From: a virus
Strand: one strand, 5' to 3'
IMG/VR virus record: IMGVR_UViG_3300019776_001021
Coordinates: 1 to 37,244 of that record
Length of the DNA stretch: 37,244 nt
Shown here: positions 1 through 37,244 of the stretch, piece after piece
Layout: each line of letters opens with the position of its first letter
Numbering within the stretch: position 1 is the first letter of the stretch
Position numbers and translations under genes: made by a program
The notes under the pieces: generated by a model
Database searches by the model: none
What the model was told of the DNA's origin: nothing
The model's input: only the letters and a program-made list of their open reading frames with translations

Positions 1-99
1 TAATCGGGATTGCTATTTGGTTTTATAAAGATTGGGAGTTTCAGAAATCCGAAAACGTTCGTCAAACCGAAAATTTTAGGCAAACACAAATCGAAGATA
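1..99. repeat. Terminal direct repeat, left copy (circular contig overlap)
   Basis: These 99 bases are identical to 37146-37244. An exact end overlap of this size is what a short-read assembler leaves on a circular or circularly permuted molecule. The unique genome is then 37145 bp. A gene reads in frame across the join, which supports closure. It could also be a true short terminal redundancy, but its position inside a coding sequence makes an assembly overlap more likely. Confidence 0.9.
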
Positions 100-569
100 G
101 CCTCCGTTATGCTCAGTATTCCATGCGTCCGGAGGAGATAGAAAACCATCTGCAGTATAAAGATCCGGAGCTTTTAAAAAAACTGGAAAACAATAGTATT
201 AAAGTATCTCGGATAGAGTCGATTATCTCTCATTATTTGAAGTACCAGGATGATACTTTACGCTCTACAGATATCACTCGAATTGTATCTGCAGTGAGAA
301 ACAATATTCCAACGACTATGCCTTTTAAAGACAGTACCGGCTGTTTAAAAATATCCGGTAATATCCGATACGAAAATGATTCACTGAAGCTCGATGTCTT
401 GAAAAGAGAATTTTCAGGTAAAACACAAGCCGTTGCCTATTCCGAAAGAAAACAGTGGAAGTTTTTGTTTATTAAATCCCGTTTCCTTGGCAAAAAACAA
501 ATGACGGCCAAAGTGTTCGATGAATGCGGAAATAGTCAGGTAGTGAAAATTGATAAAAAGAAAGACTAA
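1..569 (+). CDS. Membrane-anchored protein, possible spanin-like lysis protein (3' part; gene starts at 37097)
   Basis: On the circle the gene runs from ATG 37097 across the join to the stop at 567-569, giving 205 residues. The N-terminus has one hydrophobic segment (TIFIVILIGIAIWFY, about residues 12-26). A polar, probably helical stretch follows (QKSENVRQTENFRQTQIED), then a mixed C-terminal domain ending in a lysine-rich tail. It lies directly after the holin and endolysin genes. A single N-terminal membrane anchor with a periplasmic helical region is the layout of i-spanins (Rz-like), hence the suggestion. The family is not recognised and the length is above a typical Rz. The next gene overlaps its stop (TAATG). 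Confidence 0.6.
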   Translation, partial: IGIAIWFYKDWEFQKSENVRQTENFRQTQIEDSLRYAQYSMRPEEIENHLQYKDPELLKKLENNSIKVSRIESIISHYLKYQDDTLRSTDITRIVSAVRNNIPTTMPFKDSTGCLKISGNIRYENDSLKLDVLKREFSGKTQAVAYSERKQWKFLFIKSRFLGKKQMTAKVFDECGNSQVVKIDKKKD

Positions 570-745
570 TGGAAGGAAAATTAAGAACACTGCAACTAAA
601 AAAAGCAAACCTTTTATTGCAAATGGAATCGTTATCATCGGTTAACGAATCAGCATACACGCAACTCGGTAAAGTAGAGTTTGAATTAAAACAAACCGAA
701 AAACAAATTGTTAGAGAATCAAAAAACCACCTCGATGAAGAGTAA
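569..745 (+). CDS. Small helical hypothetical protein (58 aa)
   Basis: ATG 569 overlaps the stop of the preceding gene as TAATG, and the reading frame ends at TAA 743-745 inside the next gene (ATG 735). The product is rich in Leu, Glu, Lys and Gln and is probably an extended helix or coiled coil (for example KVEFELKQTEKQIVRE). There is no signal peptide or membrane segment. Tight coupling on both sides indicates translation as part of the lysis/tail operon. The function is not recognised. Confidence 0.55.
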   Translation: MEGKLRTLQLKKANLLLQMESLSSVNESAYTQLGKVEFELKQTEKQIVRESKNHLDEE

Positions 746-1487
746 AATTTTACGCATCAAATCATTTCCAACAACATGGAACGAACTTTCTCCGGATCAA
801 TTGGAGAAGGTGGCTAAATTATTCCATGGCAAACCACCCGGACTAAAATTTGAAGGGAAGTTGTTTCGGATATTGGTTGGTTATCGTTGGTGGCAAATCG
901 GGAGAATGTTAAAAGCTCGATTTATTCTTTCTCAGGTGCCAATGAGTATTCTTCGCGGTCATTTTGAATTTATATACAAAGAAGTGAAACGGACTTCTTT
1001 TGTACCAACCATTACGATAGGAAAGGTTGTGTATTATGCTCCAATGGACAGAATTTCAAATCTTACTGTCAACGAATTCTCTGTGGCTGACGATTTACAT
1101 ATTGCGTTCCGGGAATCAAAAAACATTGAATATCTGCATTACTTGGCAGCGGTACTTTATACTCCGGAAACGGAACCGCGCCCAATGTTTGACAAAAACA
1201 ATTTGCCACACAAAGCAGATAAGTTTAAGAAAGTACCACTCAAAAAGTTGTTAGCTATGGAGTTGGCATATATGGGTTGTAAAAATCACATTGCGAATAA
1301 GTACAAACGCGCTTTCCCGAAAATGAATCCGGAATCGCAAAAGAAACCAAGCAAAAAGCAAAGCTTCGGGAAAGTGATCCGGAAAATGACACAGGGTGAC
1401 CTTTCAAAATTGGAAGCGATTAACAATGTAAATGTTTATGTTTTCATGGATCAATTCGAAGAAGACTTAACTCCAAAAAAGAAATAG
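735..1487 (+). CDS. Hypothetical protein, tail module (250 aa)
   Basis: ATG 735 is chosen over an in-frame TTG at 708. It gives an 11-base overlap with the 58-aa gene and a start typical of this genome. The protein is soluble and basic, with no signal peptide. A clear Trp/Leu-rich block (TTWNELSPDQLEKVAKLF) near the N-terminus recurs in Bacteroidota phage proteins encoded just before tail genes. Position upstream of a neck protein and the tape measure suggests a tail-assembly or minor tail role. No catalytic motif is visible, so the function is inferred from context only. It is followed one base later by the next gene. Confidence 0.6.
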   Translation: MKSKILRIKSFPTTWNELSPDQLEKVAKLFHGKPPGLKFEGKLFRILVGYRWWQIGRMLKARFILSQVPMSILRGHFEFIYKEVKRTSFVPTITIGKVVYYAPMDRISNLTVNEFSVADDLHIAFRESKNIEYLHYLAAVLYTPETEPRPMFDKNNLPHKADKFKKVPLKKLLAMELAYMGCKNHIANKYKRAFPKMNPESQKKPSKKQSFGKVIRKMTQGDLSKLEAINNVNVYVFMDQFEEDLTPKKK

Positions 1488-1488
1488 T

Positions 1489-1992
1489 ATGTCAAGAGTT
1501 ATCACACACGCATCATTGGTGAAATTCCACCGTGATATTGCAACCGCTCATTTAGGGATTAACGGGTTTTACCGATTTAACTGGAATGAAATAAACGGGC
1601 AATTTCGTTCGGGTATCGGAGTCCCGGCATTGCTTTTGGAAAGCCATAGTTTCGATATGGAAAATCAAAGCAAAACATCAAATTTTAAAAACAACCGGGT
1701 TTCGTTTATGGTATTGAATTTCACCGGGAAAGCAGATGCCTACGATAAGCAGGAAGAAGTTTTGGATAATTTGGAAAATGTGGCCATTGATATCATGGCT
1801 TATTTGGTAAGTCAGCACAAGGATAAAGATTCCTTCTTGTTTGGGAAACTCGATGTCAATTCGATGGAGTGTGAAAAGGTAGGACCTGTTTTCGATAATA
1901 TGTATGGTTGGAATGTTATATACTCCCTTAAAAATCACGAGCCATTATGTTATGAACCTGATAAATGGGATTGGACAGCAGTAACTACTTAA
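1489..1992 (+). CDS. Hypothetical protein, possible tail completion protein (167 aa)
   Basis: Starts one base after the preceding stop. This is a compact globular protein of mixed alpha/beta composition with no membrane segments. Size and place between the head-tail genes and the tape measure fit a tail terminator or tail completion protein, but no family signature is recognised from sequence alone. A clear rho-independent terminator follows its stop at 1997-2022, so it ends a transcription unit. Confidence 0.55.
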   Translation: MSRVITHASLVKFHRDIATAHLGINGFYRFNWNEINGQFRSGIGVPALLLESHSFDMENQSKTSNFKNNRVSFMVLNFTGKADAYDKQEEVLDNLENVAIDIMAYLVSQHKDKDSFLFGKLDVNSMECEKVGPVFDNMYGWNVIYSLKNHEPLCYEPDKWDWTAVTT

Positions 1993-1996
1993 TCAA

Positions 1997-2022
1997 AAAC
2001 CGCTCTTTTGAGTGGTTTTTTT
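1997..2022 (+). terminator. Rho-independent terminator, fused to a promoter box
   Basis: Nine-base-pair stem AAACCGCTC / GAGTGGTTT (one G-T pair) with loop TTTT, followed by a T tract. The T tract runs straight into the TGTCCTATTTTTT box. From GAGTGG through TATTTTT, 26 bases are identical to the terminator/box pair at 27159-27184. Confidence 0.85.
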
Positions 2023-2023
2023 A

Positions 2024-2036
2024 TGTCCTATTTTTT
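2024..2036 (+). promoter_or_regulatory. Late promoter/activator box TGTCCTATTTTTT
   Basis: One of five copies of TGTCCTATTTT in this genome, each upstream of a structural-module gene or operon. This one is 51 bp before ATG 2075. It begins directly after a terminator, which fits a new transcription start. Confidence 0.55.
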
Positions 2037-2074
2037 GAAGAATTACGCACTTAACTTCGTTAAAAAATACAACA

Positions 2075-2461
2075 ATGTCCAGCGCAATCGACTTATATAA
2101 TTTGGAAAAAGCAGTAGCAAAAGAAGCTACGAGTTCGTTGAGAAAAGCGTTTCAAACGGCGATTAACAGAACTACTACTCGCAGGACTGGTGAAGCCGCA
2201 AAGTCCGCAAATTCTAGGGCGGTTTTTAAAAGTGATAGGCTTCAAAGGGTAACCTTGAAAGCTCCCCATTATATTTTTAAACAGCATTATGGTTTTGAAG
2301 GTACTAAATCAAACGGTGTAAACATGCGCCTTAGAGCTACGGATGTTCTGACTATTGCGGTAGAGAAAAGCGGAGTCTTAAACACATTAGCGGATAAAAT
2401 AGCCGATATCAGAGGCTCTCAAATTATTACTGCTATAAACTTCAGTAAAAATGGCAAATAG
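2075..2461 (+). CDS. HK97 gp10-like neck/tail completion protein (128 aa)
   Basis: A small basic protein with an N-terminal helix, then an R-T-G-E-A motif (about residue 38) and an aromatic block KAPHYIFKQHYGFEGT. The pattern of 'RTG' followed by a His/Tyr block and a Gly-Thr is typical of HK97 gp10-like head-tail joining proteins. In HK97-like phages this protein sits at the end of the tail tube or neck. It lies behind its own terminator/promoter pair and overlaps the tape-measure start by 11 bases, matching the usual gene order. The assignment is from pattern and position. Confidence 0.55.
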   Translation: MSSAIDLYNLEKAVAKEATSSLRKAFQTAINRTTTRRTGEAAKSANSRAVFKSDRLQRVTLKAPHYIFKQHYGFEGTKSNGVNMRLRATDVLTIAVEKSGVLNTLADKIADIRGSQIITAINFSKNGK

Positions 2462-5400
2462 AAAAGAAATCCCGAGAGAGTTATCCATTTACATTAATGA
2501 TCGTCAGGTAGTAAATTCACTTGGCGGTATTAATCGTGAAATCTCGAAGGTGAATAATGAAATGCGAAATCTGAATAAAAATTCAGCTTCGTATGATGAA
2601 GACCTACAACGCTTACAAAAAGACCTTGCATCGCTTAAAGACAGTCAGGCTGCTTTCAAAGAAGAAATTTACGAAACAACAGAAGCCACTTCAGCGGTTA
2701 GGGAGGGTTTTACAAAAATGTTTTTAGGATTCACTTCCGGTAATTTCGATTTAGTAAAAGAAGGATTCTCTGGAGTTAAGGATTCTATGGGAGGAATGAC
2801 AAAAGCGGCTTTAACTTTTGTTGCTTCTCCTGTTGGGTTATTAATGGCCGGATTGGCTGGATTGTTTGCCGGAGCCAAAGCGGTTTTTGATTACAATCAA
2901 GGATTACAGGAATTCAATAGTTTACTTTCTGCATTGGGAGTAAATGCCAAAGATATTTCAGCAGTACGTTCCGAAATTCAAGCCACTGCCGACACGTTTG
3001 GAAAAGAGTTTGGAGATATAGCCAAAAAAGCCGATTCTTTGGCTGAAAGTTTCGGGATTTCCATTTCCGAAGCCAATCAGATTATTGCAGAAGGTTTGGC
3101 AAACGGAGGAGCACAAAATGAAGAGTTTCTCGATAGTTTAGGGGAATACGATGTTTTCTTTTCTCAGGCCGGATATTCCGCAAAAGAATTTACCGACATT
3201 CTTAATGCCGGTTTCGATGTTGGTATTTACTCAGACAAACTTCCGGATGCTTTAAAAGAAGCCGATTTATCATTAAAAGAACAAACCAAATCGACTCGAG
3301 ATGCATTGGTTAACGCTTTTGGAGCTTCATTCACTGATGAAATTCTTGGTAAAGTAAAATCGGGTGAAATCACAACCAAACAAGCTTTAGAAGAAATTGC
3401 GAAAAAAAGTCAGGAAGTTGGATTGTCTCAGCAGCAAAACGCACAATTAACAGCCGATGTATTCCGTGGAGCTGGTGAAGATGTTGGAGGAGCTTTAAAG
3501 ATATTTGAAGCAGTAGCGCAATCTACACAACGTGAAATGTCTGAATCTGCAAAAGCAGCATTGGAGCTTAAAGATGCCAACGAAAGGCTAAATAAAGTAC
3601 AGGCTGAACTTTTTGAAATCTCAGGGTTTAGTGATATTTGGACAGGAATTAAAACAAGTGCAACCTTGGCTCTTGTTACTGTTTTAGAATACATCGCTGA
3701 TGTTAAAAAAGATATTCAACCATTGATAGATTTGGTTGGGGTTGTTTTTGCGAATGCATGGGAACATGTGAAATTTGTCTTCGTTAGTGCGTTTGAGATT
3801 ATTGGAGGGACATTTAAGATTATTGGAACCCTTATTAAAACGTGGGTACAATTCTTTAAGAAATTATTCGAAGGCGATGTAAAAGGCGCGATTCAAGTTG
3901 TCGCTGATGGTTTTATAAATATGGGTAAAATCATAGCCAATATTTTTATTGGTTTAAAAAACAACATCCTAACATTTCTATCAAATATTGTGTCAAATAT
4001 AGCCCCAATGTTGGAAGCATTAGGCTTGGATGTTGACAAAATAAAAAAGAAGTTAGAGAGTTGGAAGTCTTCAAAATTTGAGATAAAAGGAAGTGTAAAT
4101 ATCGAAGAAACTACCACTTCTACAAAACCAAATGATGATTTTAAACCTAAGGGTGACGGCGGTACTTCTGCCTCAGATGAAGCCAGAAGAAAAGCAGCAG
4201 AAGAATCAGAGAAAGCAAGAAAAAAAGCCGAAGCGGATTCCGAAAAAGCCAGAAAGCAAAAGCAAAAGGATGACGATGATGCAATGAAAGCGCAAGCGGA
4301 CCGCGCTAAAGCGTTGGCTGCTGCAATGGCACGTTTGGGTAAAGCAGAGCTTGACAATTTCCTTTCAAACAACCGTTCCAAACTTGAGGGAATAAAACAA
4401 CTCACTCCGGAGCTTATAGCCGAGGAAACGAAAAGGCTTGAGGCTATTAAAACTAAGCAGTTAGAGGCATTAGCTATCGAAGATAAAAATAAAAGAGAGC
4501 AGGCATGGTTAGCTAGAAAATCCGACGAGGAGTTTACAGAACTTAAGAAAGCTTTTGATTTAGAATATCTAACAGATAAACAAAACTTAGAACTCGAATT
4601 TCAAAAAAGCACCGATGCGTTAAAAGCAGAATACGAAGAAGAGCAAAAGATATTAAAAGCCGAGCAGTTGGCTCTTGAAAATGAATTGGCACTCGCTACC
4701 GCCGATGGTAAGTTTGAAGAAGACAGGATTAAGGAGGAACAACGACTTGCTACTGAAATGGCTCGGTACAAACAGTTGCTTGCTGATAAAAAAATAACGC
4801 AGGAACAGTATAATGCTTTTGAGACAGCAGCAAAAGAAAAGAGTGCTCAGGCTCAGGAACAGATAGAAGTTCAAAAAGCGGCTACTGTCATTGGGGCGTT
4901 AAGTTCAATGTCTGATGCACTTACTGCTGTTTTTGGACAATCAAAAGAATTAGCTTCCGCACAGGCTTTCATTAACGGAGCTTTGGCGGTTACATCTATC
5001 TGGTCAGCCGCGTCAATGGGTAACCCGATTTTAGATTTTGCAGTGAAGACAGCTCAGACGATTGCGGTTGCAGCAACGACATTTAAAAACATTCGGGATA
5101 TCAACTCCGCAAAACCTCCAAAAAAACCAAAGTTCTTTTATGGTGGTTCCACCGGTTCCAACCCGGCGTTGGGTTACGATGAATTTGGACCGGTAACTGG
5201 TGTTGTGCATCAAAACGAATATGTTATTCCCGAAGCAATGACTCAAAATCCAAGGTATGCCAATACAATTGCATGGTTGGAGAATGAGAGAACAGGAAAG
5301 TTACGCAAGTTTGCTGATGGTGGCGGAACTACACCTGGTGCAATACCGCAAATGGCATCCGGTGGAGCAGACATGCAAATGTTTACTGAAATAATGATGG

Positions 5401-5522
5401 CGCTTAATGCAACATTACAGTCGGGTATTGTCGCAAAAGCACACATCGGTTATGAAGACCAAATCAAACTGAACAATTTAGGCAGCGATTTAGAACAATC
5501 TGAACAAAACGGAATTTTATGA
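2451..5522 (+). CDS. Tail tape measure protein (1023 aa)
   Basis: This protein sets tail length and occupies the tail lumen of a siphovirus. It has an N-terminal coiled coil (about residues 15-75), a hydrophobic Ala/Gly segment (about 105-145), and a TMP-type repeat region with 'ADTFGKEF...KKADSLAESFGI'. A second hydrophobic stretch lies near 425-520. A long Lys/Ala/Glu/Arg-rich coiled coil follows (about 575-830), then another hydrophobic region and a Gly-rich C-terminus (GGSTGSNPALGYDEFGP). Being the longest tail gene, just after the neck protein, supports the call. ATG 2451 overlaps the previous gene by 11 bases, and its stop overlaps the next ATG. Confidence 0.9.
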   Translation: MANRKEIPRELSIYINDRQVVNSLGGINREISKVNNEMRNLNKNSASYDEDLQRLQKDLASLKDSQAAFKEEIYETTEATSAVREGFTKMFLGFTSGNFDLVKEGFSGVKDSMGGMTKAALTFVASPVGLLMAGLAGLFAGAKAVFDYNQGLQEFNSLLSALGVNAKDISAVRSEIQATADTFGKEFGDIAKKADSLAESFGISISEANQIIAEGLANGGAQNEEFLDSLGEYDVFFSQAGYSAKEFTDILNAGFDVGIYSDKLPDALKEADLSLKEQTKSTRDALVNAFGASFTDEILGKVKSGEITTKQALEEIAKKSQEVGLSQQQNAQLTADVFRGAGEDVGGALKIFEAVAQSTQREMSESAKAALELKDANERLNKVQAELFEISGFSDIWTGIKTSATLALVTVLEYIADVKKDIQPLIDLVGVVFANAWEHVKFVFVSAFEIIGGTFKIIGTLIKTWVQFFKKLFEGDVKGAIQVVADGFINMGKIIANIFIGLKNNILTFLSNIVSNIAPMLEALGLDVDKIKKKLESWKSSKFEIKGSVNIEETTTSTKPNDDFKPKGDGGTSASDEARRKAAEESEKARKKAEADSEKARKQKQKDDDDAMKAQADRAKALAAAMARLGKAELDNFLSNNRSKLEGIKQLTPELIAEETKRLEAIKTKQLEALAIEDKNKREQAWLARKSDEEFTELKKAFDLEYLTDKQNLELEFQKSTDALKAEYEEEQKILKAEQLALENELALATADGKFEEDRIKEEQRLATEMARYKQLLADKKITQEQYNAFETAAKEKSAQAQEQIEVQKAATVIGALSSMSDALTAVFGQSKELASAQAFINGALAVTSIWSAASMGNPILDFAVKTAQTIAVAATTFKNIRDINSAKPPKKPKFFYGGSTGSNPALGYDEFGPVTGVVHQNEYVIPEAMTQNPRYANTIAWLENERTGKLRKFADGGGTTPGAIPQMASGGADMQMFTEIMMALNATLQSGIVAKAHIGYEDQIKLNNLGSDLEQSEQNGIL

Positions 5523-7648
5523 TACAAGTAATACAGGCACCATTAGAAAATTCATTGTTACTTGATGGTAACAACACGCTTATTAAAGTTAAATCTGACC
5601 GAGGAGCGGGTTATTATTTCCGGACAAAGATTTACATCGACAATGTGCTTTTTGACGAACAGGGATGGTCAAGAATCGACGATGAAGTAGCAACTAAGGA
5701 TTTACTTAATCTTTACCGTGCTTATTTCAAACCGATTTTTTTAACCGGTATTTTCAATGGGATTACCGAGCAAACCCATTTGATAAGAAAAGTAAAAATT
5801 GAAGTCAGTGAGTATAAACTGGAAGACGATTCACTGGAAGAAACGGTAACTTTGCCAGAATACTTCATAATGTACTCCAATAAACCATTTTCTTTTGATG
5901 ATTCGGTGAGTTATAGATTACTTGAAGAAAACTCGGAAGTTTCAATGATGCCAATAAATGGTAAAATTTCAATTCCATTTTACAACAAAGGAGAAGTCGA
6001 CAATGTTACTGTTAAAATTCAAAAGCAAGACATGACCATTGTTGATTCTTATACAACTGCTCCCCATACAGACAAAAAGGTTTTTCTTTTCAATTATGAT
6101 TTAGCTGCAGCTTCATTAAGTGAGAACGATCTTTATCTGAAAGTTATTTTTGAAAAAGCAGGTGTTAAGTCTGAAAAGCTAATCAAATTGTATCACCTGC
6201 CGTCACATCAGGTGCGCCAATTGAGTATTTTATCATTGTTTGGATTCTATAAGAATATTTATGTTGCGGGTGAACTTGAAGCGGAAAATTCATATAAGTA
6301 TGAGGATTACACAGACGCTCAGGGTCAGGATGTAATGTATGAAGTGAATTCGGAAACAGAATTTTCTTTGAATACTGGTAATCTTTTGTCGAACGAAAAA
6401 GATATTGTTCATCAGATTTGCACATCATTAGATATAAGATTCTTCTTTGAGGAAAATTTTCTAAAGGTGATTTCAAAAACCGCTAAAAACCTATTTTTTA
6501 GATCAAAAAAGCATTTGTATAATACAGAGCTGAAATTGAAAAGTAAGGCGAAGCCGTGGATTGATAATTTATTGGAGGTGAATTTATCGATTATGAATTC
6601 GTTTGAAATTTCGGTAACTGAAAATGTTTTAACTCCTATTGATAAGGCATTTATTTTGTCTCATTTTAGCGGTGGAACTCCTGTAAAAATTAGATTCAAA
6701 GAATTAGGTCAGGGAGAACTAAAAATAGTGACCACAACCGGTGATGTTGTGATGGTTGAAAATGATGAATATGTGTTGGCTGATGTTTTAGGATTTTCAT
6801 ATAATTCAGGAGATATTCCTTTGGCGAGTGGTTCCGTTCATACTTCGGTTAAAATTTCAATCAATGATGGTTTCTGGTCTAACTTCGGAACAATGGGCAT
6901 AACTATTATTGAAGAAGAAGCCGTGCCTCCTTTGGAAACGCCACAAGTGAACTATAACGATATTCAAATATTAAGAGATTCGTCAGGAAACGGAACGCAT
7001 ACAATTGTTGCCGGGTTCTTTCAAAACTATATATTTCACTTCACAGATCCTGACCATCCGTACACCGTACTTTGGGAAATTGTAGGAACGCCAACGGGCG
7101 TTACTTTGGTAAATGAAACAACTGCTTATCCAACAATCAACACTACATCAGCTTCTCCTGATAGTTTTCAGATAAAAGTAACTGCCACCTGTGAAAACGG
7201 ATTTGATGATCAGATTGTGAACGTTAATCAGTTTGATGAAACCATTAAACTTGAAAGAACCTATTTCAGTAAATATTTCACAAGCGGAGGCGGTTGGTTA
7301 AGTGGAACTCAAATTGTAGATTCGGCATATAAAATTATCAACGGAGTTCCGGGAACAACAATTGATATTGTCTATTCGGCAAATTGGGTTTTTGGGAATC
7401 CAAACTATGTTATCGGTGTTGACTACGGACTTTCTTCACAATTCTTGTTGCCATATCATGGAGGTTATTCAGTAACCAAAACATTTAATTCTTCCGGTGA
7501 GATTATTATTCCGATTGTGAAATTATATTCTCATACTGGGCTTATTTTAAATACTTATTGGGATAATGTATCTGCAACCATTCATATAAGTAACAACGCA
7601 TCCGGAATGATTGATATTGCAAACTCACAATTTTCTTTAAGAAGCTAA
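5519..7648 (+). CDS. Distal tail / baseplate protein (709 aa)
   Basis: Start ATGA overlaps the tape-measure stop. The protein is beta-rich. Its N-terminal half (to about residue 330) reads like a distal-tail or hub structural protein. The C-terminal part carries an Ig-like/PKD-like segment (about residues 500-575, 'DPDHPYTVLWEI ... SFQIKVTATCENG') and a final beta-sandwich-like domain. Such carbohydrate-binding-like folds are common in tail-tip proteins. Position directly after the tape measure is the usual place of the distal tail protein. The exact family is not recognised. Confidence 0.6.
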   Translation: MIQVIQAPLENSLLLDGNNTLIKVKSDRGAGYYFRTKIYIDNVLFDEQGWSRIDDEVATKDLLNLYRAYFKPIFLTGIFNGITEQTHLIRKVKIEVSEYKLEDDSLEETVTLPEYFIMYSNKPFSFDDSVSYRLLEENSEVSMMPINGKISIPFYNKGEVDNVTVKIQKQDMTIVDSYTTAPHTDKKVFLFNYDLAAASLSENDLYLKVIFEKAGVKSEKLIKLYHLPSHQVRQLSILSLFGFYKNIYVAGELEAENSYKYEDYTDAQGQDVMYEVNSETEFSLNTGNLLSNEKDIVHQICTSLDIRFFFEENFLKVISKTAKNLFFRSKKHLYNTELKLKSKAKPWIDNLLEVNLSIMNSFEISVTENVLTPIDKAFILSHFSGGTPVKIRFKELGQGELKIVTTTGDVVMVENDEYVLADVLGFSYNSGDIPLASGSVHTSVKISINDGFWSNFGTMGITIIEEEAVPPLETPQVNYNDIQILRDSSGNGTHTIVAGFFQNYIFHFTDPDHPYTVLWEIVGTPTGVTLVNETTAYPTINTTSASPDSFQIKVTATCENGFDDQIVNVNQFDETIKLERTYFSKYFTSGGGWLSGTQIVDSAYKIINGVPGTTIDIVYSANWVFGNPNYVIGVDYGLSSQFLLPYHGGYSVTKTFNSSGEIIIPIVKLYSHTGLILNTYWDNVSATIHISNNASGMIDIANSQFSLRS

Positions 7649-9495
7649 TGAAAAGGATAAAAATTTTAAAAAACGGAATATTTTTAGACATCGTCAAACA
7701 GACGATGTCCTTAAAATATGAAAACAATGCTCTTTCCACAGATTTTAAAGGAAACTATTCGTCGTATCCTTTTTTGATATTGGAGAATGATAATACAAAA
7801 AAAGCATTAGGACCTTCTGATATTACCTCAATTAACAAACAGAAAACAATCGATGTGTCAGTTTTTTTTGCCGGAGATAAATATTTTGGGAAACTGCAGG
7901 TCTTGTCATTTTTACCCGGATTTAGAAAATGCAATCTTAAATTTTCATCAAAAATTATTGAAATAACATCAACGAAGATTAGTAAGTTCATGCCTGTTGT
8001 TTCAGTGATACCTGGTGAAACAAATCCGGTACCGTATGCAGAGGAAATCGACGATTATTTGCCAGGGGTAGAATATTGGGAAACATATCCTGTTCCTTTC
8101 ATTTCTCAAGGATGGCCAGATGTAAAATGGCAATTCCCGGCATATAATTACGGTCCAACAAATGTGTTCGGCTTGGGGTTAACTACTTTTTTATTGAACG
8201 AAACGATATTGGATGGAGATGAAACAGTTGCTTTAAATAAAAACCGACCACACCCGCATGTCTATCTTTTGTCACCTATATTTTATGCATTAGAAACAAT
8301 AGGTTATAAAATGGCCGGCTCATTTCCGAATCATCCATTTATACAAAGATTATTACTGCACAATGCAAATAACAACACCAGTAAAACACTTGCAAAGTAT
8401 CTTTTGGGTAATGTTGATTGGACTACTGTAGATTGGGAGCCTTTTTCGGACATAGCTTTAAGCGAACAAAAAAGAATCGAATTCCCGATAGATCACGCAG
8501 GGACTTATGTAATTCATATTGAGTTGCACGAAGTACCTCCTTATGTGTTAAACGGGCCTTTTTCTACAGGCTTCCTTTCAATTGATGCGGGACCTACTTT
8601 TTACACGTCTTTTGACCCGGTTATTCAGGAGCCGGATGAATATACGAGAATCATTGATTTTCAATTTGAAGCGGATTCTTCTCTTGTTGGATCAAATATT
8701 ACTTTTATATGGCGAAGTTCTGTTCATAGGGTTCCGGAGCATTTAATTACAGTGAATTACAAAAAATCCGCTGAAATCATGTTTATGCATCCAACTATTG
8801 AGCTTGGCAGATATGTGCCGGATTGGCTTTTTGGGGATTATATCAATCAAATTAAAAACCTTTTTAATTTAAAGGTTAGAGTTGATGATATTCTTCAGAC
8901 AATGTATCTCGATTTTAATGAGGAAGTTACAGAAAATGAATTGGTTGAAATTGTAAAATCAAGCCATAAAGTCCCTGAATATGATAATTCAGAAAATGAG
9001 CAATTTGTATTCAGGTATGAAAACGATAAAGATGATTTTGTAAGCGTTTCAAATAAATCCGGAACTCTTGTTAATGAAATGATAAACTCCGAATTCACAA
9101 AGGATTATAAGACAAAGTTTAAATACATCACTGTATCGGATTCGTTAGGTCCTTTGCTTAATGACGAGGAAGAAGAGAAGCCGGGCATTGGTTTGTTGAT
9201 TTATGACCCTGTAAACAAGCCGTTACCACAGCACAGTTATGGTGGCATCACCTTAAACCTTTCAGGTGCTGATGGTATTGTTAGAACATTTTGGAAGAAC
9301 TGGACAAAAGCGAGATTAAATGCTTCGAGAACCAAAATAGAAGGTTATTTTACAGAAACAGAACTTGCGAAGATCATTAAAGCTTCAGCAATCTATATCG
9401 ACAATCAGTTGTATAGAATAGTTACTGTCAATTATACCGAAACAACGCAGCTCAACTATAAAATTTCAGCAGAAATAGAAAGTTGGATATATTAA
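7648..9495 (+). CDS. Tail tip / hub structural protein (615 aa)
   Basis: Its ATG shares one base with the preceding stop (TAATG), so the two large tail-tip genes are translationally coupled. The protein is long, Tyr/Pro-rich and beta-rich, with no signal peptide or catalytic motif. The N-terminus (MKRIKILKNGIFLDIV...) and the Pro/Tyr block near residues 120-165 resemble baseplate-type proteins of Bacteroidota phages. It is the last gene of the rightward tail operon, closed by a bidirectional terminator shared with the integrase gene on the other strand. The role is inferred from position. Confidence 0.6.
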   Translation: MKRIKILKNGIFLDIVKQTMSLKYENNALSTDFKGNYSSYPFLILENDNTKKALGPSDITSINKQKTIDVSVFFAGDKYFGKLQVLSFLPGFRKCNLKFSSKIIEITSTKISKFMPVVSVIPGETNPVPYAEEIDDYLPGVEYWETYPVPFISQGWPDVKWQFPAYNYGPTNVFGLGLTTFLLNETILDGDETVALNKNRPHPHVYLLSPIFYALETIGYKMAGSFPNHPFIQRLLLHNANNNTSKTLAKYLLGNVDWTTVDWEPFSDIALSEQKRIEFPIDHAGTYVIHIELHEVPPYVLNGPFSTGFLSIDAGPTFYTSFDPVIQEPDEYTRIIDFQFEADSSLVGSNITFIWRSSVHRVPEHLITVNYKKSAEIMFMHPTIELGRYVPDWLFGDYINQIKNLFNLKVRVDDILQTMYLDFNEEVTENELVEIVKSSHKVPEYDNSENEQFVFRYENDKDDFVSVSNKSGTLVNEMINSEFTKDYKTKFKYITVSDSLGPLLNDEEEEKPGIGLLIYDPVNKPLPQHSYGGITLNLSGADGIVRTFWKNWTKARLNASRTKIEGYFTETELAKIIKASAIYIDNQLYRIVTVNYTETTQLNYKISAEIESWIY

Positions 9496-9496
9496 A

Positions 9497-9522
9497 AAAA
9501 GCCTCTCAATCGAGAGGCTTTT
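9497..9522. terminator. Bidirectional terminator between tail operon and integrase
   Basis: Perfect 11-bp stem AAAAGCCTCTC / GAGAGGCTTTT with loop AATC. It has A's on the left and T's on the right, so it works in both directions. The integrase stop codon lies inside the stem. Confidence 0.9.
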
Positions 9523-10717
9523 CGCTTAGTATTTCATCCATGTTAAAAATCTGGTCGTTTTTGATGCTTTCCACAATATGTACATATATCATGGTTTCAT
9601 CAATCTTCGAGTGCCCTAATATTTTTTGCAGCACTTCTACACGGCCGCCGGCTATAAGAAAGTTTGTTGCAAAGGTGTGTCTGGCCACGTGGAAAGAAAC
9701 CTTCTTTGTGATTTTTACGATTTTGCAGATGTCCTTTAGAGTTCGGTTTATGTACTCACCAGTGAACTCACCTTTGAAAAAGCTATCATCGGAGATAAAT
9801 TTTTTTGCTGAATCGTTCAATACGACACGCTGCACTTTGTCAGTTTTTTGAGCTACAAATACAATGTAATCACCAATAATACTTTCGCTGTCCAGTTTCA
9901 TTACATCGGAAATCCTTAATCCTGTAAAGCAGGAAAAAAGGAATTTTGACAATATTGACTTGTGTGTGTCATTAATCCACTTACTGCTCCAATACTCAAA
10001 CAGACTATTTATTTCTTTGTAGTCTAAGAATGTGCGTTCTCCTCTAAAATTCGTAACCGTAATATCTTCGTGAGATAGGTTAGTTCGGATTCCTCGTTTT
10101 TCGGCAATATGCAGGTACTTTTTAAAGTTTTTTGCAAAGGTGGAGACAGTAGATTTATTGTTTTTTCTTTTCACTTTTAAATAAATCAAAATCTCCTGGA
10201 ATAGTTCTGGATTGATTTCATAAAAATACAACCGGTCTTTAAACTCTTTCAGCTTGTTTAAGGCCGAAGTTTGCTGTCTATGAGTTCCCGGTTTAATAAT
10301 ATCCTTTTGACGCGTCAGCTCCTCCTCCCAAAATTTTATGAAATCAATGAATGAGGTAGGATTGTCTAATTCGTATATAAGCTTATCCATATTCAACGTC
10401 ACTCCTGAAAGACGATAATTCACTTCAATTACATTTATGTCTGACAGCTTCTTCTCAATGAGCAAATTCAAATCCTTATACATCGGATGCTTAGTGGATA
10501 TCCTTTGTTTCTTTTTATCGAAGTTCTCCGGCTTGACAGCGATGTTTAGCGGAATTCTTTTTCGCTCCGAATTCAGGAACATTTGAACAAACAGTGCACA
10601 GGTTCCGTCCTGTCTTTTGTAGTCGTCTTTAATTACGACTTTGTACGTTAGCTTCCCATCCATTTTTATTGGGTAGTTTAGTGGGTAGTTTTGGAAGAAT
10701 TTTACCGAGTTCATCAT
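9506..10717 (-). CDS. int: Tyrosine integrase (403 aa)
   Basis: Catalyses attP x attB recombination for lysogeny. An N-terminal arm-binding domain (about 1-100) is followed by a SAM-like core-binding domain (about 120-215) and a catalytic domain. Catalytic residues are visible: Arg268 in TGLRISD, His343 and Arg346 in HVARH, His369 in LGH, and the nucleophile Tyr378 in MIYVH. Length and layout match phage/ICE integrases of Bacteroidota. The start is ATG 10717 or 10714. It is on the minus strand beside the probable attP and repressor. The codons for NYPLNYP at residues 10-16 are made of two copies of a GGGTAG repeat that also flanks attP on the other side. Confidence 0.95.
   Translation of the reverse strand: MMNSVKFFQNYPLNYPIKMDGKLTYKVVIKDDYKRQDGTCALFVQMFLNSERKRIPLNIAVKPENFDKKKQRISTKHPMYKDLNLLIEKKLSDINVIEVNYRLSGVTLNMDKLIYELDNPTSFIDFIKFWEEELTRQKDIIKPGTHRQQTSALNKLKEFKDRLYFYEINPELFQEILIYLKVKRKNNKSTVSTFAKNFKKYLHIAEKRGIRTNLSHEDITVTNFRGERTFLDYKEINSLFEYWSSKWINDTHKSILSKFLFSCFTGLRISDVMKLDSESIIGDYIVFVAQKTDKVQRVVLNDSAKKFISDDSFFKGEFTGEYINRTLKDICKIVKITKKVSFHVARHTFATNFLIAGGRVEVLQKILGHSKIDETMIYVHIVESIKNDQIFNMDEILSEKPLD
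10669..10690 (+). promoter_or_regulatory. Candidate integrase arm-type sites, integrase side
   Basis: Two same-strand repeats, TTGGGTAGTTT (10669) and GTGGGTAGTTT (10681), 12 bp apart, lie inside the 5' end of the integrase gene. Similar TGTGGGTAT repeats occur on the far side of the attP core at 10871-10890. Paired repeats on both sides of a core are the layout of arm-type sites. Confidence 0.45.
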
Positions 10718-10751
10718 ACTTATATTTTTTAGATATTTCCCTAAAATGCTA

Positions 10752-10791
10752 AAGGCGAACAGCTTACCGTGATTGGTAAGCTGTTCGCCTT
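10752..10791 (-). terminator. Perfect 17-bp hairpin, probable tRNA-gene terminator carried in attP
   Basis: Stem AAGGCGAACAGCTTACC pairs perfectly with GGTAAGCTGTTCGCCTT around loop GTGATT. On the minus strand it lies just after the tRNA 3' fragment at 10808-10830, where a host tRNA gene would have its terminator. It could alternatively act for transcription entering from the integrase side. Confidence 0.65.
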
Positions 10792-10807
10792 AAAAATTAT
10801 AATGTTT

Positions 10808-10830
10808 TGTGACCTCGACAGGATTCAAAC
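10808..10830 (-). other. attP: Probable attP core: 3' end of a tRNA gene
   Basis: The minus strand reads GTTTGAATCC followed by TGTCGAGGTCACA. This is a T-loop (TTTGAAT) with its 3' stem CCTGT and a seven-base acceptor 3' strand CGAGGTC plus discriminator A. The bases 5' of the T-loop do not complete the T-stem, as expected if homology to the host gene begins near G53. Adjacent integrase, flanking repeats and a following terminator hairpin all fit integration into a tRNA gene that is rebuilt on insertion. The isotype cannot be named from this fragment. Confidence 0.7.
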
Positions 10831-10852
10831 ATAGCCCTTAATTGGTTGATAA

Positions 10853-10987
10853 TCAGATTTGTTTTTTTGTTGTGGGTATTTTGTGGGTATCGCGCTCAAT
10901 GATTCGGCTTAATTTTACAATCATTTCACTGTCCGATTCTCCAATAATAATTTGAAGTTCTACTTGATTTTCTTCTTCATTTTCCAT
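10853..10987 (-). CDS. Small acidic ORF coupled to the repressor (44 aa)
   Basis: ATG 10987 overlaps the repressor stop by 11 bases (ATGGAAAATGA), so it would be translated with it. The product is a short Glu-rich polypeptide (MENEEENQVELQIIIGESDS...) ending just before the attP core. Its 3' codons include the two TGTGGGTAT repeats. It could be an excisionase-like or regulatory peptide, or simply an open stretch over attP. No family is recognised. Confidence 0.4.
   Translation of the reverse strand: MENEEENQVELQIIIGESDSEMIVKLSRIIERDTHKIPTTKKQI
10871..10890 (+). promoter_or_regulatory. Candidate integrase arm-type sites, repressor side
   Basis: Two tandem copies of TGTGGGTAT with 11-bp spacing lie about 40 bp from the attP core. 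They match the GGGTAG repeats on the other side of the core in strand and in near-helical spacing. Confidence 0.45.
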
Positions 10988-11354
10988 GATTGCTTGTTGC
11001 TTTTTTTATAATGTTTAAAATTTTTTCTATTGATTCGGGATATTCTAAGTATTTTAAAAAAAGTTGGAAACCAGCATCTTTTTCTCCGTATGTAGGAAAA
11101 GGTTCATTTGAAAATAATAAACCTCCTGCTGAATAATCTATTTCAATTGGACCTTTACCAAAAATAACCCAATTCATATTCAAATTTGGATATGCTTTTG
11201 CTACTTGCTTTAGAGTGTTTAACCCAATTTTTCGGCCTCCTGTTATAATTTGATGGAAAGAATTGTATGAAATATCATTTTCGATACAAAATTTTCTTAT
11301 GCTAATTCCTTTTGATTCAAGGAATTGCCTTAATCTTTCTCCCTCTTCATTCAT
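10977..11354 (-). CDS. XRE/CI-type repressor (125 aa)
   Basis: The N-terminal helix-turn-helix of the Cro/CI (XRE) family covers about residues 5-65. It reads LRQFLESKGISIRKFCIEND, then the recognition helix SYNSFHQIITGGRKIG and a third helix. The sequence NWVIFGKGP after it is typical of Bacteroidota phage repressors. There is no LexA-type Ser/Lys peptidase domain, so induction by self-cleavage is not indicated. It is divergent from the early operon, with operator-like repeats in the shared promoter region, as expected for the lysogeny repressor. Start ATG 11354. Confidence 0.85.
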   Translation of the reverse strand: MNEEGERLRQFLESKGISIRKFCIENDISYNSFHQIITGGRKIGLNTLKQVAKAYPNLNMNWVIFGKGPIEIDYSAGGLLFSNEPFPTYGEKDAGFQLFLKYLEYPESIEKILNIIKKATSNHGK

Positions 11355-11382
11355 AGATTTAAAAAAATATGTAGTTTTTTGA

Positions 11383-11441
11383 TTGTATATCTCATAAAAT
11401 GTATATATGTTTGTAATAGTAAACTAATAGCTAACTAATAG
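11383..11441 (+). promoter_or_regulatory. Divergent early promoter with 11-bp-spaced operator repeats
   Basis: A Bacteroidota-type promoter is visible: TTG (11383) and TATGTTTG (11406-11413) separated by 20 bases, fitting TTG-N19-TAnnTTTG. Three repeats, GTAATAG (11413), CTAATAG (11424) and CTAATAG (11435), are spaced exactly 11 bp. They cover the expected start site. On the other strand TACATTTT (11396-11403) could serve the repressor. Also seen is the pair TGTATAT at 11384 and 11400. The repeats are probable repressor operators. Confidence 0.6.
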
Positions 11442-11483
11442 TAAAAATAGAACAAAAAAATTTAACAGAAATAGTGCTTTTCT

Positions 11484-11771
11484 ATGATAACAGTTGCGCA
11501 AAGAAATAAGATAAAAAAAGTACTCGGAAACCGCTATTCTAAAAGGGTTCAGGTGCTTTTGAATGAGAAAGGAATCTTTAACAAGAAAGATGAGACGTAT
11601 AGTATCGCATATATTTCACACGTTTTTAACGGTAGAAATAGTGATGATCGCATTGAAAAAGTAATTTTTGAATTGTATCAAAAAGTGAGAGATGAACAAT
11701 CAGAAATGCGTATAGAGAAAAAACAAATTTTAGAAAACAAAAAACCCGAAGCGGTCACTTCGGGTTCTTAA
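11484..11771 (+). CDS. First early gene, small basic protein (95 aa)
   Basis: First rightward gene after the operator region, in the place of a Cro or early activator. The protein is basic (QRNKIKKVLGNRYSKRVQVLLNEKG...), with a region AYISHVFNGRNSDDRIEKVIF that could form a helix-turn-helix of the kind found in small Bacteroidota phage DNA-binding proteins. This is not certain. The 3' end encodes PEAVTSGS and overlaps a terminator-like hairpin. The same 14 bases (GAAGCGGTCACTTC) end another early gene at 16776. Confidence 0.6.
   Translation: MITVAQRNKIKKVLGNRYSKRVQVLLNEKGIFNKKDETYSIAYISHVFNGRNSDDRIEKVIFELYQKVRDEQSEMRIEKKQILENKKPEAVTSGS
11745..11768 (+). terminator. Terminator or attenuator hairpin at the end of the first early gene
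   Basis: Stem CCCGAAG / CTTCGGG with loop CGGTCA, followed by TTCTTAATT. It lies over the last codons of the gene. The following T tract is weak, so attenuation of the early operon is as likely as full termination. Confidence 0.5.
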
Positions 11772-11802
11772 TTATTAACCTTTAAACGAAAAGATTAACG
11801 TT

Positions 11803-12387
11803 ATGAGCGACAAATCTACAACAATTGGTGTTATCCACCAAATTCCTGCCGGAATGCTATCGGATGATAAACGAACCGAAATTTTCGGAGATCGTCAAAC
11901 TAAAAAAACTTATTTCATTTCAGAAGGCATTACTTCTCCATTCGAGAAATTAAACTGCCACAAAAAAGCACTCATTTTTGAACAACTTCTTGATGATGAT
12001 GTGGCTTTAAACGACTTGAAGCATTTACCTCAAGATGAAGCTTTATCAAAATTCGCATTTTGTATATACGGTGCAGCTGATCATATTCCTGATTTTGATG
12101 AAAAAGGGAATTTAAATCAATCCGACAATTTTTTATGTTCAAACAATTGCACCTGTATTAAATGGAAATCCAAAAATATTACTGTTGATGGTAAACCGCT
12201 AACCAAAAAGCAAATCGAAATAGTAACGCTATTGGCTACCGATTTAGCCGACAAACAAATTGCCGACAAATTAGGAATTACCCAAAGTACACTCGACAGC
12301 CATAAAACAAAAATTTTCGAATTGTTTGGAGTTCATGGCAAACCTGGTCTTATCACTAAAGCTATTAACCAAAAAATAATCCAGTAA
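11803..12387 (+). CDS. LuxR-type helix-turn-helix regulator (194 aa)
   Basis: The C-terminal 60 residues are a GerE/LuxR-type HTH: LTKKQIEIVTLLA ... DKQIADKLGITQSTLDSHKT ... IFELFGVHGK. The N-terminal part has no recognisable receiver or ligand domain but has a Cys-rich patch (DNFLCSNNCTCIKW, about residues 109-122). It is an early gene followed closely by the replication genes. A phage-encoded regulator of this type is a candidate to act on the repeated TGTCCTATTTT boxes before the late genes. That link is inference. Confidence 0.75.
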   Translation: MSDKSTTIGVIHQIPAGMLSDDKRTEIFGDRQTKKTYFISEGITSPFEKLNCHKKALIFEQLLDDDVALNDLKHLPQDEALSKFAFCIYGAADHIPDFDEKGNLNQSDNFLCSNNCTCIKWKSKNITVDGKPLTKKQIEIVTLLATDLADKQIADKLGITQSTLDSHKTKIFELFGVHGKPGLITKAINQKIIQ

Positions 12388-12388
12388 C

Positions 12389-12844
12389 ATGAGTACAACT
12401 ATAACACTTACCGGACCACAGGCTTTATCAGAATTGAAACAATATTATCCTGAAACATGGCCAGTTGAAATTTTAAGAGGAAAAAGTATAATTAATGGAG
12501 CTATGAAAACTTTTGGTATGCCGATGTTTGAATCGGTTAGCAAATGGCTGAAGAAAACCGGTGCGACAAAAGATAATCATGCAATTATAGCAGCGCTTCA
12601 TATAATGCTATCAGAACAAAACCTATCCAAAAAACTTAAAGAAGTAGATTATGAAATTGAGCAATTCGTCAACCAAGCGTTCGCACTCGAAAAATCAGAA
12701 AATTTCTCCACAAAAGAATCCGGTGAACTCAGGATTTTTTACACGACAAAGCAGACTGAATTACAGCAACGTCGCATCGAACTCATTAACAGCTTCGAAG
12801 TTATTGGAGCCGAGCCGGTTAAAAAATCAATGTTTGCCAGTTAA
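12389..12844 (+). CDS. Hypothetical early protein (151 aa)
   Basis: Starts one codon after the LuxR-like gene and precedes the primase by 60 bases. The protein is soluble and mostly helical with a coiled-coil-like C-terminal half (SKKLKEVDYEIEQFVNQAF). No motif is recognised. Its position between a regulator and the primase-helicase suggests a replication accessory role, but nothing in the sequence proves it. Confidence 0.6.
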   Translation: MSTTITLTGPQALSELKQYYPETWPVEILRGKSIINGAMKTFGMPMFESVSKWLKKTGATKDNHAIIAALHIMLSEQNLSKKLKEVDYEIEQFVNQAFALEKSENFSTKESGELRIFYTTKQTELQQRRIELINSFEVIGAEPVKKSMFAS

Positions 12845-12904
12845 TAATTCAGGGATTACGATAGAGGAGTATTTCAATAAATATTTAAAGAATAGCTAAT
12901 TTTC

Positions 12905-15900
12905 ATGTACAAAGAATCAACCATAGACCACGTAAGAAACGCCGATATAGTTACAGTAGTAATGCACTACTGCGAGTTAAAACGTGCCGGTTCTTTATTC
13001 GAAGCTAAATCTCCATTCAATCCAAACGATAAAACTCCATCGTTTAAAGTTTCTCCTGTAAAAAACAACTTCGTTTGTTACAGCACCCAAAAGAAAGGTG
13101 ATGCCATTAAATTCGTAATGGAAAAAGAAAACTGCAATTTTGTTGAAGCAGTTGAAAAAATAGCAGGCATTTGCGGGATAGTATTGGAGAAGGAAGAAGT
13201 TACTGAAGAAGTTAAAAAGAAGCAATCTGAAAAAGAGGAGCTTTTTAAATTAATGGATTGGGCCGCTAAAAAATATCAAAAATCATTACACTCTCTTCCT
13301 GCTGATCATTGGGCGAAAAAAATGATTTCAGATCGTGAAATCAACGAAGAAACGTTACTCACTTTTGGTATTGGATTTGCGCCTGATGAATGGAAATTTT
13401 TAACCAACACGATTATTGAGCACGGTAAATTAGAGCCTGCAAAAACCGCGGGTATTGTTGGAACTAAAGATTCAAGTGCTTTCGATTTGTTTAAAAACCG
13501 CCTTATTTTCCCAATTGAAGACATTAATGGAAATATTATTGGATTTGGTGGTCGATGTTCTGACGATGATCCGGCAAAAGACTCCGGTAAGAAATATATT
13601 AACTCAAAAGAAACGGTTATTTACAGTAAAAGCCGTTCACTTTATGGAATTTTCCAAGCGAAAAATAGTATTTCAAAATCGAAAACCGCCATTTTGACCG
13701 AGGGTTATACAGACGTTACGGCAATGCATCAAAACGGATGTGATAACACGGTTTCTTCTGGTGGAACGGCTTTAACTGATGAACAATGTAAATTAATCAA
13801 GCGAATTGCCGCGCATGTTATTATTTGCCGTGACAATGATGGCTACGATGATAAAGGGAATCCTAAAGCAGGATTGAAAGCCGCTCTCGAAGACATTGAT
13901 AAATTATTGTTTAACGGATTGAAAACTTCGGTTTGCGTATTTCCTGAAGGAGAAGATCCTGATAGTTTTTCAAGAAAAATAGCAAAAGAAAAAATTGTAT
14001 TTGGAACGAAAAACCGACTTCCTGTAAGTTATGAGTCAATTTCAGAGTACGTGCCGCAAAACGCGCAGGATGCCGTTTTATGGAAAACCACATTTTTGCA
14101 CAATCAGGCAGCCAATGACCCTGACAAAATCTCAGAATCGGTTACTGCAGTAGCTAAAATGCTTTTTCAGATAAAAGACGATATCAAGCGCGGAGTTTAT
14201 ATGAAAGATTGTGCTAAAATTTTAAAGCAGCCAATCAAAAATTTAAAGGAAAGAGTAGAGGATTTAACAGAAATTGCGTTAGAAAATGCTGCTTCTGAAA
14301 ATAAAAAAACAGGAACCACGGCCGAGGATTTAGGGTTACCTATTGGTGCCGATTTTGAAGAATTTAAAGATTTTCGTTATTGTACAATAGGGAATTCGTG
14401 TTGGTTTCAAAGCCGAAACGGAAATTTTTTCAAAGGCACAAATTATAGATTAACGCCTCTTTTCCACGTTTACGGAAAAAGCGACAATAAGCGTTTGTGT
14501 GAGGTGGTTAATGAGTCAGGCGCAAAAAAACTGATAGATTTCGATAGTACCGATTTCGTTTCCAGAAATAAGTTTGACGAAGCATTGATAAACGAAGGTT
14601 TCTTTGTGAATTTAGAGAATTTTTCTGCAAAAGAATTCACCTTGATGCGTAACAGAATCCTATCGGACTTTGTAATGGCTTTCGAATTGAAAACGTTAGG
14701 ATGGCAGAAAGAAGGTTTCTTCGCTTTTGCGAATTGTGTTTGGGTTAACGGAATTATGAAAGAAGTAAATCAATACGGAATCGTTCAGGTTGAAACTGAT
14801 AAAAAGGAGTCTTCAGAATATTTCGAAGAAGTAAAACATTACTATTCACCGTCCTTTTCTGAAATATACAAGCACACCCGAGACGATGATGATCCGTATG
14901 AAAATGACAGATACTTTGTGTTCAAAAAATCCCCAACCACATTAACATCGTGGATGAAACAAATGCAGAAAGTTTACGGTAAAAAAGCAATTACCGGAAT
15001 AGCTTTTATCATCGCTTCAATGTTCCGGGATATTTACATAAAGCGTTACCAGTTCTTCCCTCATTTGTTTTTGACTGGAGAGAAGGGTTCGGGTAAATCA
15101 AAGTTTGGTGAATCGTTAGTGGCCATGTTCACTTATAAGCAAGAACCGTTCGATTTGAACTCAGGAACTCCGGTTGCTTTTTACAGAAGATTGTCCAGAA
15201 TTATGAATGCGCCTACAATGTTGGAGGAGTTCCATGACAATGTTGAAGATAAAATCTTCCAATCTTTAAAAGGTGCGTATGACGGGCGTGGTCGTGAAAT
15301 GGGTAAAGCCTCCGGTGACAATAGAACCACCACAACAAAGGTGAACAGTTCGCTTATTATTTTGTCACAGTATTTGTCAAGCCGGGATGATAACTCATTG
15401 ACTTCCCGTTCCATAATTGAGCATTTCATTAAGCCACAAGAAAGCTTCACTAATGAGCAATTACAGGAATACAGCCAACTGAAAGCGTGGGAAGAAGAAG
15501 GATTATCCAGTATGCTTATTGATATTCTTCAGCACCGTAAAGAAGTAGAAGAAAAGTTGCATATAACGTATGCTGAAATTAACAAGCAACTGAAAAAAGA
15601 ACTTCTGGGAATCGAATATCAGGAACGTATGCTTCAAAACTACGTGGCTTTATTGGCACCAATGAAACTGCTTCAAAATGCATTGGATTTTCCGTTTACC
15701 TACGAAGACATGCAGGCGCAATTTAAAGAGGCAATTATCGATAGTTCCGACCTTATTGTAGAATCGGAAGGATTGGCAGAATTCTGGAGAACATTGGAAT
15801 ATTTATTGGACCGTCAGCCTTACCCGCTTTTGGTTCGAGGTTCCCATTTCGTTATCGATACTTTTCCAAGTTTATCACTTCAAACCCGAAAAGGAGAAAA

Positions 15901-16237
15901 GGACAATGCTTGGGTCAACAAAGACAGAAAGAAGCTTCTTATGCTTCGTTTGAATGCTGTTCACCAATTGTATCACAAAGAGGTTTCAAGTCGCGAAGGA
16001 GTAGCGGTTATTACGGAAAACACACTTCGTAATTACTTCAAATCGAAGAAGTATTTCATTGGAGCCGTAAAATCACACCGATTTGATGATACCAGTACAT
16101 CTGCTTATGTTTTTGATTACTCGATGATGGAAGCTGGAGGAATACTGAACTTGGAGCGTGTTAAAAAGGAAAAAGAAGATTCAACTCCTGATAATAGCAA
16201 CGATGATCCGGATTTGCCGGATTGGTTAAAAAAGTAG
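12905..16237 (+). CDS. Primase-helicase (1110 aa)
   Basis: Large replication protein. A CHC2-type primase zinc-finger fold covers about residues 8-92 (SPFNPNDKTPSFKVSPV). However the usual CPFH and CFGC ligands read SPFN and CYST, so the metal site is mostly lost. The DnaG core follows ('LIFPIEDINGNIIGFGGR', about 180). The TOPRIM domain has Glu266 in TEGYTD and R-D-N-D-G at 319-323. The C-terminal half is a P-loop ATPase: Walker A GEKGSGKS at 725-732 and an acidic Walker B MLEEF near 772-776. The fusion provides priming and unwinding for phage DNA replication. It is the largest early gene and is followed by small accessory genes in the same direction. Confidence 0.9.
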   Translation: MYKESTIDHVRNADIVTVVMHYCELKRAGSLFEAKSPFNPNDKTPSFKVSPVKNNFVCYSTQKKGDAIKFVMEKENCNFVEAVEKIAGICGIVLEKEEVTEEVKKKQSEKEELFKLMDWAAKKYQKSLHSLPADHWAKKMISDREINEETLLTFGIGFAPDEWKFLTNTIIEHGKLEPAKTAGIVGTKDSSAFDLFKNRLIFPIEDINGNIIGFGGRCSDDDPAKDSGKKYINSKETVIYSKSRSLYGIFQAKNSISKSKTAILTEGYTDVTAMHQNGCDNTVSSGGTALTDEQCKLIKRIAAHVIICRDNDGYDDKGNPKAGLKAALEDIDKLLFNGLKTSVCVFPEGEDPDSFSRKIAKEKIVFGTKNRLPVSYESISEYVPQNAQDAVLWKTTFLHNQAANDPDKISESVTAVAKMLFQIKDDIKRGVYMKDCAKILKQPIKNLKERVEDLTEIALENAASENKKTGTTAEDLGLPIGADFEEFKDFRYCTIGNSCWFQSRNGNFFKGTNYRLTPLFHVYGKSDNKRLCEVVNESGAKKLIDFDSTDFVSRNKFDEALINEGFFVNLENFSAKEFTLMRNRILSDFVMAFELKTLGWQKEGFFAFANCVWVNGIMKEVNQYGIVQVETDKKESSEYFEEVKHYYSPSFSEIYKHTRDDDDPYENDRYFVFKKSPTTLTSWMKQMQKVYGKKAITGIAFIIASMFRDIYIKRYQFFPHLFLTGEKGSGKSKFGESLVAMFTYKQEPFDLNSGTPVAFYRRLSRIMNAPTMLEEFHDNVEDKIFQSLKGAYDGRGREMGKASGDNRTTTTKVNSSLIILSQYLSSRDDNSLTSRSIIEHFIKPQESFTNEQLQEYSQLKAWEEEGLSSMLIDILQHRKEVEEKLHITYAEINKQLKKELLGIEYQERMLQNYVALLAPMKLLQNALDFPFTYEDMQAQFKEAIIDSSDLIVESEGLAEFWRTLEYLLDRQPYPLLVRGSHFVIDTFPSLSLQTRKGEKDNAWVNKDRKKLLMLRLNAVHQLYHKEVSSREGVAVITENTLRNYFKSKKYFIGAVKSHRFDDTSTSAYVFDYSMMEAGGILNLERVKKEKEDSTPDNSNDDPDLPDWLKK

Positions 16238-16241
16238 TGTT

Positions 16242-16478
16242 ATGGCAATAGTAAAGGCAGAAATACGAAAAGCAACGAAGAACGATTTCTTTGAGCTGAA
16301 TGATGAACCAAAATTCGGAACAGTTTTTTTTCTTATGAATTCAAACGGTGAAATCGAACAGCAACCATACTATTTCACTCACCATACCGATAAGGCAGAT
16401 TTTAAAAAATGGTATGTAAACAAGCAATTATATGTTTTCTCGAGGCCTTACGAGGAAATGGAAATAATAGAAGAATAA
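16242..16478 (+). CDS. Hypothetical protein (78 aa)
   Basis: Follows the primase-helicase by four bases, so it is likely co-translated with it. The protein is small and aromatic-rich (FFELNDEPKFGTVFFLM ... WYVNKQLYVFSRPYEEMEI), probably a single beta-rich domain. No family is recognised. Operon position suggests an accessory early function. Confidence 0.6.
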   Translation: MAIVKAEIRKATKNDFFELNDEPKFGTVFFLMNSNGEIEQQPYYFTHHTDKADFKKWYVNKQLYVFSRPYEEMEIIEE

Positions 16479-16499
16479 TCAATAATTAATTTAATAATC

Positions 16500-16802
16500 A
16501 TGTCAGACAAAAATCAAAAACCGGAAGAGGCTAAGAACCAAACCAAAGCGAAAAAACACCAGGTGTTTGTTTCGGGAGAATTAAAATTTGAAACCGATAA
16601 AAAAGGGGATGCCTTAACCGAAGCTTACAAGCATCAGGAAGAAAGAGCCACGCCAATTGAAATCGTCCATCACGATACACAAAAAGTAACGCTTATGGAA
16701 ATTGGGCGTTACGAAAAGAATTATCGTGTAAAATCGGGTGACTATGCAAAGTTTGCAGAAAAACAACCCGTAAAAGAAGCGGTCACTTCAGAAGTAAAAT
16801 AA
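16500..16802 (+). CDS. Hypothetical lysine-rich protein (100 aa)
   Basis: Highly charged, with a disordered N-terminus (MSDKNQKPEEAKNQTKAKKH) followed by a short folded segment (HQVFVSGELKFETDKKGDAL...). It ends with QPVKEAVTSEVK. The EAVTS codons are the same 14 bases found at the end of the 11484 gene. A hairpin region with no gene follows. The function is unknown. Confidence 0.6.
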   Translation: MSDKNQKPEEAKNQTKAKKHQVFVSGELKFETDKKGDALTEAYKHQEERATPIEIVHHDTQKVTLMEIGRYEKNYRVKSGDYAKFAEKQPVKEAVTSEVK

Positions 16803-16804
16803 AC

Positions 16805-16861
16805 GGCAATTTGCCAACCCACGGCTCCGATTAAATGGATTGGGGAATTCAGGAGCCGTGG
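16805..16861. repeat. Intergenic hairpins
   Basis: A short palindrome GGCAATTTGCC (16805-16815) is followed by a 10-bp perfect stem CCACGGCTCC (16819-16828) / GGAGCCGTGG (16852-16861) with a 23-base loop. The right arm runs into GTTAACC. It lacks a T tract, so it is not a standard terminator. It could be an mRNA-stabilising element or a diverged recombination site related to the array downstream. Confidence 0.5.
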
Positions 16862-16881
16862 TTAACCTTTAAAACAACGTT

Positions 16882-16998
16882 ATGAAAATTAATCACGATC
16901 AATTTATTACAAGAATCCTTTGGTTCTCAATAGGATTTACAGTGGCAGTAATGCTTTTTATAGTAACCCTTTACATCTTGTTTTGCTATGAAATTTAG
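16882..16998 (+). CDS. Small single-pass membrane peptide (38 aa)
   Basis: ATG 16882 to TAG 16998 encodes a 10-residue polar start and one long hydrophobic segment (ILWFSIGFTVAVMLFIVTLY) ending in FCYEI. It overlaps the next gene by 11 bases. Its leader (TTAACCTTTAAA ... AACGTTATGA) matches the leader of the LuxR-like gene, which supports that it is expressed. Phages often encode such membrane peptides, for example for superinfection exclusion, but the function here is unknown. Confidence 0.5.
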   Translation: MKINHDQFITRILWFSIGFTVAVMLFIVTLYILFCYEI

Positions 16999-17524
16999 AC
17001 CGATATTATTCAGTACAGATATGGTTCAGGCAATTTTGGACGGTACCAAAACACAAACCAGAAGAGTTTTGAAGCCACAGCCAAACGAAAAATTCAAAGA
17101 ATACCCGACCATTGATTTTTGTGATTTTTCAAATAATGAATGGCATAATATATATGCTTCATTTGAAGATGAAAACGAATTTCATAATGTGATTAGCCCA
17201 TTAGGAAAAGAGGGGGATATTCTTAGAATCATTGAAAAGAAAGGAGGTTCAAATATTTACCTTCAAATTAAAGATATCAGGGTTAATCGATTACAGGATA
17301 TATCAGAAGAAGATGCTGTATCTGAAGGAGTTATAAAATTACAAAACGGAAGTTATCGCAATTATCACGACAAAAAAAGTGAGTCAAATTATATGTTTTC
17401 AAGTTCGGCAATACCTTCTTTCCAAACATTATGGTCCTCGACAAAGGGAGAAGAGTCTTGGTATTCAAATCCTTGGGTTTGGGTAATCGAGTTTGAACGA
17501 ATTGAGAAACCTAAATCATTTTAA
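16988..17524 (+). CDS. ASCH-domain protein (178 aa)
   Basis: The N-terminal motif FSTDMVQAILDGTKTQTRRV followed by 'LKPQPN' is the signature of phage ASCH-like proteins. It has a central RLQDISEEDAVSEG block and a C-terminal NPWVWVIEFERI strand. The ASCH fold is related to PUA and is thought to bind RNA or modified nucleotides. The family is widespread in phages with no fixed role. It overlaps the membrane peptide gene by 11 bases and is followed at once by a 61-aa gene, so the three form one operon. Confidence 0.8.
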   Translation: MKFRPILFSTDMVQAILDGTKTQTRRVLKPQPNEKFKEYPTIDFCDFSNNEWHNIYASFEDENEFHNVISPLGKEGDILRIIEKKGGSNIYLQIKDIRVNRLQDISEEDAVSEGVIKLQNGSYRNYHDKKSESNYMFSSSAIPSFQTLWSSTKGEESWYSNPWVWVIEFERIEKPKSF

Positions 17525-17526
17525 TC

Positions 17527-17712
17527 ATGAAAAAGACACTTACTGAATGGATTGACGAAGACAACAACGTCATTTTTAAAGAAACCATATTAGAGTGCGA
17601 ACTACCAAGAAAAGGAGAGTTTGTTATATGGATGAAAATGCATTTTGAAATAACATCTATCGAAAGAAATTTTGATCAAAAAAAGAATGTTGTAATGTTG
17701 AAAAGGCTTTAA
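17527..17712 (+). CDS. Hypothetical protein, stop codon inside the first palindromic site (61 aa)
   Basis: A small charged protein (MKKTLTEWIDEDNNVIFKE...), two bases after the ASCH gene. Its stop TAA (17710-17712) overlaps the TTTAAC that opens the first attC-like palindrome. Stops lying inside the recombination site are typical of integron cassettes, so this gene may be the last one of a unit upstream of the array. The function is unknown. Confidence 0.6.
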   Translation: MKKTLTEWIDEDNNVIFKETILECELPRKGEFVIWMKMHFEITSIERNFDQKKNVVMLKRL

Positions 17713-17839
17713 CGGATTAGGGCTTTGCGAAGGCAGGGCTTCAAGGCACAAAAGTTCAAATATAGCACAATGTTTAATGGTAGAACAAATGTTCAATAAA
17801 CCACTAATGCCCTGCTTTTGCAAAACCCTTGTTATGGGC
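17710..17839 (+). repeat. attC-like palindrome A
   Basis: Imperfect palindrome of about 130 bp. The left arm is TAAC (17710-17713), 5-base spacer, then 21 bases at 17719-17739. The right arm is 21 bases at 17809-17829, 1-base spacer, then GTTATGGGC (17831-17839). The arms match at 18 of 21 positions, and the three mismatches are transitions allowing G-T pairs in folded strands. The order R''-L''-loop-L'-R' and the size resemble VCR-type attC sites. Confidence 0.7.
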
Positions 17840-17867
17840 AGTACGGGTATTAACAACGAATTTTAAA

Positions 17868-18557
17868 ATGGAAATAAACAAAATATATAATGAAGATTGT
17901 TTGGAAACACTAAAAAGGTTGCCTGATAATTCTGTGGATTTGGTAATAGCTGACCCGCCTTATGAAATTGTATCTGGTGGCGGTGGCGGTTGCTTCGGAG
18001 TAGAACAAAGAGATTATCACAAAGGCGTAAAATCTTTAAGTGATGGATTTGAAAACGTAATACTTGACGAATGTAAAAGAGTACTGAAAGTATTCAATTG
18101 CTATTTCTTTTGTAGTAAAGACCAAGTATTACAAATATTACTTTGGGGTAAAGAAAACAATATGAATACTGATATACTTTGCTATCACAAGCTAAATCCA
18201 ATACCTACAACCAACAATAAATATTTATCTGATACTGAATATATAATTTTTATGAGAGGGCAAGGTGCTTATTTAGGTGGCGATTATGCAAGTAAGAAAA
18301 AATACTTTTTGCAAAATAACTCTAAAAGTGAATTTGAACACCCAACAGTTAAACCGCTAAACATAATTAGAACTTTGGTTGTAAATTCAAGTAAAGAGAA
18401 TGATTTAGTATTTGACCCTTTTATGGGAAGTGGAACAACGGCAGTAGCTTGTATAAAAGAAAAAAGAAACTTTTTAGGAAGCGAAATAGATAAAAATTAT
18501 TATTCAGTATTAACAAAAAGAGTATCAAATGAGCAGTCGCAAACGTCATTGTTTTGA
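17868..18557 (+). CDS. Orphan DNA adenine/cytosine-N4 methyltransferase (229 aa)
   Basis: Transfers a methyl group from S-adenosylmethionine to the exocyclic amino group of a DNA base. Motif IV DPPY is at 29-32, the SAM-site motif DPFMGSGTT at 183-191 and GSEIDKNYY at 204-212, giving the beta-class order of amino-methyltransferases. HPTVKP is at 158-163. ATG 17868 is chosen over an upstream ATG at 17829 that lies inside palindrome A. No restriction endonuclease is adjacent. The likely role is protection of phage DNA from host restriction. The whole gene lies between matching inverted ends (17831 and 18579), so it is the cargo of one cassette. Confidence 0.9.
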   Translation: MEINKIYNEDCLETLKRLPDNSVDLVIADPPYEIVSGGGGGCFGVEQRDYHKGVKSLSDGFENVILDECKRVLKVFNCYFFCSKDQVLQILLWGKENNMNTDILCYHKLNPIPTTNNKYLSDTEYIIFMRGQGAYLGGDYASKKKYFLQNNSKSEFEHPTVKPLNIIRTLVVNSSKENDLVFDPFMGSGTTAVACIKEKRNFLGSEIDKNYYSVLTKRVSNEQSQTSLF

Positions 18558-18565
18558 TGTCGATA

Positions 18566-18783
18566 GTATTGCCCATAACGTTCTCGCAGCTTGTTGCAGT
18601 TGCAAATTATAAACCTAAAACATTACAAAAATTATGACAGCAGAAGAAGAAACACTTGAAAAGATAAAATATGTATTATCGATGAATAATGATTCACAAG
18701 CAAGAAGAATAATCGAACAGTACGGGCATTACAGACACGAACAAGCCTTGCAATTGCAACAAGGTGGTGTTAGCGGTAGTGCT
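18566..18783 (+). repeat. attC-like palindrome B
   Basis: Left: GTATTGCCCATAAC (18566-18579), 7-base spacer, arm CAGCTTGTTGCAGTTGCAA (18587-18605). Right: arm TTGCAATTGCAACAAGGTG (18748-18766), 2-base spacer, then GTTAGCGGTAGTGCT (18769-18783). The arms match at 17 of 19. The long middle (about 140 bases) contains the start of an ORF. CATAAC here is the exact complement of the cassette start at 17831, not of the adjacent GTTAGC, as in integron cassettes. Confidence 0.65.
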
Positions 18784-18888
18784 TCTTTAAGAGAGCAATT
18801 TTATAAAGAAACAAATATTGCGCCAGTATTTGCTCAAAGAAATCCTTATATTCAATACATTAATTGGTTAGAAGAAAAATTAACATAA
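18634..18888 (+). CDS. Hypothetical protein spanning a predicted recombination point (84 aa)
   Basis: ATG 18634 lies in the loop of palindrome B, and codon 46 (GTT 18769) is the predicted crossover GTTAGC. The N-terminal 45 residues are helical and charged (EEETLEKIKYVLSMNND ...). The C-terminal part reads VSGSASLREQFYKETN and ends NPYIQYINWLEEKLT, which resembles C-termini of small Bacteroidota phage proteins. Composition looks coding throughout. If recombination occurs at this site, the C-terminal half would be exchanged or removed. The function is unknown. Confidence 0.6.
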   Translation: MTAEEETLEKIKYVLSMNNDSQARRIIEQYGHYRHEQALQLQQGGVSGSASLREQFYKETNIAPVFAQRNPYIQYINWLEEKLT

Positions 18889-18897
18889 AGTTATTTT

Positions 18898-19042
18898 AGC
18901 ATTACCGCTAACGTCCCGGTGCTTTCTGTCAGTGGCTTAGAATAAACACTGACCACACCAACACAAAACCACATTAAAATAATTGACGTTTTTCCGAAGG
19001 AAAAACTTAACCAAGCCATTGCAGAAAACACTTGTTATCACT
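18898..19042 (+). repeat. attC-like palindrome C
   Basis: Left: AGCATTACCGCTAAC (18898-18912), 6-base spacer, arm GTGCTTTCTGTCAGTGGCTT (18919-18938). Right: arm AAGCCATTGCAGAAAACAC (19013-19031), 2-base spacer, GTTATCACT (19034-19042). The arms match at 17 of 20 with one extra base on the left arm (T18929), like the extrahelical bases that orient attC sites. The loop holds a perfect hairpin GTTTTTCC-GAA-GGAAAAAC (18988-19006). CCGCTAAC complements GTTAGCGG at 18769. Confidence 0.7.
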
Positions 19043-19063
19043 TCGGCTTTAAAACACAAACAA

Positions 19064-19432
19064 ATGAGAAAATACAGATTAAAAAAAGAAGCTGTTACCT
19101 TTTTTAAAGAAAAATATGCTACTGCAATTTACCCAATAGAAACATGGGACGGATTAGGAATTGACATGGTAGCATTGGAAGAAGTAGAAGACGCTTACTT
19201 AGTATTTGGACATGAGAGCCTAAGACCTGATTCAAAATCTTCAAGTTTAGGCGGTTGGGATCAGGAAGGTTCAAGATTTTATTTTACAATTCGTTTTCCA
19301 GGCGTGAAATTTGGTGAGCATGACAAATTTAGTAACGGAAAAGTTGTTCGTGAATTGATGAATAAAATTCAAAGAGATATAAATAATTTCTATTCTGATT
19401 TTGTTTGCGACAGTATTTCACAAGCTGAGTGA
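19064..19432 (+). CDS. Hypothetical cassette protein (122 aa)
   Basis: ATG 19064 is 30 bases after the GTTATCACT that opens this cassette, and the stop TGA (19430-19432) lies inside its closing AGTGATAAC. The gene therefore fills the cassette from end to end. The protein is soluble: a basic helix (MRKYRLKKEAVTFFKEKYA), an acidic middle (VALEEVEDAYLVFG) and GGWDQEGSRFYFTIRFPG, probably one alpha/beta domain. No family is recognised. The reading frame is open back to the crossover base, so loss of the preceding cassette would fuse it in frame to the 84-aa ORF. Confidence 0.65.
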   Translation: MRKYRLKKEAVTFFKEKYATAIYPIETWDGLGIDMVALEEVEDAYLVFGHESLRPDSKSSSLGGWDQEGSRFYFTIRFPGVKFGEHDKFSNGKVVRELMNKIQRDINNFYSDFVCDSISQAE

Positions 19433-19445
19433 TAACGATTATATG
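19428..19445 (+). repeat. attC-like site D, left half only
   Basis: AGTGATAAC (19428-19436) is the exact reverse complement of the cassette start GTTATCACT (19034-19042). It is followed by GATTATATG, in the place of spacer plus arm. No complementary right arm or GTTA is seen before the recombinase start, so the array appears to end here with an incomplete site. Confidence 0.5.
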
Positions 19446-19487
19446 TACAAAAAATTCTAAACCACCAATAAATAAACACTATACGCC

Positions 19488-20288
19488 ATGAAAAACTCAA
19501 ACTTTATACAAAACTATGAGAGAGATTTAAAAGTTAAGAATTACTCTCAGAATACCATTAAAAATTATGTTTCACAGATAAATATGTTTTTGGGCTATTT
19601 TAAAGAAAAGGATAGCCCGAAACATATATCTTCAGACGACATAAAAAACTATCTCCTGACCGCGAAAGAAGTCAACAGCCAGCGGCACATGCACTCGGCT
19701 ATAAAACTGTTCTACAAATTAACTGTGCATCAGCCTAAAAAATTTCAGTTTATAGAGTATTCCCGCCGAGAAAAACGCTTACCAAAGGTTATCGATAAGG
19801 ATTACATCATTCAACAGATCGGTAAAATTGAAAACACGAAGCACAAAGCAATTATCACACTGACTTTTTCGACCGGAATGCGAGTTTCAGAAGTTTGCAG
19901 CTTAAAGATTGAAGACATCGACAGTAAAAGAATGTTGATCCTTATTAAAAACGCGAAAGGAAATAAAGACCGATATGTTCCGTTATCGCCAACCACACTG
20001 GAAACTCTTCGGATTTACTTTAAAGACTACCATCCGAAAGAATATCTATTTAACGGCCAATTCGATTTACAGTATTCGCATCGGAGCTGCAACCAGATTG
20101 TGAAGAAATATCTCGGCAACGAATATCATTTTCACCAACTTCGGCATTCAAACGCTACAGCTTTGTTAGAGTCCGGAACCGACCTGAGAATCATTCAGAA
20201 TCTTTTAGGGCACAGCAATGTAAAAACCACGGAAATCTATACGCATGTTTCCGTGAATTCTATCAGCAAGGTAAATACGCCAATCTAA
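19488..20288 (+). CDS. XerC/D-like tyrosine recombinase at the end of the cassette array (266 aa)
   Basis: Second tyrosine recombinase of the genome. A short SAM-like N-terminal domain (about 5-80) has NYSQNTIKNYVSQINMFLGYF. In the catalytic domain, Arg132 lies in TGMRVSEV, followed by a Lys-rich beta-hairpin (NAKGNKDRY). His216 and Arg219 are in HQLRH, His242 in LLGH and Tyr251 in TTEIYTH. The full tetrad is present, so it should be active. It lacks the extra insert before HxxR that marks integron integrases (IntI) and lacks an arm-binding domain. Position directly after the palindrome-bounded cassettes, same strand, makes it the candidate enzyme for them. Confidence 0.9.
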   Translation: MKNSNFIQNYERDLKVKNYSQNTIKNYVSQINMFLGYFKEKDSPKHISSDDIKNYLLTAKEVNSQRHMHSAIKLFYKLTVHQPKKFQFIEYSRREKRLPKVIDKDYIIQQIGKIENTKHKAIITLTFSTGMRVSEVCSLKIEDIDSKRMLILIKNAKGNKDRYVPLSPTTLETLRIYFKDYHPKEYLFNGQFDLQYSHRSCNQIVKKYLGNEYHFHQLRHSNATALLESGTDLRIIQNLLGHSNVKTTEIYTHVSVNSISKVNTPI

Positions 20289-20298
20289 AACACTTTCA

Positions 20299-20330
20299 AA
20301 ACCTCGCCTTTAAGCGGGGTTTATTTTTTT
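20299..20330 (+). terminator. Terminator after the recombinase
   Basis: Stem AAACCTCGC / GCGGGGTTT (one T-G pair) with loop CTTTAA, followed by ATTTTTTT. It closes the early/cassette transcription unit. Confidence 0.85.
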
Positions 20331-20387
20331 TACAGCTACTACTTCGTTTTTTAGCTTTCGTTGGCACACAAGCCGGTTTCCGTCTCG

Positions 20388-20435
20388 AATAATCCGCTCC
20401 TGCGGATTATTAAAACAAATAGCCTCGACAGAGGC
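20388..20435. repeat. Two consecutive GC-rich hairpins
   Basis: Perfect stem AATAATCCGC / GCGGATTATT with loop TCCT (20388-20411), then GCCTC-GACA-GAGGC (20422-20435). They lie in the gene-free segment between the terminator and the iteron cluster. They may be backup terminators or part of an origin structure. Confidence 0.6.
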
Positions 20436-20545
20436 GTTCCTTATTATACTCAATCCTAAAACCTATCGTTTCGAAAAATCCCCCGCACCCCCTAAATTGA
20501 AAAAATTTTACAAATTTTTTTTTGCGTAAAAAAGAGCGTGCAAAA

Positions 20546-20783
20546 AGTTCCACAGTTCCACAAATCCACAACTAACTATTTACTATAGATATTATCTATT
20601 TGATATATAATAGATTAAGTCTAATTAACTATAGTTGAATATTAAGTAAAATTGTGTGGGAAAGTTGTTGAACTTGTGGAACTATTTTTTTGAGTTCCTA
20701 CAAAATGACAGTAGTTTCCACAAGTTCCATGCATTTGGGGAACTTTAACTGATTGATTTTCAAAGTTGTGGAACTGTGGAACT
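20546..20783. other. Iteron cluster with AT-rich centre: candidate replication origin or control region
   Basis: This lies in the 597-base gap without genes (20289-20885). AGTTCCACA occurs twice at 20546 and 20554, and TGTGGAACT twice at 20767 and 20775. The outer pairs form a perfect 18-bp inverted repeat. Between them are TGTTGAACT-TGTGGAACT (20666-20683), AGTTTCCACA-AGTTCCATG (20713-20731), GGGGAACT (20737) and weaker copies. The centre (about 20571-20650) is almost pure A/T. Many iterons around an AT-rich stretch is an origin-like layout; binding of a regulator is the alternative. Confidence 0.55.
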
Positions 20784-20885
20784 CTTTTTTTAAAATGACA
20801 TCTACTTATTTGAGTGTTTTATATACTTTTTTGTAGATACGCCTCTTTTTTTGATTATTTTTACACAACCACAAAAGTACTTTCA

Positions 20886-21347
20886 ATGATAATTGTCTCA
20901 ATTCCAGTAAAGAATTATGTCAAAAAATACCTGATCAAGAAATATGGCACAACCCACACGGTAAGTAAGAAAACTTTCTTAGGATTGCTGCTTCTTGAAC
21001 TTATTAATGACAAAGTAGAAAAACCGGAACGTAAATTCGAAGAACTTGATTCTTACGACATCAGTATTCCGGAGTATTATTTTAACACCAAAGGCTTTAC
21101 CATCAACAGTGATAAGGCTAAGTTTCTGGGATTGTGCTTAGAGAAACTTTTCTTTGAGGATTATTATGCTTTTGTTGATTTGGAACTGGCAAAAGGAAAG
21201 CTCGATGCGTGCAAATCGGTGAAATTATTTTATCGTCTATATGATCTCCATGAACATGAATTGAAATTCGAAACCATGTACCGTAAATATCAGCGGTATA
21301 GCGGCGAAAAAATAACTGAAAAAAAGAAAACACTTATAGTTTATTAA
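20886..21347 (+). CDS. Hypothetical protein (153 aa)
   Basis: ATG 20886 is preferred over an in-frame upstream ATG (20814), which would add a hydrophobic, Cys/Phe-rich extension lying in the promoter region. The protein is soluble, helical and Lys/Glu-rich with an aromatic block (PEYYFNTKGFTINSDKAKFLG). It is the first gene after the iteron cluster and could encode the protein that binds it, but no DNA-binding motif is recognised. The length is similar to small Bacteroidota phage proteins of unknown role. Confidence 0.6.
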   Translation: MIIVSIPVKNYVKKYLIKKYGTTHTVSKKTFLGLLLLELINDKVEKPERKFEELDSYDISIPEYYFNTKGFTINSDKAKFLGLCLEKLFFEDYYAFVDLELAKGKLDACKSVKLFYRLYDLHEHELKFETMYRKYQRYSGEKITEKKKTLIVY

Positions 21348-21419
21348 TAGTAAAAAAACTACGGGAAGCCTCATTTTTAAAGGTGGCAAAATACGACAGT
21401 TTTATAAAAATAAAAAAGT

Positions 21420-21887
21420 ATGACATTTAATTGCGATGAACAGTTAGGCGGGTTTGCAATTTTGGATTTCTTCTTACTGGAAGAAACTTCTAATTGGCCA
21501 TTAGTTGTTACGGACCAAACATCAAACCAAGTATCGATATCGCCATTTCCAAATGATGTTGAAGGAACGGTAGAACCGGAAAGCATTAAAGTATCGGTTA
21601 ATTTAAAGAATGGTGCTGAGGGAGAAACGCATCAAATTGATATTTCTTTTAAGTTCATTACTCGAAGCGAATCTATCGAACAACTTTTAGATCAGTATTC
21701 CAATAAACCCGGAATTTCAATTGGCAAATTGAATACCGAATTTCAAAAAATGTACGGTACCAATCTCGAACCATTGTATATGAATTTCGAAGTTGACGAA
21801 GGAACAAAAATTGATGGTTCCGCAGCGGTAGAAGTCCGTATCAAAGGCGAAACTCGCAAAAGGCCTGTATATTACACGGTAGTTTAA
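21420..21887 (+). CDS. Hypothetical protein, start of the structural region (155 aa)
   Basis: An acidic, beta-rich soluble protein (MTFNCDEQLGGFAILDFFLLEE...). It is followed by the TGTCCTATTTT box and the head protease. Composition and place suggest a structural or head accessory protein. No signal peptide, membrane segment or known motif is seen. The function is not recognised. Confidence 0.55.
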   Translation: MTFNCDEQLGGFAILDFFLLEETSNWPLVVTDQTSNQVSISPFPNDVEGTVEPESIKVSVNLKNGAEGETHQIDISFKFITRSESIEQLLDQYSNKPGISIGKLNTEFQKMYGTNLEPLYMNFEVDEGTKIDGSAAVEVRIKGETRKRPVYYTVV

Positions 21888-21891
21888 AAAC

Positions 21892-21902
21892 TGTCCTATT
21901 TT
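21892..21902 (+). promoter_or_regulatory. Late promoter/activator box TGTCCTATTTT
   Basis: The second of five copies, directly after the 155-aa gene and 70 bp before the head protease start. An imperfect inverted repeat TATTGTATTG ... CGATACAATA lies between the box and the gene, and could be a leader hairpin or operator. Confidence 0.5.
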
Positions 21903-21961
21903 AAGAATTGATACTGAAATAATATTGTATTGTGAAATAATAGTAACGATACAATATTTTT

Positions 21962-23296
21962 ATGAATTCAAATTTAGTCAGCTTATTAAATTCTCCTTGG
22001 ATGATTACCGATTTGGGCGCTTCTTCATTGATGCCTAATTTGTTATCAATCGTAAGAGGTAATAAAGTTGAAATTGTAAATTCAAAACTCCCTGTTGTAT
22101 TTTCTTCTATTGATGATGATGCAGAATATGAAGATATTACTGATTCATCTTCAAACTCTCAGTACATTACTGTACTATCTATAAAAAATCCATTATTCAA
22201 ATACGATCAGCAATGCGGACCAATAGGAACTCGCACAATGATGCGTATTATGAAAGAATGGGAATCAAACGATTCAATCATAGGTGTTGTTTTGGATTTA
22301 GATTGTCCGGGAGGTCAAGTTTCTGGATTAGCTGAATTTGCTGAATTTCTACACAATTACACTAAGCCTGTAGTTTCATTTACAGACGGTACGCAAGCCT
22401 CAGCAGGTGAGTATGTTGCTTCTGCATGTAATTATAAAGTGGCTCATAAATATGCAGAATATTTAGGGAGTATTGGAACTATGTTAAAATACGTTGACTT
22501 AGATGGTATTTTAAGAAATGAAGGAGCTGTAATTGAGGATATTTATGCTACTGGATCAACGAGAAAGAATGAAGAGAAAAGAAAAAAAGAAATTGATAAA
22601 TCGAACGGTTTATTAATTCAAAATATATTAGACCCTGCCCGCGAACAGTTTGTTTCTGATATGAAAAAATTTAGACCAAACATTAACGAATCCTTATTTG
22701 AAGGTCAAATCGTTAGACCTGAAGAAGCTCTTTCTTTAGGATTAATTGATGAAATAGGAACTATTAAAACAGCATTTGATAAAGTAATTGAACTTTCAAA
22801 TGCTTCAAAATCAAAAAAATCAAATTCAAACACAAATATGAACACTAAATCGCTACCTAAAGTGGAAGCTGTTTTGGGTTTAGATGCTCCGTTAGCTTCG
22901 ACTGACAACGGAAGCTATTTAAACGAAGGGCAGTTGGACACGATCGAAGCGCGTTTGGAAACATTGGAAACTGAAAACTCCACACTTCAAACGCAAGCAC
23001 AGGAAGCAGCAACGGCGCACACAACTGCTGTTGAAGCTATCCAAGGACAATTAATAGAAGCGCAAAACAACGCAACTGCAGTGGAAGCTTCTGTAAACAC
23101 TATTCTTGCAAATGCAGGATTACCGGTTGCCGGAACGTTAAACGAAAAGTTAGCAGCCATTAATGGTAAAGCTGAAGCTTTCGGGAAAATGGACGGAGAT
23201 AAACCCACCAACGTAAAAATTGGCGCAAACAACGAAGGCTCGGAAGCAACTACGGTTGTTGGAGGTGTTGATGTTTCTGCTGCTTTGAATAACTAA
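21962..23296 (+). CDS. Head maturation protease (S49-like) fused to a scaffold domain (444 aa)
   Basis: The N-terminal peptidase S49/ClpP-type domain (about 60-285) has the LDLDCPGGQVSG oxyanion region (111-122). The nucleophile elbow is TDGTQASAGEYVAS with probable Ser137, followed by GSIGTM. Lys-rich linker (about 283-290), then an Ala/Thr/Glu/Gln-rich segment with a coiled coil (about 325-375). This layout matches phage proteins in which the protease carries the scaffold as a C-terminal fusion. The protein would guide capsid assembly, then cleave the scaffold and itself. The major capsid gene follows 19 bases later. Confidence 0.85.
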   Translation: MNSNLVSLLNSPWMITDLGASSLMPNLLSIVRGNKVEIVNSKLPVVFSSIDDDAEYEDITDSSSNSQYITVLSIKNPLFKYDQQCGPIGTRTMMRIMKEWESNDSIIGVVLDLDCPGGQVSGLAEFAEFLHNYTKPVVSFTDGTQASAGEYVASACNYKVAHKYAEYLGSIGTMLKYVDLDGILRNEGAVIEDIYATGSTRKNEEKRKKEIDKSNGLLIQNILDPAREQFVSDMKKFRPNINESLFEGQIVRPEEALSLGLIDEIGTIKTAFDKVIELSNASKSKKSNSNTNMNTKSLPKVEAVLGLDAPLASTDNGSYLNEGQLDTIEARLETLETENSTLQTQAQEAATAHTTAVEAIQGQLIEAQNNATAVEASVNTILANAGLPVAGTLNEKLAAINGKAEAFGKMDGDKPTNVKIGANNEGSEATTVVGGVDVSAALNN

Positions 23297-23315
23297 TTTT
23301 AAATACTAAAAGGCT

Positions 23316-24278
23316 ATGTCTATTGTAACCACAGATTTAGTAACCGCTTTCGGAGCGTATTACTTAAACGAAGGGCAAAACATGGATCGTTTAAAAGCGG
23401 CTATTCGTCAGCCAGCTGTAACGCCATTACACGCCAAACCTATCATTGTTGACAGTGATTTGTATCGTTCTTCCAACAGTAAGTTGGGTGAAATTGTTCA
23501 AGGGTTCCAGAAAGGTTTTACTCCAAAAGGAGATTTGACTTTCGAACCAAACGAAATCCGTTTGAGAAACATCAAAATCGATTTATCTCTTTACCCGGAT
23601 GACGTAAAAGGGAAGTGGTTAGGGTTCCTTGCTTCTTTGGATAAGCAGGAAAGAGCCGAGTGGCCAATCGTTCGTTATTTGTTAGAGAAAGAGGTTACAC
23701 CTCAAATTCCTGACGATATGGAAATGAACGCTTACTGGGGCGGTTCTTATGTTGCTCCAACACCCGGAACTGCTACAACGGCAGCAGCTGCTTTAGATGG
23801 TTTGAAAAAAACTATCGATGCAGGATTATTGGCCGGTTCTGTTAACGCTATCACTTTGACAGCTTTACCAACTCCATCAACAATGTTTGATGCTGTGGAA
23901 GAGTTCGCTGATGATATCTATGCAGCAAACAACAGATTATCATCTGTTAAGATGAAAATCTTCATGGAGCCAGCTTTCTTAAGAAACTACTTCAGAGACA
24001 AGAGAAATACTCATGGTGCTGATACCAACTACTCAACAGTAGCTATCAACACGGTTGACTTCTCTCCAAACATCGAATTGGTTGCTTTACCTTCAATGGC
24101 GGGTTCTGGTTACATGTTTGCAACTCCGGCTGACAACTTGGTTCACTTGAGAAAAACAAACGGAATGGCAACTCCTAAAGTGGAAGAGTCAAAACGTGAA
24201 GTTTTCTTGATGCTTGACTGGTGGGAAGGTATCGGATTTGAGTATAACGAATTAGTATTCGCTTATAAACCTGCGTAA
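23316..24278 (+). CDS. Major capsid protein (320 aa)
   Basis: Follows the protease/scaffold gene, the normal place for the capsid gene. It is soluble and mixed alpha/beta, with no signal peptide or membrane segment. Features include an N-terminal helix (GQNMDRLKAAIRQPAVTPL), an acidic middle, a Pro/Thr/Ala linker (APTPGTATTAAAALDG, about 150-165) and a C-terminal KREVFLMLDWWEGIGFEYN strand region typical of coat proteins. Codon use is cleaner and less AT-rich than in neighbours, as in highly expressed genes. HK97 fold is inferred. Confidence 0.85.
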   Translation: MSIVTTDLVTAFGAYYLNEGQNMDRLKAAIRQPAVTPLHAKPIIVDSDLYRSSNSKLGEIVQGFQKGFTPKGDLTFEPNEIRLRNIKIDLSLYPDDVKGKWLGFLASLDKQERAEWPIVRYLLEKEVTPQIPDDMEMNAYWGGSYVAPTPGTATTAAAALDGLKKTIDAGLLAGSVNAITLTALPTPSTMFDAVEEFADDIYAANNRLSSVKMKIFMEPAFLRNYFRDKRNTHGADTNYSTVAINTVDFSPNIELVALPSMAGSGYMFATPADNLVHLRKTNGMATPKVEESKREVFLMLDWWEGIGFEYNELVFAYKPA

Positions 24279-24280
24279 TC

Positions 24281-24634
24281 ATGGGAAGTCCAAAAAGTAA
24301 TGCAGCTGCTCCGGCAGCTGCTACTTCAACAGAAGCTGAAGAAGCAAAAGTAAACGAGGTTGAGACTACGGCAGAGGAAGTAACTGCTGAAGCTACGGCA
24401 GAGGAAACTACTGCTGAAACTGCAGTTGCAACAGTTGAAACGGCAGAAGTACAGGAAGCAGAAGTTATTCCTTCCGGAGTATTTGTTGCAGAAGACGGAA
24501 CCGAACTTGAATTTGCTGTGAAGCATTTCATTTACGACAGAAAAAAATATACTGTGGAAGAAGCGTTGGCGAATGCGCCCGAAGTTTTGGAAGCATTGTA
24601 TCAGGCAAATTCATTCATTTTTAAAAAGCTGTAA
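24281..24634 (+). CDS. Low-complexity acidic head protein (117 aa)
   Basis: Two bases after the capsid stop. The N-terminal 65 residues are an Ala/Glu/Thr/Val repeat (TAEEVTAEATAEETTAET) and probably disordered. The last 50 residues form a small folded domain (GVFVAEDGTELEFAVKHFIYDRKKYTVEEAL). Such proteins next to the capsid gene can be decoration or head-completion factors. The repeat may vary in length between relatives. The function is inferred from position only. Confidence 0.6.
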   Translation: MGSPKSNAAAPAAATSTEAEEAKVNEVETTAEEVTAEATAEETTAETAVATVETAEVQEAEVIPSGVFVAEDGTELEFAVKHFIYDRKKYTVEEALANAPEVLEALYQANSFIFKKL

Positions 24635-24637
24635 GCA

Positions 24638-25201
24638 ATGGCAATTACATTAGAAGATATCGGGGAAGAAGTATGTGAGCCGGTAGCCGGTTTATCCCCA
24701 CAGATTTATTATTCGTTGCATGCAGATTATGTAAGCATCGAAGACCCTAAAGACATTTGCGGTACCGTTACGGCAACTACATTTGAGGAGCTTGTTGAAA
24801 TTCCGGCCACACCTGGTCACGTAATGAAACCAACTAAGCAAATGATGAAAGCCGATTTAATTGTTGAGACTGGATCAATCAAGTCTACAATGATTGGAGA
24901 AAAAGGGCGTAGATTGTTCCAGAATGAATTGGTTGTAGAATTAGCCGGTTCTTCTGCTAAATTGTTGGGTTACCTTCGTTGGTTGAAAAACCAGAAGTTG
25001 GTTATCCACGCGGAAGAATACGGAAGCGGTACCATCAGACAATTAGGTTCTAAACGTTTGCCTGCATGGGCAGAAGGAATTGAGCACGCAATCGAGGCAG
25101 CTCTTGAAGGAAAGAACTCGGTAACCATTACTTTTATGGATAAGCAAAAATGGCCAGCGGCTATTTACAAAGGAGCATTGCAGTTAACCCCTGTAGTGTA
25201 A
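24638..25201 (+). CDS. Likely major tail tube protein (187 aa)
   Basis: It lies at the end of the head operon and before a strong terminator. It is a beta-rich protein of the size expected for a siphovirus tail tube protein, with many charged strands and 'ATPGHVMKPTKQMMKADLIVETGSIKST' followed by GKNSVTITFMDKQKWPAAIYKG. No other gene of this genome fits the tail tube better. Assignment rests on size, fold type and position; a head-tail connector is the alternative. Confidence 0.5.
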   Translation: MAITLEDIGEEVCEPVAGLSPQIYYSLHADYVSIEDPKDICGTVTATTFEELVEIPATPGHVMKPTKQMMKADLIVETGSIKSTMIGEKGRRLFQNELVVELAGSSAKLLGYLRWLKNQKLVIHAEEYGSGTIRQLGSKRLPAWAEGIEHAIEAALEGKNSVTITFMDKQKWPAAIYKGALQLTPVV

Positions 25202-25229
25202 TCTCATAATTTTTGGTTGGTTGTGTTGT

Positions 25230-25260
25230 AAAAAGCGTTCTGTAATGGAACGCTTTTTTT
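25230..25260 (+). terminator. Strong terminator closing the head operon
   Basis: Perfect 11-bp stem AAAAAGCGTTC / GAACGCTTTTT with loop TGTAATG, and a long T tract. Confidence 0.9.
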
Positions 25261-25262
25261 TG

Positions 25263-25270
25263 TAGGTTTG
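25263..25270 (+). promoter_or_regulatory. Promoter -7 box of the moron gene
   Basis: TAGGTTTG matches the Bacteroidota TAnnTTTG element exactly. It lies two bases after the terminator T tract and 33 bases before ATG 25296, so the next gene has its own promoter. Confidence 0.6.
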
Positions 25271-25295
25271 TAGGATTAACTCTTAATAAATTCTT

Positions 25296-26087
25296 ATGAA
25301 AAAAATTCTATTTGCATTACTGATAATGCCAATTTTGCTATTTGGTCAAACGTATCCAAAAGATGCTATTGAACCTTTAGTTGGTAAAGAAATTAAGTTA
25401 TTGCCATCAACATCAGAAACGGTTATAAAAAATGGTTATTATAATTTTTATGATAACCCTGATTTATCTTTTCGAAGTAGAATAAAAGCAAAACACGAAA
25501 AATTTTCAAATCAATTATTCCAAATAAAATCTTTTAAAAAAAATGCAGGTGATTCAAAAGATGAAATTTCTATTGAACTATACAATAAAAAAATAGGAAC
25601 AGTATATTATGGGTATAAACCTTTTAGTGAAGGATTTTGGATTTTTGAAGTTATAGGCGGACTGTCATTTCATGATGGTTATTTTTGTAGAGATATTGAA
25701 ATAAAAGAAGATAAGTTTACAGGTGTGAAAAAATATAATTCACCAACAGATAAACATGTTTTTTTTATAAAAGAGAAGGATGTTATTTACTTGTATCTTA
25801 AATCGCATGGAAAAACATTGAATATAAATCCAAAAGGGATTATAATTTTGCTTGATGATGGTTCTAAAATTGAAAATAATACTTCTATTATTGATGTTAA
25901 GACAGACGGATATGGAGATTATAATTACAGCGTTCTTTTTCCGTTGACAGCTGATGAAATAAAAAAACTGTCCGAACATCAAATTACAGACTATCGTTTA
26001 TATGTTTATGATTTCAAAATAGACGTTGGGGAAGGTTGGTTTTACAGGGAATATTTAAAATGTTTGACAAAAACTAATAGTAATTAA
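25296..26087 (+). CDS. Secreted protein, probable moron / lysogenic conversion gene (263 aa)
   Basis: It has a clear signal peptide: MKKILFALLIMPILLFGQ, a Lys-rich start and hydrophobic core with cleavage expected near LFG-Q. The mature part is beta-rich with many Tyr, Phe and Lys residues. No Cys follows the core, so it is not a lipoprotein. It is flanked by a strong terminator and its own promoter on the left and a second promoter on the right, and is more AT-rich than neighbours. An independently transcribed secreted gene inside a head/terminase block is typical of a moron that alters the lysogen's surface. The function is unknown. Confidence 0.7.
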   Translation: MKKILFALLIMPILLFGQTYPKDAIEPLVGKEIKLLPSTSETVIKNGYYNFYDNPDLSFRSRIKAKHEKFSNQLFQIKSFKKNAGDSKDEISIELYNKKIGTVYYGYKPFSEGFWIFEVIGGLSFHDGYFCRDIEIKEDKFTGVKKYNSPTDKHVFFIKEKDVIYLYLKSHGKTLNINPKGIIILLDDGSKIENNTSIIDVKTDGYGDYNYSVLFPLTADEIKKLSEHQITDYRLYVYDFKIDVGEGWFYREYLKCLTKTNSN

Positions 26088-26096
26088 AAACTTTTC

Positions 26097-26104
26097 TATA
26101 TTTG
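26097..26104 (+). promoter_or_regulatory. Promoter -7 box of the structured RNA
   Basis: TATATTTG is a perfect TAnnTTTG box. A start about seven bases downstream would fall at about 26109-26111, exactly where the first helix of the RNA begins. Confidence 0.6.
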
Positions 26105-26108
26105 TAAT

Positions 26109-26268
26109 GCAAAACCATTTATCCAAAGGTTAAAATCCTTTGAACTTTTATCGAAAAAATATCAACAATAAGCGTAAAGCCTTGTTATGGTGATGGTGTC
26201 TCGAAAGAGCCCTAACTCTCAATCTTTGGATTGGTTTTGCACACCTTAGACAAGGCTTACGTGTTTTT
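26109..26268 (+). ncRNA. Candidate standalone structured RNA with interleaved helices
   Basis: Helix A: GCAAAACCATTTATCCAAAG (26109-26128) pairs with CTTTGGATTGGTTTTGC (26224-26240) over 17 pairs with a 3-base bulge. Helix B: CGTAAAGCCTTGTTATGGTG (26173-26192) pairs with CACCTTAGACAAGGCTTACG (26242-26261) over about 17 pairs with small bulges. The order A-B-A'-B' makes the two long helices cross as in a pseudoknot, unless they form alternately. Between them are a local hairpin CAAAGG/CCTTTG (26124-26142), which competes with helix A, and CTC-GAAA-GAG (26200-26209). A perfect promoter box precedes it and GTTTTTAA follows helix B. No reverse transcriptase, TnpB or Cas gene is near. The family is not recognised. 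Confidence 0.6.
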
Positions 26269-26282
26269 AATACTTTAGAGTT

Positions 26283-26552
26283 ATGCAAAACAAAAGTACA
26301 AACACAGCCCTTCATCCATCGGTTTTGGAACTGATGGACGAAAAAATTTTCGAACATCATTCTGTTAGAGATTGTATGGACGATTTAGAAAAAATGTATT
26401 TTAATTACGTGTGTGATGAAAACATTGAGAACGCCTACGACAGGCAAACAGCAACGGTTTCTTTTAAAGTGATTCACAAAGCTTTGACCTGTATTAGTTT
26501 GCACAAAGATCCCGACGATGTAGTGTATTGTGAAATTAGATTAGATTTGTAA
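26283..26552 (+). CDS. Hypothetical protein (89 aa)
   Basis: A small acidic soluble protein (LHPSVLELMDEKIFEHHSVR ... CMDDLEKMYFNYVCDEN) starting 14 bases after the structured RNA region. Its first codons (ATGCAAAAC) repeat the bases that open the RNA (ATGCAAAACC). It may be translated from a transcript that reads through the RNA. No motif is recognised. Confidence 0.6.
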   Translation: MQNKSTNTALHPSVLELMDEKIFEHHSVRDCMDDLEKMYFNYVCDENIENAYDRQTATVSFKVIHKALTCISLHKDPDDVVYCEIRLDL

Positions 26553-26563
26553 ATTAGCGGCTT

Positions 26564-26896
26564 ATGTATGATTATCCACAACAAATCGAAGAGTTCCTAC
26601 AGGAGAACTTTACACCAAGCGTTCCTGAGAATGCAAATGTAAAACTGACAACCAATAAATTACTTTTATTTTTGTTTCGTACCTTTCCGGAAGGATGTAT
26701 TAATGATTATGATCTTAATGAAATTTTATTGAAACTTGGTTACAAACGCTACACTTATACGCATGAGGAGTATATCGAGGTGAAAAAAGAAAAAGCGAAG
26801 GTTTACGAAATTCATAAAGAAATCGTTCTCGGATGGTGCTTGAAATCAGAACTGGATTTGCATATTGAAGAAGTTACTGATAAAACTAAAATTTGA
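26564..26896 (+). CDS. Hypothetical protein (110 aa)
   Basis: A small protein with two predicted helices and a central 'TNKLLLFLFRTFPEGCINDYDLNEILLKLGYKRYTYTHEEYIEV' block that looks like a winged-helix-type fold. This kind of small protein is common just before terminase genes in Bacteroidota phages, but the function is not known. It lies 11 bases after the previous gene. Confidence 0.55.
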   Translation: MYDYPQQIEEFLQENFTPSVPENANVKLTTNKLLLFLFRTFPEGCINDYDLNEILLKLGYKRYTYTHEEYIEVKKEKAKVYEIHKEIVLGWCLKSELDLHIEEVTDKTKI

Positions 26897-26900
26897 TTTT

Positions 26901-27140
26901 ATGAAATTAGAAGAATTAATAAAAATTCATTTCAACAAAATTAAAGCAGAGATTCCAGATGCTGAGAATAAATCAAAATGGAGTTATCAATTTGATTTTA
27001 TACCTGATGATGTATTTGATTTTAACGATATAGATTATTATGATAAAATGAAACTTCTAATACAATATCCATTTGTTATAGAAGAATATCCATCAGGATT
27101 TTTTAGGGTTATCATTAAAAACCATTCCTATACAAAGTAA
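26901..27140 (+). CDS. Hypothetical protein (79 aa)
   Basis: ATG 26901 is four bases after the preceding stop. An earlier in-frame start would overlap the previous gene and is less likely. It is a small, Asp/Ile/Phe-rich soluble protein (WSYQFDFIPDDVFDFNDIDYY). It is more AT-rich than the neighbouring genes and may be a recent arrival. It is followed by a terminator. No motif is recognised. Confidence 0.5.
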   Translation: MKLEELIKIHFNKIKAEIPDAENKSKWSYQFDFIPDDVFDFNDIDYYDKMKLLIQYPFVIEEYPSGFFRVIIKNHSYTK

Positions 27141-27143
27141 TAT

Positions 27144-27171
27144 AAACCACTCCTAACCGAGTGGTTTTTTT
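27144..27171 (+). terminator. Terminator fused to a promoter box (second copy)
   Basis: Stem AAACCACTC / GAGTGGTTT with loop CTAACC and a T tract that runs into TATGTCC. From GAGTGG onward it is identical for 26 bases to the element at 2010-2035. Confidence 0.85.
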
Positions 27172-27172
27172 A

Positions 27173-27183
27173 TGTCCTATTTT
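27173..27183 (+). promoter_or_regulatory. Late promoter/activator box TGTCCTATTTT before the terminase operon
   Basis: This box is exactly 40 bp before ATG 27213, the same spacing as the copies at 30236 and 32907. A CAAATTTG sequence 24 bases downstream could be the -7 element. Confidence 0.6.
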
Positions 27184-27212
27184 TAACACTTTCCATTTAT
27201 CAAATTTGTTCT

Positions 27213-27950
27213 ATGATAATAATAGAACAATGGTTATATAACGGTTCGTCTTATTCTGAAGGCGTTTTACTTTATGCCCAACAATCAGGGTGTAACAAAG
27301 TTTTACTTTCCAAATTCCAAAAGAAAGAAACGCCATTACTTCACGAAAAATTGAAGTATGAGCTGAAGAAATTACTGTCTGTTCCTAAAGCTGTGTCCCA
27401 ACCTAACACAACATTACACAAGGTTGTTCAACCTAAATCGGTAAAGCAGGCAGTTACATTGCAAATTGAAACAGAGGAGAAGAAACAGGCGGTTTTATTT
27501 CACGAATTGCCACCGGAACTCCGGCCGGTTCTTTTGGAAGCAAATACACTATTTCGGGAGATGTGCCTGCTTAAAGTGCAACTCAATGAACTACCTGCCC
27601 ATGCTGAAAAGGAAGCATTGAAAATTCAGCTGCTTATAAATTCCAAACGAAAACGAAATCAATCCTGTTGGAGCGAAATCGAATATTTCCAAACACACAA
27701 GGTGTTGCTTCAAAAGAAAGCGGATGAACTGGAAAAACTTTCTCCGGCGCAACTTATCAGAAAGGAGCAATTACTGTTTTCCGCAATTTCTAAACTAAAA
27801 AAACGGAAATCGGAAAACGAAAAGCAGTTGGAAACTACCGAAGACCTTAACACGAAAAACAAACTCACAAGAGCATTGATGAAGCAGGAGGAGAATATCA
27901 TCATCAAAAAAGAACAGTTGGATAAAATTAAAACCCTGATAAATGGCTAA
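27213..27950 (+). CDS. Hypothetical coiled-coil protein, terminase operon (245 aa)
   Basis: First gene of the packaging operon. The N-terminal 50 residues are compact (GVLLYAQQSGCNKVLLSKFQ), followed by a linker rich in Val, Lys and Gln. A long Lys/Glu/Leu coiled coil covers about 85-245 (RLENQ-type heptads such as KLKKRKSENEKQLETTEDLN). It overlaps the next gene by eight bases. It may help the terminase or portal, but no family is recognised. Confidence 0.6.
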   Translation: MIIIEQWLYNGSSYSEGVLLYAQQSGCNKVLLSKFQKKETPLLHEKLKYELKKLLSVPKAVSQPNTTLHKVVQPKSVKQAVTLQIETEEKKQAVLFHELPPELRPVLLEANTLFREMCLLKVQLNELPAHAEKEALKIQLLINSKRKRNQSCWSEIEYFQTHKVLLQKKADELEKLSPAQLIRKEQLLFSAISKLKKRKSENEKQLETTEDLNTKNKLTRALMKQEENIIIKKEQLDKIKTLING

Positions 27951-28536
27951 GGATAAAAGACCGATGCTTATCAAGCGTGGTGATACTACGTTTGAAAAGA
28001 TAAAAGCCTATTTTATTAATCCTGATTTATATCCGTTGTCGGATAAAACGCGCGATATATATGAGCGTTACAACGAGATTTTTAAACTTCGAGTGTCATA
28101 TTGGTCCACACAGCAAATAGTGAATAAGCTTGTTGAGGAAAAAGGGATTTGTTTAGCACAGGCTTATTTGGATGTTAGGAACTCTGAGAATCTTTTCGGG
28201 AATGTTTTGAAAGCTGATGCGGAAGGTTCAAGAGCATTGTGGATAGAATGGACCAGAGATTTGTTGAAGCGTGCAAGGCAAAATAATGACAGGAAATCGG
28301 AAACAGCCGCTTTGAAGTTATTGGCTGAGTATGGAGGTTTTTCGGGCGAAGACAATGCAGACTTTAATCCTGAAAAATTAGAGAATGTAGAAATCAAATT
28401 TGCAATTCCGAAAGAGCTCTACAAGTATTTGAAATTGCCGGATAATCAAGGTGTTGATGATTCCAATTTATCGGCACCAATTGATATCGAATTTGAAGAA
28501 ATAGAAGAAGACGATGCAGAACAAAGCGAAGACTAA
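27943..28536 (+). CDS. terS: Terminase small subunit (197 aa)
   Basis: DNA-recognition subunit of the packaging motor. It is directly upstream of and overlaps the large subunit by 23 bases. The N-terminal helical domain contains a helix-turn-helix-like stretch (STQQIVNKLVEEKGICLAQAYLDV). A helical oligomerisation part with KRARQNNDRKSETAALKLLAEYGGF follows, as in Bacteroidota TerS proteins. The acidic tail (IDIEFEEIEEDDAEQ) could contact the large subunit. The assignment rests on both pattern and position. Confidence 0.75.
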   Translation: MAKDKRPMLIKRGDTTFEKIKAYFINPDLYPLSDKTRDIYERYNEIFKLRVSYWSTQQIVNKLVEEKGICLAQAYLDVRNSENLFGNVLKADAEGSRALWIEWTRDLLKRARQNNDRKSETAALKLLAEYGGFSGEDNADFNPEKLENVEIKFAIPKELYKYLKLPDNQGVDDSNLSAPIDIEFEEIEEDDAEQSED

Positions 28537-30046
28537 ACAGCTTAATCTTAATATTCCGCAGGCAAAAGCGTTTGTGAATATGAGACAAAAGAATTATTGG
28601 GAGTGGAGTCGTGGAACGGGTAAATCAACCGGACTGGCTTTCGGTATGCGTCAGTTTGTGGTGCAAATGCCGAGAGCTTCCTTCTTTTTGGTTGGCGCTA
28701 CCTATTCGCAGATATTGTCCAGAACATTACCGTCTACCATTGAAGGGTTGGAAATGTTCAATTTATATCAGGATGTCGATTATGTAGTCGGGCGGTCAGG
28801 AAAGAAGAATGGATTTCTTATGCCGTTTCAACCGCCAAACCAATGGAACAATATCATTCATTTTAGTAACGGTTCTATATTCCAGTTGGTTTCTTTGGAT
28901 AACCCTAATACAGGGCGTGGTCTTAATTCTTATGGTGGTATCGGAGATGAAGCTGCATTGCTTGATCCGGAGAAGTTATATAACAATGTGAAGACTACCA
29001 ACCGCGCAAAGAAGGAGATATTCAAAAACTCTCCGATGCTTGGTGCTGAGATATACGCTTCTTCCACGCCAATTACCAAAAAGGGTAAATGGTTTACTGA
29101 TATCGAGCAGGAAGCCAAACGAAGACCGGACTTATACTATTTTGGTAAGGCTAACTCATTTGCTAATGCGCACAACCTACGTAAAGGATGGTTTGAGGAT
29201 ATGAAGGCTGAGTCGCCTTCTGAGTTGCTGTATAACGCTGAGATTCTAAACATCAGGCCAAAGGAAATTACAGACGGGTTTTACGCTAACATTAACCCGG
29301 ACCGTCATTACTACAAAGATTATCGAGCCTCTTACTTGGAGGGGTTGGATGCCGGGTTATTCAACACCACAAACAATGACGAGCTTATCAGGCAGAACTT
29401 CAATTCTAATCAGGACAATGATGTGCTTCACAATGAGCCGCTTATATTGTCGGTAGACTTCGGGGTGTTCAATAGCTTGGTGGTATCACAGAAGCATGAC
29501 AATGAGTACCGGGTGCTTAAGTCTATGTGGGTCAAGTCTCCGAAGTTATTGGATGATTTGTTTATTGAACAGTTCATACCGTACTATAGACCGCACCAGG
29601 AGAAGATGATATACTTGTATGGCGGCCACGATGGTAACAACCGTTTGCCGAACAGTAGCCTTACTCTGTTCCAACAGATACAAGAACTACTCACAAAGCA
29701 TGGGTGGACTGTTATGATTATGACACGTGGTGCAGCGGCCACACACTTCGAGAAGTATCTATTGCTTAACGCTATGCTAAAGGAGTATGACCCACGACTC
29801 CCGAAGATACGTATCAATGAAGCAAATAATCCTGATCTTATAATTGCGCTGGAAAGAACAGAGGCCGTTGAGTCTTTATCAGGCGTGGATAAGAATAAGA
29901 AGGATGAGCGAAACAAAGAGTTTCCGCAGCAGCACGCTACCCACCTTACCGATGCCTTCGATGTGCCTATCATTACCATGTACAACGACATGTACAAAGG
30001 GTTTGGTTCGTTCACCAATGAGTTCCAAATCGGAGTTTCCAAATAG
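28514..30046 (+). CDS. terL: Terminase large subunit (510 aa)
   Basis: ATPase and nuclease that cuts and packages phage DNA through the portal. Walker A is SRGTGKST (32-39) and Walker B is YGGIGDEA with Asp145/Glu146. The RNase H-like nuclease domain has Asp315 in LSVDFG and a C-terminal acidic cluster at Asp480/Asp483 in HLTDAFD, the expected metal-binding set. The length is normal for the family. Start ATG 28514 overlaps terS. Codon use in the second half is richer in G/C than elsewhere. Confidence 0.95.
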   Translation: MQNKAKTKQLNLNIPQAKAFVNMRQKNYWEWSRGTGKSTGLAFGMRQFVVQMPRASFFLVGATYSQILSRTLPSTIEGLEMFNLYQDVDYVVGRSGKKNGFLMPFQPPNQWNNIIHFSNGSIFQLVSLDNPNTGRGLNSYGGIGDEAALLDPEKLYNNVKTTNRAKKEIFKNSPMLGAEIYASSTPITKKGKWFTDIEQEAKRRPDLYYFGKANSFANAHNLRKGWFEDMKAESPSELLYNAEILNIRPKEITDGFYANINPDRHYYKDYRASYLEGLDAGLFNTTNNDELIRQNFNSNQDNDVLHNEPLILSVDFGVFNSLVVSQKHDNEYRVLKSMWVKSPKLLDDLFIEQFIPYYRPHQEKMIYLYGGHDGNNRLPNSSLTLFQQIQELLTKHGWTVMIMTRGAAATHFEKYLLLNAMLKEYDPRLPKIRINEANNPDLIIALERTEAVESLSGVDKNKKDERNKEFPQQHATHLTDAFDVPIITMYNDMYKGFGSFTNEFQIGVSK

Positions 30047-30103
30047 CTATTTTCATATATCCTGCATTTTAAGAAACGGAAAGTGTTAAAATTTTTAGGG
30101 ACT

Positions 30104-30250
30104 GTCGCGCCTTCGCGCTTAAAATTAAAAAAAAAGGGAATAAATATAATTATAAATAACTGATTTTTAAACAGTTAATGTTTTAAAAATTAGAAAATCA
30201 CTTCAAATATGGTGGTCTTTTTATCTAAAAAGTACTGTCCTATTTTTTTT
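30104..30250 (+). promoter_or_regulatory. Intergenic region with hairpins and a late promoter box
   Basis: Between terL and the next gene (229 bases) lie a short GC hairpin GCGC-CTTC-GCGC (30107-30118) followed by an A-rich stretch, a TAACTG/CAGTTA hairpin, and a CTTTTT/AAAAAG stem. The TGTCCTATTTTTTTTT box follows at 30236, exactly 40 bp before ATG 30276. This looks like another terminator-then-promoter junction, in a weaker form. Confidence 0.5.
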
Positions 30251-30275
30251 TAGCCTGAAAACTGAATTTTACATC

Positions 30276-30581
30276 ATGGAACAGGATTTTATTTCGCTTT
30301 CAGATGCTTTGAAAATTTTCTCTTTGAAAGATGAAAAAGGGATGTATAAGCCTTTCGATATTTCATACAGAACTTTTAATGAGCAGACAAAAAAGGGTGG
30401 AAAGTTGAAAAGTTACAAGGGTGTTAAATACTTACCGGAAGCATTGGATTTGAAAAAGCAAAATCGCGAAACAAATCATTTTGAAAACCGGACTCGGAAT
30501 ATTGAAATCGCACCCAATGAATTCCGAAAACTGAAAATCGATTTCATTGTTTCAATCAACAACAAAAAAGTAATTTACTAA
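30276..30581 (+). CDS. Hypothetical protein between terminase and portal (101 aa)
   Basis: A small basic protein (MEQDFISLSDALKIFSLKDEKG...). The first 60 residues could form a helix-turn-helix-like unit and the tail is Asn/Lys-rich. It has its own promoter-like box and its stop overlaps the portal start (TAATG), so it is coupled to the portal. The function is unknown. Confidence 0.6.
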   Translation: MEQDFISLSDALKIFSLKDEKGMYKPFDISYRTFNEQTKKGGKLKSYKGVKYLPEALDLKKQNRETNHFENRTRNIEIAPNEFRKLKIDFIVSINNKKVIY

Positions 30582-31951
30582 TGAGTGGTCAAACAGAATT
30601 TTTAGGAACCCAAATAGCAGTATCAACCCTTACCAATGGTGTTACTGCTGCATACACTTTTAAAAATTCATCGGATAGACTGGACACTACAGTTACCGCT
30701 GTAAAAGTTGATGTAAAAGACAAGCAGGGAGAAGTTGCATCGTGGGGAAAGAACAACGATTACCCGCAACAAATAATGAAAGCCGTTCGTCTGAATGGTT
30801 CCGCTTCTTCCGGATTACGTTTTTTGAGAAAGGCGCATTACGGTAACGGACTTGTTTTAGTGAAAGACGAAGCCAACGAAGCTGGTAAAAAAGTAACGAA
30901 GGTTGTTCCGCTTTCAGAAGTACAGGACATTTCAGAGTTTTTTAAAAAATCCCAAATGGCACGTTTCTGGAAAGAAAGTATTGCCGATTTGGAATATTTC
31001 TCAATTGCATTTCCGGAATACGTTCTTTCTGAAAACTTCCAAACTATCAACCGAGTAAAACGCCAAAAAACCGCATGGTGCCGTTTTGAAATGATGAATG
31101 AAGAAAACGGACTTGTGGAGCACGTTTATATTTCAGAAGCATTTGGGAAAGGTGGTTCTGTTGATTTGGCGGGAGAGTTTGTTGAAAAAATACCGTTAAT
31201 AGATTCCTATTGGACTCCGGAAGAAGTAAAAGAATACTGCAAAATCAATGATATTAAAAAATTCATTCGTCCTGTATTCTTTCCTTTAATTGAAGAAGCT
31301 TTTTATCCTGAAAGTGAGTGGCATGCAGTTGCAAAAAGCGGTTGGTTAGAAGTGGCAAACTCAGTTCCTGCATTAAAGAAAGCATTGTTTCAGAACCAAA
31401 TGACGATCAAATATATTATTGAAATTGATGAACGTTACTTCGAAAAACTATATGCAGAGAACTGGTTAAAAATGAAACCGGAGGAACGTATAAAAATCCG
31501 AGAAAAGGTAATCGATGATATCAACGCTTCTTTGGTTGGTAATGATAAAGCAGGTAAATCCATCCAATCAATGAAAATCATCGGAACGGATGGTAAACCG
31601 GTTTCGGCTGTAACTATCACCTCTATTGATGATAAACTTAAAGATGGGTCTTATTTGCCTGAAGCCGAAGCTGCAAACTCAGAAGTACTATTTGCTTTAG
31701 GAGTTGATCCTTCATTAATTGGTGCGGGAATACCAGGAGGAAAACTTGGAGCCGGTTCCGGTTCAGACAAACGTGTTGCTTTTGATATTCTGAACTCACT
31801 TTACAAAACTAATCGCGAAACCACTCTGGAGATTTACGAGTTCATTTCTCAATATAATAATTGGGACCAGACTATTAGAGCCACTTTCGAGAATACTAAA
31901 GTGGAAACATTAGATAAAAACCCAACAGGAACCACAAACGTAGCATCATGA
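30581..31951 (+). CDS. Portal protein (456 aa)
   Basis: Forms the dodecameric ring through which DNA enters. The N-terminal SWGKNNDYPQQI segment is a hallmark of Bacteroidota phage portals. It is followed by a mixed alpha/beta stem domain, a long helical region and a C-terminal GGKLGAGSGSDKRVAFDIL loop. Size and position right after the terminase operon agree. The stop overlaps the next start by four bases. Confidence 0.85.
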   Translation: MSGQTEFLGTQIAVSTLTNGVTAAYTFKNSSDRLDTTVTAVKVDVKDKQGEVASWGKNNDYPQQIMKAVRLNGSASSGLRFLRKAHYGNGLVLVKDEANEAGKKVTKVVPLSEVQDISEFFKKSQMARFWKESIADLEYFSIAFPEYVLSENFQTINRVKRQKTAWCRFEMMNEENGLVEHVYISEAFGKGGSVDLAGEFVEKIPLIDSYWTPEEVKEYCKINDIKKFIRPVFFPLIEEAFYPESEWHAVAKSGWLEVANSVPALKKALFQNQMTIKYIIEIDERYFEKLYAENWLKMKPEERIKIREKVIDDINASLVGNDKAGKSIQSMKIIGTDGKPVSAVTITSIDDKLKDGSYLPEAEAANSEVLFALGVDPSLIGAGIPGGKLGAGSGSDKRVAFDILNSLYKTNRETTLEIYEFISQYNNWDQTIRATFENTKVETLDKNPTGTTNVAS

Positions 31952-32904
31952 TTTTAGCAACTACCGACGATTTAAAAAAATATATTTCAATTTCAGGAAG
32001 TTTTCAATTTCCGGACTTTGAGCCGTATGTAAATAAGGCTGCCGATTCTTTTACTGTAAAGTATGTAGGCAATCTGCATACGGAATTGGATGCTGTCCAA
32101 ACAGGAACAGATGCAGTAATTAAAAACCAAGCTCGAGAACATTTGCGCAGTGCATTGGCAAATTTCGGATACTTCATGTATTTGCCTTATGCTTCAGTGA
32201 TGATGGATAGCTCAGGTATTTCTGTTGTGAATAGTGATCAACGAAAAACAGCGGAGTGGTGGCAAATAAAAGACATTCGTCGCGAGCTTCTTCGTTCTGG
32301 TCATCAGTCCATGGATTTGTTGTTGAAATTACTCGAAGCAAATCCGACAAATTTTACAGATTATGCCACAAACTACAGCACAATAAACAATGAATTGTTG
32401 GTGAATTCCGCAATTGTGTTTTCAAAATATTATAATATTTCCGAAAGCCGTCAGACTTATTTGGCATTGCAGCCAATGCTTCGATTGGTTGAAGATCAAT
32501 ATTTGCACACATTCCTTTGTCCGGAGCTTATTACAGCATTAAGGCCAGAAGTTACCGGCAATCTTTTAAAATTGAAAACTGCCATTCAAAAAGCAATGGT
32601 AGCCTTTACGGTTGCCAAAGTTTCAAATATAGGCTTGTTTATTCTTGACGATAAAGGCCTTCGTATTGATTTTGAAAACATGATGGACGGTAGACGCGAA
32701 TCATCGTCATACGGAAAGACTGTAGATCAAACTGAAAAATTAGCAATTGAGCAAATAAATAACGGCACACAATACCTTCAGTTAGCCAAACAAATCATAG
32801 AAGATAACCCGACTGATTTTACACAATGTGCTTCCCCTTTGATTCAATCAAATTCAACAGGGGGATATTCTTCCTACGATACTAAAGGGATTTTCGGGCT
32901 TTAA
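31948..32904 (+). CDS. Head-tail connector-like protein (318 aa)
   Basis: Starts inside the portal stop codon. It is mostly helical, with a starting 'ATTDDLKKYISISGSFQFPDFEPYVNKAADSF' segment, as in adaptor-type proteins that dock under the portal. Length and position fit a Bacteroidota connector of unknown family. It is followed by a fresh TGTCCTATTTT box. Confidence 0.6.
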   Translation: MILATTDDLKKYISISGSFQFPDFEPYVNKAADSFTVKYVGNLHTELDAVQTGTDAVIKNQAREHLRSALANFGYFMYLPYASVMMDSSGISVVNSDQRKTAEWWQIKDIRRELLRSGHQSMDLLLKLLEANPTNFTDYATNYSTINNELLVNSAIVFSKYYNISESRQTYLALQPMLRLVEDQYLHTFLCPELITALRPEVTGNLLKLKTAIQKAMVAFTVAKVSNIGLFILDDKGLRIDFENMMDGRRESSSYGKTVDQTEKLAIEQINNGTQYLQLAKQIIEDNPTDFTQCASPLIQSNSTGGYSSYDTKGIFGL

Positions 32905-32906
32905 AG

Positions 32907-32920
32907 TGTCCTATTTTTTT
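32907..32920 (+). promoter_or_regulatory. Late promoter/activator box TGTCCTATTTTTTT before the fibre/lysis operon
   Basis: Exactly 40 bp before ATG 32947, with ACAATTTTACAT 11 bases before the start. The 30236 copy has GAATTTTACAT in the same place, so a second conserved element may exist. Confidence 0.6.
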
Positions 32921-32946
32921 GACACACATTATTACAATTTTACATT

Positions 32947-34866
32947 ATGGGAATAACAGCATCAAACAATCCTTTTTCATGTGATCCGGCAATCGTACAG
33001 GCCGTCGGTAACTTTTTGATTTCCACCGGAACGGTAACGATGGATGATTTATTTCTAACTGCATCGTTAGGATTTTCATGTAAAATTGGAGGTGTTGTTT
33101 ATGAAAATACTGAAGTTTTTTCCATAGCAATAGCACCAACGCTTCCGGATTTAAAAAGGATTGATTTTTTGGTAATGAATACTTCCAATTCTTTTGAAAT
33201 AATCGAAGGAGAACCGTTTACGGATGTTGTTGTGGAACCATTGGTTCCGAATGATAAGGTTTTTGTAACGTCGATTCATGTATTCGGAGAGAGTATAAAT
33301 GTTTCAAATCCAATTCCGGGCACTCAATTTGTCGAAAAGGTTGAATTTGAAGATAGCGTAGTAACCGATAGCGGTTCATTTTCAATCAAATTACATGATA
33401 AGAGTACTGCATTCATTCTAACTGGTGCGGTTACTGAGGTGTTAGGTTTTGAAATGATTGACGAATTTCTAACATCTGATTTTTATATCGGAAAGGAATT
33501 GAGAATTGAAAATCAAACAGGAGCGCCTTTTCCATTCAAACATAACGGAGCAACAAACCTCCCGGCACTTTTTCCACTTGAAGAAGATTTCATTGTTAAC
33601 GATAAAGATGTTCTTGTCTTCAAACCTCAAAAGTTTGACCAATTAGGTGCGAAGCTTATTAGCGTAAACAGAACTTTCTTCGAAATAGACGCAATTAATG
33701 GGCTTCAAGGTATTTTGGATTTAAAAGCGGATTTGGTTTCAGGAAAAGTACCAGCATCACAGCTTCCAAGTTATGTTGATGATGTTGTTGAAGTATCAGA
33801 TTACGCTTCGTTGCCGGTTACAGGAGAAACTGGGAAGATATATGTTACTATTGACAACAATAACCAATATCGATGGAGTGGCTCGGTTTATGTCATATTT
33901 AACGCAGGAATTACTTTAACTCAAAAATCAATAACGTCTTCAGATTTAACCAGCCAAGATGTTGAAGGATTCCGGGATTACATAAATGCACTTTCCCCGA
34001 ACTTGACAATTGCCACAAATGAGGAAGTGACTTATGTGGTAACAGATACACATCAGATTTTTAAAATATTTGCAAATGGGGTTACGGTTGGTTTAGGGCA
34101 AACAGCATTAACAAGCGGTCAGGTTTTAGAACAAAGAATTTCAGATATTTTCAATCGTGAAAAATTCATGAATTGGAAGACAATTAAATTTGATGCTTTA
34201 GGTGGTAGCCAGTCGGCGATAAACTCTTTTGGTGGGACTTTGGCAATTACAGCAGGGACAAACACCACAAAAACAAGTACATATAACACCGTAAACTTTA
34301 TTGACACAGTTCGACGTTTGGGGTTAGTTTCAGCAACTACGGCCGGGAGTAGTGTTCAGCGAGTAATTAGTACTGGTATTCCCTGTTCGATGAAGTCAGG
34401 ATTTTATTTTTGTGCTGACATTATGCCGTCTGATGCTGCAACCGTAGCGAACAGACGAAGCCTTATTGGTTTGGGCACATCATTTGTTTCGCCAATTGGA
34501 AACATAAATCCATCGAGTGCTACTTCGTGTATTATAATGGCGAATGATTCGGCGGAAACAACTTTTTCAATTATGCACAATGACAACAGCGGCACTTGTA
34601 CAAAAGTTGCTATGGGAGCTAATTTTCCTGCGACTACTTTGTCGGCAGACTTGACAAGAATTGAAATGTTTGTTTTTCCAGGCGGAACAGTGTGCTTTTA
34701 CAGAGCTACAAGGATAAATACAGGTCATATTTATTGCGGAATGATAACAACTAATCTGCCTACACAAAATGCCCCTTTATCATTAGGTTTTTGGGCAAAT
34801 AACGAAACTACAGCCTTAGCAGTTGACCAGGCTTTTACACAAATAACAATCGCAACATCTTATTAA
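32947..34866 (+). CDS. Tail fibre / receptor-binding protein candidate (639 aa)
   Basis: A long Ser/Thr/Asn-rich beta protein. The middle carries VEVSDYASLPVTGETGKIYV with a YRWSGSVYV strand (about residues 278-320), a module common in tail fibres of Bacteroidota phages. The N-terminus may attach to the tail, and the C-terminal 200 residues look like a receptor-binding domain (jelly-roll-like composition, 'SADLTRIEMFVFPGGTVCFYRA'). It starts a transcription unit that continues into a fibre-linked gene and the lysis genes. The receptor cannot be named. Confidence 0.65.
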   Translation: MGITASNNPFSCDPAIVQAVGNFLISTGTVTMDDLFLTASLGFSCKIGGVVYENTEVFSIAIAPTLPDLKRIDFLVMNTSNSFEIIEGEPFTDVVVEPLVPNDKVFVTSIHVFGESINVSNPIPGTQFVEKVEFEDSVVTDSGSFSIKLHDKSTAFILTGAVTEVLGFEMIDEFLTSDFYIGKELRIENQTGAPFPFKHNGATNLPALFPLEEDFIVNDKDVLVFKPQKFDQLGAKLISVNRTFFEIDAINGLQGILDLKADLVSGKVPASQLPSYVDDVVEVSDYASLPVTGETGKIYVTIDNNNQYRWSGSVYVIFNAGITLTQKSITSSDLTSQDVEGFRDYINALSPNLTIATNEEVTYVVTDTHQIFKIFANGVTVGLGQTALTSGQVLEQRISDIFNREKFMNWKTIKFDALGGSQSAINSFGGTLAITAGTNTTKTSTYNTVNFIDTVRRLGLVSATTAGSSVQRVISTGIPCSMKSGFYFCADIMPSDAATVANRRSLIGLGTSFVSPIGNINPSSATSCIIMANDSAETTFSIMHNDNSGTCTKVAMGANFPATTLSADLTRIEMFVFPGGTVCFYRATRINTGHIYCGMITTNLPTQNAPLSLGFWANNETTALAVDQAFTQITIATSY

Positions 34867-34868
34867 TT

Positions 34869-35606
34869 ATGTATCAATTTTCAACATACAGCGGAAAACT
34901 TAGAAATACTGAAACGGGAGTTGTCTTTTTAAATGACGAGCGCGATCCGTTATATCCGGCTTTCAAAGCATGGCAAGTTAAGGAAAATGAATTAGTTATT
35001 GTTGACTTCTTTCCGGGTGAGGAAGATGAATATCAAAACTCAAAAATTGCATTACTTGAATGTTATCCGGAATTGTTCGGGATGAATTTACAATTATTGC
35101 AACTCGATAATCTTCCTGGCATAAAACGCTTGGAACCAATTTCGGACAAAGGGCTGAAAGGTGAAAAAAAATACGTAAAAGACGGTCAATTAATTTGGTC
35201 CATCACAACAAAATACTGGTTTGAAAACGATGCTGAATTTCCAGACGGTGTTACCAAAATAGTAAAACTGTTTACCATTGGAGGCGATGTGGCCGATAGT
35301 TGGACTAAACAGGTTGAATTATCCATTGATGACAAAGAGGTTATCCGAAAAGAGCAGCGTGAACGCATCCTTACGTATTTCAAAAGTCAACAGCCGGAGT
35401 TATTCGGGTTGCTTTATACATTCTTCAAATCAAATATTGATGAATATGTTTCGGTTGGAAATAAGCAAGTCTTTGAAAATGTCTTGACAGATGCTTCCTT
35501 AAACCACGAAGTACAAATGGTTAAAGATACGCTTACAATGACAATACCAACGCAAGCCGGTGGAACCACAACGGTGTTACAAGGAATTTTAAACGAATTG
35601 GTGTAA
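34869..35606 (+). CDS. Hypothetical protein after the fibre gene (245 aa)
   Basis: Two bases after the fibre stop. It is soluble and mixed alpha/beta, with an N-terminal YQFSTYSGKLRNTETGVVFL segment and a helical C-terminal half. It may be a fibre chaperone or a second tail-tip component, as such pairs are common. No motif decides this. Confidence 0.55.
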   Translation: MYQFSTYSGKLRNTETGVVFLNDERDPLYPAFKAWQVKENELVIVDFFPGEEDEYQNSKIALLECYPELFGMNLQLLQLDNLPGIKRLEPISDKGLKGEKKYVKDGQLIWSITTKYWFENDAEFPDGVTKIVKLFTIGGDVADSWTKQVELSIDDKEVIRKEQRERILTYFKSQQPELFGLLYTFFKSNIDEYVSVGNKQVFENVLTDASLNHEVQMVKDTLTMTIPTQAGGTTTVLQGILNELV

Positions 35607-35608
35607 TT

Positions 35609-36106
35609 ATGGAAAAACGTATCACAAAACTAGAAGTTATTTTGGCGGTTTTACTGTTGTTTATTCCGCTTATTTTAATGGCTGTAAACCGTGAAATCCG
35701 TTCCAGTATAAGTAACTATGCTTATTCTGATTTTAGTTACGTATTCGTAGCCCTGTTAACCATTGCAAGTGCATTGTTTGCATATAACGGTGTAATTCAC
35801 GGAAAGAAATGGTACAATATTGCATTGGGATGTTCATTGCTTGGTGTGGCACTTACTCCACACTTAGACTTTCCGATTCTTCATTACACTTTTGCCGGGT
35901 TGTTTTTTTTGGGAAGTGTGCTCACAATGATAATTTTCAGTTCGCCGGCACAGCGCGAATTAAAAATAGTCCTCGGAACATTGATACTAATTGCAATGAT
36001 GGCGCACTTCATTTTTGATTTGTATAGCTTATTAGTTGCGGAGTGGATTGGCATACTCCCAATTTGCATTCACTTCATAGGCGAAAGCCTCCGAAAATTC
36101 GATTAA
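35609..36106 (+). CDS. Polytopic membrane protein (165 aa)
   Basis: About five hydrophobic segments are visible: VILAVLLLFIPLILMAV, FVALLTIASALFAYNG, IALGCSLLGVAL, YTFAGLFFLGSVLTMIIF and IVLGTLILIAMMAHFIF, with a further one near the C-terminus. It lies in the lysis block before the holin. It could be an antiholin or a superinfection-exclusion protein, but no family is recognised. Confidence 0.6.
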   Translation: MEKRITKLEVILAVLLLFIPLILMAVNREIRSSISNYAYSDFSYVFVALLTIASALFAYNGVIHGKKWYNIALGCSLLGVALTPHLDFPILHYTFAGLFFLGSVLTMIIFSSPAQRELKIVLGTLILIAMMAHFIFDLYSLLVAEWIGILPICIHFIGESLRKFD

Positions 36107-36124
36107 CCAAAAACCAAATACCAC

Positions 36125-36562
36125 ATGAAAAACTATTTCTTATACCTGCTAACCTCTGTTTGTTTGTTTTTTACGCCGATTCGCGGTCTTCTTTTAGCCG
36201 TTGGAATGGCAATCTTCCTCGATACCATTTTCGGTATTTATCGCGCCGTAAAAGTCAAAGGGTGGAAATTCGTAACCAGTCGCAAACTTTCAGAAATCAT
36301 AAGTAAAATGCTGTTGTACCAATTGTGCATCATTTCCCTTTTTACCATCGATACTTATTTGTTATCCGAATTCTTTAAACAATGGTTTTCGATTCCTTTT
36401 TTCGCAACAAAAGTATGCGCTATTCTATTGATTTTCATTGAAACGGTAAGTATTAAGGAAAACTTCGAAAAAGCTACAGGAAGGGATGTGTGGGCGTTAA
36501 TTAAAGGCGCACTCGGCAGGGCAAAGGAAGTGAAAGATGGTGTTAACGATATAATCGAGTAA
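36125..36562 (+). CDS. Holin, phage_holin_4-like (145 aa)
   Basis: Forms lesions in the inner membrane so that the endolysin can reach the wall. There are three or four hydrophobic segments (ICLFFTPI..., GMAIFLDTIFGIYRAVK, LLYQLCIISLFTIDTYLL, VCAILLIFIETVSIKENF) with the D-x-x-x-G-x-Y motif in DTIFGIYRAVK and a short charged C-terminus, as in the holin 4 family of Bacteroidota and Firmicutes phages. The endolysin gene follows two bases later. Confidence 0.85.
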   Translation: MKNYFLYLLTSVCLFFTPIRGLLLAVGMAIFLDTIFGIYRAVKVKGWKFVTSRKLSEIISKMLLYQLCIISLFTIDTYLLSEFFKQWFSIPFFATKVCAILLIFIETVSIKENFEKATGRDVWALIKGALGRAKEVKDGVNDIIE

Positions 36563-36564
36563 TC

Positions 36565-37095
36565 ATGGCAAATAAATATTCATTTGTGAAATTGGAAAAG
36601 TCTCCGGCAATACTTGTCGAAGCGGTGAAGTTAATCGGGACTAAAGAAATTATCGGGAAAGACCACAACCGTAAAATATTGGATTGGGCCAAAGCGATAG
36701 GCTGGCAGGAAGTGTACACGAACGATGAAATTCCGTGGTGCGGTTTGTTCATTGGTTACTGTGCAAAAATGGCAGGCGTACAAGTGGTAAAAAACCCGCT
36801 TCGAGCTTTGGCGTGGAACGATTACGGTACTTCGGTAGAACCAGGCGGTGAAATGCTTGGCGACGTTTTGACGTTTGCCCGTTCCGGAGGTGGGCATGTA
36901 GGCCTTTACGTTGGTGAGGATAAAACCCACTTTCACGTTCTTGGAGGAAACCAAAACAACGAAGTAAGCATTGTTCGAATTGATAAAAGACGTTTAGCCG
37001 GATGCCGACGTACTGCATGGAAAAAAGCACGCCCACTGAACGTTCGAAAAATCTTTTTAGATGCTACGGGTGTTGTAACAGAAAATGAAGCGTAA
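36565..37095 (+). CDS. Endolysin, NlpC/P60- or CHAP-like (176 aa)
   Basis: Cysteine peptidase or amidase that cleaves peptidoglycan. Catalytic Cys59 lies in IPWCGLFIGYCAKMAG, His111 in GGGHVGLYVGED and a polar residue in VLGGNQNNEV, the Cys-His-Asn/Asp order of the TIGR02594-type family found in many phages. The N-terminal helix carries ILVEAVKLIGTKEI. There is no signal peptide, so export depends on the upstream holin. It is followed by the possible spanin gene across the circle join. Confidence 0.9.
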   Translation: MANKYSFVKLEKSPAILVEAVKLIGTKEIIGKDHNRKILDWAKAIGWQEVYTNDEIPWCGLFIGYCAKMAGVQVVKNPLRALAWNDYGTSVEPGGEMLGDVLTFARSGGGHVGLYVGEDKTHFHVLGGNQNNEVSIVRIDKRRLAGCRRTAWKKARPLNVRKIFLDATGVVTENEA

Positions 37096-37096
37096 T

Positions 37097-37244
37097 ATGA
37101 TAGCACCATATATCCAAACCATCCGAACCATTTTTATAGTAATCCTAATCGGGATTGCTATTTGGTTTTATAAAGATTGGGAGTTTCAGAAATCCGAAAA
37201 CGTTCGTCAAACCGAAAATTTTAGGCAAACACAAATCGAAGATA
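37097..37244 (+). CDS. Membrane-anchored protein, possible spanin (5' part; continues at base 1)
   Basis: ATG 37097 follows the endolysin stop by one base. An upstream in-frame ATG at 37085 would add four residues and overlap the endolysin. The 5' part encodes MIAPYIQTIRTIFIVILIGI and the rest of the membrane segment. The frame is kept across the 99-base repeat into base 100 onward, giving a 205-residue protein. See the entry at 1-569. Confidence 0.7.
   Translation, partial: MIAPYIQTIRTIFIVILIGIAIWFYKDWEFQKSENVRQTENFRQTQIED
37146..37244. repeat. Terminal direct repeat, right copy
   Basis: Exact copy of bases 1-99. Removing one copy yields a 37145-bp circle. Confidence 0.9.

Follow-up and report, generated by a model that had tools for sequence, protein, structure and literature searches.

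Integrons are viewed as devices of bacteria, and rarely of archaea, whose defining feature is the integrase IntI with its extra domain. This IntI-specific additional domain has been described as indispensable for the activity of IntI (Messier & Roy 2001, cited in PMC9668308), and IntegronFinder requires it. In phages, Qi et al. 2023 (PMC9892861) reported attC clusters without an integrase (CALINs) in virulent phages, Polaribacter phage P12002L among them, described IntI-type integrons in Vibrio and Shewanella prophages, and found that IntI1 recombines one site of P12002L with attI1. Bartlau et al. 2021 (PMC8776804) cultured the Polaribacter phages Freya_1 to Freya_10 on one host strain and read the integrases of Polaribacter phages and of Ingeline as temperate potential; integrons and attC are not mentioned in that paper. 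Our search of the open PMC literature, which left preprints and most subscription papers outside, found no earlier report of a phage-own recombinase of the kind described here. An earlier note on this DNA, made without database searches, had held that phage arrays with non-IntI enzymes are not an established system. This held in part: phage attC clusters and prophage IntI integrons are already published (PMC9892861), and what is new is a phage lineage that has a non-IntI recombinase and an attI of its own and carries its cassettes inverted.

The window, which is the whole stretch of DNA analyzed here, is a 37,244-nucleotide IMG/VR virus record (IMGVR_UViG_3300019776_001021) whose genes include a terminase, a head protease, a portal-like protein and a primase. 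We conclude that it very likely carries a phage-encoded integron-like cassette-capture system (probability about 0.9), a reading made without any assay of recombination and one that supports the earlier note, which proposed that a phage carries cassettes in an integron-like array together with an enzyme other than IntI. A search of the phage collection with the opening 25 kb gave no close DNA match, and Rfam and tRNA scans of the whole window returned no match.

The array starts inside a left box GGCTTTAAC (17705-17713, + strand), identified by site scan as the 5′ bound of the array and part of the phage flank, and ends at 19435; no partner like GTTAAAGCC for this first box exists within 3 kb upstream. 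All array features lie on the + strand. Cassette 1 (17713-18578), with unit boundaries set by analogy with the Freya phage junctions described below, contains a long-loop palindrome (site A, 17713-17830), the right box GTTATGGGC (17831-17839), a DNA N6/N4 methyltransferase gene (17868-18557) and the closing left box GCCCATAAC (18571-18579). Cassette 2 (18579-18911) is built from palindrome arms at 18587-18605 and 18748-18766 (site B), the right box GTTAGCGGT (18769-18777), an 84-aa ORF (18634-18888) with its start codon inside the preceding palindrome, and the closing box ACCGCTAAC (18904-18912). Cassette 3 (18912-19435) comprises a palindrome (site C, 18912-19033), the right box GTTATCACT (19034-19042), a 122-aa ORF (19064-19432) assigned to no known family by domain search, and the closing box AGTGATAAC (19428-19436). 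No palindrome follows this third closing box, which borders instead on the attI-like element, itself conserved, and on the recombinase gene. The attI-like site AACGATTATATGTACAAAAAA spans 19434-19454, with crossover expected at AA|C (19435|19436), and a 266-aa tyrosine recombinase with conserved residues R132, K157, R219, H242 and Y251 is encoded at 19488-20288. The earlier note had described three exact 9-mer pairs, palindromes with arms matching at 18/21, 17/19 and 17/20 positions, spacers of 5/1, 7/2 and 6/2 bases, and genes ending in or near the left box; each of these held, with three of three pairs exact at the positions claimed. A blind scan for TAAC-spacer-arm...arm-spacer-GTTA recovered the three window sites with scores of 27, 28 and 23 and no further site at that score on the + strand of the window, and dinucleotide shuffles of the window produced 0.025 sites per strand at a score ≥22 and none at ≥24.

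The same arrangement recurs across many related phages of Bacteroidota. Relatives of the recombinase with 49–92% identity occur in many IMG/VR contigs, and an array lies directly upstream on the same strand in 97 of 98 non-redundant recombinase loci (duplicates removed, ≥700 bp upstream available), with 1–18 sites per array and a median of 4. Of 530 adjacent box pairs, 370 close exactly and a further 71 do so with a single mismatch, against 2.4% exact closure upon random pairing of the same boxes. Boxes are thus complementary within the cassette across relatives, as claimed earlier for the left box and its own cassette's start, so that circularization would restore an attC site. Between array and recombinase is an attI-like element, TAAC-TAnTATATnTA, formed by the RYYYAAC of the last cassette followed by TAnTATATnTA; across 109 non-redundant loci the core retains AAC in 100% and most TATAT positions in 87–99%. 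In 69 of 97 loci the last right box and the attI box close exactly, and 12 more loci are added if one mismatch is allowed (81/97). Comparison of the window with a locus encoding a 92% identical recombinase (L002) reveals, over the 20.8-kb stretch compared, DNA in common only at 19432-20200, a homology that starts at the attI box and runs into the recombinase gene. The array, its boxes, their closure and the attI-like site are shown from sequence by these comparisons.

Palindromic sites share a common anatomy. We collected 487 non-redundant closed sites, which fall into classes with ~46, 85 and 121 nt separating the AAC core from the GTT core, with left spacers of mostly 5 nt and right spacers of 1–2 nt. 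At arm positions the base varies and pairing is mostly kept; arm pairing was a selection criterion, and the percentages paired are therefore biased upward. A G·T wobble is conserved at arm position 13 or 14 (78% and 71%), a feature that played no part in the selection. Folding indicates that the gene-sense strand is more stable in 416 sites and less stable in 42, which gives only indirect support to a folded single-stranded substrate with one preferred strand. In the window, where the earlier note had proposed folding both strands of each site, sites A and B are more stable as the sense strand and site C favors the antisense strand.

Comparison of closely related phages demonstrates cassette exchange in nature. 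Loci L162 and L164 are 100% identical over 10 kb downstream, L027 and L028 are 99.8% identical over 10 kb, and L021 and L022 are 100% identical over 2.65 kb, and each pair diverges exactly at the attI TAAC into different cassettes; L032/L033, L023/L025 and L019/L020 are likewise identical downstream and different upstream, starting exactly at the attI box. The cultured Freya phages encode a homologous recombinase (35% identity), and we compared seven of the ten genomes (Freya_1, 2, 5, 6, 8, 9 and 10) with Freya_10 as the reference, over segments otherwise about 100% identical. Relative to Freya_10, the missing stretch measures 4.9 kb in Freya_1, 4.1 kb in Freya_2, 3.2 kb in Freya_5 and 307 bp in Freya_9, and in each genome it is bounded by ...YAAC on one side and the attI-like sequence ACCCCTATAACAACAATAAG on the other. 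Freya_6 corresponds to Freya_5 with the addition of a different 472-bp cassette, and in Freya_8 one internal unit of ~902 bp is precisely absent compared to Freya_10. Some Freya right boxes lack exact closure, and the empty attI junction predicted for Freya_10 would read ...TTGTTTACAACACCCCTATAAC... Whole cassettes therefore come and go at the predicted base among cultured sibling phages, and precise gain, loss and exchange are shown from sequence alone. The earlier note had expected gain or loss at the right-box G|TT and had stated that its reading would be refuted by related phages sharing the whole segment with no exchange at these points. We observed the opposite of this refuting outcome and found the expected gain and loss, but the crossover is at the left box YAA|C in gene orientation, which is G|TT when read on the other strand.

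The Freya junctions also define which piece moves. The mobile unit consists of the C of the left box, the palindrome, the right box, the gene and a YAA end, and can be written as (C - left arm - loop - right arm - GTTRRRY - gene - RYYYAA). Two further tests, each independent of the junctions, concur. An exact upstream partner exists for 14 of 61 first sites of arrays and for 253 of 323 internal sites, with a chance level of 1.4%. Where identical cassettes occur at different places, the upstream palindrome is common to them and the downstream one is not: L154 and L158 share a gene and a 121-nt upstream hairpin, both at 100%, two cassette copies within L217 share a 118-nt upstream hairpin at 100%, and cassettes in L179/L192, L211/L213 and L032/L195 likewise have the same upstream palindrome and different downstream ones. 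The longest ORF points toward attI in 409 of 436 non-redundant cassettes and in the reverse direction in 14, and the median unit is 388 bp. Hairpin and downstream gene thus constitute the mobile unit, with genes pointing toward attI, opposite to textbook integrons; both unit content and polarity are shown. The palindromes, placed by the earlier note as joints between units, belong to the unit of the downstream gene, and cassette polarity is accordingly inverted relative to attI. One case is unexplained by this model: L009:7153-7977 and L011:9125-9949 match at 95.6% over 825 bp from box to box yet have unrelated upstream palindromes, and it is possible that some exchanges use the other box. The textbook unit, running from right box through gene and left box to palindrome, was considered as an alternative and rejected by the Freya junctions, the first-site test and the co-travel of hairpins. 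As a separate observation, identical 29-nt "empty" cassettes GTTATAAAATCGTTTTAATGTTTTATAAC without a gene occur at L028:276-304, L144:7206-7234, L180:2329-2357, L180:2720-2748 and L185:9914-9942, and TCGTTTTAATG is also the loop of short 46-nt sites.

Inverted polarity has consequences for expression. Because cassette genes face attI, they can have no drive from an attI-side promoter, and each cassette would supply a 5′ leader itself, part of which lies within the attC loop. In long sites, an ATG-initiated loop ORF remains open across the right box in 203 of 290 cases, compared to 84.5 ± 7 when the loops are shuffled and 43 when the opposite strand is read. In the window, a 29-aa leader ORF (17777-17866, + strand) starts in the loop of site A and reads through the right arm and right box. 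We infer that the attC loop supplies the leader for the cassette gene, a leader that would be needed because no attI-side promoter can reach an inward-facing gene. The 84-aa ORF of cassette 2 has its first half in the attC loop and arm and its second half in the cassette body; since it straddles the right box, exchange at that box would fuse different protein halves.

The recombinase is not an IntI enzyme. Its domains are Phage_integrase and SAM-like only, with no Arm DNA-binding domain, and the integron-integrase model TIGR02249 (cut-off 265 bits) matches it in two pieces at 154 bits. The stretch from the catalytic lysine to the HxxRH motif measures 64–65 aa in the phage enzymes versus 111 in IntI and mostly 69–77 in Xer-type proteins, and the IntI-specific domain is therefore missing from the phage enzymes. 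In phylogenetic analysis IntI forms its own clade (100/100) and the phage enzymes group with Bacteroidota 375-aa Xer-like proteins (95/92). A single clade of phage enzymes and IntI is rejected (p-AU 0.0005), but a grouping of the two that admits two CPR-type sequences is not (p 0.08), and a second origin and a deep ancestry shared with IntI are both compatible with these results. Among solved structures, the closest are those of XerA-like proteins from archaea and of IntI4 from V. cholerae, and an AlphaFold model (mean pLDDT 85, pTM 0.64) confirms only a XerA/IntI-like fold. The enzyme class is thus shown, and by this criterion the system is not an integron; that it works like one is inferred from sequence, with no recombination assay. 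The L017 and L030 recombinases are mosaic, with an N-terminal half resembling one group and a C-terminal half another, suggesting recombination inside the recombinase gene.

Among 100 diverse large cassette proteins, Pfam identified 8 N6/N4, 4 C5 and 2 D12 methyltransferases and 2 Mom proteins, along with 2 YopX, GNATs, a PAPS reductase, an RNA ligase and others; most had no match, and the set was chosen for length, so these fractions are not representative. A gene 86% identical to the cassette 1 methylase lies 3′ of the recombinase in phage L009. Methyltransferase and Mom-like cassettes would protect against host restriction, an anti-restriction benefit that is inferred.

In the mechanism we propose, a cassette circle would present its palindromic attC-like site as a folded single strand, and the recombinase would join this to the attI-like site beside its own gene, which stays double-stranded, inserting the cassette at YAA|C, and units would later be excised or reshuffled by site-by-site recombination. 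Phages would in this way swap accessory genes via the array, notably DNA methyltransferases and Mom-like modifiers. The role of this recombinase as the catalyst, the single-stranded substrate and the choice of strand cut are all inferred. A bolder reading is a second origin of integron-type capture in Bacteroidota phages, from a Xer-like recombinase without the IntI domain, as a dedicated, self-owned exchange with inverted cassettes of mainly DNA-modification and counter-defense genes. We consider this reading as likely to be wrong as right; if true, folded single-strand attC recombination does not need the IntI domain.

Several features of the window and of related loci are recorded here beside the array. 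A second tyrosine integrase with an Arm-DNA-bind domain, of ordinary Bacteroidota phage type, is encoded at 9506-10717 (− strand), and a small ORF at 10977-11354 (−) resembles an HTH repressor by eye; together they possibly form a separate, ordinary lysogeny module. The gene order LuxR-like, large primase, recombinase is common to window positions 11803-20288 and Cellulophaga phage Ingeline_1 (L239), suggesting that the window phage is a Duneviridae relative. Just 3′ of the recombinase gene (20542-20783) is a cluster of inverted and direct AGTTCCACA/TGTGGAACT copies, possibly a regulatory or replication element. In bacteria, the Bacteroidota genome G107 contains a chromosomal prophage-like copy (L299) with recombinase, attI box GCAGGTAACTATTATATATC and a C5-methylase cassette. 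Group II introns (RF02001) interrupt this copy at three places, at reverse-complement coordinates of about 3576, 5874 and 8043; they are nearly identical to one another, and each lies right after the palindrome's right arm and inside the right box GT|T, reminiscent of group IIC introns homing to attC sites in bacterial integrons. A second copy (L300, G317; reverse complement 10487-12186) has a 45% identical recombinase, a different attI-like sequence and a single palindrome; the right box of this palindrome, GTTAGCGGT, has an exact closing partner, ACCGCTAAC, ahead of the gene.

One alternative, which we consider very unlikely and already largely refuted, is that a phage acquired an ordinary bacterial IntI-type integron, of the sort that Qi et al. 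2023 described in Vibrio and Shewanella prophages. In its favor are the attC-like site anatomy and box closure, the TIGR02249 match of 154 bits, and the existence of phages with IntI integrons (PMC9892861). Against it, the score falls far below 265 and is split in two, the K-to-HxxRH distance is 64–65 rather than 111, cassette polarity is inverted, and IntI stands as a separate 100/100 clade, with the joint clade rejected except when the two CPR-type sequences are admitted. A double-strand Xer/dif-like exchange at the TAAC core, similar to pdif modules and with the palindromes as mere terminators, is slightly less improbable but still unlikely. The enzyme is Xer-like, hairpins 3′ of genes often terminate transcription, and the exchange points are short conserved cores; but dif-type sites are sequence-conserved, whereas here the arms vary almost freely yet stay complementary, with asymmetric spacers (5 and 1–2 nt) and a conserved G·T wobble. 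Moreover, the palindrome is at the start of the mobile unit and not its end, and generic terminators were rejected as an explanation of the palindromes since the loops encode leaders into the next gene. Least tenable is a prophage integrase acting beside repeats that attract homologous or illegitimate recombination, which is supported by the temperate reading of the Polaribacter phage and Ingeline integrases (PMC8776804) but opposed by the other, ordinary integrase in the window, by variant genomes that differ exactly at the box beside the recombinase gene and not at a host att site, and by cassettes without homology beyond short boxes.

If cassette capture by a phage-own recombinase is true, phages own a modular route for swapping anti-restriction genes through a Xer-like enzyme, the orphan attC clusters of phages are explained, and some of the "integrases" behind temperate phage calls are not lysogeny enzymes. 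It would also provide a compact enzyme for asking what folded-strand recombination needs, and because the Freya isolates are cultured the system is testable at once.

Among known systems, the Polaribacter phage of Qi et al. 2023 resembles this locus in having methyltransferase cassettes and sites like attC. On the gene strand of P12002L, our scan places sites of the present form at 32492-32924 and 38880-40948, whose identity with the site tested in PMC9892861 is not established, and the P12002L annotation contains no recombinase; a phage-own integrase, attI and inverted polarity were not reported in that study. The window enzyme has XerA-like proteins among its nearest structures and the Bacteroidota 375-aa proteins as its nearest clade, but unlike the window system, the examined members of that clade (42–46% identity) have no attC-like arrays within 10 kb, a few prophage-like cases apart. 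Bacterial integrons with IntI, attI and attC, including class 1 integrons and Vibrio superintegrons, share with the phage system a tyrosine recombinase gene that has attI next to its 5′ end, small cassettes arranged in arrays with one palindromic variable-loop site each, RYYYAAC/GTTRRRY boxes that close within the cassette, a G|TT cut, the R′′/L′′/L′/R′ site anatomy, and the entry of new cassettes at attI. They differ in that the phage system is phage-carried, its enzyme lacks the IntI-specific domain and falls outside the IntI clade, its spacers are 5 and 1–2 nt, its attI core is TAAC-TAnTATATnTA, and its cassette genes run toward attI rather than away from it for Pc expression. When the other strand is read, the phage system has its recombinase, attI and G|TT cut placed as in an ordinary integron.
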